From Carboxydocella thermautotrophica (GTDB taxonomy: Bacteria > Bacillota > GCA-003054495 > Carboxydocellales > Carboxydocellaceae), in NCBI GenBank assembly GCA_003054495.1, contig CP028514.1, positions 2,637,501-2,690,058 on the forward strand: a stretch of DNA of 52,558 nucleotides, read 5' to 3'. The position numbers and the translations under genes were made by a program. This document shows, in pieces, positions 1 through 52,558 of this stretch. The number at the start of each line of letters is the position of its first letter. The first letter of the stretch is position 1. The notes beneath the pieces were generated by a model. It was given only the letters and a program-made list of their open reading frames with translations, searched no databases and was not told the DNA's origin.

Positions 1-28
1 GATGCTCTACCAGCTGAGCTACGTCCGC
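1..28 (-). tRNA. tRNA, 5' part only (possibly Gly)
   Basis: On the minus strand this reads as the acceptor strand, D-stem and D-loop of a tRNA (GCGGACG, then TAGCTCAGCTGGTAGAGC). The anticodon lies outside the window. GCGGACG with this D-arm resembles tRNA-Gly(GCC) of Clostridia, but identity cannot be read from the sequence present. It is the promoter-distal member of the tRNA operon seen here. Confidence 0.7.
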
Positions 29-81
29 ATCTTCACGAAACAACCATAAGCGGCTTAGGGGCCGCTGGTACACTTTGTATA

Positions 82-157
<76 letters not shown>

Positions 158-165
158 ATATTTAA

Positions 166-244
166 TGGCGGAGCCGACGGGATTCGAACCCGCGACCTCC
201 TGCGTGACAGGCAGGCATCCTAGACCAGACTAGACCACGGCTCC
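166..244 (-). tRNA. tRNA-Asp (GTC)
   Basis: Complete minus-strand tRNA with acceptor GGAGCCG/CGGCTCC, an enlarged D-loop (GTCTAGTCTGGTCTAGGAT), T-arm GGTTCGAATCC and encoded CCA. The anticodon loop CTGTCAC gives GTC. It lies 8 nt from tRNA-Phe and 4 nt from tRNA-Val, so the three must be cut from one transcript. Confidence 0.97.
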
Positions 245-248
245 GCGA

Positions 249-324
249 TGGTGGGCGATGACAGGTTCGAACTGCCGACCCCCTGCTTGTAAGGCAGGTG
301 CTCTCCCAGCTGAGCTAATCGCCC
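249..324 (-). tRNA. tRNA-Val (TAC)
   Basis: Complete 76-nt minus-strand tRNA with acceptor GGGCGAT/ATCGCCC, D-arm TAGCTCAGCTGGGAGAGC, T-arm AGTTCGAACCT and encoded CCA. The anticodon loop CTTACAA gives TAC, which reads GTN codons. Confidence 0.97.
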
Positions 325-333
325 ATATAGAAA

Positions 334-409
334 TGGTGACCCCTACGGGATTCGAACCCGTGTTACCGCCGTGAAAGGGCGGTGTCTTAGACCACTTGAC
401 CAAGGGGCC
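334..409 (-). tRNA. tRNA-Glu (TTC)
   Basis: Complete 76-nt minus-strand tRNA starting GGCCCCT, with T-arm GGTTCGAATCC and encoded CCA. The anticodon loop CTTTCAC gives TTC. The acceptor has one G-T pair at the second position (GGCCCCT against AGGGGTC). Confidence 0.97.
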
Positions 410-415
410 ACATGA

Positions 416-491
416 TGGTGAGCCATGCTGGACTCGAACCAGCGACACCCTGATTAAAAGTCAGGTGCTCTACCTACTGAGCTAATGGCTC
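416..491 (-). tRNA. tRNA-Lys (TTT)
   Basis: Complete 76-nt minus-strand tRNA with acceptor GAGCCAT/ATGGCTC, D-arm TAGCTCAGTAGGTAGAGC, T-arm GGTTCGAGTCC and encoded CCA. The anticodon loop CTTTTAA gives TTT. It is the promoter-proximal gene, about 24 nt from the -10 box at 515-520. Confidence 0.97.
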
Positions 492-514
492 ATCATGTCG
501 TCTGACAGTTTCAT

Positions 515-543
515 ATTCTACACGATGCTAGAAAAGTTGTCAA
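515..543 (-). promoter_or_regulatory. Sigma-A promoter of the tRNA operon
   Basis: On the minus strand there is a perfect -35 box TTGACA (538-543), a 17-bp spacer and a -10 box TAGAAT (515-520), pointing into tRNA-Lys. The -35 box overlaps the stop codon of pabC (540-542), so the stable-RNA operon starts inside the end of the preceding gene. Confidence 0.9.
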
Positions 544-1400
544 CAGTTTTTCTTGAAATTTTTCAGTTCCAAAAGCAGCCTTTGGACCAGATCTCCACGT
601 ACGCCCTTTCCAATACTCTGGCCGTTTAACTCAACGATAGGCACTATTTCGCTGATCGAATTGGTAATAAAGATCTCATCAGCCTGTAAAAGCGCTTCTT
701 GATAATATAATCCCGCCTGGATTGTTATCCCTTGCATTCTGGCCATCTCTATTACTTTTTGTCGCATTATTCCATTCAAAATACCGGTTTCCAGAGAGGG
801 AGTGAACAATATCCCGTCTTTAAACCAGAAGATATTACTTACTGTGCCCTCGGCCACATGGTCGGTACTGGTTAGATAAACCCCTTCCTGCCAGCCTTTG
901 CTGTTCATCTCAGGAAAGGCAAGAACTTGATTAAGAAAGTTTAATGACTTAAGTCCTGCACCAGGCCATAGTTTACCCCAGTGCCGACCCGAAAGAATAC
1001 CAGCCTTAATCCCCATTTTTTGTCTCTCTTCAATATGAGCAGGTAAAGGCTTACTGTAAACAATGCAATTAGGTAGTTTACACTGGGAAAAGTCCAACCC
1101 CAGGGGCCCCTGTCCCCGGCTGACCGTAACCCGCACATATGCATCAACAAGGCCATTCGCTTTCAACCCTGCCAGCAGCCAGTTCAGCACCTCTTTTTTC
1201 TCCCAGGGAATGGGCATATGCATAACCGTTGCCTGCTGGCAGAGACGCTGCCAGTGGTCATCAAACCAGAGGGGGCGACCTGCTTCCACCCTAATAGTAG
1301 TAAACAGGCCGTCACCATAAAGAAAACCGTGGTCAAGAACCGAGATAACGGCTTTTTCCTCTTCTGTAACAGTGCCATTGATGACAAGATAGTTAGGCAT
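540..1400 (-). CDS. pabC: Aminodeoxychorismate lyase, class IV aminotransferase (PabC)
   Basis: A 286-aa fold-type IV PLP enzyme, expected to convert 4-amino-4-deoxychorismate to 4-aminobenzoate plus pyruvate for folate synthesis. Visible: the N-terminal LDHGFLYGDGLFTTIR segment, the PLP lysine in GLKSLNFLNQVLA (about residue 152) and FITNSISEIVPI near the C-terminus, typical of PabC. Branched-chain or D-amino acid aminotransferases share this fold; the pabB neighbour decides for PabC. An IS607-type element ends 8 bp before its ATG. Its upstream sequence is therefore now the element end, with only a weak AGG Shine-Dalgarno. Before insertion the gene overlapped pabB by 8 bp (ATGCCTAA). Confidence 0.88.
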   Translation of the reverse strand: MPNYLVINGTVTEEEKAVISVLDHGFLYGDGLFTTIRVEAGRPLWFDDHWQRLCQQATVMHMPIPWEKKEVLNWLLAGLKANGLVDAYVRVTVSRGQGPLGLDFSQCKLPNCIVYSKPLPAHIEERQKMGIKAGILSGRHWGKLWPGAGLKSLNFLNQVLAFPEMNSKGWQEGVYLTSTDHVAEGTVSNIFWFKDGILFTPSLETGILNGIMRQKVIEMARMQGITIQAGLYYQEALLQADEIFITNSISEIVPIVELNGQSIGKGVRGDLVQRLLLELKNFKKNC

Positions 1401-1408
1401 GGAAAACC

Positions 1409-1680
1409 TGGTTCAAAAAACTTGACTGTTTTTATCTCCAGCCAAGTCGGCCCCCAGACCAGGCTTTCGCCTCCTTTCCGAATACTTGATTTGCCCCCGC
1501 GGGGCAGGGCGACAGGGGACCTCGGCCCGGGAGTTCCACCCGGACGGGAGTACTGCACCGGTTTATGCTGACCTCCCGGTGGGAGTATAACTCCGCCTCC
1601 CGCGTCCTGTTAGGACGCCTACCGGTTTCTCCGACACCGGCTAAACGGGGTCACCGTACGGACAGGGCCAATAACTTCAG
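1409..1680 (-). ncRNA. Probable omega RNA (right-end element RNA) of copy A
   Basis: About 240 bp between the tnpB stop and the element end are almost identical in both copies, yet encode no protein. They hold several stems: GCGTCC/GGACGC (1602-1618), TGCCCC/GGGGCA (1492-1506) and ACTTGACT/AGCCAAGT (1420-1447). The last stem differs between copies by a change that keeps pairing (G-U here, A-U in copy B). TnpB proteins use an RNA from tnpB's 3' end plus the element right end, whose guide is the flanking host DNA. Here the guide would run into the pabC start (about 1389-1408). The final stem is followed by TTTTTT, so it could also act as a terminator. RNA extent is inferred. Confidence 0.6.
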
Positions 1681-3318
1681 GTCAGGCCAGACGGAGTTAT
1701 ACGCCTCCTGTTCACCAGAAAGCCTCTCCTCCAGCCGCCTCAAGCAGGCCCTGACCCTACGGGTCATCCCTTTTCCTTCCTCAGGTCTATCAGGATTAAC
1801 CTTCCGGGTCAGGTTTTGCTTGATTTGCGATACCAGCTGCCTGAGTTCTTCAGTCACCCGTTCCCTGAACCCCATTGCCCGGCGTCCTATAACCAGTGCC
1901 GCCGCGCAATGCACCGAAACGGCGTAACGTTTCATATACTTCCAGTAACCTATGGTTGAAGTATGCCGGGGTGATACTAACTTGAAAGGCACCCCTTCTT
2001 TTGTCGCTCTCCGATACATTGCTCCTACCATTTTCGCAAATGGAAAATTGGAAGCCATGCGGTTAAACTTTTTATTAGTGTCCAGTCTGTCTTTGCCAAA
2101 GTTCAGGTTTTCTAAAACAATTGGTTTGCCTGAAAAGAAAGCTATATCTACCACTACTTTGGCTAAAACGCCTATCAGGTAGCTACGCCGGAAGCTGGAA
2201 GCATGGGCTAAGTCTGGTATTCTGATATAAAGAAAACCGTTCGGGTAAGGGATAACCTGAAACTCTCCTTCGTACTTGCCCAGGTTGCCGGGATAAGGAA
2301 CGCTGAAACCCTCCGGCCACGGCTCCGGCTGGCCGGAAGCGCTAACGTTACACAGGGCTACCCCATCAGGGTTTGTGTCTATAGCCAGACAACCTTTAGC
2401 AAAGTCCGGTTCCTGTACCCTGACCACTTCAAATGTCAAATGTACCAAATAGCGTCCTTCCAGGGTGCGGATCAGTTCTACCGCATAGGGTAACTTCATG
2501 GCCAGCCATATCTGCACCAGTTCCCGGTGTTTTTCCGGCAGCCACAACTTGCCCTCAACCCTGGGGGCCTGGCTCATCCTGGGGCGACCAAGTTTATCTA
2601 TGCCTGTCTGTTCAGAAAGGTGGGAGAGGGAAACCGCCAGGCGGAAGTCCTGTCCGTCATAAAATATCTTAATGTTGGGGTTGCCTCCCTTGCTCTCGTC
2701 TCCCCGGGAGTAGAGGCGGTTCCTGCGGGCGTGCCGCCATTTTTCACGGGCGGCCCGGCCCTGGCAGACCTTTTCCCACAACCTTCTGCCCCCAAAGACT
2801 ACCTCTGGTATTGTACCCTTCTCCCGGTAATCCTTCAGTTCAGCCAGCCTTTTTGCCAGTGAAACCACCCGCTTGTTCCGCCCCTTGACTGCCAGGCGGA
2901 GCTTTTCAATAACTTCTGAAGCAGCCCCTTTTTCCTCTGCCTTCGCCAGTTTCCTCATAGCCAGGCTGAGCTTCTTCCTGGCCCGGCCCAGTTTCTCTTC
3001 TGTTTCTTCATTTTCTAACTTCAGCAGTTCTGTTTGGGAGTCCAGCAGGGCCTGTGCTTTAAGTCTGGCATCATCCGCATAGCGGGAGTTCAGCCCGAAA
3101 AGTTCTTGTCCTGACTTCTTGATTTCATGGCGGGAAGCACCTTCCAGGAGCCGGTTAAAGGCCCACCGCATACAGGCACAGAAGAGACGCATCTCCGTAG
3201 TCAGCGGGTCTTCTTCGCCCCGGCTCCACTTCGAAGACCGGTGAGCCGGGTAAATCTCCGGAAAAAACTCCCCGCACACAGTTATGCTAAATTTGTTCTT
3301 CTCGTGTTTCTTTGGCAT
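1651..3318 (-). CDS. tnpB: TnpB-related protein of IS607-type element
   Basis: A 555-aa TnpB-family protein. Family members are RNA-guided nucleases that cut the empty donor site. Visible: a charged helical stretch (about residues 85-165), RuvC-I as CLAIDTNPDGVAL (about 310), RuvC-II as IVLENLNFGKDRL (about 402), and a conserved TSTIGYWKYMKRYAV segment followed by SVHCAAALVIGRR. Where canonical TnpB has the RuvC-III Asp (DxNAA) there is SVHCAAA, and no CxxC zinc-finger pairs are found. It may be a rearranged-site or inactive variant, as in the group often named TnpB-related accessory protein. The ATG overlaps the remains of the tnpA 3' end. Longer than the usual 350-450 aa. Confidence 0.85.
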   Translation of the reverse strand: MPKKHEKNKFSITVCGEFFPEIYPAHRSSKWSRGEEDPLTTEMRLFCACMRWAFNRLLEGASRHEIKKSGQELFGLNSRYADDARLKAQALLDSQTELLKLENEETEEKLGRARKKLSLAMRKLAKAEEKGAASEVIEKLRLAVKGRNKRVVSLAKRLAELKDYREKGTIPEVVFGGRRLWEKVCQGRAAREKWRHARRNRLYSRGDESKGGNPNIKIFYDGQDFRLAVSLSHLSEQTGIDKLGRPRMSQAPRVEGKLWLPEKHRELVQIWLAMKLPYAVELIRTLEGRYLVHLTFEVVRVQEPDFAKGCLAIDTNPDGVALCNVSASGQPEPWPEGFSVPYPGNLGKYEGEFQVIPYPNGFLYIRIPDLAHASSFRRSYLIGVLAKVVVDIAFFSGKPIVLENLNFGKDRLDTNKKFNRMASNFPFAKMVGAMYRRATKEGVPFKLVSPRHTSTIGYWKYMKRYAVSVHCAAALVIGRRAMGFRERVTEELRQLVSQIKQNLTRKVNPDRPEEGKGMTRRVRACLRRLEERLSGEQEAYNSVWPDLKLLALSVR

Positions 3319-3324
3319 TCCTGA

Positions 3325-3381
3325 TCAGCTCCCCGAAACCCTGCCGGACTTTGCTGCTTCACCAATGGATAATAGTTCCAT
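3325..3381 (-). pseudogene. tnpA (IS607 serine recombinase) 5' remnant, copy A
   Basis: An 18-codon open frame, MELLSIGEAAK then SGRVSGS and stop. The first 11 residues match the start of the MerR-like DNA-binding domain of IS607 TnpA. The sequence after GCAAAGTCC is shared with copy B and, in another frame (KVRQGFGELIRNA), looks like the TnpA C-terminus overlapping the tnpB start. So about the whole middle of tnpA is deleted. Confidence 0.7.
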
Positions 3382-3412
3382 ACTCTTAATGTAGCAAAAC
3401 AGTTAAATACAA

Positions 3413-4951
3413 TCAATTATAGTCTAGTTTTCTGAAGCTGCTGCTTACCTCCCTGGCAAAAAGCTCTTCTGCCAGCTCCAGAGTCTTCAGGAGCGCTTCC
3501 GCCTTTTTCAGTGACTCAAAATATTCCCGTTCCGGTATACTGTCAGCAACTATGCCTGCTCCAGCCTGAACATACGCCTTTTTACCATCTTTAATCACCA
3601 GTGTACGGATTACAATATTCATTTCCATTTCCCCAGCATAGCCAAAATAGCCGATAGAACCGGTGTAAATACCCCTTCGGGTAGGTTCCAGCTCCTCAAT
3701 GATCTCCATGGAACGGATTTTGGGAGCTCCGGTAATAGTCCCGCCCGGGAAAGCTGCCCGCAAAAGATCGAAACCATCTTTACCAGGAGCCAGCCGCCCG
3801 CGCACATTGGAGACTATATGCATAACATGGGAATATTCTTCAATCACCATCAGTTCATTTACTTCTACAGTACCGTACTGGCAGACCCGACCCAGGTCAT
3901 TTCTTTCCAGATCCACCAGCATAATATGTTCGGCCCGTTCCTTTTCGTTAGAAATCAGCTCCCGGGCCAGGGCCAGGTCCTCTTCCCGGTTGGCCCCCCG
4001 TCGCCGGGTACCAGCTATCGGACGGGTTTCAGCATAGCCTTCCTCGTTTATGCGTACCAGCAATTCAGGGGAGGAGCTAACAATCTGCCAATCCCCGAAC
4101 TCCAGGTAAGCCATATAAGGCGAGGGATTAACCTCCCGGACAATCCGGTAGAGATTAAGGGGATGAGTGTGAATCTCCCGGCCCAGGCGGATAGATAAGT
4201 TGGCCTGAAAAATGTCCCCGGCCTTTATATATTCTTTGCACTTAACTACCATCGCTTCAAACTCTGCCTGAGTCATATTGGCTTCCGGAACAAAACTGCG
4301 CTTTAACTCCTTATTTTCCGGCAAAACTACCGCCGGTCGGGCTGGATTATTTTCCAGGTCGCGTAAAATGGCTTCGATTTCAGCCAGGGCCCAGTGATAG
4401 TCCTGTTCCAGTACATTCACAATAACTGTGAGGGTCTGCTGCCAGTGGTCAAAAACCAGCAAACGGTCTACCAGCATAAAATACGCTTCCGGCATGCCCA
4501 GGTCATCAATAGTAAGTTCCGGCATCCGTTCGAAATAGCGGCCCATATCATAGCTAATAAAACCCATAGCGCCACCGCAAAACTTGGGCAATCCAGGGTA
4601 ACGTTTAGCAGGATAAAGCTTTAACAGTTGACGCAGTTCTTCATAAGGGTGGCCCTGGTATTCCCTGATAATTTGTCCATTACCATCGTAGACAGTTATC
4701 CGTTCTCCCTGGGCCCGATAGACCAGCCAGGGTTGCCAGCCCAAAAAGGAATAGCGGGCATATTTTTCCGTACCTTTACCGCTTTCCAGCAATACAGCCG
4801 GTTTCCCTTCCAGGTTCAGTTTATCCAAAGCCTGCAAAGGGCTGAGCCCATGCAAAGGTACTTTTATGCCCACTGGTATCCGGTAGCCTTTTTCTTGAAG
4901 TTTTTTAAACTCGTCCCTTGTCGGAAAAAACAAAGCAATCAGTCCTTCCAC
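3413..4951 (-). CDS. pabB: Aminodeoxychorismate synthase component I / anthranilate synthase I family (PabB)
   Basis: A 512-aa chorismate-utilising enzyme. With a glutaminase partner it aminates chorismate for 4-aminobenzoate. Visible: TrpE N-terminal domain, then the chorismate-binding domain with GDIFQANLSIRL, PIAGTRRRG, LVDLERNDLGRV, FPGGTITGAPK and YTGSIGYFGY. PIAGT (Ala rather than the Lys of E. coli PabB) is the TrpE-like form, so anthranilate synthase is not excluded; pabC next door favours PabB. The last 12 residues (EVSSSFRKLDYN) and stop are encoded by the IS607-type element. The original end is inferred as ...LFARVFHA, overlapping pabC. GTG start at 4951 lacks a strong RBS; an in-frame TTG at 4933 follows AAGGA and is an alternative. 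No pabA is seen. Confidence 0.85.
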   Translation of the reverse strand: MEGLIALFFPTRDEFKKLQEKGYRIPVGIKVPLHGLSPLQALDKLNLEGKPAVLLESGKGTEKYARYSFLGWQPWLVYRAQGERITVYDGNGQIIREYQGHPYEELRQLLKLYPAKRYPGLPKFCGGAMGFISYDMGRYFERMPELTIDDLGMPEAYFMLVDRLLVFDHWQQTLTVIVNVLEQDYHWALAEIEAILRDLENNPARPAVVLPENKELKRSFVPEANMTQAEFEAMVVKCKEYIKAGDIFQANLSIRLGREIHTHPLNLYRIVREVNPSPYMAYLEFGDWQIVSSSPELLVRINEEGYAETRPIAGTRRRGANREEDLALARELISNEKERAEHIMLVDLERNDLGRVCQYGTVEVNELMVIEEYSHVMHIVSNVRGRLAPGKDGFDLLRAAFPGGTITGAPKIRSMEIIEELEPTRRGIYTGSIGYFGYAGEMEMNIVIRTLVIKDGKKAYVQAGAGIVADSIPEREYFESLKKAEALLKTLELAEELFAREVSSSFRKLDYN

Positions 4952-5000
4952 TTTATCTTGATTTCATCCTAAAAGGAAAGTGGAAGAATGTCAAGAATAT

Positions 5001-5312
5001 TTAGAACTTGACTGCAGTCCCGCTGGCAGTAACCATCAACATGCCCTCACGGACAACTTCATAATCCAGGTCTACCCCTACTACAGCATCAGCCCCTCTG
5101 CGCCGGGCCATTTCCGCCATTTCCTTCAGGGCAATCTCCCGGGCCTCTACCAGTTTGCTTTCATAGGCGCCGGACCGGCCACCAATGATATCGGTGACAC
5201 TGGCAAAAAAGTCACGAACCACATTAGCGCCCATAATGGCCTCACCGCTAACAATACCTAAATATTCGCGAATGGGTTTGCCCTCGACAGTAGGCGTGGT
5301 AGTGATAATCAT
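5001..5312 (-). CDS. YbjQ family protein (UPF0145, heavy-metal-binding-like fold)
   Basis: A 103-aa member of the YbjQ/UPF0145 family, small cytosolic proteins of unknown function that form multimers. It begins [21 protein letters not shown] and contains [17 protein letters not shown]-type text ([17 protein letters not shown]), both family hallmarks. The ATG at 5312 is chosen because AAGGAGG lies 9 nt upstream; upstream in-frame codons lack an RBS. It follows its own promoter (5347-5376) and is 49 bp from pabB with no terminator between, so pabB is probably co-transcribed. Confidence 0.9.
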
Positions 5313-5346
5313 ATTCCTCATCCTCCTTCTCGGTGTAATTAAGTTC

Positions 5347-5376
5347 ATTATACTGCAAGAAATCCATAAAAATCAA
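5347..5376 (-). promoter_or_regulatory. Sigma-A promoter upstream of ybjQ-pabB-pabC
   Basis: Minus strand -35 TTGATT (5371-5376), 18-bp spacer, -10 TATAAT (5347-5352). It lies just downstream of the purA terminator and about 28 nt before the ybjQ start codon. Confidence 0.75.
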
Positions 5377-5443
5377 AAGGAAACATTCCTGGAGAAAAGA
5401 ATATAACAGACTGCTCGTGAACTTTTTACAATTCCTCCCTTTA

Positions 5444-5477
5444 ATAAAAAATTAGGACCGGCCAAAAAACCGGTCCT
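5444..5477 (-). terminator. Rho-independent terminator after purA
   Basis: Minus strand stem AGGACCGG/CCGGTCCT with an 8-nt loop, followed by AATTTTTTAT. It starts 7 bp after the purA stop codon. Confidence 0.9.
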
Positions 5478-5483
5478 TAAAAA

Positions 5484-6788
<1,305 letters not shown>

Positions 6789-8081
6789 TTACAGGCCCAG
6801 CCGGCCAAAAATGTAATCCACATTTTTTAAGTGGTATTGATGATCAAATAGTTCCTTCAGCTCCGCCGGAGTTAAATAGCGCCGGATATCCTCATCCAGC
6901 AAAAGTAATTCGGCAAAAGACTGTTGCTTATTCCAGGCCGCCAGCGCATTGCGCTGTACCCATTGGTAGGCCTCGGTGCGGGTAACTCCTTTGTCTATCA
7001 AAGCCAGTAATACCCGCTGCGAATAAATCAGCCCAAAAGTGCGATTGAGATTGCGCAACATGTTTTCCGGGTAAACAATCAGATTATCTATCACCCGTAC
7101 AAATAAGCGCAACATGGAGTGTACCAGGGTAGTGGAATCAGGGATGATTATCCGTTCCACCGAGGAATGGGTCATATCCCGCTCATGCCAGAGGGCGATA
7201 TTTTCCATTCCGGCCAGGGCATTGGCCCGCACCACCCGGGCCAACCCGGCTATCCGTTCACAGGTGATAGGATTGCGTTTATGAGGCATGGCCGAGGAGC
7301 CTTTCTGCCCTTTGGCGAAATACTCCTCTACCTCCAGTATATCGGTACGCTGTAAATTGCGAATTTCCGTGGCAAACTTATCCAGAGAGCTGGCCAGCAG
7401 GGCCAGGGCATTTAGTACCTCACCATGCCGGTCCCGCTGGATTACCTGGGTCGCTACCTGGGCAGGGGTTAATCCCAGTTTGGCTGCCACCAGTTCTTCC
7501 ACCCGCGGGTCGATATTGGCAAAAGTCCCTACCGCCCCGCTCAGTTTGGCCACACTGATGCGCCGCCTGGCTTCCTGTAACCGCTCCTGATGGCGCCGCA
7601 CCTCCGCCAGCCAGAGAGCCAGTTTCAGCCCAAAGGTGGTAGGCTCCCCATGGATGCCATGGGTACGGCCAATCATCAGGGTATATTTATGTTCCCGCGC
7701 TCTGCGCACCAGGACCTCTTCCAGCTTTGCCAGCTCCGTTAGAATCAGGTCCAGAGCCTCCCGAATCTGCAGGGAAAGAGCAGTATCCTTGACATCAGAA
7801 GAAGTCATACCCAGATGCAGGTATTTGGCTTCTTCACCGATTTCTTCGGAAACCGCCTGCAGAAATGCGATCAGATCATGCTGGGTTTCCTTTTCTATCT
7901 CATAAATTCGTTCCAGTTTAAATCCGGCTCTGGCCTTAATCACTTCCCAGGCTGCTGCTGGCACCTGGCCCAGTTCCACCATCGCTTCACAGGCAGCCAG
8001 TTCTACTTCCAGCCACTTCTGAAATTCCATTTCCGGTGCCCAGAGCTGTTTCATCTCCGGGGTAGTATAACGGGCTATCAC
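6789..8081 (-). CDS. purB: Adenylosuccinate lyase
   Basis: A 430-aa fumarase/aspartase-superfamily enzyme. It cleaves adenylosuccinate to AMP and fumarate, and SAICAR in IMP synthesis. The superfamily signature is clear as KGSSAMPHKRNPI (about residue 265), with TSSDVKDTALSLQ and GRTHGIHGEPTTFG earlier. The GTG start overlaps the stop of the upstream FAD protein by 4 bp (GTGA), indicating translational coupling. Confidence 0.98.
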   Translation of the reverse strand: MIARYTTPEMKQLWAPEMEFQKWLEVELAACEAMVELGQVPAAAWEVIKARAGFKLERIYEIEKETQHDLIAFLQAVSEEIGEEAKYLHLGMTSSDVKDTALSLQIREALDLILTELAKLEEVLVRRAREHKYTLMIGRTHGIHGEPTTFGLKLALWLAEVRRHQERLQEARRRISVAKLSGAVGTFANIDPRVEELVAAKLGLTPAQVATQVIQRDRHGEVLNALALLASSLDKFATEIRNLQRTDILEVEEYFAKGQKGSSAMPHKRNPITCERIAGLARVVRANALAGMENIALWHERDMTHSSVERIIIPDSTTLVHSMLRLFVRVIDNLIVYPENMLRNLNRTFGLIYSQRVLLALIDKGVTRTEAYQWVQRNALAAWNKQQSFAELLLLDEDIRRYLTPAELKELFDHQYHLKNVDYIFGRLGL

Positions 8082-9487
8082 GCCAGCTTTACCCCCTCTT
8101 TAGCCAGAATACTGCGGGCCGCCACAACCCCCGCTACTGATGCCTGGGCCAGGCCCCGGGTTACCCCGGCACCGTCCCCGGCAGCATACAGGTTGGTAAT
8201 TTTGGTCTCCAGCTCTTTATTGAGCTGCAGGCGGGAGGAATAAAACTTCACTTCCACCCCGTACAGCAGCGTGTGGCGGGAAGCCACCCCGGGCGCAATC
8301 TTGTCCAGCGCCTGCAGCATTTCCACAATGGCTACCAGATGCCGGTAGGGGAAGACCAGGCTGAGGTCCCCGGGAGTGGCATCTTCCAGAGTGGGACGTA
8401 CCAGCCCTTTACGTAACCGATCGTAAGTGGTGCGCCGGCCATCCAGCAAATCACCCAGGCGCTGCACAATTACGCCACCACCCAGCAGATTGGCCAGGCG
8501 GGCCACATATTTGCCATAAGCAATGGGCTCTTTAAAGGGCTCGGTAAAAGTTTTGCTGACCAGCAGGGCAAAGTTGGTGTTCTCCGTTTTCTTATGGGCG
8601 TGGCTGTGGCCATTGACGGTAATCAGGCCATCATTGTTTTCCGTTACTACCTCCCCATAGGGGTTCATGCAGAAGGTACGGACTTTGTCATCAAAGGCCC
8701 GGGAGTGATAGATCAGTTTGGATTCATAAATCACTTTGGTCAGGTGCTCCATCACTGCCGCCGGCAACTCCACCCGTACCCCGATGTCCACCGGGTTTAC
8801 GGCCATCTCCAGCTGCAAACGCTTGGCCTCCTGGGCCAGCCATTCTGCCCCTTCCCGGCCGGGAGCTACCACCACATAGCGGCCAAAGAAAATCCGCCTA
8901 TCGGCAGTTTCTACACCCTTGATCACATTATCCTCTACTACCAGGCGCTCTACCGCTTCACAGGTATGGACTTCCACCCCTTTAGCCACCAGAGCGTTTT
9001 TCATCCGCTCCAGAATCTGGCCGCAGCGGCCGGTGCCCAGATGGCGGATGGGGGCAGGAACCAGTTTTAGCTCAGCCAGCACCGCCTGGCGCTGAATTTC
9101 TTCGATAGCTTCCTCATTTTCCATTCCATAAACTTTATCTGGAGCCCCATACTCCAGGTATATACCATCTATATAGTTGATCAACTCAGCCAGTTTGCGT
9201 TCACCAATATATTGCTCCAACCAGCCGCCCACCTCAGTGGACAGGGTCAATTTGCCATCACTGAAAGCACCAGCTCCGCCCCAGCCGCAAACAATGGAAC
9301 AGGGTGAGCAATGGACGCATTTGATGCTCTTTTCCTTGGCCGGGCAGGTACGTTGCGGAATGTCCCGTCCCTTTTCGATGATGAGGATTTTCAGTTTTTC
9401 TTCCCCTCTGGCTACCAGTTCCAGGGCAGTAAAGATACCGGCCGGACCGGCACCTATGATGATAACATCATAGTGGTTGCGGACCAT
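8078..9487 (-). CDS. FAD-dependent dehydrogenase, COG2509 family
   Basis: A 469-aa flavoprotein of unknown substrate. The Rossmann FAD motif is DVIIIGAGPAGIFTALEL at residues 8-25. A cysteine cluster CPAKEKSIKCVHCSPCSIVCGWGGAGAFSDGKL (about 48-80) is characteristic of this family, and a second FAD segment TNLYAAGDGAGVTRGLAQASVAG is near the C-terminus. It is the first gene of the operon with purB and purA, transcribed from the promoter at 9588-9616. A role in purine metabolism is not shown; co-occurrence is the only hint. Confidence 0.85.
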   Translation of the reverse strand: MVRNHYDVIIIGAGPAGIFTALELVARGEEKLKILIIEKGRDIPQRTCPAKEKSIKCVHCSPCSIVCGWGGAGAFSDGKLTLSTEVGGWLEQYIGERKLAELINYIDGIYLEYGAPDKVYGMENEEAIEEIQRQAVLAELKLVPAPIRHLGTGRCGQILERMKNALVAKGVEVHTCEAVERLVVEDNVIKGVETADRRIFFGRYVVVAPGREGAEWLAQEAKRLQLEMAVNPVDIGVRVELPAAVMEHLTKVIYESKLIYHSRAFDDKVRTFCMNPYGEVVTENNDGLITVNGHSHAHKKTENTNFALLVSKTFTEPFKEPIAYGKYVARLANLLGGGVIVQRLGDLLDGRRTTYDRLRKGLVRPTLEDATPGDLSLVFPYRHLVAIVEMLQALDKIAPGVASRHTLLYGVEVKFYSSRLQLNKELETKITNLYAAGDGAGVTRGLAQASVAGVVAARSILAKEGVKLA

Positions 9488-9537
9488 GGCAAGTCCCCCT
9501 TTTCCCGTAGTTTTTACTCATTGACACAAAAATAACC

Positions 9538-9562
9538 CAAACAACCACCTTCTGGCTGTTTG
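9538..9562 (-). promoter_or_regulatory. Hairpin in the 5' leader of the FAD-purB-purA operon
   Basis: In the minus-strand transcript CAAACAGCCA pairs with TGGTTGTTTG (10 bp including one G-U) around loop GAAGG. It begins about 18 nt after the expected start site and lies about 50 nt before the start codon. It is followed by GGGTTATTTTTG, only a weak U-tract. It does not match a purine riboswitch core that I can recognise. Function unknown. Confidence 0.5.
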
Positions 9563-9587
9563 AGTGAGCACGGTCATAACCAAAATA

Positions 9588-9616
9588 ATATTAGCATCTA
9601 TACGGGAAAAAGTCAA
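9588..9616 (-). promoter_or_regulatory. Sigma-A promoter of the FAD-purB-purA operon
   Basis: Minus strand -35 TTGACT (9611-9616), 17-bp spacer, -10 TAATAT (9588-9593). The leader to the start codon is about 93 nt and carries the hairpin at 9538-9562. Confidence 0.85.
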
Positions 9617-9684
9617 TTAAATCCGAATAATTATTTTGTATACAGAGATTAATGTTCGGTAATGCTCCCTTGCTAATAGGAATA

Positions 9685-12294
9685 TCACCATAGTGAGTTT
9701 ATGTCCAATCGCTTTCCACAACCACGGCATTCAAGATAAGGTCCAAACTTACCTTTTTTTGCCTCAAAAAAAGACAGACATGTTTTGCATTTTAAATTTG
9801 TATGTTCTAAGTATTTTTTTAATAACCGAACAGTGATCTTGTTATGTTTACCGCAAAAAGTACAAACCAGAACAATTTTATTGTTATATATTAACTGTGG
9901 TATTACCTGTTTACCACACTGAGAACAATTTGCCCAAATTTCAACATATTTTTTTAAGGAGTATGCAGGTTTTACTACAAGCTCCCTTGCTAGAGCACCT
10001 TCCTTTGTTACAGCAATTTCCCTTTGTACAGAAAAATTGTTATCGTATATGCCTAAAAAATTAACCAGCAGTTTGGCCGCCCGTGGAGAGCAAGCTTTAA
10101 TAACCAATTTTGTCGGATGCAACTTTGGAGCTCCATATATAATTATTTTACGATCTATAATTATAAAACTGGCAACACAGTCTCTTTGGATATTAATAAA
10201 TTTGATTCCGGTTATCTTTTCAGGTTCATTGGTTAAAATATAAATACTTAATTTCTTTTCCAAATCTTCTAGTACTACCCGTAAATTTTCTTTTAATGTA
10301 TTAGGATTTGGTAAAAAAATAATTATTTCATTTTTTGCTTTCATTATTTCTTTAATCCAAACTTCTTCTTTCGTATCTATATACCACTCTATTCCTTGTA
10401 TCTGCTCTCCCTTTAAGATTTCTTTAATATTTAACCAATTAATTACCTCGCCATTTTTCATTATATAAAAAATTAATTTTAATGTAGGGTTATTTTGATT
10501 TAGCTGACTTCTTAAAAAATTGGTATCAGCTATGTTTATTAATTTACCCCTTGCCCTTGTAACCGCTACATTAACTAATCTGTCTGTTTCGTGCCCATTT
10601 ATTAAAATGCTTGCTTTTTTCTGCGGAAAACTTTCAACTACGTCATAAATGATTATATCCCGTTCTGATCCTTGGAATTTGTGTACCGTAGCTGCAATTA
10701 TCCTTTTTCCCTTGTCCTGCTGAATATCAGGAAGTAAATCCAAAAGAAGAGCAGAAACTAACCGTGCTTGAGCATTAAAGGGTGAAATATATCCTATCGA
10801 AATATTTTGCTCTTTTGTAGCCTTAATTATTAAAAATATGGATAAAAATGCCGAAAAAACGTTAAACCGCGACACTTTATCCCACTCTCTAAAGCCATAT
10901 GCGCCTAAATTATCTAAATCTATTAAAACTAATGCGTTGCCAGGAAATGGTTTTGAATTTGCAATGGATTGTTTAGATTTTACCGACCTATGATTTGCTA
11001 GTTTATCATCATAAAAATTTTTACTGGCAAAATAAGCAATATCCTTATGCATCCTGCGCTGTTCAACCAGCATAACCATATTAGGATGTTTGCCTTTTTC
11101 TTTTAAGGCCTTAACTATTCCCGCCTGTTCAAAAATATCTCTTTTCAACCAGCGCTCTATTAATTCGTGTTGTCCTATAGCTATGGGCGGTAATTGTTTA
11201 AAATCCCCGCACACAACAACAGATTTTTTAGCTAGAGAAGCAGCAAAAACGACATACGGAATATATGCCATACTAGCTTCATCAACTATTACGACGTCAA
11301 ATTTTCTATTATAAATTAGACTATTTAAAGCTGCCTTAGAAAGAGTAACTCCTAAGACTTGAGCTTTATTAATATATTCATCTTCCAATAATCTAATATT
11401 TTTTCTTATTTCCTTCAATTTATCTTCTATAATTGCCAGTTTTTCTTTTTCATCTTTTGTAGCATTTCCGGATTTAACTTTTTTTCTTAAATATTGCTGT
11501 TCATGAAATAGTTTTTCTTTTTCTTTTTTCAGCTTAGGATACTTATGCTCTACTAATTGGGAGGCCGTAATAATTGCGTCGCCTTTCAGTAATTCCGGGA
11601 GTTTAGGAACTCCAAATCTAACTATTTTGCCAGGTGTCCACACATTTTTTTGTTGCTCATATATTTTATAAACCAAACCATCGACAGCTGCGTTACTATG
11701 GGAAAGCAATAAGACCGTACAATTTTTCGATATACAGTAATCTGTTACTTTTGCTAAATTATAAGTTTTGCCAGTACCTGGAGGCCCCCATATGTATGTA
11801 GTTTTGTTATAATAAGCACGAGCTGCCAATTCGGTTTGAACATTCTTAAATTGTAAATTTTGATATATATCATTATCTAAAATATTTTTGCCATCACCGT
11901 ACAATACCAATCTGCATAACCCATTTTTTTTCGAGTTTATAATATTTTGTAGCCTGTTTTTTAATTCTTTAAGAATATTCCAAGGTTCACAATATAACTC
12001 TGCCTCTTCTACTACATCCCCAATATAATCTGAAAGCTCTATTGTAATATCAAAACCCTCTATTGCTAATACTTCACCATATACAGTCTTATTTTTATAT
12101 ACTAATCTTACAGGACTTCCATCAGGTAAGGTTATTTCATCTGCTAATAAAAACTGATAAGTATAACATTGATTTGTTTCTTTTAGAAACTGCCCATCAT
12201 TAATACGATATTTTGCCCCTTTTTGTTGAAGTTGAGAGATCTCCAAATCAAGCGCTTTAATCATTTCATAAACATCTTTTCTAAAATCACTCAT
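9685..12294 (-). CDS. SF1 helicase (COG1112/UPF1-like) with degenerate PLD-like domain and zinc ribbons
   Basis: An 869-aa protein. Helicase motifs: Walker A GPPGTGKT (about residue 170), Walker B VVIVDEAS, motif III CGDFKQLPP, motifs V/VI VHKFQGSERDIIIY and VNVAVTRARGK. Residues about 640-760 resemble a phospholipase-D-like domain (NEIIIFLPNP, FIIIDRKIIIYGAPKL), but the HxK of the HKD motif is replaced (VAS before FIIID). The C-terminus has two CxxC...CxxC ribbons, the second of the topoisomerase type (GKFGPYLECRGC). Strongly AT-rich next to its neighbours and alone in a conserved housekeeping interval, so likely acquired. Helicase plus PLD architecture recalls type II Mokosh anti-phage proteins; defence is a hypothesis only. 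Confidence 0.75.
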   Translation of the reverse strand: MSDFRKDVYEMIKALDLEISQLQQKGAKYRINDGQFLKETNQCYTYQFLLADEITLPDGSPVRLVYKNKTVYGEVLAIEGFDITIELSDYIGDVVEEAELYCEPWNILKELKNRLQNIINSKKNGLCRLVLYGDGKNILDNDIYQNLQFKNVQTELAARAYYNKTTYIWGPPGTGKTYNLAKVTDYCISKNCTVLLLSHSNAAVDGLVYKIYEQQKNVWTPGKIVRFGVPKLPELLKGDAIITASQLVEHKYPKLKKEKEKLFHEQQYLRKKVKSGNATKDEKEKLAIIEDKLKEIRKNIRLLEDEYINKAQVLGVTLSKAALNSLIYNRKFDVVIVDEASMAYIPYVVFAASLAKKSVVVCGDFKQLPPIAIGQHELIERWLKRDIFEQAGIVKALKEKGKHPNMVMLVEQRRMHKDIAYFASKNFYDDKLANHRSVKSKQSIANSKPFPGNALVLIDLDNLGAYGFREWDKVSRFNVFSAFLSIFLIIKATKEQNISIGYISPFNAQARLVSALLLDLLPDIQQDKGKRIIAATVHKFQGSERDIIIYDVVESFPQKKASILINGHETDRLVNVAVTRARGKLINIADTNFLRSQLNQNNPTLKLIFYIMKNGEVINWLNIKEILKGEQIQGIEWYIDTKEEVWIKEIMKAKNEIIIFLPNPNTLKENLRVVLEDLEKKLSIYILTNEPEKITGIKFINIQRDCVASFIIIDRKIIIYGAPKLHPTKLVIKACSPRAAKLLVNFLGIYDNNFSVQREIAVTKEGALARELVVKPAYSLKKYVEIWANCSQCGKQVIPQLIYNNKIVLVCTFCGKHNKITVRLLKKYLEHTNLKCKTCLSFFEAKKGKFGPYLECRGCGKRLDINSLW

Positions 12295-12344
12295 CTCCGC
12301 TTCCCCCTGAACAAATTAAATAAATAAATTAAATCTATATGTAT

Positions 12345-12373
12345 ATTTTACCATTTTATATTCTTAATGGCAA
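12345..12373 (-). promoter_or_regulatory. Candidate promoter of the helicase gene
   Basis: Minus strand -35 TTGCCA (12368-12373), 17-bp spacer, -10 TAAAAT (12345-12350), about 50 nt before the start codon. It lies directly after the terminator of the dnaB operon. The surrounding AT-rich sequence makes chance matches easier. Confidence 0.5.
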
Positions 12374-12393
12374 CTATTGTAATATCAATTACT

Positions 12394-12432
12394 AAAAAAG
12401 AGGACTGTCTACAATCTTAGACAGTCCCCTCT
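12394..12432 (-). terminator. Rho-independent terminator after the tautomerase gene
   Basis: Minus strand stem GGACTGTCT/AGACAGTCC followed by TCTTTTTT. It ends the transcript carrying lonB, dnaB and the tautomerase. Confidence 0.92.
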
Positions 12433-12434
12433 CT

Positions 12435-12620
12435 TTACCGGTCGCAGCGCAGCACCCCTGCTTCTCCCAGGTGTTCCGGCTTCATTTCCCGCAGGATGAT
12501 TTTCACCGCTTCCGGCGGGCATTTGGCGGTTTCCACAATAGCTTCAGTTACTCGCTTGACCAGTTCCCGCTTTTGTTCCAGAGTTCTACCTTCCAGCATA
12601 TCAATTTGCACGATTGGCAT
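12435..12620 (-). CDS. 4-oxalocrotonate tautomerase family protein
   Basis: A 61-aa protein of the size of 4-oxalocrotonate tautomerase monomers. The N-terminus is MPIVQIDMLEGRTLEQKRELV; after Met removal Pro-1 is the catalytic base of the family. VTEAIVETAKCPPEAVKIILREMKPEHLG completes the beta-alpha-beta unit. Its physiological substrate is unknown. It lies 7 bp after dnaB. Confidence 0.93.
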   Translation of the reverse strand: MPIVQIDMLEGRTLEQKRELVKRVTEAIVETAKCPPEAVKIILREMKPEHLGEAGVLRCDR

Positions 12621-12626
12621 TTAACA

Positions 12627-13961
12627 TCACGCTCCCTGTCTTTCTAAATTAACAAATTTGGTGAACTCATTGAGAAAGCCCAGTTCCACACTGCCGACCG
12701 GGCCATTCCGGTGCTTGGCGATGATAATTTCGGCAATCCCCTTTTTCTCAGTATCGGGATTATAGTATTCCTCCCGGTAAATAAAAGATACGATATCCGC
12801 ATCCTGCTCAATAGCACCGGATTCCCGCAGGTGGCTGAGGTTGGGCCTCTTATCATGGGTTTGCTCCACCGCCCGGCTCAACTGGGAAAGGGCGATTACC
12901 GGCACATTCAGCTCCCGGGCCAGCCCCTTGAGGGCGCGGGAGATCTCGGAAATCTCCTGCTGGCGGCTTTCACTGCGGCGGCTGCCCTGCATTAACTGCA
13001 GGTAATCGATGATAACCAGGCCCAGGCCGTGCTCTGCCTTCAGGCGCCGGCATTTGGCCCGCATTTCCAGCACCGAAATGCCCACAGTATCATCGATGAA
13101 AATCGGGGCCTGGGCCATAGGACCAACGGCCCGCACCAGGCGGGGCCAGTCCTGTTCCGTCAGTTGACCGGTGCGCAAACGATGCTGGTCCACCATGGCC
13201 TCAGAACAGAGCATCCGCTGCACCAGCTGTTCCCTGGACATCTCCAGGCTGAAAATGGCTACCGGTATACCCGCCTTAATGGCCGCATGCTGGGCAATAT
13301 TGAGACAGAAACTGGTTTTGCCCATGGCCGGCCGTGCTGCCACGATGATCAGATCTGAGGGTTGCAGGCCGGAAGTCAAGCGATCCAGATCGATAAACCC
13401 GGTGGGAACCCCGGTCACATCTCCCTTGTTCTGGTAAAGATACTCAATGCGGTCGAAGGTTTCCATCAAAATCTCATGCATGGTAGCAAAGGTGCGGCTG
13501 GCCTTGCGCTGGGAAAGGTCATAAATCATCTTTTCCGCCTGCATTAAAATTTCCTCAGCTTCAGCCTCACCTTCATAACCCAGCTGAGCAATGCGGGTGG
13601 CTGCGGAAATCAGGGCCCGCAGCAAGGACTTTTCCCTGATAATGCGGGCATAGTATTCCACATTGGCGGCAGTGGGCACGATTCCACTCAAGGTGGCTAT
13701 ATAGGCGGCACCACCCACTTTATCCAGCTGACCGCGCTGTCGCAGTTCTTCGGCTACAGTGATAATATCCACCGGTTCACTGCGGTCGGCCAGGTCACAA
13801 ATGGCCTCAAAAATCAGGCGATGGGCATCCCGGTAAAAATCCTCGGCCCGGATGATTTCCATAGCTTTAAAAACTGCTTCCTGGTCCAGCAGCATTGAAC
13901 CCAGCACTGATTGTTCCGCATCCAGGTTATGGGGTGGAACTCTGTCCATTGCCAGAGACAC
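12627..13961 (-). CDS. dnaB: Replicative DNA helicase
   Basis: A hexameric DnaB/DnaC-type helicase for fork unwinding. N-terminal primase-interacting domain (PPHNLDAEQSVLGSMLLD), then a RecA-like domain with Walker A ARPAMGKTSFCLN, Walker B LGLVIIDYLQLM and ALSQLSRAVE; no intein. I chose GTG at 13961 (VSLAMDRVPPHN), which has GGAGG 8 nt upstream; an in-frame ATG at 13994 would overlap lonB by 16 bp and lacks an RBS, and ATG at 13949 is also possible. It follows lonB in the same operon. Confidence 0.96.
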   Translation of the reverse strand: MSLAMDRVPPHNLDAEQSVLGSMLLDQEAVFKAMEIIRAEDFYRDAHRLIFEAICDLADRSEPVDIITVAEELRQRGQLDKVGGAAYIATLSGIVPTAANVEYYARIIREKSLLRALISAATRIAQLGYEGEAEAEEILMQAEKMIYDLSQRKASRTFATMHEILMETFDRIEYLYQNKGDVTGVPTGFIDLDRLTSGLQPSDLIIVAARPAMGKTSFCLNIAQHAAIKAGIPVAIFSLEMSREQLVQRMLCSEAMVDQHRLRTGQLTEQDWPRLVRAVGPMAQAPIFIDDTVGISVLEMRAKCRRLKAEHGLGLVIIDYLQLMQGSRRSESRQQEISEISRALKGLARELNVPVIALSQLSRAVEQTHDKRPNLSHLRESGAIEQDADIVSFIYREEYYNPDTEKKGIAEIIIAKHRNGPVGSVELGFLNEFTKFVNLERQGA

Positions 13962-13978
13962 TCTCCCCGCCTCCTCCA

Positions 13979-15898
13979 CTATTGCAGCACACACATTAAC
14001 TCAATAACTTCCTCGATAGTTTCCACTGCTCTTACCTGACAGTCCGGAACAGCAGCCGGAATATCTTTTTCATTTTCTTTCGGCACCAGCACCATTTTCA
14101 TCCCGGCCTGGCGGGCACCATAGATTTTTTCCGGTATGCCTCCTACGGGCTTGATTTTCCCCTGGATGGAGATTTCCCCGGTCAAAGCCCGGTCCTGCCA
14201 GATCGGACGGCCAGTGATGGCACTGTATATAGCCAGGAATATAGCGGCACCCGCCGAAGGTCCGTCAATGTTGCCACCACCGACCACATTGACGTGGAGA
14301 TCATAATTATGCAGGTCATCGCCCGTTAGACGGCGCAAGACCGCTGCCGCATTGAAAACCGAATCCCTGGCCATGGAACCGGCCGTTTCATTAAAGCGGA
14401 TTACCCCTTCCCCGGGTTTACGGGCCGGGAAGGCGGCGGCTTCGATTTCCAGCACCGAACCCACAAAACCGGCCACCCCCAGGCCAAAGACCCGCCCAAT
14501 CTCGGCAGCAGCTTTGGCCTTAACCTGAACAAAAGGCGTAAGCCTGCTGATGCGGGCCATTTCATAAATATCTTCCAGGGAGATTACAACCCGTTCGCCC
14601 TGCTGGCCTCCCTGACGGTATAGCACCATGGCATAGGCATCAGCCAGCAGGTTAATGGCTTTACGGCCCTCGATGGTATACTGGGCAATGGCTTCCGCAA
14701 CCCCGGGAGCCAGTTCTACCTGCAGCTTGCTGGCAGCATTTTCTACAATGGTAATAATGTGAGCCGGTGTTAGCGGCTCAAAGAAAATTTCCGCACAGCG
14801 GGAACGCAGGGCCGGATTGATCTGGGAAGGATCCCTGGTAGTCGCCCCGATGAGGATAAAATCCGCCGGAGCCCCTTCTTCAAAAATCTTGCGAATATAT
14901 TGTGGTACCCCCGGGTCATTGGGATCATAGTAACTGGAATCAAAGTGAACCCGTTTGTCCTCCAGCACCTTCAACAATTTGTTTTGCAAAAGAGGATCCA
15001 GTTCCCCTACCTCATCAATAAACAGAACTCCCCCATGGGCCTCTGTAACCAGACCCAGTTTGGGTTCCGGTACTGCACTTTCCGCCAGATCCCGGCGGGC
15101 CCCCTGATAAATAGGATCATGCACTGAGCCCAGCAAGGGGTTGGTTACTTCCCTGGGATCCCAGCGCAGAGTAGTACCATCCACTTCCACAAAGGGGGCA
15201 TCGGCCTGAAAAGGAGAAGAAGCAACCTTTTTGGCGGCTTCCAGAGCCAGCCGTGCCGCCGTGGTTTTACCCACTCCAGGCGGTCCATAGAGAATGATAT
15301 GTTGAGGAAAAGGAGAAGCCAGTTTGGCCACCAGGGCAGCCACGGCCTGGTCCTGGCCCACGATTTCCGTAATCTCAGCTGGCCGCAACATTTCCATGGC
15401 GGAGCGGGCCAGGCGCTTTTTCTCCATTGCCTCCAGCTCCTCCAGCTTTTTTAAAGTTGCTCCTGTTTCCGGGCCCTGGTTTTCCTTCAAAACCTGCATC
15501 CGGATTTCCTGCAGATATTCCTCATGTCTTTCCTGCATTTTTTCCGATACCCGCCGTTCAATCCTTTCTTCCACCGCCTTGCGAGCCAGCAGGTCTGCCA
15601 GTTCCTCTTCAACACGAGCCAGAATTCCCGGAATTTCCTCCGGTACAGGCAGGCGTTCCAGGCTGGGGCTATCGAAAGTCAATCTTTCCAGGCCCAGTAC
15701 CCGCTCGGCCAGATTTTCTGAACGCATCAAATGCAGGGCATCCACTTTTCCAGCCTTCATCACCAGGCGGTCAGTACCATAGATACTGGCCAACAGAGAA
15801 TAGAGAGCTGCCACCTGTTTGGCCAGCTGTTCCTCTTTGCCCTCCATAGAATCCACATTTTTAGATTTTGCAATAAACTTGTTAAAAAGGCTTTTCAT
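13979..15898 (-). CDS. lonB: ATP-dependent protease, LonB family
   Basis: A 639-aa AAA+ protease. After a variable, charged N-terminal segment it has Walker A LYGPPGVGKTTAARLAL (about 200), Walker B GGVLFIDEVGEL and a C-terminal S16 protease domain with Ser in DGPSAGAAIFLAIYSA and Lys in IPEKIYGARQAG. It lacks the long Lon N-domain, fitting LonB, which in Bacillus is a forespore protease. It starts 3 bp after rplI and shares its operon with dnaB. Confidence 0.93.
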   Translation of the reverse strand: MKSLFNKFIAKSKNVDSMEGKEEQLAKQVAALYSLLASIYGTDRLVMKAGKVDALHLMRSENLAERVLGLERLTFDSPSLERLPVPEEIPGILARVEEELADLLARKAVEERIERRVSEKMQERHEEYLQEIRMQVLKENQGPETGATLKKLEELEAMEKKRLARSAMEMLRPAEITEIVGQDQAVAALVAKLASPFPQHIILYGPPGVGKTTAARLALEAAKKVASSPFQADAPFVEVDGTTLRWDPREVTNPLLGSVHDPIYQGARRDLAESAVPEPKLGLVTEAHGGVLFIDEVGELDPLLQNKLLKVLEDKRVHFDSSYYDPNDPGVPQYIRKIFEEGAPADFILIGATTRDPSQINPALRSRCAEIFFEPLTPAHIITIVENAASKLQVELAPGVAEAIAQYTIEGRKAINLLADAYAMVLYRQGGQQGERVVISLEDIYEMARISRLTPFVQVKAKAAAEIGRVFGLGVAGFVGSVLEIEAAAFPARKPGEGVIRFNETAGSMARDSVFNAAAVLRRLTGDDLHNYDLHVNVVGGGNIDGPSAGAAIFLAIYSAITGRPIWQDRALTGEISIQGKIKPVGGIPEKIYGARQAGMKMVLVPKENEKDIPAAVPDCQVRAVETIEEVIELMCVLQ

Positions 15899-15901
15899 GG
15901 A

Positions 15902-16354
15902 TTATTTCCCCTCTGCTATAACTTGCACCATAAACTTGACTGTTACTTTCGGATGAATTCTGGCTACTACCTGATAGCTCCCCAGAGTTTTAATATTTTC
16001 CGTAAGCTCCAGCTTCTTCTTATCCACTTTTAATCCATAATTTTTTTCCAGCACTTCGGCAATATCCTTATTGGTAATGGAGCCAAACAAGCGGCCTCCT
16101 TCCCCTGCCCTGGTCTTAATTACAACCGTAGTTTCCGCCAGTTTGGCTCCCAGAGCACGGGCTTCCTCCTCCAGGCGCTGTTGTTTTCTCTGTTCAGCGG
16201 CTTTCTTTTCATCCAGGGATTTCAACGCACCAGCGGTTGCTTCCACCGCCAGCCCCCGGGGGAAAAGGAAATTGCGGGCATAGCCCTCTGAAACCTCTAC
16301 AATTTGACCTTTATTACCAAGTTTTTTTACATCCTGCTGTAAAATGACTTTCAT
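15902..16354 (-). CDS. rplI: Large ribosomal subunit protein bL9
   Basis: A 150-aa full-length bL9. The N-terminal rRNA-binding domain reads [21 protein letters not shown] and [13 protein letters not shown], followed by the long connecting helix and the C-terminal domain with [14 protein letters not shown]. It directly abuts yybS (no gap) and precedes lonB by 3 bp. Confidence 0.98.
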
Positions 16355-17296
16355 CTATGATTTCCCTCCTGTCAGCAATTTTTGACGCCAGCCAAAACCC
16401 AGATCCAGAAGACCGATCAGGGCAAACAGCGGTAAATAAATTACTCCCACAAAGAATAAGGAGAGGATAAAAAGCAGACGCAAAAGCGGATTCCAGTAAG
16501 GCAAAGTCAAACTAACCAAACCCCAGCCATTGAGGAGGCCCAGGCAAGCACCCAGCCAGAGACTGTTGGCACCCAGAATATTTATCCCCTCAGCCCTGGG
16601 GCCCAGCAGTAAAAGCATAAGACCGAGGATAGCCAGCCAGATTAAGTACCAGGGCAGGTTCCAGTATCGTACCGGTACAGGTAACAGCCGGTTTTCTCGC
16701 GCCCCCAGTTGCTTGCCGGCAAAGTATGCACTTGTCCAGGCAGAAAGCAATGTAAAGGTTAGTTGCTGCCCTGGAAGCAGGATTACGCTCCAGTACAGCA
16801 TTTTTTTCGTCTCCTCAGTAAGCATGGCCGTGGCGGGTTGTCCATACATACGGGCCACCAGCTCTGTAATCTGGTGGACTTCCCGGCTTAGTTCCTTATA
16901 TAGAAAGGCAAGCTGGGCTTGCCAGATCTTCCAGCTCCAGATAATAGAAATCAGATCCCAGAGAAAAAAGAGCAAAGCCAGGGCCCCTGCCATTCTGGCC
17001 CAGCCCCATTGCCGGCTGCGTACCATTTGTCCGGTAAATAGGGTTAAGCCAAAAAAACCGGCAAGATAGAACAGATTAGCCCAGTCCAAATTACCAGTAA
17101 GCCAGGCCGTTAATGCCATCACTGCCAGCAATGCCCCGGTGCCTGTTAGCAGTTGCGGTAAGGGGCTGTCCACCGCCAGCATTAATAATGGCACCAGCCA
17201 GAAAAATTGCAACAAAGTCATCGCTGCAGGCCAAATTATTATCAGTAGAGCCAGTACACCCTGCAAAAACCAGAGCTTCAGCTTGTTTTTATCCAT
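16355..17296 (-). CDS. YybS family membrane protein (DUF2232)
   Basis: A 313-aa integral membrane protein with about eight hydrophobic segments spread over the length (for example LLIIIWPAAMTLLQFFWLVPLLML). YybS/DUF2232 proteins sit next to rplI in many Firmicutes; function unknown, possibly a transporter substrate-binding membrane unit. The ATG follows GGAGGTAAGG. The usual gdpP between yybS and rplI is absent here. Confidence 0.82.
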   Translation of the reverse strand: MDKNKLKLWFLQGVLALLIIIWPAAMTLLQFFWLVPLLMLAVDSPLPQLLTGTGALLAVMALTAWLTGNLDWANLFYLAGFFGLTLFTGQMVRSRQWGWARMAGALALLFFLWDLISIIWSWKIWQAQLAFLYKELSREVHQITELVARMYGQPATAMLTEETKKMLYWSVILLPGQQLTFTLLSAWTSAYFAGKQLGARENRLLPVPVRYWNLPWYLIWLAILGLMLLLLGPRAEGINILGANSLWLGACLGLLNGWGLVSLTLPYWNPLLRLLFILSLFFVGVIYLPLFALIGLLDLGFGWRQKLLTGGKS

Positions 17297-17368
17297 TCCT
17301 TACCTCCGCCTGTTTTTCCGAATAAAAGACTAAGTTCGCCATCAATCGGATAATTCCTTTTTTCTGAT

Positions 17369-17401
17369 TAAAAAGGGGAGCAAAATCCCTTTGCTCCCCT
17401 T
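17369..17401 (-). terminator. Rho-independent terminator after rpsR
   Basis: Minus strand 12-bp stem AAGGGGAGCAAA/TTTGCTCCCCTT followed by TTTAATC. It separates rpsF-ssb-rpsR from yybS-rplI-lonB-dnaB. Confidence 0.92.
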
Positions 17402-17410
17402 GAGTCAGTT

Positions 17411-17638
17411 TCACTCCGCAGTAAACGGCAATAAAGCCATAATCCGTGCCCGCTTGATAGCCACAGTCAGCTGGCGCTGGTGTTTGGCACAGTTGCCGGA
17501 AATCCGCCGGGGTAAAATCTTGCCCCGTTCGGTGATATATTTGCGCAGTCTATTCAGGTCTTTATAATCAATGGCCTGAACCTTGTCCACGCAGAAACTG
17601 CAGACGCGTTTTTTGCCGCGTTTCCGTTCCCGACGCAT
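17411..17638 (-). CDS. rpsR: Small ribosomal subunit protein bS18
   Basis: A 75-aa bS18 with the [29 protein letters not shown] core. CSFC near the N-terminus plus the later Cys and His (NCAKH) makes it the zinc-binding type of S18. Last gene of rpsF-ssb-rpsR. Confidence 0.98.
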
Positions 17639-17667
17639 CGTTTTCCCTCCCTTACCGAGCTTCAGTT

Positions 17668-18072
17668 TTAAAAGGGCAAGCCCTCATCTCCGTCCGCGAA
17701 ATCATCAAAAGGCGGTTCGCCATGAAGGTCAGAACCAGGCCCTCTGCCTCCTTCTTTCGGACTTAAAAAGCGTACATTTTCTGCCACTACTTCAGTCATG
17801 TATTTCCGGGTTCCGTCCTGTCCCTCAAAGGAGCGAATTTCCAGACGGCCGTCCACTGCCGCCAGTTTCCCTTTGCTGAGATATTTGCTGCAATTATCTG
17901 CCTGTGGGCCCCAGACCACCACATTGATGAAATCTGCTTCCCGCTCTCCGGCCTGGTTCTTGTACGGCCGATCAACTGCCAGAGTAAATCTGGCCACAGC
18001 TCTACCTGTATTGGTATATCTCAGCTCCGGGTCCCTGGTCAGGCGCCCAATGAGAATAATCCGGTTCAACAC
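17668..18072 (-). CDS. ssb: Single-stranded DNA-binding protein
   Basis: A 134-aa SSB: OB-fold starting [36 protein letters not shown], a short Gly/Pro-rich linker and the acidic tip DEGLPF, which differs from DDDIPF only in small changes and binds partner proteins. It lies between rpsF and rpsR, the usual Firmicute arrangement. Confidence 0.98.
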
Positions 18073-18102
18073 GGTTAAAACACCACCTTTAAACCATCAC
18101 CC

Positions 18103-18390
18103 TTAGGCATCAACCCGTACGATCAAGTGCCGGACGACTTCGTCGGTAATTTTCAGAACCCGTTCCACCTCAGCAGCTACAGGAGCTTCGGCTTTGAAAT
18201 TGCAGAGGACATAATAGCCCTCCCGCATTTTGTTGATTTCATAAGCCAGCTTCCGCTTGCCCCAGCGATCCAGAGCGGTGATTTCGCCACCATTGTTTTT
18301 GATCAGGTTTTCGAATTTTTCCACCACACCATTGATCGCTTCATCGGTAAGGTTGGGGTTGATGATAAACATCAACTCATAAGCGCGCAT
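18103..18390 (-). CDS. rpsF: Small ribosomal subunit protein bS6
   Basis: A 95-aa bS6 beginning MRAYELMFIINPNLTDEAI, with the typical DRWGKRKLAYEI and GYYVLCNFKAEAP strands. ATG at 18390 is preferred because GGAGG and AAAGG lie just upstream. S6 and S18 form the platform pair and are made from the same mRNA. Confidence 0.97.
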   Translation of the reverse strand: MRAYELMFIINPNLTDEAINGVVEKFENLIKNNGGEITALDRWGKRKLAYEINKMREGYYVLCNFKAEAPVAAEVERVLKITDEVVRHLIVRVDA

Positions 18391-18473
18391 TCCTTTCACC
18401 TCCTCCCCACGGACTAAACGGCCCTACCTCCAGGATAGAGCAGGGATGATGGGCCCAGAGGCCTCATTTGGTA

Positions 18474-18502
18474 ATTATACCAGATAATCTTGGGTTTGAC
18501 AA
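18474..18502 (-). promoter_or_regulatory. Sigma-A promoter of rpsF-ssb-rpsR
   Basis: Minus strand -35 TTGTCA (18497-18502), 17-bp spacer, perfect -10 TATAAT (18474-18479). The leader to rpsF (about 78 nt, 18391-18468) contains GGTAGGGCCGTTTAGTCC. S6:S18 autoregulatory leaders with a CCG bulge are known for this operon, and this segment could be one; I have not shown the fold. Confidence 0.88.
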
Positions 18503-18508
18503 GCATAA

Positions 18509-19606
18509 TTAGACATTAAACCGGAAATAGACTACATCCCCATCCTGCATTACATACTCTTTTCCCTCCAGGCGTACCAGCCCTTTTTCCCGCGCCGCCG
18601 CCTGGCTGCCCGCAGCCATCAGGTCAGCAAAGGCTACCACCTCAGCCCGGATGAAGCCGCGTTCAATATCGGAATGGATTTTACCAGCTGCCTGGGGAGC
18701 TTTAGTGCCCCGGGTAATAGTCCAGGCCCGTACTTCCTGAACCCCGGCAGTAAAGAAAGTTATCAGCCCCAGCAGTTTATAGGCAGCCCGAATCAAGCGA
18801 TCCAGTCCCGATTCCTCCAGACCCAGGGCTTCCAGAAAAGGTCCTTTTTCCTCTTCCGGCAGTTCAGCAATTTCCGCCTCAATCCTGGCGCAAATGGTTA
18901 CCACCTCTGCACCTTCCTGAGCAGCATAATCCCGTACCTTTTGCACCAGCGGCAAATCCTCCCTGGTCAGGTCATCTTCCGCCACATTGGCGGCATATAA
19001 GACCGGTTTGGCTGTCAGGAGGTTCATCTCTTTCAAAACAGGCTGTTCTTCCTCACTGACTTCCACTGTCCTGGCACATTGGCCGGACTCCAGAGTCTCC
19101 TTAAGCCGGGTGAGAAATTCCACTTCCTGCTGGTATTTCTTCTCCCCGGTTTTTAACATTTTACGGGTGCGCTCCAGACGGCGTTCCACGGTTTCCAGGT
19201 CAGCCAGAATCAGCTCCATATTGATAGTATCAATATCGCGAATCGGGTCTACCTGCCCATCCACATGGGTTATGTTTTCATCTTCAAAACAGCGCACGAC
19301 ATGGATAATGGCATCCACTTCCCTGATATGGGAAAGAAACTTGTTGCCCAGTCCCTCTCCTTTGCTGGCTCCCCGCACCAGACCGGCAATATCCACAAAC
19401 TCCACAGTAGTAGGCACAACCCGCTGGGGTTTAACCATTGCCGCCAGCTGCTCCAGCCGGGGATCAGGTACTTCTACTACCCCTACATTGGGATCAATAG
19501 TACAGAAAGGATAGTTGGCTGCTTCCGCCCCTGCTTTGGTAATTGCATTAAACAGGGTGCTTTTGCCCACATTGGGCAAACCCACGATGCCACAAGCTAA
19601 TGCCAT
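18509..19606 (-). CDS. ychF: Redox-regulated ATPase YchF (Obg-like)
   Basis: A 365-aa TRAFAC-class P-loop protein binding ATP rather than GTP. G1 GLPNVGKSTLFNAITKAGAEAANYPFCTIDPN, G3 DIAGLVRGASKGEGLGNKFL, and the C-terminal TGS-like domain ending DGDVVYFRFNV. Ribosome-associated; exact role debated. It starts 2 bp after DUF951. Confidence 0.96.
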   Translation of the reverse strand: MALACGIVGLPNVGKSTLFNAITKAGAEAANYPFCTIDPNVGVVEVPDPRLEQLAAMVKPQRVVPTTVEFVDIAGLVRGASKGEGLGNKFLSHIREVDAIIHVVRCFEDENITHVDGQVDPIRDIDTINMELILADLETVERRLERTRKMLKTGEKKYQQEVEFLTRLKETLESGQCARTVEVSEEEQPVLKEMNLLTAKPVLYAANVAEDDLTREDLPLVQKVRDYAAQEGAEVVTICARIEAEIAELPEEEKGPFLEALGLEESGLDRLIRAAYKLLGLITFFTAGVQEVRAWTITRGTKAPQAAGKIHSDIERGFIRAEVVAFADLMAAGSQAAAREKGLVRLEGKEYVMQDGDVVYFRFNV

Positions 19607-19608
19607 TT

Positions 19609-19803
19609 TTATTCAGCACCTCTTTCTATAAACTTCTTGATCGCTTTTTCCAGTTTAACCCGTTCCAGCCAGACCTGGTGGTTACAGCCCAGGCATTTCA
19701 GCCGGCAATCCGCCCCCAGGCGCAAAATCTGCCAGCGGTTGCTGCCACAGGGATGGGGTTTTTTTAATTCTACAATATCACCCTCGAGCAGTTTCAACAC
19801 CAT
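19609..19803 (-). CDS. DUF951 family protein
   Basis: A 64-aa protein with the conserved text LKKPHPCGSNRWQILRLGADCRLKCLGCNHQVWL. Three or four cysteines (C in PHPCG, CRLKCLGC) suggest metal binding. Function unknown; the family is regularly found between mscS and ychF in Firmicutes, as here. Overlaps the mscS end by 26 bp. Confidence 0.9.
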   Translation of the reverse strand: MVLKLLEGDIVELKKPHPCGSNRWQILRLGADCRLKCLGCNHQVWLERVKLEKAIKKFIERGAE

Positions 19804-20626
19804 AGGGCCGGTTCTCCTCCTTCGTCAGTCCGCTCATAAACATCACCTGTTTGGGGTAGGGAATTTCCACCCCTTCCGCATTGAAGGCTTCCATCACCCG
19901 CCGTCGCAAAAGCCTTTCGATCTGAAATTGTTCCATAGGCCGTACCCGGGCAATGATGCGGATTACCACTTCCGATGGACCGAAGTTCTGCACCCCTAGC
20001 ACCTGCGGCCCACTGACAATCAATTCCTTCTGTTCCTCTGCTACTTGCTGGCACACCCGTTCCAGCAAAGTTAATGCCCGGTCCAGGTCTTCTTCATAGG
20101 CAATGGGTACATCCACCGTAGCCAGCAGTGGACCGCGGTGGAAATTGGTGACCTGGTTAATTTGGCCATTGGGGATAATATGCAGCTGTCCACCGGCGTC
20201 CCGGATCTTGGTCACCCGTAAGCCCATATCTTCTACAAAACCCTGGACTCCGGCGGTTGAGATATATTCCCCTACAGTATACTGGTTTTCCAGGATAATA
20301 AAAAACCCGGTAATCACATCCCGGACCAGGTTCTGGGCACCAAAACCCACTGCCAGACCGGCAATTCCCGCTCCGGCCAGAATGCTTCTGGTATCAAAAC
20401 CGATGCGGTCCAGAATATTAATAATAACAAAGAAAATAACACTGTATTTTACCAGACTGTATAAAATCCCCCGCAAGGTCAAAGCCCGGCCTGAGCCCTT
20501 GATAAAGCGATTGATGCCAATGCGGCTCAGCCGTATGACCACCCAGGCACCCGCCAGGGTTAGCGCTATTGCCAGCCACATGTCCCAATTAGTTACCCAC
20601 TGCACGAACCTTCCCCAGAAATTCAC
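19778..20626 (-). CDS. Mechanosensitive ion channel, MscS family (YkuT-like)
   Basis: A 282-aa small-conductance mechanosensitive channel. It has three N-terminal hydrophobic segments; the third, pore-lining one is rich in Ala/Gly (ILAGAGIAGLAVGFGAQNLVRDVITGFFIILE), then the beta domain (YISTAGVQGFVEDMGLRVTKIRD, IPNGQINQVTNF). It protects against hypo-osmotic shock. GTG start directly abuts the stop of the preceding gene. Confidence 0.93.
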   Translation of the reverse strand: MNFWGRFVQWVTNWDMWLAIALTLAGAWVVIRLSRIGINRFIKGSGRALTLRGILYSLVKYSVIFFVIINILDRIGFDTRSILAGAGIAGLAVGFGAQNLVRDVITGFFIILENQYTVGEYISTAGVQGFVEDMGLRVTKIRDAGGQLHIIPNGQINQVTNFHRGPLLATVDVPIAYEEDLDRALTLLERVCQQVAEEQKELIVSGPQVLGVQNFGPSEVVIRIIARVRPMEQFQIERLLRRRVMEAFNAEGVEIPYPKQVMFMSGLTKEENRPYGVETARG

Positions 20627-21247
20627 CTATCCCACCTCCTGCAACCGCGCCAGCCAGCTGCGGCGCAAACTATTGTCAGGTTGCTGTTCTATCCAGGGTA
20701 ATAACCACTCCTTTGCCTGGCAGGGCCACTGGTTGCCCTGCCGGCTGGCCCATTGCCAGATCTCCTCTGCTCGCTGCCAGTCCGGTTTTTGTTGCCAGTA
20801 ATCCACCAGCAAAACGGCATAACGGTCATCCCCGTAAGCTGCTGCCAGGGAATAAAAGGCGGGACTGAGGGGAAGACCTGCTTTTTGCCAGTTCTGCAAC
20901 CAGTCCAGGGCCAAACCGGCCCGGCCGGCCCAGTCCAACAAGCGACTTTGCCCCAGCTTGTCGGTGTAAGGCAACCTGGACCAGAGGATTGCGGCTAATT
21001 CCTCCCGTCCGGGAAAGGCCAGCAAAGCTTCCATGGCTTCTAAAGCCTGCAAGGGGTCTTTACCGCAAAGCATGGCCAGAACCGGTTCCAGACCGGCCAG
21101 ATCCCCCTGACCCAGCAGGGCCAGGGCAGCTTGCCTTTGCTGTCTTTCACTGCCTGTCTGCAGTAGTTGCCGCCAGTCAGGTTCCGGCGGGTTTACCGTT
21201 TCCGATTTCTTCTGACCCTGCCACCATTTTTTCAGCCAGTCCCACAT
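20627..21247 (-). CDS. Hypothetical protein, HEAT-repeat-like
   Basis: A 206-aa soluble, Leu/Ala/Trp/Gln-rich, apparently all-helical protein. Repeated helix pairs (RQAALALLGQGDLAGLEPVLAML, PLQALEAMEALLAFPGREELAAIL) look like HEAT/Armadillo units. It has an unusual number of tryptophans. I do not recognise a family. It lies 15 bp after the M18 peptidase and abuts mscS, so it is part of that operon. Confidence 0.65.
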   Translation of the reverse strand: MWDWLKKWWQGQKKSETVNPPEPDWRQLLQTGSERQQRQAALALLGQGDLAGLEPVLAMLCGKDPLQALEAMEALLAFPGREELAAILWSRLPYTDKLGQSRLLDWAGRAGLALDWLQNWQKAGLPLSPAFYSLAAAYGDDRYAVLLVDYWQQKPDWQRAEEIWQWASRQGNQWPCQAKEWLLPWIEQQPDNSLRRSWLARLQEVG

Positions 21248-21262
21248 GGGCTTTACCTCCTG

Positions 21263-22654
21263 TTACTGGCCTGCTTTACGGTAAAACGCCTTGTAGCCTT
21301 CATAAGCAGCAAATATATCTACCTTGCTGGCAACCTCAAAAGGTGAATGCATAGAAAGCAGAGCTACACCGCAGTCCAGCACATCCATTCCCGTTTCAGC
21401 CATGAATTTGGCAATGGTGCCACCACCGCCTACATCTACTGCGCCAAGCTCTCCCACCTGCCAGGGCACATCGGCCTCGGAGAAAATTTGCAAAACCCGG
21501 GCCACAAATTCGGCATTAGCATCACTGGTACCGCTCTTGCCGCGCGCCCCCGTGTACTTGGTCACCACCAGTCCCTGCCCCAGACGGGCAGCATTATATT
21601 TGTCCACTACGCCTTCAAAGTTGGGGTCTACCGCCACACTGACATCGGCGGAAAGGGCCCGGGAATTGGCCAGTGCCCTTCGGAGCAGAATTTCATTGTA
21701 AGGCTGGCTCTGGGCATTGATCAGTTCTGCCACCATATTAGCAAAAAAAGCTGCCGTCATCCCGGTATTGCCGGTACTGCCGATTTCCTCTTTATCCACC
21801 AGCAAGGCTACAGCTGTATATTCCGGAGTTTCCGCCAGGTCCCGCAAGGCAGCCCAGGCTGTCCAGGCACAAACCCGGTCATCCTGACCAAAACCGCCGA
21901 TCAGGCTGCGGTCCAGGCCCACTTCCCGCGCCGGACCAGCCGGGACCGCTTCCAGTTCCGCCCGGGCAAAATCCTCAGGTTCGATACCATACTGCTCCTT
22001 TAAAATCTTGAGCAGGGCAGCCTTGACCCTTTCCTTGGCCTCCTTATCTTCACAGGGAATGCTGCCTACCAGCAAGTTCAGCCCTTCGCCACTGATCACC
22101 TCTGCTGCCTTTTTCTCCATCTGTTTGGCTGCCAGATGCGGCAACAGGTCAGTGATGGTGAATACCGGGTCTTCTCCTTTTTCCCCGATAACTATCTGCA
22201 GGCGCTGTCCACTGCGGGTAAAGACCACGCCATGTAAAGCCAGAGGCAGAGCTACCCACTGATATTTTTTAATACCACCATAATAGTGGGTTTTCAGCCA
22301 GCCCAGTTTTTCCGCTTCATAGAGGGGATTGGGCTTTAAATCCAGCCGCGGCGCATCCAGATGGGCACCGATGATATTCAGTCCCTTTTCCAGGGGCTGC
22401 TGGCCGATAATAGCAGCAATAAAGGCTTTTTCACGGTAATTTAAATAAACCTTGAGTCCAGGCGTAACCTTTACTTCCCCGTTCATGACCAGGGCCAGGG
22501 GCACAAACCCGGACTGCACAGCTTCAGTTTCAAGATAAGCAACTGCTTCCCGTTCAGTTTTCCCTTCGGTTAAAAAACGAAGATATTCCTGATTGACCTG
22601 CTCAATCTGTTGCCTTTTATCAGCGTATATGTCCCAGGCATTGGCAAAATCCAT
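21263..22654 (-). CDS. M18 family aminopeptidase
   Basis: A 463-aa metallo-aminopeptidase of the M18 (aspartyl aminopeptidase) family. Visible zinc-site segments: NIIGAHLDAPRLDLKPNPLYE (His-x-Asp), DKEEIGSTGNTGM (Glu-Glu), SADVSVAVDPNFEG, GTSDANAEFV and the last His in LLSMHSPFEVASKVD. It trims N-terminal residues from peptides in the cytosol. ATG at 22654 is preferred (GGGGTGA 5 nt upstream). Confidence 0.92.
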   Translation of the reverse strand: MDFANAWDIYADKRQQIEQVNQEYLRFLTEGKTEREAVAYLETEAVQSGFVPLALVMNGEVKVTPGLKVYLNYREKAFIAAIIGQQPLEKGLNIIGAHLDAPRLDLKPNPLYEAEKLGWLKTHYYGGIKKYQWVALPLALHGVVFTRSGQRLQIVIGEKGEDPVFTITDLLPHLAAKQMEKKAAEVISGEGLNLLVGSIPCEDKEAKERVKAALLKILKEQYGIEPEDFARAELEAVPAGPAREVGLDRSLIGGFGQDDRVCAWTAWAALRDLAETPEYTAVALLVDKEEIGSTGNTGMTAAFFANMVAELINAQSQPYNEILLRRALANSRALSADVSVAVDPNFEGVVDKYNAARLGQGLVVTKYTGARGKSGTSDANAEFVARVLQIFSEADVPWQVGELGAVDVGGGGTIAKFMAETGMDVLDCGVALLSMHSPFEVASKVDIFAAYEGYKAFYRKAGQ

Positions 22655-22717
22655 GTTCTTCACCCCATTATAAATTTGTTTTCTGGCAACAATACTATTC
22701 TATCCCAAAAAGACCAG

Positions 22718-22748
22718 AAAAAAAAGACGGAACCCTCGATTCCGCCTT
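22718..22748 (-). terminator. Rho-independent terminator after the CvpA-family gene
   Basis: Minus strand stem AAGGCGGAA/TTCCGTCTT (one G-U) followed by TTTTTTTT, overlapping the stop codon of the cvpA-like gene. Confidence 0.9.
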
Positions 22749-23499
22749 AAAATCCCCCGAGAAATTGTTTGAGGTTATTCAAAATCATTGAACTATTTAC
22801 TGCTTTAAAGAATTCTGCCAGAGCGCCTGTTTTTTCCTGAGCAACCAGGGGCGCCATGGGAGCCAGTACCAGCAAAAAGATGGCCAGCCCCAGGGTGCTT
22901 TTGGCCAGGCCAGCAGCTCCGCCAGCCAGCCGATTGATTAACCCCAGGGGGGTCGCATCCATCAGCTTGCCCAGCATCCTGGCAGTAAGGCGGACAAGAG
23001 CAGTCACCCCGATAAACAGCAAGCCAAAAGCTATCCCTTCCACCAGGGCCAATCCCACCATGCGATACACCGCTTCCGCCGCATTGTGAACCAGAGGATC
23101 CTGAGTGGCCTGGCCCAGCTGAGCCAGCAAGTGTTCAAATTGTCCTTTGGCCGCCGGGTCCTTGACCAGCTGGTTAATGGCGGTCTGCATGGTGGAGGTG
23201 GAAATTTTTGCTGCCGGCAGGGCATATAGCTCCCGGGGTACCGGCAGGATTTTTTGTAACAGGGCCAGCCAGGCAGGACTGTCTTTCCACTGCTGAAAGA
23301 GCATATTTCCCAGTTGCCGGTAATAGAGAAAACCGGCCAGCATCCCCAGTCCATAACCAACCAGCCCGGCCAGAGTTTGTAAAAAGCCGCGCCGCAGGCC
23401 CTGGATCAAACCATAGAGCAGAAAGATTGCCAAAATGATATCTAACCAGTTCAAAGGCCTCACTCCCATTTTATTGGATGAAGTTATATTCGTTTTCAA
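22747..23499 (-). CDS. CvpA family membrane protein
   Basis: A membrane protein of up to 250 aa. It begins LNWLDIILAIFLLYGLIQGLRRGFLQTLAGLVGYGLG, the CvpA/colicin V production signature. Further hydrophobic helices at about 155-180 and 200-225 (the latter GLAKSTLGLAIFLLVLAPMAPLV). Start uncertain: TTG at 23499 follows AGGAG, while TTG at 23454 follows GGGAGTGAGG and would remove 15 residues. Molecular role unknown. Confidence 0.85.
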   Translation of the reverse strand: MKTNITSSNKMGVRPLNWLDIILAIFLLYGLIQGLRRGFLQTLAGLVGYGLGMLAGFLYYRQLGNMLFQQWKDSPAWLALLQKILPVPRELYALPAAKISTSTMQTAINQLVKDPAAKGQFEHLLAQLGQATQDPLVHNAAEAVYRMVGLALVEGIAFGLLFIGVTALVRLTARMLGKLMDATPLGLINRLAGGAAGLAKSTLGLAIFLLVLAPMAPLVAQEKTGALAEFFKAVNSSMILNNLKQFLGGF

Positions 23500-23554
23500 A
23501 CGGTGTAACTCCTGCTTTTTTCAATCCATGTTTTACTACATTTTCTTAACATTT

Positions 23555-23588
23555 AAAAAACCCGCCCTAAATAAAGGGCGGGTTTTTG
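23555..23588. terminator. Terminator after livF (symmetric stem)
   Basis: Stem AAACCCGCCCT/AGGGCGGGTTT with T-runs on both strands (TTTTTT on minus, TTTTT on plus). It ends the liv operon on the minus strand; no plus-strand gene reads into it. Confidence 0.93.
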
Positions 23589-23594
23589 CTTGCC

Positions 23595-24302
23595 TTAACC
23601 ACCAAGATAAGCTTTTTTAACCTCTTCACTTTGGGCCAGTTCCTGAGCCGGACCGCTCAGTACTATCTTACCGGTTTCCAGCACATAGGCCTTATGGGCA
23701 ATGGACAGGGCCATATGGGCATTCTGCTCTACCAGCAAGATGGTGGTACCGGTAGCATTAATATCCTTGATAATATTAAAGATCTCCTGCACCAGAATCG
23801 GGGCCAGACCCATGGAAGGCTCATCCAGCAATAATACCCGGGGCCGGGACATGAGGGCCCGTCCCATCGCCAGCATTTGCTGCTCCCCACCGGAGAGGGT
23901 CCCAGCCAGCTGCTTCAACCGTTCCTTCAAACGGGGGAAGCGTACAAACACCTTCTCCATATCTTCCTGGATACCCTGCTTGTCATTGCGCAGGTAGGCT
24001 CCCAGCTCCAGGTTTTCCAGCACGGTCAGGTTGGCAAAAACCCGCCGGCCTTCCGGTACCTGGGAAATCCCCATTTTCACGATATCGGGAGCTTTTTTAC
24101 CGGTGATATTCTGCCCTTCGAAGTAGATAGCTCCGGATTTGGGTTTGAGCAAACCGGAGATGGTTTTCAGGGTTGTACTTTTGCCCGCCCCGTTGGCACC
24201 GATCAAAGTCACGATTTCCCCTTGGTTTACCTCCAGGGAGATCCCCTTGAGAGCGTGGATTGCGCCATAATAAACATCAATATTGTCTACTTTTAGCATC
24301 AA
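23595..24302 (-). CDS. livF: Branched-chain amino acid ABC transporter ATPase LivF
   Basis: A 235-aa ATPase: Walker A GANGAGKSTTLK, signature LSGGEQQMLAMGRAL, Walker B VLLLDEPSMGLAP, and the short LivF-type C-terminus. It powers import of Leu/Ile/Val or related amides. Overlaps livG by 4 bp; last gene of the operon. Confidence 0.96.
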   Translation of the reverse strand: MMLKVDNIDVYYGAIHALKGISLEVNQGEIVTLIGANGAGKSTTLKTISGLLKPKSGAIYFEGQNITGKKAPDIVKMGISQVPEGRRVFANLTVLENLELGAYLRNDKQGIQEDMEKVFVRFPRLKERLKQLAGTLSGGEQQMLAMGRALMSRPRVLLLDEPSMGLAPILVQEIFNIIKDINATGTTILLVEQNAHMALSIAHKAYVLETGKIVLSGPAQELAQSEEVKKAYLGG

Positions 24303-25069
24303 TGGTGGACCTCCTCTCCCAGATAGGCTTCAATAACCTTGGGATTATTCTTGATTTCAGCCGGGGTGCCATGGGCGATTACGGTGCCATAGTCCAGCAC
24401 ATATATGCGTTCACAAACATTCATTACCAGGCTCATATCGTGTTCGATCAGCAGAATCGTCAAGTGGAACTGGTCCCTGATCCACTTGATCATATTCATC
24501 AGTTCCAGAGTTTCCTGCGGGTTCATCCCGGCTGCCGGTTCGTCCAGAAGTAGCAGCTTGGGCTGAGTGGCCATGGCCCGGGCGATTTCCAGCCGCCGCT
24601 GTTCCCCGTAGGGAAGGTTTTTGGCCCTTTCATTAACCCGGTGCTCCAGCTTGAAGATTTTTAAAAACTCCATGGCCTTTTCCCGCATTTCTTTCTCACC
24701 CTGAAAATGCCGGGGAGTGCGTAAAATGGAATCCAGAACGGAATGTTTGGCATGGAAATGATAGGCAATCATAACATTTTCCAGAACAGAGAGCTCTCCG
24801 AACAGCCGAATGTTCTGGAAAGTCCGGGCCATACCGGACTGGGTAATCTGATAGGGCTTCATGCCCACAATGCTTTTGCCATCAAAAAGGATATCCCCTT
24901 CAGTGGGTTTGTAAACCCCGGTCAGGAGGTTAAAGACCGTAGTCTTACCGGCACCATTGGGCCCGATCAAACCGATAAGTTCCCCTTTGTTCAGGTAAAG
25001 ATTGCAGTTGGAAACCGCTTTCAGACCCCCGAACTGAATGGTGAGATTTTTAGTTTCCAGCAAGGCCAC
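24299..25069 (-). CDS. livG: Branched-chain amino acid ABC transporter ATPase LivG
   Basis: A 256-aa ATPase: Walker A GPNGAGKTTVFNLLTG, signature LPYGEQRRLEIARAM, Walker B LLLLDEPAAGMNP and the LivG C-terminal tail (AHGTPAEIKNNPKVIEAYLG). GTG at 25069 is chosen for the AGAGGTGA just upstream; it overlaps the livM end by 20 bp. Confidence 0.95.
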   Translation of the reverse strand: MALLETKNLTIQFGGLKAVSNCNLYLNKGELIGLIGPNGAGKTTVFNLLTGVYKPTEGDILFDGKSIVGMKPYQITQSGMARTFQNIRLFGELSVLENVMIAYHFHAKHSVLDSILRTPRHFQGEKEMREKAMEFLKIFKLEHRVNERAKNLPYGEQRRLEIARAMATQPKLLLLDEPAAGMNPQETLELMNMIKWIRDQFHLTILLIEHDMSLVMNVCERIYVLDYGTVIAHGTPAEIKNNPKVIEAYLGEEVHH

Positions 25070-26045
25070 GACTATCACCTCTGTCTTTCTTGAAGATATC
25101 CAGGCTGAGTTCCTTGTTACCCAGCAAGCCCTGGGGTCTGAACAGCATGGTTATAATCAACACGATAGAATAGATAATCATGCGCAACTCGGGGTAGTCG
25201 GCCAGATAAGCGGAAATCAGAGTAACAAATACCGCTGCTGCAGCTGAGCCAGACAAACTCCCCAAACCGCCTAAAACTACATAAACCAGAATTTCGAAGG
25301 ACTTGAGAAAACCAAAAGAGTTGGGATGCACGATGTAGAAGTAATGGGCGAACAGGCCACCAGCCAGCCCGGCAAAGAATGCACCCATGGTAAAAGCCAT
25401 AACCTTATATTTGGTGATATTGATTCCCATGGACTCTGCGGCAATCTCGTTTTCCCGGATGGAGATACAGGCCCGGCCATGGGTAGACCAGAGGAAGTTT
25501 TTGATCACTACATAGGAACCTACGCAAATCCAGAAGACCCAGTTAAAAGTACTGTATGGAGGAATCCCCATAAACCCGGAAGCTCCACCCACATAGGGGA
25601 TGTTCAGAATCATAACCCGAATGATTTCCCCCATCCCCAGCGTGGCGATGGCCAGGTAGTCCCCTTTTAAACGCAGGGTGGGCATACCGATGATAAAACC
25701 GATAAGCGCCGCTGCCAGGGAACCCGCCAGCAAAGCGATTACAAACAGCAGCCACTGGGGGATAGCTACACCAGCGGCAGCCCACTGAGGAGCCAGCTTA
25801 ACTGTAATGACTGCGGAAACATAACCACCTACAGCCATAAAACCGGCATGACCGATGGAAAACTGACCGGTAAAACCATTGATCAGGTTTAAGCTAACAG
25901 CCAGTATAATGTTAATTAATGCAGTAACCACAATCCGCTGCCAGTAGGGACCGATAATCCCCTGGTTAAACAGGAAGGTAAAAGCCAGCCAGACAGCGGT
26001 CATAATCCCGGCGGTAGTCAGAGTTTTGGTCCAGTTCATCTTCAT
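25050..26045 (-). CDS. livM: Branched-chain amino acid ABC transporter permease LivM
   Basis: A 331-aa permease with eight or more membrane segments. Family text is clear: NLINGFTGQFSIGHAGFMAVGGY, GDYLAIATLGMGEIIRV, and the EAA-like ENEIAAESMGINITKYKVMAF. Forms the membrane pore with LivH. Confidence 0.95.
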   Translation of the reverse strand: MKMNWTKTLTTAGIMTAVWLAFTFLFNQGIIGPYWQRIVVTALINIILAVSLNLINGFTGQFSIGHAGFMAVGGYVSAVITVKLAPQWAAAGVAIPQWLLFVIALLAGSLAAALIGFIIGMPTLRLKGDYLAIATLGMGEIIRVMILNIPYVGGASGFMGIPPYSTFNWVFWICVGSYVVIKNFLWSTHGRACISIRENEIAAESMGINITKYKVMAFTMGAFFAGLAGGLFAHYFYIVHPNSFGFLKSFEILVYVVLGGLGSLSGSAAAAVFVTLISAYLADYPELRMIIYSIVLIITMLFRPQGLLGNKELSLDIFKKDRGDSRGLAGN

Positions 26046-26057
26046 CTGTTATATCAC

Positions 26058-26945
26058 CTACACTTTCTCCCGCACGTGCTTGCCCATAATACCGGAGGGC
26101 TTGACCAGCAAGATAACGATCAAAATCAGGAAGGCCACAGCGTCCCGATAGGTGGACTTGAAGAAACCGCTAACCATGGCTTCAGTAGTGCCCATCAGCA
26201 AACCACCGATAACCGCACCGGGAATGCTGCCGATACCGCCCAGAACGGCGGAAACGAAAGCCTTTAAGCCCGGCATAATCCCCATCAGCGGGTCGATGGA
26301 GTTATAGTAAATTCCCACCAGCACCCCGGCAGCAGCAGCAAGGGCTGAACCAATGGCGAAGGTGACGGAAATGATATTATCCACGTTAATACCCATCAGG
26401 GCAGCTGCTTCGGTATCATGGGAAACCGCACGCATAGCTTTTCCGGTTTTTGTACTGTGTACAAACCACTGTAAGGCCAGCATCAACACAATGGAAATAG
26501 CCAGAATCCAGATCTGCTGGTTGTTGACCACCAGCCCGCCCAGGTTATAGGTATGCTCACTCAATAAACCGGCAGGATAAGTCCGGGGCTGCGGGGTAGC
26601 CACATACATAGTGCCATATTCAATAAAGAAGGAAACACCGATAGCAGTAATCAAGACCGCAATCCGCGGTGCATGCCGCAAGGGCTTGTAAGCCAGTTTT
26701 TCAATGGTAACCCCGATCAGGGCACAAACCAGCATAGCCAGCAAAATCGCCGGAATCAGCGGCAAATGCAAGTAGGTAGTAGCCAAAAAGCCGGCAAAAG
26801 CGCCTAACATGTAAATATCACCATGGGCAAAGTTGATCAGACGTATAATACCATAAACCATGGTATAACCGAGTGCGATCAAAGCATAGATACTTCCAAG
26901 AGAAATGCCATTTATCAATTGCTGTAAAAATTCCAAGATTTTCAC
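26058..26945 (-). CDS. livH: Branched-chain amino acid ABC transporter permease LivH
   Basis: A 295-aa permease, all membrane segments. Begins LQQLINGISLGSIYALIALGYTMVYGIIRLINFAHGDIYMLGAF, a LivH hallmark; EAA-like loop DTEAAALMGINVDNIISVTFAIG. Follows livJ by 58 bp; the gap holds CCCTCATCCC-type inverted text (26960-26990: GATGAGGGGGCAAACACCCCCTCATC on plus) that can form a stem, perhaps tuning expression below that of the binding protein. Confidence 0.95.
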   Translation of the reverse strand: MKILEFLQQLINGISLGSIYALIALGYTMVYGIIRLINFAHGDIYMLGAFAGFLATTYLHLPLIPAILLAMLVCALIGVTIEKLAYKPLRHAPRIAVLITAIGVSFFIEYGTMYVATPQPRTYPAGLLSEHTYNLGGLVVNNQQIWILAISIVLMLALQWFVHSTKTGKAMRAVSHDTEAAALMGINVDNIISVTFAIGSALAAAAGVLVGIYYNSIDPLMGIMPGLKAFVSAVLGGIGSIPGAVIGGLLMGTTEAMVSGFFKSTYRDAVAFLILIVILLVKPSGIMGKHVREKV

Positions 26946-26963
26946 CCCTTTGACTTACATAGG

Positions 26964-26989
26964 GATGAGGGGGCAAACACCCCCTCATC
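26964..26989. repeat. Inverted repeat between livJ and livH
   Basis: GATGAGGGGG, a 6-nt loop and CCCCCTCATC form a perfect 10-bp stem in the livJ-livH gap. No T-run follows on the minus strand. Such stems after the binding-protein gene commonly stabilise the upstream mRNA, giving more binding protein than permease; that role is inferred here. Confidence 0.75.
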
Positions 26990-27003
26990 CTGGTTATTCT
27001 ACC

Positions 27004-28203
27004 TTAGGGATTAACTTTTGTTCTAAAGACCTGTTTGCCATCCTTCATTTCCAGAATAGCAGCGGTTTTAATCGGGTTATGCTGTTCATTCAGAGTGATG
27101 GTACCGGTTACTACCTTCAGGTCCTTGGTAGCAGCCAGAGCTTCTTTGATCTTGGCGGGATCGGCAGCGCCAGCCCGTTCAATAGCATCAATCAGCATCA
27201 GAGCAGCATCATAACCCAGCACAGCCATGGAGTCAGGAACCTGACCGTACTCTTTCTTATACTCTTCCACAAACTTCTGAACTTCCGGATCGGGGTCAGT
27301 AGCAGCATAGTGGTTGGAGAAGTAAGTGCCATTTAACGCTTCAGCGCCAGCGATATCCACCAGTTTGGGGCTATCCCAGCCATCGCCGCCCATGAAAGGA
27401 ACAGTAATGCCCAGCTCCCGGCCTTGCTTTATAATCTTACCTACTTCTTCGTAGTAACCGGGTACATAAATTACATCAGGGTTTTTGCCCTTGATTTTAG
27501 TCAGAACAGCTTTAAAGTCGGTGTCCTTCTGGACATAGCCTTCTTCAGCTACAATGGTGCCACCATTTTTGGTAAAGGCTTCTTTGAAGAAAGAAGCCAA
27601 ACCTTTACTGTAGTCAGAGCTGGTATCGATCATGATGGCAGCAGTCTTAGCACCTAAGTCCTTGGTAGCGAAGTTAGCCATCACTGTACCCTGGAAGGGG
27701 TCGATGAAGCAGGCCCGGAAAACCCATTCATTAACCTGGCCGTTCTCGTTTACCGTTACCTTAGGGTTAGTAGCCGAAGTAGACAACAGCGGAACTTGAG
27801 AAGCAGTTACCACCGGCACTGCTGCCAGGGTGTTACTGGAAGTAGTAGCACCTAGAATGGCCACAACCTTGTCCTGGTTGATCAGTTTGGTAGTGGCATT
27901 GGCAGACTCGGCAGGTTCGGATTTGTTATCCGCAACCACCAGTTCTAACTTCTTACCGCCCAGAACACCGCCAGCTTCATTCTTCTTTTTGAAAGCCAGC
28001 TTAATACCATTGACAGCAGCCTGACCAAAGGTAGCTACACCACCTGTGGTTTCGAAGTTACCGCCGATTTTAATGACATTATCAGCAGAACCAGAGCCGC
28101 CTTCCTTTTTCTCCCCGCCGCCACTGTTACTGCCGCAACCGGTGGCTACCAGGGACAATGCCAACAAACCAGCCAACACAGCACTTGCCTTTTTCTTCAG
28201 CAT
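27004..28203 (-). CDS. Branched-chain amino acid ABC transporter, substrate-binding lipoprotein
   Basis: A 399-aa periplasmic-binding-type I protein. Signal peptide with lipobox LVATGC (Cys about residue 23), a Gly/Ser/Lys linker, then IKIGGNFETTGGVATFGQAAVNGIKLAFKKKNEAGGVLGGKKLELV, typical of LivJ/LivK. Substrate could be Leu/Ile/Val or amides; not decidable from sequence. First gene of the liv operon, with SD GGGGG. Confidence 0.95.
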   Translation of the reverse strand: MLKKKASAVLAGLLALSLVATGCGSNSGGGEKKEGGSGSADNVIKIGGNFETTGGVATFGQAAVNGIKLAFKKKNEAGGVLGGKKLELVVADNKSEPAESANATTKLINQDKVVAILGATTSSNTLAAVPVVTASQVPLLSTSATNPKVTVNENGQVNEWVFRACFIDPFQGTVMANFATKDLGAKTAAIMIDTSSDYSKGLASFFKEAFTKNGGTIVAEEGYVQKDTDFKAVLTKIKGKNPDVIYVPGYYEEVGKIIKQGRELGITVPFMGGDGWDSPKLVDIAGAEALNGTYFSNHYAATDPDPEVQKFVEEYKKEYGQVPDSMAVLGYDAALMLIDAIERAGAADPAKIKEALAATKDLKVVTGTITLNEQHNPIKTAAILEMKDGKQVFRTKVNP

Positions 28204-28224
28204 TCTTTTTCCCCCTTTTGTTTT

Positions 28225-28275
28225 TTTTACCCGACCTTAGACTGCCCTGTTTTCTCCTGAAAAGAAAAACAGGAG
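28225..28275 (-). promoter_or_regulatory. Alternative hairpins in the liv leader
   Basis: In the minus-strand leader, CTCCTG/CAGGAG (10-nt loop) and CCTGTTTT/AAAACAGG overlap and cannot both form. They lie 30-70 nt before the livJ start codon. No T-box or known riboswitch core was recognised. Possible switch, function unknown. Confidence 0.35.
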
Positions 28276-28329
28276 CAAACCTGCAGAATAAGGCCAACCT
28301 CGTCGCCGTCCTGCTGTCCTGCCCCCTTC

Positions 28330-28345
28330 GTTACAACATTGTAAC
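28330..28345. promoter_or_regulatory. Palindrome downstream of the liv promoter (candidate operator)
   Basis: GTTACAA-CA-TTGTAAC, perfect 7-bp arms, about 25-40 nt after the expected transcription start. A second overlapping pair, TACAAC/GTTGTA, extends it to 28352. It has the size of a repressor site but I cannot name the regulator; it would also fold in RNA. Confidence 0.45.
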
Positions 28346-28376
28346 TGTTGTATATAACCTTTCTACTGGCAGCTTT

Positions 28377-28406
28377 ATTATATAATTTCTGAGTTAAAAC
28401 TGTCAA
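28377..28406 (-). promoter_or_regulatory. Sigma-A promoter of the liv operon
   Basis: Minus strand perfect -35 TTGACA (28401-28406), 18-bp spacer, perfect -10 TATAAT (28377-28382). The leader is about 165 nt. Confidence 0.9.
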
Positions 28407-28439
28407 CAAAATTTTTTATTTGTCTCTTCTTTTCTATAA

Positions 28440-28480
28440 CAGAAGGACAGGCGCCCTTCGATCAGGCACCTGTCCTTCTG
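28440..28480 (-). terminator. Long hairpin at the end of hypB (probable terminator)
   Basis: Minus strand 16-bp stem CAGAAGGACAGGTGCC/GGCGCCTGTCCTTCTG (one U-G), 9-nt loop. The first arm encodes the last hypB codons. What follows is TTATAGAAAAG, not a good U-tract, so it may be a terminator or an mRNA 3'-end stabiliser. Confidence 0.6.
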
Positions 28481-29112
28481 AATAGCCAATCAATCCACTC
28501 CTGCAAACCTTCCCCGGTCCGGCAGCTAACCGGAAAGATTTTAATATCTGGATTGATGGATAGTATATCTCTTGTAAGGCTCTCCATATTGCAATTACAA
28601 AAAGGCAAAAGATCGATTTTGTTGACAACAACCGCTTCCGATTCCCGGAAAATCAATGGGTATTTGAGAGGCTTATCATCCCCTTCAATTACACTCAGCA
28701 CAGCCACTTTTGCATCTTCCCCCAGCTGAAATTCCACCGGGCAGACCAGATTGCCTACATTTTCTATAATCAGCAGATCAAGATTGTTTAAATCAAATCG
28801 GGGTAAGACTCTTGCTACCATTCTGGCATCCAAGTGACAGGCTCCTTCGGTATTGATTTGTACCACTGGGATTCCGTGCGCCTCAATGCGCTCAGCATCC
28901 TTACTGGTATAAATATCCCCTTCGATCACCGCCAGGCGCAATTTGTTTTTAAGTTCAGCGATGGTGCGTTCCAGCAGAGTAGTTTTTCCTGCCCCCGGTG
29001 AGCCCATGAAATTGAATACCTTAACACCTGCGGCCCGGAAGTTCTGGCGGTTTAATTCAGCTTGCTGGTCATTGCTGAGCAGGATATCGGTTTTAATCTC
29101 TATTTTCATCAT
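28462..29112 (-). CDS. hypB: Hydrogenase nickel incorporation GTPase HypB
   Basis: A 216-aa SIMIBI GTPase that delivers nickel with HypA to [NiFe] hydrogenases or other nickel enzymes. G1 MGSPGAGKTTLLERT, Cys/His metal motif QINTEGACHLDARMV (Cys-His), ENVGNLVCP, and G4 VVNKIDLLP. No N-terminal His-rich nickel store. Overlaps hypA by 20 bp. The hydrogenase-like large subunit just upstream lacks nickel ligands, so HypB must serve enzymes elsewhere. Confidence 0.95.
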   Translation of the reverse strand: MMKIEIKTDILLSNDQQAELNRQNFRAAGVKVFNFMGSPGAGKTTLLERTIAELKNKLRLAVIEGDIYTSKDAERIEAHGIPVVQINTEGACHLDARMVARVLPRFDLNNLDLLIIENVGNLVCPVEFQLGEDAKVAVLSVIEGDDKPLKYPLIFRESEAVVVNKIDLLPFCNCNMESLTRDILSINPDIKIFPVSCRTGEGLQEWIDWLFRRTGA

Positions 29113-29455
29113 CTTCTACCTCCAAACTGCTGACCCTTAACTCCCGGCCAGCGGTGATTTCCGTTCTGGGACTTTGACAGTCAGGACAAAGGGCGACAAA
29201 ACTGCCGGTCGTTCTCCCTTGCCAGCCACACTCCTGACATTTTAACACTACCGGTATCTCAATGATTTCCAGTTCTGCTCCCTCACATACCGTTCCCCTG
29301 GCAAAGGCTGCAAAGCACATTTGCAGGGAATCAGGCAGAGCATGGGTCAATTCTCCCACTTCCATGGTTACTCTGGTTACTTTTTTGCCGGGATGTTCAG
29401 CCATAACTGCAGTGATGATTTCAAAAACCCCCGCCATCAAGGCCATTTCATGCAT
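29093..29455 (-). CDS. hypA: Hydrogenase maturation nickel metallochaperone HypA
   Basis: A 120-aa HypA. The start at 29455 gives the MHEMALM N-terminus whose His-2 binds nickel; an upstream extension would be non-native. Zinc ribbon CQECGWQGRTTG...LCPDC (about residues 72-93). It partners HypB. It lies 32 bp after a strong terminator, with little room for a promoter, so it may depend on read-through from the hydrogenase-like operon. Confidence 0.95.
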   Translation of the reverse strand: MHEMALMAGVFEIITAVMAEHPGKKVTRVTMEVGELTHALPDSLQMCFAAFARGTVCEGAELEIIEIPVVLKCQECGWQGRTTGSFVALCPDCQSPRTEITAGRELRVSSLEVEDDENRD

Positions 29456-29487
29456 ATTTTCGCCTCCGTTTCCCATCCCCATTTTAA

Positions 29488-29525
29488 TAAAAAAAAGACT
29501 TTGCTTCAATTCCCGAAGCAAAGCC
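29488..29525 (-). terminator. Rho-independent terminator after the cytochrome gene
   Basis: Minus strand 11-bp stem GGCTTTGCTTC/GAAGCAAAGTC followed by TTTTTTTT. It ends the hydrogenase-like operon. Confidence 0.92.
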
Positions 29526-29542
29526 CTTGGGGGGAAATATAT

Positions 29543-29574
29543 GGACTGTATCTCCGGGGAAAGATACATAGTCC
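29543..29574 (-). promoter_or_regulatory. Hairpin in the 3' untranslated region of the hydrogenase-like operon
   Basis: Minus strand stem GGACT/AGTCC and GTATCT/AGATAC with a 2-nt bulge, loop TTCCCCGG, 10 bp after the cytochrome stop and before the terminator. Function unknown; could protect the mRNA end. Confidence 0.5.
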
Positions 29575-29584
29575 CTCAGTTAGT

Positions 29585-30136
29585 TTAGCCCCGGATAATG
29601 GTCTTGATGTTTTGCCAGCCACTTTGCAAAACCAGATAGAGATGGCCCAGCACAAACACCAGCATCACCCAGGTCAGCAGATAATGTATCAGTCGCAATC
29701 GGGCAAGATCCCCCAGGGCAAAAGCCACCGGAGCCAGGGCAGGCTTCAACAAAATGACTCCAGTAACCAATTGCCCTATGATGAGAAAGGGGAGGAGGGT
29801 GTAGGCTAGCTTTTGCCCGGGGTTGTATTTGCCCTTTTGGGGGTAGCTAGAAGTAAGAAATAAATAATATTTAAGCAGTTGTCTTAAATCTTTCATGTCC
29901 TGCCAGCGGAAAACCACCTGCCGCCATTCACCTGTGACCAGGGCGAATCCCCAGCGATAAAAGGTCGCTGCCACCAGCAGCCAGCCGGCTACCAGGTGAA
30001 CGAGGCGGGCCCGATCCATCCCGGCAAACCAACCCTCCCAGAAGAGAGGATCATGTATATAAAACCCGGATAAAACCAGGAAACTGATAGCAGTTACATT
30101 CCACCAATGCACCAGGCGTACCGGAGCGGGATGCAT
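29585..30136 (-). CDS. Ni/Fe-hydrogenase-type b-type cytochrome subunit
   Basis: A 183-aa HupC/HyaC-like membrane cytochrome. Begins MHPAPVRLVHWWNVTAISFLVLSGFYIH; four hydrophobic helices with candidate haem histidines in RLVHWW, RLVHLVAGW, RLIHYLLTW and VLGHLYL. In group 1 hydrogenases this protein passes electrons from the small-subunit Fe-S clusters to quinone. Start overlaps the large-subunit stop (TAATG), so it is translationally coupled. Confidence 0.9.
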   Translation of the reverse strand: MHPAPVRLVHWWNVTAISFLVLSGFYIHDPLFWEGWFAGMDRARLVHLVAGWLLVAATFYRWGFALVTGEWRQVVFRWQDMKDLRQLLKYYLFLTSSYPQKGKYNPGQKLAYTLLPFLIIGQLVTGVILLKPALAPVAFALGDLARLRLIHYLLTWVMLVFVLGHLYLVLQSGWQNIKTIIRG

Positions 30137-31188
30137 TATAACCGCCTCCCTGTCGTTAAACTGACAGGGATGCCCCAGTCCCTGGCCAAAGCGTAAATGT
30201 CCGTTTCGGTAAGAATTCCCTGCCGCTGCCCTTCCAGCCAGAGGGAATTGAGCCATAGGTCAGGGGTAAATAGCCGCGCAGCAGCAACTTTATTCCTTTC
30301 CAGCCTGAGCTGAAGCCCAGCCGGACCGGCCGGAGTTTCCAGAAAAAGCTGAAGTTCACCCTCACACCGTTCCGGCCAGCGACTGCCCATTTCACCTTTT
30401 CCCTGACCGAGTTCTGTTAGCAATTTATCCGCCTTTGGTAACATGACTTTCAGTTCAGTAAGCATTGCCGCCAGATAGCCCCGGTGGTGGTAGCCCTGTA
30501 TCTTTTGCCGGGCCAGGGGGCCTATGAGACATACCCGGTCATCATAATACAGACCAGCGGGTTGTATCTTGATCCGGGACCAATCCAGCTCCTGTTTTTG
30601 GCCGTCAGCAACAACTTTTCCTCCTGCCATACCTTCTAAGTCCTGTGCTGCCAGCCAGTTCTGACTCAGTTCATGCAATTTTTCTTCTTGAGGTAAGGGT
30701 AAAAAGCTTTCTGTTTTTTTCCTGGCCAGATAATCCCCCAGCCAATCCAGAGAAATTCTGATAAACCGCCACTGCTCGGTGGTTAAAGGAGCTCCTGCTC
30801 CTCCCACTGTTAGGCCACAACCCATAGGACTGCGTCCGGTTAGAACCGCCAGCACTCTATGGCATTGGGAGATTGCTACTAACCAGTTCGGATCGCGGTC
30901 TCGCCGCCAGAGACGAATACTGTGATAGATAAACCAGTCAAACATCCTGATTAACAGACGTTTTTTCTTGACTCCCGTACTCACTTCCAGTCCGGTTAAT
31001 GTCTCGATAGCGGTTATACCCAGAAGGGTCAGGCTGTTGGCCAGCTCTCCCTGGGTTCGGGCCAGGAAAAAAGGCAGATCCAGCATATACTTATCCTGAA
31101 GCAAAGAATTACGAGGCGTCCTGGCTTGAATCCCTGCCTTTTCGGTAAACAGCACCGGAACAGCCAGACCTCTTTGCCAGTTAATCAT
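30136..31188 (-). CDS. NiFe hydrogenase large-subunit homologue lacking all NiFe ligands
   Basis: A 350-aa protein homologous to group 1 [NiFe] hydrogenase large subunits. CHRVLAVLTGRSPMGCGLTVGG (109-130) matches the AHRxLxxLxGKxPHPxxxVVGG block, and ETPAGPAGLQLRLERNKVAAARL matches the EAPRGxLGHxxxxxxGKI block near the C-terminus. The L1 motif RxCGxC is replaced by RTQGEL (Cys to Gln46 and Leu49), the C-terminal DPCxxC is absent, the RxEGH motif is not seen, and there is no cleavable tail. It cannot bind the NiFe(CN)2CO centre as known enzymes do. Frame is open throughout and its 8-bp overlap with the small subunit is intact, so it is not simple decay. Start 31188 follows GGAGGGAAGG. Confidence 0.85.
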   Translation of the reverse strand: MINWQRGLAVPVLFTEKAGIQARTPRNSLLQDKYMLDLPFFLARTQGELANSLTLLGITAIETLTGLEVSTGVKKKRLLIRMFDWFIYHSIRLWRRDRDPNWLVAISQCHRVLAVLTGRSPMGCGLTVGGAGAPLTTEQWRFIRISLDWLGDYLARKKTESFLPLPQEEKLHELSQNWLAAQDLEGMAGGKVVADGQKQELDWSRIKIQPAGLYYDDRVCLIGPLARQKIQGYHHRGYLAAMLTELKVMLPKADKLLTELGQGKGEMGSRWPERCEGELQLFLETPAGPAGLQLRLERNKVAAARLFTPDLWLNSLWLEGQRQGILTETDIYALARDWGIPVSLTTGRRL

Positions 31189-32077
31189 CGGCCTTCCCTC
31201 CCCGTTTGCCTTTTTGCCAGAGGGAATAGCCATAATGGGCTGCAATTCCGGTCATGGCTGCCGTAAAAGCCAGTTTACCTACTGTTTCCGGCGTACTTTC
31301 GATTCCAGGCAAAGCCACCTGAGGCAACCTGGTAGTCAGAGGAGCGAAATTTTGTGGAAACCCGGGTTGTGTGCACCCTATACAGGGTCCCCCGCCGCTG
31401 ACACACCAGTTGGCCCCTTCATTCCACAAGCGCTGGGAACAATCAGCAAAGGTTATAGGACCTTTACAACCCAGCAGCAAATAACATCCCACTTCCCCCG
31501 GAGCCTGGGCAAACCGGCTGTTGTCAAAATACTGCCGGCGTGGGCAATTATCATGGATGGTACCGCCAAAAATCTCAAGCGGCCGGGCAAAATCATCCAG
31601 CTCTAGATTGCGTCCCACCTGCAAAGCGGTCAATGTGGACAGCAACCAGCCAGGTTTGGGTGGGCATCCCGGAATGGCTATCAATTTTTTCAGAGGAGCC
31701 AGATCGATTAGCCCCTGCCATTCTCGCTCCCCGCCGCCTTCCTTTGCCATTCCACCATAAGCAGCACAGGTACCGAAAGCCAGTATCCAGCGGGCCCTTT
31801 TCAACATTTCCTGCAGCTGCCTGTCCCCGGAATCAACCGCTCCTTCCACTATCAGTACATCCATCGCAGTTGGCTGCTCTTCCAGCCAGGGATGAACACC
31901 CGGCGGGGCTTCTCCTGTCGCCAGCAGGGAGAGGACACAACCACCGCAGGAATTTCCGCGGTACCAGCCAATTAGGCCCAGACCAGGTTCATTGGCCCAG
32001 GCAAAATTCTCCCCTGCAGTAACAACCAGGGCTAGTGCCAGTAACTTGATAAATCTTCTTCTGTCAATTGTGTTCAT
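31181..32077 (-). CDS. Tat-exported hydrogenase small subunit
   Basis: A 298-aa group 1-type small subunit. Twin-arginine signal DRRRFIKLLALALVV; proximal cluster ligands in GNSCGGC, FGTCAAYGG and IPGCPPKP; distal and medial cluster ligands in DNCPRRQ, VGCYLLLGCKGP, FADCSQ, NWCVSGGGPCIGC; C-terminal membrane anchor (GKLAFTAAMTGIAAHYGYSLW). All cluster cysteines appear present, so electron transfer should be intact while its partner large subunit has no active site. Expected on the outer face of the membrane. Transcribed from the sigma-54-type promoter 32099-32114. Confidence 0.93.
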   Translation of the reverse strand: MNTIDRRRFIKLLALALVVTAGENFAWANEPGLGLIGWYRGNSCGGCVLSLLATGEAPPGVHPWLEEQPTAMDVLIVEGAVDSGDRQLQEMLKRARWILAFGTCAAYGGMAKEGGGEREWQGLIDLAPLKKLIAIPGCPPKPGWLLSTLTALQVGRNLELDDFARPLEIFGGTIHDNCPRRQYFDNSRFAQAPGEVGCYLLLGCKGPITFADCSQRLWNEGANWCVSGGGPCIGCTQPGFPQNFAPLTTRLPQVALPGIESTPETVGKLAFTAAMTGIAAHYGYSLWQKGKRGGKADD

Positions 32078-32098
32078 GCAGTCACCTTCTTGATTTAT

Positions 32099-32114
32099 AG
32101 CAATATTTATGCCA
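32099..32114 (-). promoter_or_regulatory. Sigma-54 (-24/-12) promoter of the hydrogenase-like operon
   Basis: Minus strand TGGCATAAATATTGCT against consensus TGGCAC-N5-TTGCW: GG at 32112-32113 and GC at 32100-32101 are separated by exactly 10 bp. The expected start site is near 32089, just before the Shine-Dalgarno AAGGTGA, so the leader is only about 12 nt. The gene upstream encodes a sigma-54 activator. Confidence 0.85.
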
Positions 32115-32150
32115 ACAACTCCGGGCCTGCTAAACATCCGATTCCCCCTG

Positions 32151-32179
32151 AAATTGTTCTATTTGTTAACAATCAATTT
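32151..32179. promoter_or_regulatory. Candidate activator site (nested palindrome)
   Basis: AAATTG ... TTGTTAACAA ... CAATTT: a perfect 10-bp palindrome (32163-32172) lies within arms AAATTG/CAATTT. Its centre is about 79 bp upstream of the predicted sigma-54 start, the usual distance for an enhancer-binding activator such as the protein encoded next door. Confidence 0.5.
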
Positions 32180-32200
32180 GTATAATTTCTAATCATATGT

Positions 32201-34426
32201 TTAATTTTCAGACAACCAGCCAAATTCTTTTAATCGCAAATAGAGGGTTGCCCTTGGAATTCCCAGCAACTCTGAAGCTAAAACCTTGTTTCCCCCTGCT
32301 TCCGCCAGAGCTGCCTCTATCAATTCCTTTTCCAGTTCCCGCACCGCATCTTTTAGGGGTTTGATTTGCACCCTTCTTTTCGGTAAATCCTTCTCGAACA
32401 AGTAGGAGGGCAAATGTTCCGGTCTCACCACACTGCCTTCTGCCAGATACATGGAGCGCTCCAGGACATTTTCCAATTCCCGAATATTACCCGGCCAGTG
32501 ATAAGTCATCAGTAAATCCAGAGTCTCTTTGGCAATTACCTTTGGGGTAATCCCTTTTTCCCGGTACAGCTTTTCCCCAATTATATCGATCAAGCGCGGT
32601 AAATCCTTGATACGATCTCTCAGTGGAGGAATATGAATACCGATAACATTCAAACGATAATAAAGGTCCGCCCGAAAACGGCCTTCTGCTACCATCTTTT
32701 TTAAGTCCTGGTTGGTAGCAGCAATGATTCTGATGTCCACTTTAATGGATTTGGTTCCTCCTACCCTTTCTATAACCCTTTCCTGCAGAACCCGTAACAG
32801 TTTGGCCTGCATAGTCAGGGGTAAATCCCCGATTTCATCCAGCAACAGGGTGCCGCCATTGGCCAGCTCAAATTTGCCGGGTTTACCTCCTTTGCGGGCA
32901 CCGGTAAATGCCCCTTCTTCATAGCCGAACAACTCCGATTCCAGCAGCATCTCCGGCAAAGCAGCACAGTTGATGGCAATAAACGGCCCATTGGCCCGCG
33001 GGCTTAAATAGTGGATAGCCTGGGCCAGCACTTCCTTACCTACTCCGCTCTCCCCGGTGATGAGAATGGTGGAATCGCTCTGGGCTGCCCTTTCGCTTAA
33101 AGCCTTGATATGGGCTACTTCCGGCAAATCCCCCAGAATTCTTTCCAGACTCAGCATCGGTTTGGCGCGATCCAAATTGCGCAAGCGATCTTTATAGTAT
33201 TCGATTTCCCCCTGGGATAAGTTGAGCAGGTAAGGCAAGCACATATGAATTTCCGCCAGTCCCTGATAAACCGCCCTGGCTTTTTCCCGGCAGGATTCAT
33301 AACCACAGGCACCACAGTTCAACTCATCTTCCGGATTGATTTTCTGGGTAAATTTCAGGATCTCTCTGATATCATGCTCTGATGGTTCAGGCAAAGGCTG
33401 ATACTTATTGATATAACGGCGGGAAAGGTCCAGACCGGCAACTTTTAAACCCTGAACTGGAGGCTGACTGGACCGTTGCTGGGAAAAAAGCAGACTTTTA
33501 CGGCCATAAAACTCCAGGGGGCTGGCAATTTCAGGGCCATCTATACAACCGCGACAAAAAAGGATATCCAGAAATTTCCCGTTAAACTCTCCCCTTTTAA
33601 CAGCCTGCAGTACTTTGAGACACTCATCTTTACCTTCAACCACAGCCAGTTCCAGGTTATAATCGCGACCTTTGATGCCCAGGTTGCGCAGCAATCCCCC
33701 CGAAACAGGAAACAACTCAGTCAAACTTTCCTCCCAGCTGAGGGGCGTTTTATAGATAGCTGGCCTGATTCCTTTTTCTTGCCAGATTTCCCGGATCTCC
33801 CTGAAGGTCAGCACTCCATCCAGCACTCCCACCAGATTTTCGTCCCTGGCCTCTTCTTTTTTAGCTACACAGGGCCCGATAAATACCACCCGGTTTTCCC
33901 GGTTTTGCAGTTTCAGGTATTTGGCCAGGGCCAGCACCGCTGAATCGATGGGAGCTAAATTGGGGATCAATTCCGGCATATGTTTCTGGATCAGCATCAC
34001 TACCGCCGGACAATATGAACTGATCACTGTCGTTTTCTCTACCCGGGCCAGATATTCCCGATAAACCGGTACGGTCAATTCAATTCCTTTGGTAACCGGT
34101 TCAACCTCATTAAATCCAATTGCTTTTAAAGCCATGATTACCTGACCTACAGAAAACTCGGGAAAAGCCACCCGAAAGGAAGGGGCCAGAATAGCTATTA
34201 CTGGCTGTCTGCGCTTTTTTTCCAGCATCTCGCTGATTCGCTGCCAGTCGCTTTCTATTTGTTTGGCTTTTTGGGCACATATCCGGACACAATTACCGCA
34301 GCTGATACATCTTTCCGGCAAAATCTGGGCCTGCTTATCCGTTACTTTTATTGCTCTTACCGGACAATTGCGGATACAGGCATAACAGCTTTTACATTTT
34401 TCCTGGATAGTCTTAACAACGGCCAT
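32201..34426 (-). CDS. Sigma-54-dependent activator with ferredoxin and [FeFe]-hydrogenase-like sensor
   Basis: A 741-aa fusion. Residues 1-60: two [4Fe-4S] ferredoxin motifs (CKSCYACIRNCP, CISCGNCVRIC). About 75-330: [FeFe]-hydrogenase-like domain with H-cluster-like cysteines in SSYCPAV, GPCVAKKEEA and FCRGCIDGP. About 370-400: Fe-S domain CGACGYESC...C. Then the AAA+ domain with Walker A GESGVGKE, GAFTGA (contacts sigma-54) and GGTLLLDEIGDLP, and a Fis-type HTH (ASELLGIPRATLYLRLKEF). It resembles sensory (group D-like) [FeFe] proteins that regulate rather than catalyse. ATG at 34426 has GGAGG 7 nt upstream. It probably activates the operon starting at 32089 in response to H2 or redox state. 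Confidence 0.9.
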   Translation of the reverse strand: MAVVKTIQEKCKSCYACIRNCPVRAIKVTDKQAQILPERCISCGNCVRICAQKAKQIESDWQRISEMLEKKRRQPVIAILAPSFRVAFPEFSVGQVIMALKAIGFNEVEPVTKGIELTVPVYREYLARVEKTTVISSYCPAVVMLIQKHMPELIPNLAPIDSAVLALAKYLKLQNRENRVVFIGPCVAKKEEARDENLVGVLDGVLTFREIREIWQEKGIRPAIYKTPLSWEESLTELFPVSGGLLRNLGIKGRDYNLELAVVEGKDECLKVLQAVKRGEFNGKFLDILFCRGCIDGPEIASPLEFYGRKSLLFSQQRSSQPPVQGLKVAGLDLSRRYINKYQPLPEPSEHDIREILKFTQKINPEDELNCGACGYESCREKARAVYQGLAEIHMCLPYLLNLSQGEIEYYKDRLRNLDRAKPMLSLERILGDLPEVAHIKALSERAAQSDSTILITGESGVGKEVLAQAIHYLSPRANGPFIAINCAALPEMLLESELFGYEEGAFTGARKGGKPGKFELANGGTLLLDEIGDLPLTMQAKLLRVLQERVIERVGGTKSIKVDIRIIAATNQDLKKMVAEGRFRADLYYRLNVIGIHIPPLRDRIKDLPRLIDIIGEKLYREKGITPKVIAKETLDLLMTYHWPGNIRELENVLERSMYLAEGSVVRPEHLPSYLFEKDLPKRRVQIKPLKDAVRELEKELIEAALAEAGGNKVLASELLGIPRATLYLRLKEFGWLSEN

Positions 34427-34583
34427 ACCAATACCTCCGTACCTATGCACTACAATAATAATTCAACATATTCCTCCCTTTCCCTGCCTGGCTTGTATAT
34501 TTTTTAGACAGACCTGCAGTTCAAGTATAAAAAGAGGGTAAATGGCGTATACTCTGATATAACTCTGTTTCAGGAGGTTACCC

Positions 34584-35180
34584 ATGGAAAAACACAAAAT
34601 CCACGTGGATGACCCTCTGGTTGTTGATAAACTCTCCCGCCTTTTGGTCCGGCAGCTGGTGGACCTGGTCTTGCCAGGTCAGCCCATATTAATACTTTGT
34701 ATTGGTACCGATCGCTCCACCGGCGATGCCCTGGGGCCTCTGATCGGTACTCTTCTCAGCCAAAAACCCTGTCAGCCCTTCTGGATACTGGGTACCCTGG
34801 AAGAACCGGTTCATGCTGCCAACCTGGCAGAAAAACTCCAGCATATTTACAAAACCTGGCCCAATCCTTTCGTTATCGCCATTGACGCCTCTCTAGGCAA
34901 TCTGGACAGCGTGGGTCATATAACCCTGGCCCGCGGTCCCCTGAAGCCAGGAGCAGGGGTAAATAAAAATCTGCCCCCGGTGGGGCAGATCCATCTTACC
35001 GGTATAGTTAATGTGGGCGGTTTCATGGAATATTTCGTTCTGCAAAATACCCGTCTGTTTGTGGTAATGAAAATGGCCCAGGCAATCAGTTCCGCTCTCT
35101 CCCTGGCCAGCAGGCTCTGGGTAAACTTTCAGGATAAATACCGCAATACCTCGTCTTCTTCCACCTGGGAAAAATCCTGA
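34584..35180 (+). CDS. yyaC: Spore protease YyaC family protein (DUF1256)
   Basis: A 198-aa protein of the YyaC family, related to the germination protease fold and found in spore formers. Family text: LILCIGTDRSTGDALGPLIGTLL, WILGTLEEPVHAANLAE, VIAIDASLG and PPVGQIHLTGIVNVGGFMEYFVLQNTRL. ATG follows AGGAGG. Upstream AGTATAAA-N14-CGTATACT (34527-34556) may be a sporulation-sigma promoter (resembling sigma-E boxes), low confidence. Its 3' end overlaps the convergent phosphoribosyltransferase gene by 52 bp. Confidence 0.92.
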   Translation: MEKHKIHVDDPLVVDKLSRLLVRQLVDLVLPGQPILILCIGTDRSTGDALGPLIGTLLSQKPCQPFWILGTLEEPVHAANLAEKLQHIYKTWPNPFVIAIDASLGNLDSVGHITLARGPLKPGAGVNKNLPPVGQIHLTGIVNVGGFMEYFVLQNTRLFVVMKMAQAISSALSLASRLWVNFQDKYRNTSSSSTWEKS

Positions 35181-35746
35181 TAAAACTGGCCAACAGCGTA
35201 GAAATCCGAGGGCGCTTTCAAATAGACTAACTGATCAACTAATGGCAGAAATTCTTCCAGTTTTTCTTCCGGCAACACGGGAATGGCCAGCCAGAGCTGA
35301 AGTAAAGGCTGTTCTTTTAGATAATTGACTATTACCTTGATGGTATAACCAGTAGCAATACCGTCATCAACCAGGATAACATCCCTGTCCTCAAAATCCT
35401 CAGCCCACCAGGGCAGGTATTTTTCTTTTTTCAATTCCCATTCAGTACGGGCCTTGCTGATAGCCATTTCCACCTGGCTATCGGTAAGGCCCGCTCTTTT
35501 GGCCAGCACCCAGTCCACTATTGCTTCTCCACCAGGAGTAATTGCTCCCATCGCCACTTCCTCATTCCGGGGCAAGCCGATCTTTTTACTAATAATCACC
35601 TTGAGGGGGGCCTCCAGTAATTCTGCCAGAGGAGCTGCGACCACAATGCCTCCCCGGGGCACCCCTACAACCAGGGGGTTAATCAGTTTTTTACCTTTAA
35701 TTTTTTCCCTGAGCAGCAAGCCTGCTTCATAGCGGTTGACAAACAT
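35129..35746 (-). CDS. Phosphoribosyltransferase family protein (COG1926)
   Basis: A 205-aa predicted phosphoribosyltransferase. PRPP-binding motif VILVDDGIATGYT (about residues 118-130) and the COG1926 N-terminal text NPLVVGVPRGGIVVAAPLAELL, KKIGLPRNEEVAMGAI. Substrate unknown. Convergent with yyaC; no terminator is visible between them because the coding ends overlap. Confidence 0.88.
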   Translation of the reverse strand: MFVNRYEAGLLLREKIKGKKLINPLVVGVPRGGIVVAAPLAELLEAPLKVIISKKIGLPRNEEVAMGAITPGGEAIVDWVLAKRAGLTDSQVEMAISKARTEWELKKEKYLPWWAEDFEDRDVILVDDGIATGYTIKVIVNYLKEQPLLQLWLAIPVLPEEKLEEFLPLVDQLVYLKAPSDFYAVGQFYQDFSQVEEDEVLRYLS

Positions 35747-35797
35747 ACCAGACCCCTCCCGGCCTAGTGTATCCCCGGCCGGTTACTTTCATACCCT

Positions 35798-36280
35798 TTA
35801 TTCGCTTTTTCTGGGCGATAAAGCCAGGGCAATTGCCTCTTTTTCCTCATCAGTCAGAGGATAGCGGGATTGACCATTTTTTAGCGGTTTGGCATAGGTA
35901 CGGCAATCCTGCCGCCCATACAAACTGCTCAATACCACCCCGTCTCCTCGTTCATCCAGCAAAGCCACCGCAAAGCTGAGATCACTACCCGTGTCTTCAA
36001 AAGCATTAAACCTCACCACTGCTTTATTTTGCAGGCAACGAGTTAAGGTAATTTGCTGTTTAATCTGTTTTTCCTTCAATTCATTCACCTGTTTTTCCAG
36101 GGAATCCAGCCGTTCGGCCAGCTGTTGTAAATATCCTACCAAATCCCTGCCTTCCGCAGATTGCAGGAATTTTTTCAAGACAGCTGTTTTACGATTGGTC
36201 AGAACCCAGAACAGTATCAACAAAATGAATAACAAGCCTTCAAACGCCCCGATCAGAAGCAAAATCTGGTTTAACTCCAT
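35798..36280 (-). CDS. DUF4446 family protein
   Basis: A 160-aa protein: an N-terminal membrane helix (ILLLIGAFEGLLFILLILFWVL), a coiled-coil (LQQLAERLDSLEKQVNELKEKQIKQQ), and the family core VVRFNAFEDTGSDLSFAVALLDERGDGVVLSSLYGRQDCRTYAKPL. Function unknown; members usually lie close to parA-parB, as here. Its promoter overlaps the lar promoter. Confidence 0.9.
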   Translation of the reverse strand: MELNQILLLIGAFEGLLFILLILFWVLTNRKTAVLKKFLQSAEGRDLVGYLQQLAERLDSLEKQVNELKEKQIKQQITLTRCLQNKAVVRFNAFEDTGSDLSFAVALLDERGDGVVLSSLYGRQDCRTYAKPLKNGQSRYPLTDEEKEAIALALSPRKSE

Positions 36281-36306
36281 CCCATATCCTCCTTCCTATA
36301 TTTAAG

Positions 36307-36336
36307 AGTATACTATCATTGACTTTGCTGATGCAA
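36307..36336 (-). promoter_or_regulatory. Candidate promoter of the DUF4446 gene
   Basis: Minus strand -35 TTGCAT (36331-36336), 18-bp spacer, -10 TATACT (36307-36312). It overlaps the divergent lar promoter, so the two may compete for polymerase. Confidence 0.6.
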
Positions 36337-36347
36337 CATTTTACAAT
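36319..36347 (+). promoter_or_regulatory. Sigma-A promoter of larEBC
   Basis: Plus strand -35 TTGACT (36319-36324), 17-bp spacer, -10 TACAAT (36342-36347). Leader to larE is about 27 nt. Confidence 0.8.
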
Positions 36348-36380
36348 GTCAGCAGTAACATCTGGAGGAGGAACTTGGCT

Positions 36381-37211
36381 ATGCAAGCTAAACTGAAACG
36401 TCTGCAACAGATATTGAAAGAAAATGGCAGCTGCCTGATCGCTTTTTCGGGAGGGGTTGACAGCACCTTCCTACTACAGGCAGCTTTGAAAACCCTGGGC
36501 CCGGACCAGGTTCTGGCGGTTACAGCTTTTTCCGAAACCTATCCGGAAAGGGAACGCCAGGCCGCGGTCCAGCTGGCCCGGCAACTGGGAGCCCGTCTGC
36601 TTACCGTGGAAACGGAGGAGTTAGCCGATCCCGAATTTGTGGCCAATCCCGTTGACCGCTGCTATATTTGTAAAAAGGAACTATGGCATAAACTACAATC
36701 TATTCAGCAACAATACCAGTTACAGGTGATTTATGATGGCGCCAATGCCGATGATGCCAGCGATTTTCGTCCGGGCCGCCGGGCTACCAGAGAGGCTGGA
36801 GTCATCAGCCCCTTGCTGGAAGCCGGTTTAACCAAGGAAGAAATCAGGCAGCTTAGCCGGGAATGGCAGCTGCCCACCTGGAACAAACCTTCTTTTGCCT
36901 GTTTGTCCTCCCGCTTCCCTTATGGTAGCCCTATTACCAGAGAAAAATTACTCCAAATCGATGCCGGGGAAAACTGGTTAATAGAGCAGGGTTTCCTGCC
37001 CTGCCGCGTCCGTCATCACGGTGAAATTGCCCGTCTGGAACTGGCTCCTGACCAGCTGGCCCGTTTGGTAACTGATGAAAATCTACGCCAGCAGTGTCTG
37101 GAGAAATTCAAATCCCTGGGTTTCACTTATATTACCCTGGATTTGCAGGGTTTTCGCAGTGGCAGTATGAATGAAAACCTGTCGGAGGAAGTGAAAAATG
37201 GATACAAATAA
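36381..37211 (+). CDS. larE: ATP-dependent sacrificial sulfur transferase LarE
   Basis: A 276-aa PP-loop enzyme. SGGVDSTFLLQA binds ATP near the N-terminus; the sulfur-donating cysteine corresponds to PSFACLSSRFPYG (about residue 174), and RCYICKKELW adds two cysteines. It converts the bis-carboxy nicotinic mononucleotide made by LarB to the bis-thiocarboxylate. Start at 36381 has GGAGG 9 nt upstream; a TTG two codons earlier is possible. First gene of larE-larB-larC. Confidence 0.93.
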   Translation: MQAKLKRLQQILKENGSCLIAFSGGVDSTFLLQAALKTLGPDQVLAVTAFSETYPERERQAAVQLARQLGARLLTVETEELADPEFVANPVDRCYICKKELWHKLQSIQQQYQLQVIYDGANADDASDFRPGRRATREAGVISPLLEAGLTKEEIRQLSREWQLPTWNKPSFACLSSRFPYGSPITREKLLQIDAGENWLIEQGFLPCRVRHHGEIARLELAPDQLARLVTDENLRQQCLEKFKSLGFTYITLDLQGFRSGSMNENLSEEVKNGYK

Positions 37212-37959
37212 ACTTCTGAACCTGTTTGAACAAATTCGTGATGGCTCTATTAGTCCCGAAGCAGCTCTGGACCAGCTCAGGGATTTACCCTTCCGCGACC
37301 TGGGCTTTGCCAAACTGGATTTTCATCGCCAGCTGCGGCAGGGCTTTCCCGAAGTAATCTTCGGTCAAAACAAAACCGCTAAACAGTTAATCAGGATCTT
37401 CAGCCATCTCAAGGAACATCACGGTACAGTGATTGCAACCAGAGTGAGCCGGCCTAAGGCGGAAAAGGTGCTTTCAGCCCTGCCGGAATTGACCTATCAC
37501 CCTCAGGCCCGCTGTTTAACTTATGGTCAGCCCCAGCGCCCACGTAAACTGGGCACTATCGGTATTCTGGCGGCAGGAACCGCTGATCTGCCGGTAGCAG
37601 AAGAAGCAGCTCTCTGTGCCGAAATGATGGGTAACCCGGTGCAGAAGTTTTATGATGTAGGTGTAGCAGGCCTGCATCGCTTGCTCCATCTCCTGCCCCA
37701 GATTCGGCGCTGTAATGTTCTCATTTGTGTCGCCGGCATGGAGGGAGCCTTACCCAGTGTTATCGGCGGGCTGGTTAGCCAACCGGTTATCGCTGTACCC
37801 ACCAGTGTGGGTTATGGTAGTCACTGGCAAGGCCTGGCACCCCTGTTAACCATGTTAAACAGCTGTGCTCCCGGCATCGGAGTAGTCAATATCGATAATG
37901 GTTATGGAGCGGCTGCCCTCGCCAATGCCATCAATCGTCTGGGGGGAGTAGAAACATGA
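37198..37959 (+). CDS. larB: Nickel pincer cofactor biosynthesis protein LarB
   Basis: A 253-aa LarB. The N-terminal half is family-specific (LDFHRQLRQGFPEVIFGQNKTAKQL), the C-terminal half resembles PurE (IGILAAGTADLPVAEEAALCAEMMG, VCVAGMEGALPSVIGGLV). It carboxylates and hydrolyses nicotinic acid adenine dinucleotide to start the nickel-pincer nucleotide. Overlaps larE by 14 bp, with GGAGGAAG upstream. Confidence 0.95.
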   Translation: MDTNKLLNLFEQIRDGSISPEAALDQLRDLPFRDLGFAKLDFHRQLRQGFPEVIFGQNKTAKQLIRIFSHLKEHHGTVIATRVSRPKAEKVLSALPELTYHPQARCLTYGQPQRPRKLGTIGILAAGTADLPVAEEAALCAEMMGNPVQKFYDVGVAGLHRLLHLLPQIRRCNVLICVAGMEGALPSVIGGLVSQPVIAVPTSVGYGSHWQGLAPLLTMLNSCAPGIGVVNIDNGYGAAALANAINRLGGVET

Positions 37960-39110
37960 GCGGTATCGGCCTTTATTTCCAATGCCCCACTGGAGCAGCC
38001 GGCAATATGCTGCTGGCCGCCCTGGTTGATTGCGGTGTACCAGTCTCCTGGCTGGAACAACAATTGAAGACATTACCCCTGCAGGGCTGGCAGCTGAACT
38101 GGCAGGAAAAAAAACACCACGGCCTTCGCAGTCTGCATTTAGAGGTGGATTTTCCAGAATCCCAGCCGCATCGGCACCTGCACCATATCGAGACTATGAT
38201 CAGAGAGAGTGAACTGCCTGCCCCAGTTCAGGATCAGTCCATTGCCATTTTCCGCCGTCTGGCTGAGGCTGAAGCCAGGGTTCACGGTACTACTATTGAA
38301 AAGGTCCATTTTCATGAGGTGGGAGCCATTGATGCCATTATCGATATAGTAGGTTGTTGCCTGGCCCTATCTTATCTGCAACCCGCATTTATCGGCTGTT
38401 CTCCTTTACCGCTGGGGTCAGGAATGATTGAATGCCAGCACGGGCTAATTTCCGTCCCCGCCCCGGCTACGCTGGAACTGGTCAAGGATATACCTGTATA
38501 CCAGGGAGAAGAGCAAGGAGAACTGCTTACTCCTACTGCGGCAGCAATCCTGGGTTATTTTGTTCAGGAATGGGGCGCCCTCCCTCCGGGCCGACCCCTG
38601 GCCTACGGGTATGGAGCTGGTAGCAAAACTTTAAAACAGCCCAACATTTTACGGGCCATCCTCTACCAGCCCCTGTCCGAGCTGTCTACAGAAGATTTGT
38701 GGCAACTGGAAACAAATATCGATGACCAGCAACCGGAAACCCTGCCCGATGTGCTGGATAAACTGCTAGCCGCCGGCGCCAATGATGCCTGGTATACCCC
38801 GATATTGATGAAAAAGGGCCGCCCGGCCTTTACTTTAGGCTTGCTTTGCCCCGCGGAATCTCTGGGTCAGGTTGAACAAATCCTGGCGGAATCCACTACC
38901 TCTTTGGGCTGGCGCAAATGGCCAGTTAAACGCAGAGCCCTTCCTCGTCAGATTCAGGAAGTGGAAACCCGCTGGGGCATGATCAGATTCAAAGTTTCCG
39001 GCCAAAAAGCGGCTCCTGAGTATGAGGACTGCAAGCGTATTGCTGAAATAAGCGGTCAATCCCTGTTGAAAGTATATCAGGAAGCCTGGGCTGCCTACTG
39101 GCGTAGGTAA
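37956..39110 (+). CDS. larC: Nickel insertion protein LarC
   Basis: A 384-aa protein that inserts nickel into the pincer nucleotide in a CTP-dependent reaction. FQCPTGAAGNMLLAALVDCGVP, VHFHEVGAIDAIIDIVG and LETNIDDQQPETLPDVLDKLLAAGANDAWYTPILMKKGRPAFTLGLLC are diagnostic. LarC is complete in one frame here, unlike lactobacilli, where LarC1/LarC2 need a frameshift. Overlaps larB by 4 bp. No larA (racemase) is in the window, so the client enzyme is elsewhere. Confidence 0.94.
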   Translation: MSGIGLYFQCPTGAAGNMLLAALVDCGVPVSWLEQQLKTLPLQGWQLNWQEKKHHGLRSLHLEVDFPESQPHRHLHHIETMIRESELPAPVQDQSIAIFRRLAEAEARVHGTTIEKVHFHEVGAIDAIIDIVGCCLALSYLQPAFIGCSPLPLGSGMIECQHGLISVPAPATLELVKDIPVYQGEEQGELLTPTAAAILGYFVQEWGALPPGRPLAYGYGAGSKTLKQPNILRAILYQPLSELSTEDLWQLETNIDDQQPETLPDVLDKLLAAGANDAWYTPILMKKGRPAFTLGLLCPAESLGQVEQILAESTTSLGWRKWPVKRRALPRQIQEVETRWGMIRFKVSGQKAAPEYEDCKRIAEISGQSLLKVYQEAWAAYWRR

Positions 39111-39114
39111 TAAT

Positions 39115-39138
39115 AAAACCCCCTTGACGGGGGTTTTT
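39115..39138. terminator. Terminator after larC, shared with the convergent DUF554 gene
   Basis: Stem AAAACCCCC-TTGA-(C)GGGGGTTTT with TTTTT on the plus strand after larC and TTTTA on the minus strand after DUF554. Confidence 0.85.
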
Positions 39139-39144
39139 CATTAT

Positions 39145-39819
39145 CTATTTTAGTAACATCAAGATAGCCGCAATCGGAATAGCCGGTAAAAGATTCCCAA
39201 CCCGAATTGGCTTATAGCCCAGAATATTAAAGGCTATACCTACAATCAATAAGCCGCCGGTTACCGTCATACCATTTATAACAGCCTGAGAAAGAAAACC
39301 CTTAATCCAGCCGGCCAGTAAAGTAATCGCCCCTTGATAAACTCCTACTGAGAGGGCCGAAAGAGCCACACCCCAGCCCATGGTGGAGGCAAAAATAATG
39401 GCCGAGACCCCATCCAGCAGGCTTTTGGCTAACAGAGTATCATATTTGCCTGTTAATCCTTCTTCCAGAGAACCCATAATAGCCATAGCGCCAACACAAT
39501 AAATAAGGCTGGCCGTCATAAAAGCAGCAGCAACCTTCCCTTCCCCCTGGGCTGCCATTTTGTTCTCCACCCAGCGACCGAAGGCCAGCAATTTTTCTTC
39601 GATTTCCAGCCAGCTCCCCAACCAGCCGCCAATGACCAGGGCAAAAATCACAATCAAAGTATCCGTCTCTTTGGCAGCCATTTGGGCCCCAATCAGGAGT
39701 ACAGCCAGGGCCAGACCCTGCTGGATGGTATCAGCTATATCCTTTTTAAAACTGCGACCCAGAATAATCCCGATAATAGTACCGGCGATAATCGCCAGTA
39801 CATTGATAATCGTCCCCAC
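39145..39819 (-). CDS. DUF554 family membrane protein
   Basis: A 224-aa membrane protein with about six hydrophobic segments. Begins MGTIINVLAIIAGTIIGIILGRSFKKDI, and contains GGWLGSWLEIEEKL, SLIYCVGAMAIMGSLEEGLTGKYDTLLAKSLLDGVSAIIFASTMGWGVALSALSV, the DUF554 (YdfK/YqgA) core. Transport function suspected, not known. Starts 3 bp after the cysteine desulfurase. Confidence 0.92.
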   Translation of the reverse strand: MGTIINVLAIIAGTIIGIILGRSFKKDIADTIQQGLALAVLLIGAQMAAKETDTLIVIFALVIGGWLGSWLEIEEKLLAFGRWVENKMAAQGEGKVAAAFMTASLIYCVGAMAIMGSLEEGLTGKYDTLLAKSLLDGVSAIIFASTMGWGVALSALSVGVYQGAITLLAGWIKGFLSQAVINGMTVTGGLLIVGIAFNILGYKPIRVGNLLPAIPIAAILMLLK

Positions 39820-39822
39820 TCC

Positions 39823-40968
39823 CTATGCTCCCTTCATCTCTTTAATTATGGTTTTAATTGCCTCGATTGTTTTATCTATATCTTCGTCTGTGTTAAACCA
39901 GCCCGGGCTGAAACGCACTGTTCCAATCGGAAATGTTCCCAGAGTTTTGTGGGCTTCCGGTGCACAGTGCAAACCGGTACGGCAGGCAATATTAAAGACC
40001 TTGTCCAGAATAAACCCTACTTCTGAAGTCTCTGCCCCTTTGATATTAATGGAAACCACCGGCAAACGTTCTTCGGCCGGCCCATACACGATAACTTCAG
40101 GCAAAGCTCTCAGACCGGCCAGCAATTTTTCTGTTAATGCCTGTTCCCGGGCATGGATCTGTTCTACTCCCGTTTTCAAAACGAATTCTACACCGGCACC
40201 CAGACCGAAAATCCCCGGAGTATTGGGAGTGCCGCTTTCCAGCTGGTCTGGCATTACTTGCGGCTGCTCCATATATTCCGAATGGGAACCAGTACCTCCG
40301 GTTACCAGTGGTTTTAGTTCAATCCCCTCGGCTATATATAAACCACCGGTGCCCTGGGGTCCATATAACCCTTTATGACCTGGAAAAGCCAGAATATCTA
40401 TGTTCATCTTTTCTACATCCACGGGGATAACCCCTGCTGTCTGCGCCGCATCAACCATAAACTTGACCTGTCTGGACCGGCAAAGGGCTCCGATTTTTTC
40501 TATCGGCAAGATATGACCACTCACATTGGAGCCATGGGTTAGACAAACCAGGCGAGTATTGGGCTGAAAAGACTTCTCCAGTAAATCCAGATCAAATTCC
40601 CCGGCTTCATTCAGTCCGATTTTGGTCACTTTGACTCCTCTCTGGCTTAGATAATACAGGGGTCGAGCAACAGAGTTATGTTCTAAGGTAGAAGTGATTA
40701 CATGATCTCCTGGTTGAAGGAGACCCAGTAAAGCCAGGTTTAGGGCATAAGTGGCATTCTGGGTGAAAGCAATCCGTAACGGGTTTTTGATATTAAACAA
40801 CTTCGCTAATAAAACCCTGGTACGATAAATACCTCTACCTGCTTCTAATGCCATCTGATGCCCTGCTCGTCCCGGATTGGCCCCCAGTTCCTTCACTGCT
40901 TTGGTCATTGCCTCTGCTACCGACGGGGGTTTGGGCCAGGAAGTAGCTGCATTATCCAGGTAGATCAC
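39823..40968 (-). CDS. Cysteine desulfurase family protein (class V aminotransferase)
   Basis: A 381-aa PLP enzyme: MIYLDNAATSWPKPPSV start, VDAAQTAGVIPVDVEKMNIDILAFPGHKGLYGPQGTGGLYI with the PLP lysine (about 204), and catalytic-loop Cys in ACRTGLHCAPEAHKTLG. Probably mobilises sulfur from cysteine for Fe-S or thio-cofactor assembly; no iscU or suf partner adjoins. GTG start with SD GGGGGG. Confidence 0.92.
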   Translation of the reverse strand: MIYLDNAATSWPKPPSVAEAMTKAVKELGANPGRAGHQMALEAGRGIYRTRVLLAKLFNIKNPLRIAFTQNATYALNLALLGLLQPGDHVITSTLEHNSVARPLYYLSQRGVKVTKIGLNEAGEFDLDLLEKSFQPNTRLVCLTHGSNVSGHILPIEKIGALCRSRQVKFMVDAAQTAGVIPVDVEKMNIDILAFPGHKGLYGPQGTGGLYIAEGIELKPLVTGGTGSHSEYMEQPQVMPDQLESGTPNTPGIFGLGAGVEFVLKTGVEQIHAREQALTEKLLAGLRALPEVIVYGPAEERLPVVSINIKGAETSEVGFILDKVFNIACRTGLHCAPEAHKTLGTFPIGTVRFSPGWFNTDEDIDKTIEAIKTIIKEMKGA

Positions 40969-40995
40969 TTTGTATTTCCCCCCTTTTAAGCTGCA

Positions 40996-41025
40996 TATAT
41001 AGTATCATATCACATTTTGCCTCAA
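40996..41025 (-). promoter_or_regulatory. Candidate promoter of cysteine desulfurase-DUF554
   Basis: Minus strand -35 TTGAGG (41020-41025), 18-bp spacer, -10 TATATA (40996-41001). It directly follows the terminator of the YdjM-type gene. Confidence 0.5.
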
Positions 41026-41030
41026 TGATA

Positions 41031-41055
41031 AACCCGCCCGGGGTACGAGCGGGTT
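41031..41055 (-). terminator. Probable terminator after the YdjM-type gene
   Basis: Minus strand stem AACCCGC/GCGGGTT (11-nt loop) followed by TATCATT, a weak T-tract. Confidence 0.6.
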
Positions 41056-41061
41056 CAATGT

Positions 41062-42000
41062 TTATAAATTTATACAATTTTGCTCACTAAAGGGCTGAAT
41101 CACCTGGGTTAGAGGCTGGCCCTGTTCGTTCAAAATCACAGTTGCCCGATGTAAATAGCGGTCACCCACTAAATAGCGCAGGTCATAGAGAACAAAAGCT
41201 TCCCGGTCTTGCCATCGTTCTCTGGTTATGGCATAAACAGGAGTCAAAAGGGTAAAGAATTTACCCGCTTCCGTTTCCAGGACTTTCTCTTTTATATCCC
41301 TTTCCACTTTATCAATTTCTTTTAAAATCACCTTTTTATCCGTATTCATCCACCAGCTACCACTGATGTATTGACTGGTAAATTCAGCCACAAAATCCCA
41401 TTTCCACAATCCCCACATCGCTGGCATTACTATAATTTTATCCGGTTGCTGGCCTTTTACTCTGGATAGCCAGGTTCTAATTTTATTCTCTCCTATTTTG
41501 CGACAACAATAACGCACCACCATCCAGCCCGCAATGGCCAGCAGAGCTAATCTTGCCTGAAATGGCGAAGAATACACTAATCCCAGTACTCCCAGCAGCA
41601 AAATTATCGGATCAAACACCTGTACCAGATTAAATGAGATTTTTTTACTTCTACCAGGCTTGGTAAAATGGATACCATAGGAATTAAAAGCATCCATTAA
41701 GGTATGGCTAATTCCACCAATTAAAGCCCAAACCCAGGTCTGCCAGCTGATATCATCAAAAAATAAAGCCAAAAAACATGTAACCAGGCTGCTCCAGAGG
41801 ATCAGGCCCACTGGCCCATGGGATTTACCCCGGTGATTTTCCAGATAGCTTAATTGCCCTTTGAGATGATAAACAATATCCAGGTCAGGTGCCATTGCCC
41901 CCAGTACTGATGCTATAAAAGCTGGTTCTGATAAACTGACAGCATTACCTGCCCCCAGTGCCACCAGTCCACCAATTACTCCATGAGTAAGTGGATCCAT
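41062..42000 (-). CDS. YdjM-type membrane-bound metal-dependent hydrolase (COG1988)
   Basis: A 312-aa membrane protein. Metal-binding text: DPLTHGVIGG (His-6), GAMAPDLDIVYH, ENHRGKSHG and GISHTLMDAFNSYG. About five hydrophobic segments in the first 190 residues, then a soluble C-terminal part. Family members are LexA-regulated in E. coli; substrate unknown. It lies between parB and the desulfurase, with its own terminator. Confidence 0.88.
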   Translation of the reverse strand: MDPLTHGVIGGLVALGAGNAVSLSEPAFIASVLGAMAPDLDIVYHLKGQLSYLENHRGKSHGPVGLILWSSLVTCFLALFFDDISWQTWVWALIGGISHTLMDAFNSYGIHFTKPGRSKKISFNLVQVFDPIILLLGVLGLVYSSPFQARLALLAIAGWMVVRYCCRKIGENKIRTWLSRVKGQQPDKIIVMPAMWGLWKWDFVAEFTSQYISGSWWMNTDKKVILKEIDKVERDIKEKVLETEAGKFFTLLTPVYAITRERWQDREAFVLYDLRYLVGDRYLHRATVILNEQGQPLTQVIQPFSEQNCINL

Positions 42001-42077
42001 CTCCTCTCACCTTCTTTCTAATCACGCTAAATATTATAACATTCAGCTTTACTCCCTGAATAGACAAAATTTTTACC

Positions 42078-42107
42078 AAAAAAATAACACAGGTTTATCC
42101 CTGTGTT
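42078..42107 (-). terminator. Rho-independent terminator after parAB
   Basis: Minus strand stem AACACAGG/CCTGTGTT, 6-nt loop, followed by ATTTTTTT. Confidence 0.92.
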
Positions 42108-42116
42108 GATTTAAAA

Positions 42117-42132
42117 TGTTTCACGTGAAACA
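42117..42132. promoter_or_regulatory. parS site (ParB/Spo0J binding)
   Basis: TGTTTCACGTGAAACA is a perfect 16-bp palindrome identical to the bacterial parS consensus. It overlaps the parB stop codon (42121-42123) and encodes the last residues (C-F-T-stop). It nucleates the ParB-CTP clamp complex for origin segregation. Confidence 0.97.
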
Positions 42133-42999
42133 TTCCTCACCGGCTATTAATTCAATTATCCTCTGTAACTCCTCTTCCGAGTAATAAGCTATTTCGATTT
42201 TACCTTTATTCTCTTTTCCTTTTACCTTTACTCCTGTGCCCAGTTTTCTTTTTAAAACCTCCTCTATATCAACCAGTACAGCAGCCACTTTCTTTTCTTT
42301 TTTTTCCCTGGTCTGTTCACTTTTTTGCTGTCGGGGCCAGTTTTTTACCAGTTCTTCGGTCTGCCGCACTGAAAGACCTTTTTCAATCACCAGTTTCAAG
42401 GCCAGGTTCTGATCCTGTTCACTGTTCAAAGCCAGGAGGGCCCGCCCATGACCAGCAGTTATCTGCTCATCTCGTAAAGCTTTTCTAACCGGCTCCGATA
42501 ATTGCAATAATCGCAGGGTATTGGCAATAGCCGAACGAGAACGGCCCAACCTCTGACTTAACATTTCCTGAGTATAATTGAATTCTTCCTGTAATCTCCT
42601 GATTGCCTCTGCCTCTTCCAGACAATTCAACTCTTCCCGCTGAATATTTTCCAGAAGGGCCAGTTCCAGAACCTGACCATCATCTACTGCCCTGATAATA
42701 GCAGGAATTGTTTCCTTGCCAAGATACCGATAAGCTCTTAATCTTCTTTCCCCGGCAATCAATTGATAACCATCACCGGTTTTTCTGACGATTATGGGCT
42801 GAATTAGACCACTCTTTTCAATGGATTTGGCCAGTTCCTCCAATCGAGCCTGATTGAATTCCTGCCGCGGTTGCCAGGGGTTGGTCGCTATCAAGGCAAC
42901 CGGTATTTCATTAACCCCATTTTCCCGGGTTTCTTCTTCCTTGCGCCCGGGTATCAAAGCATTTAAACCTTTACCCAAGCCTTTTTTAGCCACGTTCAA
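42121..42999 (-). CDS. parB: Chromosome partitioning protein ParB (Spo0J)
   Basis: A 292-aa ParB. N-terminal KKGLGKGLNALIPG; CTPase/ParB box IPVALIATNPWQPRQEF, IIVRKTGDGYQLIAGERRLRAYRYLG; HTH LSQRLGRSRSAIANTLRLLQL; C-terminal dimer domain. Binds the parS site at its own 3' end. Overlaps parA by 14 bp. Confidence 0.97.
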   Translation of the reverse strand: MNVAKKGLGKGLNALIPGRKEEETRENGVNEIPVALIATNPWQPRQEFNQARLEELAKSIEKSGLIQPIIVRKTGDGYQLIAGERRLRAYRYLGKETIPAIIRAVDDGQVLELALLENIQREELNCLEEAEAIRRLQEEFNYTQEMLSQRLGRSRSAIANTLRLLQLSEPVRKALRDEQITAGHGRALLALNSEQDQNLALKLVIEKGLSVRQTEELVKNWPRQQKSEQTREKKEKKVAAVLVDIEEVLKRKLGTGVKVKGKENKGKIEIAYYSEEELQRIIELIAGEECFT

Positions 43000-43747
43000 T
43001 CACTTCCTCTGCCAACTCTTGATACATTTCTGCCCCTTTGGAACGAGGATCATAGGTAATAATAGGCTGGCCATAGCTGGGGGCTTCACTTAGCCTAACA
43101 TTACGGGGAATAATGGTTTTAAAGATTTTTTCCGGGAAATGTTTTTTTACTTCCTCTACTACCTGAAGCGAAAGATTGGTTCTGGCATCAAACATGGTAC
43201 ATAAAACCCCTTCAATCTGTAAATCCGGATTAAGGTGTTTTTGCACCAGCTCAATAGTATTTAATAATTGACCTAATCCCTCAAGAGCATAATATTCACA
43301 CTGGATGGGTATTAAAATACTATCAGCTGCTGTCAAGGCATTTAAGGTCAATAGCCCCAGACTGGGAGGACAATCAATAATAATATAATCGTACTTATCC
43401 CTGATTTTTTCCAGAGCCTTTTTCAGTTTGCTCTCTCTGCCAATCATGGCCACCAGCTCAATCTCCGCCCCAGCCAGTTGAATGGTAGCCGGAACCACTT
43501 CCAGATTGGCAATTTCGGCAGGCAAAGCCGCATGCAACAATGGCAAGCCATTAATAATAACATCATAGATGCAAACATCCAGTTTATCTTTATCCACTCC
43601 CAAACCGGAACTGGCATTTCCCTGGGGGTCAATATCAATTAACAGCGTTTTTCTGCCCTTCACTGCCAGACAGGCACTTAAATTAACGGCAGTAGTAGTC
43701 TTAGCTACCCCGCCCTTTTGATTGGCAATAGCGATAACTTTGCCCAA
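42986..43747 (-). CDS. parA: Chromosome partitioning ATPase ParA (Soj)
   Basis: A 253-aa deviant Walker-type ATPase: IANQKGGVAKTTTAVNLSACLA, DIDPQGNASSGLGV, IIIDCPPSLGLLTLNALTAAD. It works with ParB in origin segregation and DnaA control. TTG start: no in-frame ATG or GTG exists upstream in the element. Only GGAG, 4 nt before the TTG, remains as RBS; AAAGGAG lay farther upstream and is now displaced by IS607-type copy B, which ends 9 bp before the start. No promoter is seen between element and gene. Confidence 0.95.
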   Translation of the reverse strand: MGKVIAIANQKGGVAKTTTAVNLSACLAVKGRKTLLIDIDPQGNASSGLGVDKDKLDVCIYDVIINGLPLLHAALPAEIANLEVVPATIQLAGAEIELVAMIGRESKLKKALEKIRDKYDYIIIDCPPSLGLLTLNALTAADSILIPIQCEYYALEGLGQLLNTIELVQKHLNPDLQIEGVLCTMFDARTNLSLQVVEEVKKHFPEKIFKTIIPRNVRLSEAPSYGQPIITYDPRSKGAEMYQELAEEVIERG

Positions 43748-43758
43748 AGCTCTCCACC

Positions 43759-44030
43759 TGGTTCAAAAAACTTGACTATTTTTATTTTCAGTCAAGTCGG
43801 CCCCCAGACCAGGATTTCGCCTCCTTTCCGAATACTTGATTTGCCCCCGCGGGGCAGGGCGACAGGGGACCTCGGCCCGGGAGTTCCACCCGGACGGGAG
43901 TACTGCACCGGTTTATGCTGACCTCCCGGTGAGAGTATAACTCCGCCTCCCGCGTCCTGTTAGGACGCCTACCGGTTTCTCCGACACCGGCTAAACGGGG
44001 TCACCGTACGGACAGGGCCAATAACTTCAG
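43759..44030 (-). ncRNA. Probable omega RNA of copy B
   Basis: Counterpart of 1409-1680 with the same stems; its last stem is a perfect ACTTGACT/AGTCAAGT (43770-43797) followed by TTTTTT. The guide would run into the parA start (about 43739-43758). Conserved although its tnpB is broken, so it could still be used by a TnpB supplied from copy A. Confidence 0.5.
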
Positions 44031-45541
44031 GTCAGGCCAGACGGAGTTATACGCCTCCTGTTCACTCTGGGCAAGCCCGTTATGCACAGAAAGCCTCTCC
44101 TCCAGCCGCCTCAAGCAGGCCCTGACCCCACGGGTCATCCCTTTTCCTTCCCCAGGTCTATCAGGATTATCCTTCCGGGTCAGGTTTTGCTTGATTTGCG
44201 ATACCAGTTGCCTGAGTTCTATAGTCACCCGTTCCCTGAAGCCCATTGCCCGGCGTCCTGTAACCAGTGCCGCCGCGCAATGCACCGGAACGGCGTAACG
44301 TTTCATATACTTCCAGTAACCTATGGTTGAAGTATGCCGGGGTGATACTAACTTGAAAGGCACCCCTTCTTTTACCGCTCTCCGATACATTGCCCCTACC
44401 ATTTTCGCAAATGGAAAATTGGAGGCCATGCGGTTAAACTTTTTATTAGTGTCCAGTCTGTCTTTGCTAAAGTTCAGGTTTTCTAAAACAATTGGTTTGC
44501 CTAAAAAGAAAGCTATATCTACCACTACTCTGGCTAAAACGCCTATCAGGTAGCTACGCCGGAAGCTGGAAGCATGGGCTAAGTCTGGTATTCTGATATA
44601 AAGAAAGCCGTTCGGGTAAGGGATAACCTGAAACTCTCCTTCGTACTTGCCCAGATTGCCGGGATAAGGAACGCTGAAACCCTCCGCCCACGGCTCCGGC
44701 TGGCCGGAAGCGCTAACGTTACACAGGGCTACCCCATCAGGGTTTGTGTCTATAGCCAGACAACCTTTAGCAAAGTCCGGTTCCTGCACCCTGACCACTT
44801 CAAATGTCAAATGTACCAAGTAGCGTCCTTCCAGGGTGCGGATCAGTTCTACCGCATAGGTTAACTTCATGGCCAGCCATATCTGCACCAGTTCCTGTTG
44901 GGGTTGCCTCCCTTGCTCTCGTCTCCCCGGGAGTAGAGGCGATTCCTGCGGGCGTGCCGCCATTTTTCACGGGCGGCCCGGCCCTGGCAGACCTTTTCCC
45001 ACAGCCTTCTGCCCCCAAAGACTACCTCTGGTATTGTCCCCTTCTCCTGGTAATCCTTCAGTTCAGCCAGCCTTTTTGCGAGTGAAACCACCCGCTTGTT
45101 CCGCCCCTTGACTGCCAGGCGGAGCTTTTCAATAACTTCTGAAGCAGCCCCCTTTTCCTCTGCCTTCGCCAGTTTCCTCATAGCCAGGCTGAGTTTCTTC
45201 CTGGCCCGGCCCAGTTTCTCTTCTGTTTCTTCATTTTCTAACTTCAGCAGTTCTGTTTGGGAGTCCAGCAGGGCCTGTGCTTTAAGTCTGGAGTCATCGA
45301 CAAAGCGGGAGTTCAGCCCGAAAAGTTCTTGTCCTGACTTCTTGATTTCATGGCGGGAAGCACCTTCCAGGAGCCGGTTAAAGGCCCACCGCATACAGGC
45401 ACAGAAGAGACGCATCTCCGTAGTCAGCGGGTCTTCTTCGCCCCTGCTCCACTTCGAAGACCGGTGAGTCGGGTAAATCTCCGGAAAAAACTCCCCGCAC
45501 ACAGTTATGCTAAATTTGTTCTTCTCGTGTTTCTCTGGCAT
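44001..45541 (-). pseudogene. tnpB-related gene, frameshifted by a 148-bp deletion
   Basis: Compared with copy A, the bases equivalent to 2525-2672 are missing at the junction 44895/44896. 148 is not a multiple of three, so the frame breaks into an N-terminal piece (44867-45541, 224 aa) and a C-terminal piece (44001-44963, 320 aa) that still carries the RuvC-I and RuvC-II segments. The C-terminal part also has 7 extra residues (VHNGLAQS region) absent from copy A. No functional full-length TnpB is expected. Confidence 0.9.
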
Positions 45542-45547
45542 TCCTGA

Positions 45548-45619
45548 TCAGCTCCCCGAAACCCTGCCGGACTTTGCTGATACCCGGGCATAAAGAGCAA
45601 CCGCTTCTGACTCAGTTTT
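45548..45619 (-). pseudogene. tnpA (IS607 serine recombinase) internal remnant, copy B
   Basis: An open stretch without start codon reads TESEAVALYARVSAKSGRVSGS-stop. YARVS is the motif that carries the catalytic serine in IS607 TnpA. From GCAAAGTCC on it is identical to copy A, so two different deletions share one right breakpoint. Confidence 0.65.
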
Positions 45620-45795
45620 TTAATACAATCAATTATAGTCTAGTTTTCTGAAGCTGCTGCATACCTCCACTCCTTTAAATTCAACGTAAAAATCATACTT
45701 CCTGCAGATCAAAGGGTTAAAAAATAATATATATTCTGCGTATTAGTCGATTGTATGGTATCCTATAACTAGAATATAAACGGTGGAGGGAAAAA

Positions 45796-46377
45796 ATGAA
45801 AGTGATAGATTTAAAACTATTTGGTCCTTATAAATTGTTAGGTAACAATAATTCCTTCTTTGATAACGATATTTCTAAAAAAAATGGAATATATTTATGG
45901 ACAATCAATTATGAAAATGGTTATCTAGTACATTATATTGGAGAAACCTCCAGAAGCTTTAGAATAAGAATGCAAGAACATATTATCAATATTTTGGGCG
46001 GCTATTATGGTGTGTGGGATCCGGAGATGCTTAAACAAGGAAAATTACAATTTGTTTGGAAAGGGTTATGGCGCAAAGATTCAAAAGAAAATATTAATGA
46101 TTATATTGATAAATATGAAAAGTTCGCACCTATTTTTAAAAAATATTTACAGGTTCAATCTGTATTTCTTGCTCCCTTATCAGTAGATAAATATCTAAGA
46201 AGATTGATAGAGGGACACATGGCCAAAAAAATTATGGAAGCACCTCCTCCTATCAATAATTTATTACCCACTGATAATAGGTACGGATACCTTTATAGAA
46301 AAAATGACGAAACTTTAAGAATCAAATTTGAATGCAATGAAAATATTCTTGGAATACCAAAAGAAATAATTATCTAA
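45796..46377 (+). CDS. GIY-YIG-like protein
   Basis: A 193-aa protein with a GIY-YIG nuclease-like N-terminal half: KKNGIYLWTINYENGYLVHYIGETSRSFRIRMQEHI (GIY about 31, YIG about 47, then Arg residues), and a possible catalytic Glu in RRLIEGHMAKK. C-terminal half unrecognised. It is AT-rich, on the opposite strand to all neighbours, with SD GGTGGAGGG, in the rsmG-parA interval where many Firmicutes carry noc. Probably acquired. Function unknown; a solitary DNA-acting or defence-associated nuclease is possible. Confidence 0.75.
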   Translation: MKVIDLKLFGPYKLLGNNNSFFDNDISKKNGIYLWTINYENGYLVHYIGETSRSFRIRMQEHIINILGGYYGVWDPEMLKQGKLQFVWKGLWRKDSKENINDYIDKYEKFAPIFKKYLQVQSVFLAPLSVDKYLRRLIEGHMAKKIMEAPPPINNLLPTDNRYGYLYRKNDETLRIKFECNENILGIPKEIII

Positions 46378-46414
46378 AAAAAATTAAACTCTTTGCTAAC
46401 AAGCATGCAAAGAG
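46374..46414 (-). terminator. Rho-independent terminator after rsmG
   Basis: Minus strand stem CTCTTTGC/GCAAAGAG (10-nt loop) followed by TTTAATTTTTTTT. It also lies just past the convergent GIY-YIG gene. Confidence 0.88.
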
Positions 46415-46434
46415 CCTTCCTCAATACGATTATG

Positions 46435-47127
46435 CTACTGGATGGGTCGCTTTTCAGGAGTACCTGCCTTACGTGGATAGGTGCCAGGGGTAGAGCTGAT
46501 TTTCTGCATTACTCCCAGTGCCCTTTTCCCCATAGCAAAGGGTAATTCATAATCATATTGAGTTAACCAGTCTGCACCCAAAACCACCAGGGCCTTATGA
46601 GCACTCTCTTTCTCTTCCAGCAAGTTAGGTCCCTTCCAGGCCGCAATCCTGCCACCTACCTTAACAAAAGGAGCCGTATATTCCAACAACACTGGTAAAG
46701 CAGCTACTGCTCTCGATACCGCCAAATCATATTTTTCCCGCTGGCCCTTTTGCCTGGCCACTTCCTCCGCCCGGCCATGGATTACCTCAATCCCCTTTAA
46801 CCCCAGCTCATCAATCACTGTCTGCAGAAAAATAGTCCTTTTCTGCAAAGAATCCAGCAGGGTTACCTGTAATTCCGGATAGGCAATTTTAAGGGCCAGC
46901 CCCGGAAACCCTGCTCCAGTGCCAACATCGATTACTTTCAACCCCGGAGTTAAATCTAAAAACCGGGCAGGATAAATGCAATCATAAAAGTGTTTAACAG
47001 CTATCTCTTTCTCTTCAGTGATAGCAGTTAAATTGATTTTTTTATTCCACTCTACCAGCAATTGGGCATATCTGGCCAGTTGTTCCGTCACAGCGGGAGA
47101 AAACCAGTTTAATAATATTTCTTTCAT
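46435..47127 (-). CDS. rsmG: 16S rRNA (guanine527-N7)-methyltransferase
   Basis: A Rossmann-fold SAM methyltransferase of 230 aa with the SAM motif VIDVGTGAGFPGLALKIAYP and KINLTAI, SRAVAALPVLLEY. Modifies G527 in 16S rRNA; loss gives low-level streptomycin resistance. ATG shares its A with the mnmG stop (TGATG). Confidence 0.96.
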   Translation of the reverse strand: MKEILLNWFSPAVTEQLARYAQLLVEWNKKINLTAITEEKEIAVKHFYDCIYPARFLDLTPGLKVIDVGTGAGFPGLALKIAYPELQVTLLDSLQKRTIFLQTVIDELGLKGIEVIHGRAEEVARQKGQREKYDLAVSRAVAALPVLLEYTAPFVKVGGRIAAWKGPNLLEEKESAHKALVVLGADWLTQYDYELPFAMGKRALGVMQKISSTPGTYPRKAGTPEKRPIQ

Positions 47128-49007
47128 CAATTATTCAACACCCTTTTTCTCTGTTCCAGATGAACCAGTAAGATTGAAATATCGGCCGGTGACACCCCGG
47201 AAATACGAGCAGCCTGACCTACAGAACGAGGTCTGATTTTGCTCAACTTCTGACGGGCTTCAGCGGAAAGGCCCCGAATTGCTTCGTAATCGATATCATC
47301 GGGCAATATTTTATTTTCCAGTTTATTAAACCTCTCCACCTGCTCCATTTGTTTTTCAATATAACCCTGGTACTTGATTTGAATTTCCACCTGTTCTGCT
47401 ACTTCAACCGGAACCCCTTCTACTTCATAACCAAAAAGCCCTAAATTAGCAAAAATGATTTCCGGCCTTTTCAAAAGCTCCGCCAGACTTAAACCAGAAC
47501 GCAAAGGAGCGCTGTTTAAAGCAGCCAGTTTTTCCTGAATCTCTTCTTTAGGAGTAATTATCATATTCTCTAATTCTGATTTAACTTTTTCCACCTGTTC
47601 CCGCTTTTCACAAAAACGCTGCCAGCGGTAATCGTCCACCAGACCGATTTTACGGCCTGTTTCTGTTAATCTCAGGTCAGCATTATCCTGGCGCAATAAT
47701 AACCGGTATTCAGCCCGGGAAGTTAACATGCGATAAGGTTCATTGGTCCCTTTTGTTACCAGGTCATCGATCAAGACACCGATATAGGCCTCAGAACGTT
47801 TTAAAATCAAAGGTTCCTGCCCCTTGACGGAGAGAGCCGCATTGATCCCGGCCATGAGTCCCTGGGCCGCTGCCTCTTCATAACCGGAGGTACCATTAAT
47901 CTGCCCGCCACAGAAGAGCCCCCGGATATGTTTAACCTCCAGAGCCGGGCTAAGCTGAGTTGGTACGACATAATCATATTCAATGGCATATCCGGGACGC
48001 ATAATTTCAGCCCGTTCCAGACCTGGGATAGTATGCAGCATTTCGATCTGCACATCTTCCGGCAAACTGGTGGAAAAGCCCTGGACATACATTTCTTCTG
48101 TATTTCTGCCTTCTGGTTCGATAAAAATCTGATGGGCAGGTTTGTCAGCAAAACGCACCACTTTATCTTCAATTGAGGGACAATATCTGGGACCCACTCC
48201 TTCAATAATGCCACTATATAAGGGAGAGCGATGCAAATTGTTGCGAATCACTTCATGGGTTTTTTCTGAAGTATAGGTCAACCAGCAACTCAATTGTTCC
48301 CGTTCCGTTACCGGCGAAATAAAGGAAAAATTCCAGAGCCGCTCATCCCCTGGCTGTTCTATCATTTTGCTGAAATCCACCGTCCGCCGGTGTATGCGCG
48401 GAGGTGTACCGGTTTTGAAACGGCCCAGTTCTATCCCCAAATTGCGCAGGGAATCGGTTAAGCTGTAAGCAGCCAGCTGACTATTGGGCCCCCCTTCATA
48501 AACCGTATCGCCGATGATAATTCTCCCCCGCAAATAAGTACCGGTAGTCAAAACCACCGCCCGGGCAGCAAAAAAGGCCCCGGTCACAGTTTTGATCCCC
48601 TTAACTCTTTCGCCTTCCACCAGTATTTCTTCTACCAGAGCCTGCTTGATATCCAGCCCCGGCTGGTTTTCCAGTACCTGTAACATAGATTTCTGATATT
48701 GTTTCTTATCTACTTGAGCCCGTAAAGCATAAACGGCTGGTCCTTTACCGGTATTGAGCATACGCATCTGAATAGCTGTCAAGTCAGTTACCAGCCCCAT
48801 TTGGCCTCCAAGAGCATCGATTTCCTTGACCAGATGGCTTTTGGCCGGTCCTCCGACGGCAGGGTTACAAGGCATTAAAGCCACATTATCCAGATTCAAG
48901 GTAATGATCAAAGTTTTACAACCCATGCGGGCGGCAGCCAGGGCTGCCTCACAGCCGGCATGACCGGCTCCAACCACAATTACATCATATTCCCCTGCTC
49001 GATACAT
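47127..49007 (-). CDS. mnmG: tRNA uridine 5-carboxymethylaminomethyl modification enzyme MnmG
   Basis: A 626-aa FAD enzyme, full length. FAD motif [56 protein letters not shown]-terminal helical domain [27 protein letters not shown]. With MnmE it modifies wobble uridine 34 of several tRNAs. Confidence 0.98.
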
Positions 49008-49020
49008 ACTTTCACCATCC

Positions 49021-50412
49021 CTATTTGCCGATACAAAACTGGGAGAAAATCAAATCCAGCAAATCTTCCCCTACAGTTTCTCCGCTAATTTCCCCCAGGG
49101 TTTCCCAGGCACCTCTGATATCGATGGACAAATAGTCTGCCGGCATCCCGGCTTGATAAGCTGCTAGAGCCGATTCCAGCTGGCCGGCTGCTTTTTCCAG
49201 GGCGGAAATATGGCGCTGATTACTGAGGAAAAGTTCCTGGCTGGGTACCACTTTTCCCTGCCAGATTAAATCCAGCAGAGCCTGTTCCACTTTACGGGTA
49301 TCCTCTTCCTGCAAAAGACTGGTATAAACCCGGGGCCAGTGCTGCAATTCCTCGGGCAAGTCCTCCCCTTTATATTCCGGTTTCAAGTCTTGCTTATTAA
49401 TAATCAATAAAACCTGATGCCGGGAAGATAAAAGACGGGCAATTTCTGCATCTTCAATGTTAAAACCGGTAGCGCTGTTGATTACAAATAAAACAACATC
49501 TGCTTTTTCCAGCCACTCCTTGCTTTTTTCCACTCCCAGTTGCTCTACCAGGTCTTTAGTCTCTCTGATCCCGGCAGTATCCACCAGCCGCACCGGCACT
49601 CCGCCCAGGTTCAACACTTCCTCAATCACATCTCTGGTGGTACCAGGGATATCGGTTACAATGGCCCTGCGGTCTCTTAACAGGGCATTTAATAAACTGG
49701 ATTTACCTACATTTGGTTTTCCGGCTATTACCACCCGGATTCCTTCCCGTAAAATTTTGCCCTGGCGGCTTCTGGCCAGCAAATCATTTAATCTCTCTCT
49801 AATCTGTGTTAATCTATTTGCTAGCTGGATCCCGGTTAAATGTTCAATATCCTCATCAGGGAAATCAATTTCCGCTTCCAGATAGGCCAGTACTTGCAAT
49901 AATTGCTGCCGGATTTCCATAATGTGTTGCTTTAACTTCCCCTGCAGCTGATTGGCCGCCACTTTGGCAGCAGCATCGGTCTGCGCTCTGATTAAATCAA
50001 TTACTGCTTCCGCCTGGGATAAATCAATTCTGCCATTAATAAAGGCCCTTTTGGTGAATTCCCCTGGTTCAGCAAGACGAGCCCCTTCCTTCAAAACTAG
50101 GCCCAGGATTTTCTGCAAAACTACCATGCCACCGTGGCTGTGGATTTCCACTACATCTTCGCCAGTAAAGCTATGAGGACGCTGCATGAAAGCAACCAAA
50201 ACTTCATCTACCATCGCCCCATCGGTTTTATCCACAATATAACCGTACAGCATTTGATAAGGAACCATGTGGATAACTTTTTTCCCCTTCGGTGAAACAA
50301 ATAAGTTATCCACAATTTTTTTTGCTTCTCCTCCACTAACTCGAATAATGCCAATGCCACCTTCTCCTGGGGCAGTAGCTATTGCCGCAATGGTATCTTC
50401 CAAATTGACCAA
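49021..50412 (-). CDS. mnmE: tRNA modification GTPase MnmE
   Basis: A 463-aa K+-dependent GTPase. N-terminal folate-binding domain ([22 protein letters not shown]), G1 [16 protein letters not shown]3 DTAGIRET, G4 NKQD and C-terminal CIGK with the conserved Cys. TTG start with GGAGGG upstream. Its 5' part contains three DnaA boxes (50228-50314). Confidence 0.98.
50228..50314. promoter_or_regulatory. Cluster of three DnaA boxes inside mnmE
   Basis: Three perfect TTATCCACA boxes: plus at 50228-50236, minus at 50268-50276 and plus at 50306-50314, about 40 and 38 bp apart. They encode different residues (VDK, VIH, VDN), so protein constraint alone does not explain them. dnaA and oriC are expected just beyond the right window edge. 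Confidence 0.75.
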
Positions 50413-50433
50413 AATTATCCCTCCAGGTTAGTT

Positions 50434-50463
50434 AAAAACCCAGTAATTTGAATTACTGGGTTT
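50434..50463 (-). terminator. Terminator-like hairpin between jag and mnmE
   Basis: Minus strand stem AAACCCAGTAAT/ATTACTGGGTTT followed by TTAAC. T-tract is short and mnmE follows at once, so termination is probably partial. Confidence 0.7.
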
Positions 50464-50469
50464 AAAATA

Positions 50470-51099
50470 CTATTTTTTAGGAAATATTACAATTTTACGG
50501 TAAGGCTCTTCCCCTTCACTGGTGGTATAGACATATTTATGATTTTGCAGTGTGGTATGTATTATACGCCGTTCCTGGGGACTCATCGGTTCTAAAGCGA
50601 TTTCTTTACCATATCTCTTGACTTTTTCCGCCATTTTAAGGGCTAAACGCTGTAAAGTCTGTTCCCTGCGTTTGCGATAACCTTCTACATCCAGAACAAA
50701 TTTCTGCCGATCATCAGCCTGTTTATTGGCCACCAGGTTAACCAGATATTGTAAAGCATCCAGAGTATCCCCTCTTCTGCCGATCAATACACCCAGGGCT
50801 TCTTTATCTTCACCAGTAATATTGAGAGTTACATATTCCCCCTGTACATCAGCCTCAATCTCCACGTTTAAGCCTAATTTCTGACAAACGCTCTTCAGGA
50901 AGCTGACCGCCCGGTTAACCGGTGTTTCAATATAAATTACTTTTACCTGTGCCGGTTTACTGAACAGCCCCATAAATCCTTTACTGGGTTCCTGCAATAC
51001 TTCCACCTGTACCTGAGAGCGATCCACCTTTAATTCAGCCAGACAGGCGGCAATAGCTTCCTCAACGGTTTTTCCGCTTTTGACGCACTCTTTCCTCAC
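50470..51099 (-). CDS. jag: RNA-binding protein Jag/KhpB
   Basis: A 209-aa protein: N-terminal Jag domain (SGKTVEEAIAACLAELKVDRSQVQVEVL...KGFMGLF), KH domain (GEDKEALGVLIGRRGDTLDALQYLVN) and R3H domain (EPMSPQERRIIHTTLQNHKYVYTTSEGEEPYRKIVI). It binds many RNAs with KhpA and affects cell envelope growth. GTG start overlaps yidC by 38 bp; AGGAGG about 9 nt upstream. Confidence 0.95.
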   Translation of the reverse strand: MRKECVKSGKTVEEAIAACLAELKVDRSQVQVEVLQEPSKGFMGLFSKPAQVKVIYIETPVNRAVSFLKSVCQKLGLNVEIEADVQGEYVTLNITGEDKEALGVLIGRRGDTLDALQYLVNLVANKQADDRQKFVLDVEGYRKRREQTLQRLALKMAEKVKRYGKEIALEPMSPQERRIIHTTLQNHKYVYTTSEGEEPYRKIVIFPKK

Positions 51100-51766
51100 C
51101 GACGGAGTCCTCCTTTAATACCACAGTCTGCCGATTGATAAAATACTGCTGAACAATTCCCACCAGGTTAAACACTACCCAATATAACGCCAGCCCTGAA
51201 GGTACCTGACTGGCGAACCAGCCAAACATCAAGGGCATGACATAGAGCATGGTCTTCTGCATGCTTTCCTGGGCCGGATCAGTGGATGTATTCATCGCCA
51301 TACTCATTTTTTGCTGGACAAAAGTGGCCGCTGCTGCAATGATGGGCAGTATATAATAGGGGTCTTTGCTGCTGAGGTGCACCCAGAGAAAATTAGCATG
51401 AGCTGCATTGAGATATTTAAAATTCCGCAAGGCATTGTACAGGGCAATAAAAATTGGCATTTGAATCAAAATCGGTAAACAGCCAGCCAGAGGATTGGCA
51501 CCGTGTTCCTTGTATAATTCCATTATGGCAATTTGAGCTTTCTGGGGGTCATTTTTGTATTTTTCCTGAATTTCTTTAACCTTAGGCTGTAACAGCTGGG
51601 TCATTTTAATGGATTTCATTTGTTTTAAAGTGAGAGGATAAAGTAATACTTTAATTAATATGGTAAAAATAATTATTGCCAGTCCATAACTGGGCCAACC
51701 GATTTGAACTGTCAATTGATAAAACCAGTTCAGCAATGAATTCATGAAATTAGTTAGAAATTGCAA
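51062..51766 (-). CDS. yidC: Membrane protein insertase YidC/OxaA
   Basis: A 234-aa Oxa1-type insertase without the large periplasmic domain of Gram-negatives. Five hydrophobic segments, including GLAIIIFTILIKVLLYPLTLKQMKSIKMTQLLQPKVKEIQEKYKND and ANPLAGCLPILIQMPIFIALYNALR. No lipobox cysteine is seen at the N-terminus. Confidence 0.97.
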   Translation of the reverse strand: MQFLTNFMNSLLNWFYQLTVQIGWPSYGLAIIIFTILIKVLLYPLTLKQMKSIKMTQLLQPKVKEIQEKYKNDPQKAQIAIMELYKEHGANPLAGCLPILIQMPIFIALYNALRNFKYLNAAHANFLWVHLSSKDPYYILPIIAAAATFVQQKMSMAMNTSTDPAQESMQKTMLYVMPLMFGWFASQVPSGLALYWVVFNLVGIVQQYFINRQTVVLKEDSVGEERVRQKRKNR

Positions 51767-51790
51767 ATTTTTTCCCTCCTAACCCCCTGG

Positions 51791-52012
51791 CTATTCTACC
51801 GGGTCATAGCCTCCCGGATGCCATGGATGACATGAAAGAATGCGTTTGGCGGCCATCAGTCCCCCACGCCATAATCCGTACTTTGCAAGAGCTTCGATGC
51901 TATATTGTGAACAGGAAGGATAAAAACGGCAAGTAGGACCCTTGAGGGGAGATAGATATTTCTGATAAAATCGAATTAGCCGGATGATTATCTTCACTGC
52001 AAATTTCTTCAT
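51791..52012 (-). CDS. yidD: Membrane protein insertion efficiency factor YidD
   Basis: A 73-aa YidD: amphipathic N-terminus, then [50 protein letters not shown] with the conserved cysteines. It overlaps rnpA by 4 bp and precedes yidC. Confidence 0.97.
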
Positions 52013-52350
52013 GACATCAACCCTGCTCTTTTCAGCAAATGACGGACTGCATTGCGTAATTTCCAGTAATCAGCCTCCAGCGCCCCCTGTCGGGCGATTA
52101 TTACCAGATCATATCCTTCCGCAATATTTTTCGCATCCAATCGGCATATTTCCCGCAAACGTCTGCGCACTTTATTTCTCACATGAGCTTTCCCTAGTTT
52201 TTTACTGACTACGAAAGCAAACCGGGTACGGCCTGATTGATTGGGTCCTGCCACATAAAGCACCAGCTGCCGGTTAGCAAATGACTTGCCTTTACTATAT
52301 ACTTCCCGGATTTCCCGGTTTTTTTTAATTTTCACCAGCTGTTTAGACAT
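52009..52350 (-). CDS. rnpA: Ribonuclease P protein component
   Basis: A 113-aa Rnp[53 protein letters not shown] (the RNR motif) and [19 protein letters not shown]. Protein cofactor for tRNA 5'-end processing. Confidence 0.97.
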
Positions 52351-52418
52351 CTTTCAGCGGCCTCCCGGTGCTATTATTTGCCATCTGCCGACAAAAAATT
52401 CTGCCTAAATAGATTGAA

Positions 52419-52438
52419 AAGGCCACCTAAGCGGCCTT
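52419..52438 (-). terminator. Hairpin between rpmH and rnpA
   Basis: Minus strand stem AAGGCC/GGCCTT (8-nt loop) followed by TTC, 4 bp after the rpmH stop. Too short a T-run for a strong terminator; probably attenuates read-through from the abundant rpmH message into rnpA. Confidence 0.5.
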
Positions 52439-52441
52439 AAA

Positions 52442-52558
52442 CTACGGAGTTAATCTTTTTCTGCCCTTCATGCGACGCCGTTTCAAGACATTCCGCCCGG
52501 CTTTGGTGGACATTCTTTTCAAAAACCCGTGCACTTTTTTCACATAGCGCTTTTTGGG
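52442..52558 (-). CDS. rpmH: Large ribosomal subunit protein bL34 (5' end outside window)
   Basis: The last 38 codons of bL34: [21 protein letters not shown] then [17 protein letters not shown] and stop. The first residues lie beyond the window edge. In Firmicutes rpmH adjoins dnaA, so the replication origin is expected just to the right. Confidence 0.97.

Follow-up and report, generated by a model that had tools for sequence, protein, structure and literature searches.

Complex I is regarded as a relative of the hydrogenases that has lost the NiFe site, and its NuoD/Nqo4 and NuoB subunits form a hydrogenase-type pair that has lost the NiFe ligands, has kept the proximal cluster and works with quinone. 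NuoD and the energy-converting hydrogenase-related complexes (Ehr/Mbx) lost the same ligands, and both belong to the group 4 side of the hydrogenases (PMC6349859). Ehr/Mbx complexes are cytoplasmic, carry antiporter-like membrane subunits and have neither cytochrome b nor Tat export. Group 1 [NiFe] and [NiFeSe] hydrogenases with cytochrome b (HyaABC-like; 4kl8, 1cc1, 3ze7) resemble the locus described here in subunit order, in a Tat-exported small subunit with three clusters, in the cytochrome b and in hypAB. No report of a ligand-free group 1 complex was found in literature searches confined largely to freely available papers.

We analysed a stretch of 52,558 nucleotides from Carboxydocella thermautotrophica (hereafter the window), which forms one end of a contig of 2.69 Mb; the genome measures 2.74 Mb. 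The original prediction held that one of its reading frames is a homologue of the hydrogenase large subunit (LSU) without any NiFe ligand, kept in an intact operon. The genes run in the order regulator, small subunit, LSU, cytochrome b, HypA and HypB, with YyaC divergent (Table 1).

Table 1 Features of the locus, with positions in the window
Feature	Position	Strand	Basis
HypB; homologues adjoin most orthologous operons	28462..29109	-	PF02492
HypA	29093..29461	-	family search
Hydrogenase-type cytochrome b, candidate haem histidines kept	29585..30136	-	TIGR02125/PF01292
Ligand-free group 1 [NiFe]-hydrogenase LSU homologue, 350 aa	30136..31188	-	colinear homology; no L1/L2 cysteines
LSU stop TAA, overlapping the cytochrome b start (TAATG); relatives end here, before DPCxxCxxH	30136..30138	-	alignment, downstream frame check
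Former L1 RxCGxC, now RTQGEL, residues 44-49	31042..31059	-	alignments and column table
Small subunit with Tat signal RRRFIK and complete ligand sets for the proximal, medial and distal Fe-S clusters	31181..32077	-	PF14720, PF01058
Sigma-54-type promoter element TGGCATAAATATTGCT, 37 bp upstream of the small-subunit start	32099..32114	-	motif
Regulator: ferredoxin domain, H-cluster-like Fe-hydrogenase domain, sigma-54 activator AAA+, Fis HTH	32201..34426	-	domain searches
YyaC/DUF1256, divergent neighbour kept at the orthologous locus (synteny marker)	34584..35180	+	family search and locus comparison
Conserved flank: phosphoribosyltransferase, DUF4446-like, larE, larB, larC (synteny marker)	35129..39110	.	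names read from sequences alone

Identity of the large-subunit gene

The LSU frame was open throughout and overlapped both neighbours in the normal way noted earlier, by 8 bp with the small-subunit gene and through TAATG with the cytochrome b gene. Its codon usage was gene-like (0.225 bits/codon; small subunit 0.251, cytochrome b 0.19), and the other frames of the region scored at most -0.345 bits/codon. A Pfam search with the protein returned no family at E<=10, and two NCBIfam [NiFe] models matched it below threshold, with 12.9 and 10.3 bits. A profile of 16 relatives scored 18.6 bits against it, compared with 4.3 bits for the best of 5000 shuffles, and hhalign gave a probability of 97.2% over 289 columns. 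An AlphaFold model guided by the relatives was of low confidence (pLDDT 57, pTM 0.58); in a Foldseek search with this model, the top PDB matches were hydrogenase LSUs, led by [NiFeSe] enzymes (E 7e-10). The colinear homology and, in this low-confidence model, the fold of a group 1 LSU were thus seen by profile, hhalign and Foldseek, and the L1 and L2 motifs were missing.

Canonical residues were retained in 23 of the 71 columns that are at least 90% fixed in 74 intact LSUs; since these 74 sequences had been picked by motif, their 100% cysteines are circular and were not counted as evidence. In the column table, canonical C61 is Q and C64 is L in the window protein. The L2 motif DPCxxCxxH is absent, the chain stopping at the alignment point where the relatives stop, and about 100 residues are missing compared with the relatives, every loss being in frame. 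A frameshift hiding CxxC motifs was looked for, and no CxxC occurred directly downstream of the gene in any of three frames. Furthermore, the operon recurs in a second genome of the species, where the LSU is 99.1% identical, so a sequencing error is ruled out. Selenocysteine read-through at the LSU end was rejected as well, for the fully ligand-free genes stop with TAA, TAG or TGA and nothing ligand-like follows. The window frame is a strongly diverged group 1 [NiFe] LSU without L1 and L2 ligands, as originally proposed. The small subunit likewise matched its earlier description, keeping ligands for three Fe-S clusters, a group 1 trait, and an RR signal that predicts Tat export.

Relatives at the orthologous locus

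A scan of genome contigs with the window LSU alone found no relatives, and its comparison with the genomes of 61 relatives gave nothing beyond weak matches. Relatives were found by searching 398 genomes of the phylum with the small subunit, after which their loci were fetched and a Thermincola-group alignment search was made ('Thermincola group' denotes relatives whose named records are assigned to Thermincola or are Firmicutes MAGs). Eight genomes of one family had a ligand-free LSU at the same locus, and so did G058, which belongs to another family of the same class; this corresponds to 8 of 9 genomes in the family search and 9 of 10 in the Thermincola-related class. All four cysteines are absent from these proteins, which end at the DPCxxC site. 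L1 reads R(T/C)(S/N)GxDF in the Thermincola family and RINSHL in G058, and the C-termini are RSF and RAFE, respectively. Clade-specific residues occupy canonically fixed sites in the Thermincola family (WD in place of RG, Asp in place of the second L1 Cys and Thr in place of D417). The ligand-free profile aligned end to end with 4kl8_L (E 2e-90) and stopped at residue 490. These loci, orthologous and syntenic, show a lineage and not a lone wreck.

The loci of the window and the Thermincola group have larC, larB, larE, DUF4446, phosphoribosyltransferase and YyaC genes in common and are therefore orthologous. No new partner gene conserved at the orthologous locus was seen in the locus comparison. 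The window and the Thermincola group both have larE, larB and larC (nickel-pincer cofactor genes, named from sequence; window 36375-39110) close to the locus; the link to nickel is curious, and their proximity probably reflects a shared chromosomal neighbourhood. In G058, a second, shortened small-subunit-like reading frame (L051:10105-10839) lies between the ligand-free LSU and the cytochrome b gene.

Relatives also lack the ligands in the Thermincola class, and the picture is mixed in the window's own order. There, in an identical gene context, G002 retains the four cysteines (RICGIC and DLCLACAAH, without a C-terminal extension), and G001 has lost one L1 cysteine (RICSEE) and kept CAGC. An intact relative in the same context, which would speak for a single decaying copy, does exist in G002, but ligand loss is also conserved in the Thermincola group. 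A membrane-bound hydrogenase lacking its extension is reported to take up cofactor nonetheless (PMC7294309), so by analogy the G002 enzyme may be active.

As a control, 80 further small-subunit loci in the phylum were inspected, and an LSU match was found at 78. Both ligand motifs were matched by 69 of the 78, and none of the other nine was a full-length ligand-free LSU: in three the last L2 position differs (L131, L150, L167), L160 and L177 run into contig ends, the frame of L129 is broken, L117 and L136 have an in-frame TGA where the second L1 cysteine would be, and L166 is a truncated second hydrogenase of the window genome. This last LSU (G000:C1:1480000-1492000, at 6265-7215) has 316 aa in the window genome and 518 aa, with DPCLSCAIH, in the other strain. 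The window genome also encodes an intact group 1 hydrogenase (L194, G000:C1:1184000-1196000; RICGVC, DPCIACAVH); a cytochrome b, a multihaem cytochrome and a protease-like gene lie in its vicinity.

The in-frame TGA at the second L1 cysteine (RxCGV-TGA-P..H) occurred in four group 1 LSUs, L117, L136, L060 (near 8232) and L063. Each of the four genomes has a tRNA-Sec, and the sequence following the TGA can fold into a stem-loop. By position this residue is a bridging Ni/Fe ligand, which points to a possible selenocysteine elsewhere than at the known L2 ligand. L115, L148 and L046 have intact L1 and L2 cysteines and no C-terminal extension, the final histidine being the last residue. Loss of the RIEGH glutamate was rejected as a marker, since the four-cysteine enzymes of G192 and G003 also lack it.

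In all eight Thermincola-family sequences Asp64 (which replaces the second L1 cysteine), His68 and Cys414 are invariant, and they lie at or beside former active-site positions. The emptied pocket might thus have become a new catalytic site, with these residues as ligands of another cofactor or substrate. However, neither G058 nor the window copy conserves Asp64 and Cys414, which makes such a site one family's property at best, and no cofactor gene specific to these loci was seen; we consider it quite improbable.

Co-occurrence with the regulator was found in part: the regulator is adjacent in the window, G002 and G058 and does not adjoin the eight Thermincola-family loci. It retains H-cluster-type cysteine motifs. 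The putative promoter element before the small-subunit gene follows the pattern TGGC-N8-TGC and is identical in the second strain; counterparts precede intact operons with the same regulator in G049, G122 and G088, and none was found before the G002 and G058 operons. Such patterns are not rare across the window (7 observed, 5.25 expected), so the case for the element comes from its position and conservation. Adjacency and the sigma-54-like element would suit a redox or gas sensor arm, in which the complex signals redox state to the H-cluster-like sigma-54 regulator instead of serving respiration. Against this, the complex is predicted to be exported and no membrane part is evident in the regulator, intact operons adjoin this regulator too, so that ordinary regulation suffices, and the eight Thermincola-family loci lack it; a sensor role is therefore very hard to credit. 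HypA and HypB were rejected as a sign of nickel in the complex: the operon HypA can serve other hydrogenases, and it is the only HypA found in three Thermincola-family genomes, so its retention is no argument for nickel.

Selection and history of the ligand-free subunit

Nei-Gojobori dN/dS of the ligand-free LSU was 0.11-0.20 in four Thermincola-family genome pairs, beside 0.06-0.11 for the small subunit and a range of 0.06-0.15 across small subunit and cytochrome b. Intact LSUs of the G049/G088/G122 group gave 0.03-0.07. From its dN/dS, the ligand-free LSU appears to be functional in the Thermincola family, though less constrained than intact LSUs.

Ligand loss with the subunit pair kept is thus accompanied by purifying selection in the Thermincola group, and the picture is less clear in the window species. 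Its two strains differ in the LSU by 4 nonsynonymous changes and by no synonymous one; the corresponding counts in six neighbouring genes are 1 and 3. These are few events, and they give no hint of strong constraint. The window copy is the longest branch of all (7.7 changes per site) and the most degenerate member found. Because of this degeneracy, and because the strains differ only by amino-acid changes, the window copy may be under relaxed selection.

These features would also fit an enzyme in decay in the window genus, where selection for an exported uptake hydrogenase would be relaxed in a presumed CO-to-H2 organism and the frame would be kept open mainly by translational coupling to the downstream cytochrome b and hypAB. 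Further points in its favour are the few canonical positions left, the second hydrogenase LSU truncated in the window strain and complete in the other, and the report that C. thermautotrophica does not grow on H2/CO2 (PMC6085454). Nevertheless, we regard decay as rather unlikely: the lost residues were all removed in frame, codon usage is normal, the small subunit, regulator, cytochrome and promoter are otherwise intact, the strain differences are few, and another class conserves a loss of this sort under purifying selection.

In the small-subunit tree the Thermincola-class sequences were united (99/98), with G001 and G002 apart, and a single origin of all cysteine-deficient LSUs including G001 was disfavoured (AU p 0.03). 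The window sequence was too long-branched to place (AU p 0.17-0.20); the best identity of its LSU was 29%, to G002. Because synteny, taxonomy and this identity favour descent of the window locus with G001 and G002, the ligands would have been lost at least twice.

Putative function and comparison with known systems

Since all ligands are lost, a NiFe site of the known kind is excluded. We put at about one half the probability that the operon encodes a quinone-linked complex for electron transfer that is exported by Tat, descends from a group 1 hydrogenase and is unable to turn over H2. Such a complex would consist of a Tat-exported Fe-S small subunit, an LSU unable to hold a NiFe centre and a quinone-type cytochrome b, and the electron relay remaining would run between the cytochrome b and the proximal cluster. 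Because the chain halts exactly at the C-terminal ligand motif without an extension, assembly would need neither nickel insertion nor proteolysis. The complex would exchange electrons between the menaquinone pool and a redox partner on the outside that is not H2, with contact perhaps at the emptied cavity beside the proximal cluster, by analogy with the NuoB/NuoD cavity that came to bind quinone. In the window species the role of the LSU may by now be mainly structural. Electrode reduction is a known trait of Thermincola. C. thermautotrophica is reported to couple CO oxidation to the reduction of Fe(III) minerals (PMC6085454). The original reading thus survives as to a hydrogenase-derived, ligand-free and Tat-exported complex with cytochrome b that is no lone accident; it is weakened for the window copy itself, where selection may be relaxed.

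Living bacteria present the stages of this change, intact in G002, half-lost in G001 and fully lost elsewhere, which makes its steps testable. The Pfam [NiFe] model still scores the Thermincola-class ligand-free LSUs at 200-224 bits, so domain-based annotation could call them H2-converting, and the predicted H2 metabolism of the group may be overstated.

Compared with group 1 [NiFe] and [NiFeSe] hydrogenases, the four NiFe ligands are gone here, the chain ends before DPC(U)xxCxxH and there is no C-terminal extension. The nearest intact operons, those of G049, G122 and G088, have the regulator, small subunit, LSU, cytochrome b, HypA and HypB in the window's order, whereas their LSUs keep RICGVC and DPCLACAVH and possess the extension. 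A group 4 ancestry with antiporter-like subunits does not fit, as the best relatives are group 1 [NiFeSe] enzymes and the membrane partner is a cytochrome b. The NuoD/Nqo4-NuoB pair is group 4-related, lies on the cytoplasmic face and works with ion-pumping partners, while the pair described here is group 1-derived, predicted to be exported and anchored by cytochrome b. This looks like a parallel ligand loss within group 1 hydrogenases at one orthologous locus. We tentatively propose a non-H2 oxidoreductase from group 1 on the membrane's outer face, independent of complex I and Ehr, which may have arisen more than once at that locus and in which the cavity would be reused as an acceptor or quinone-type site.
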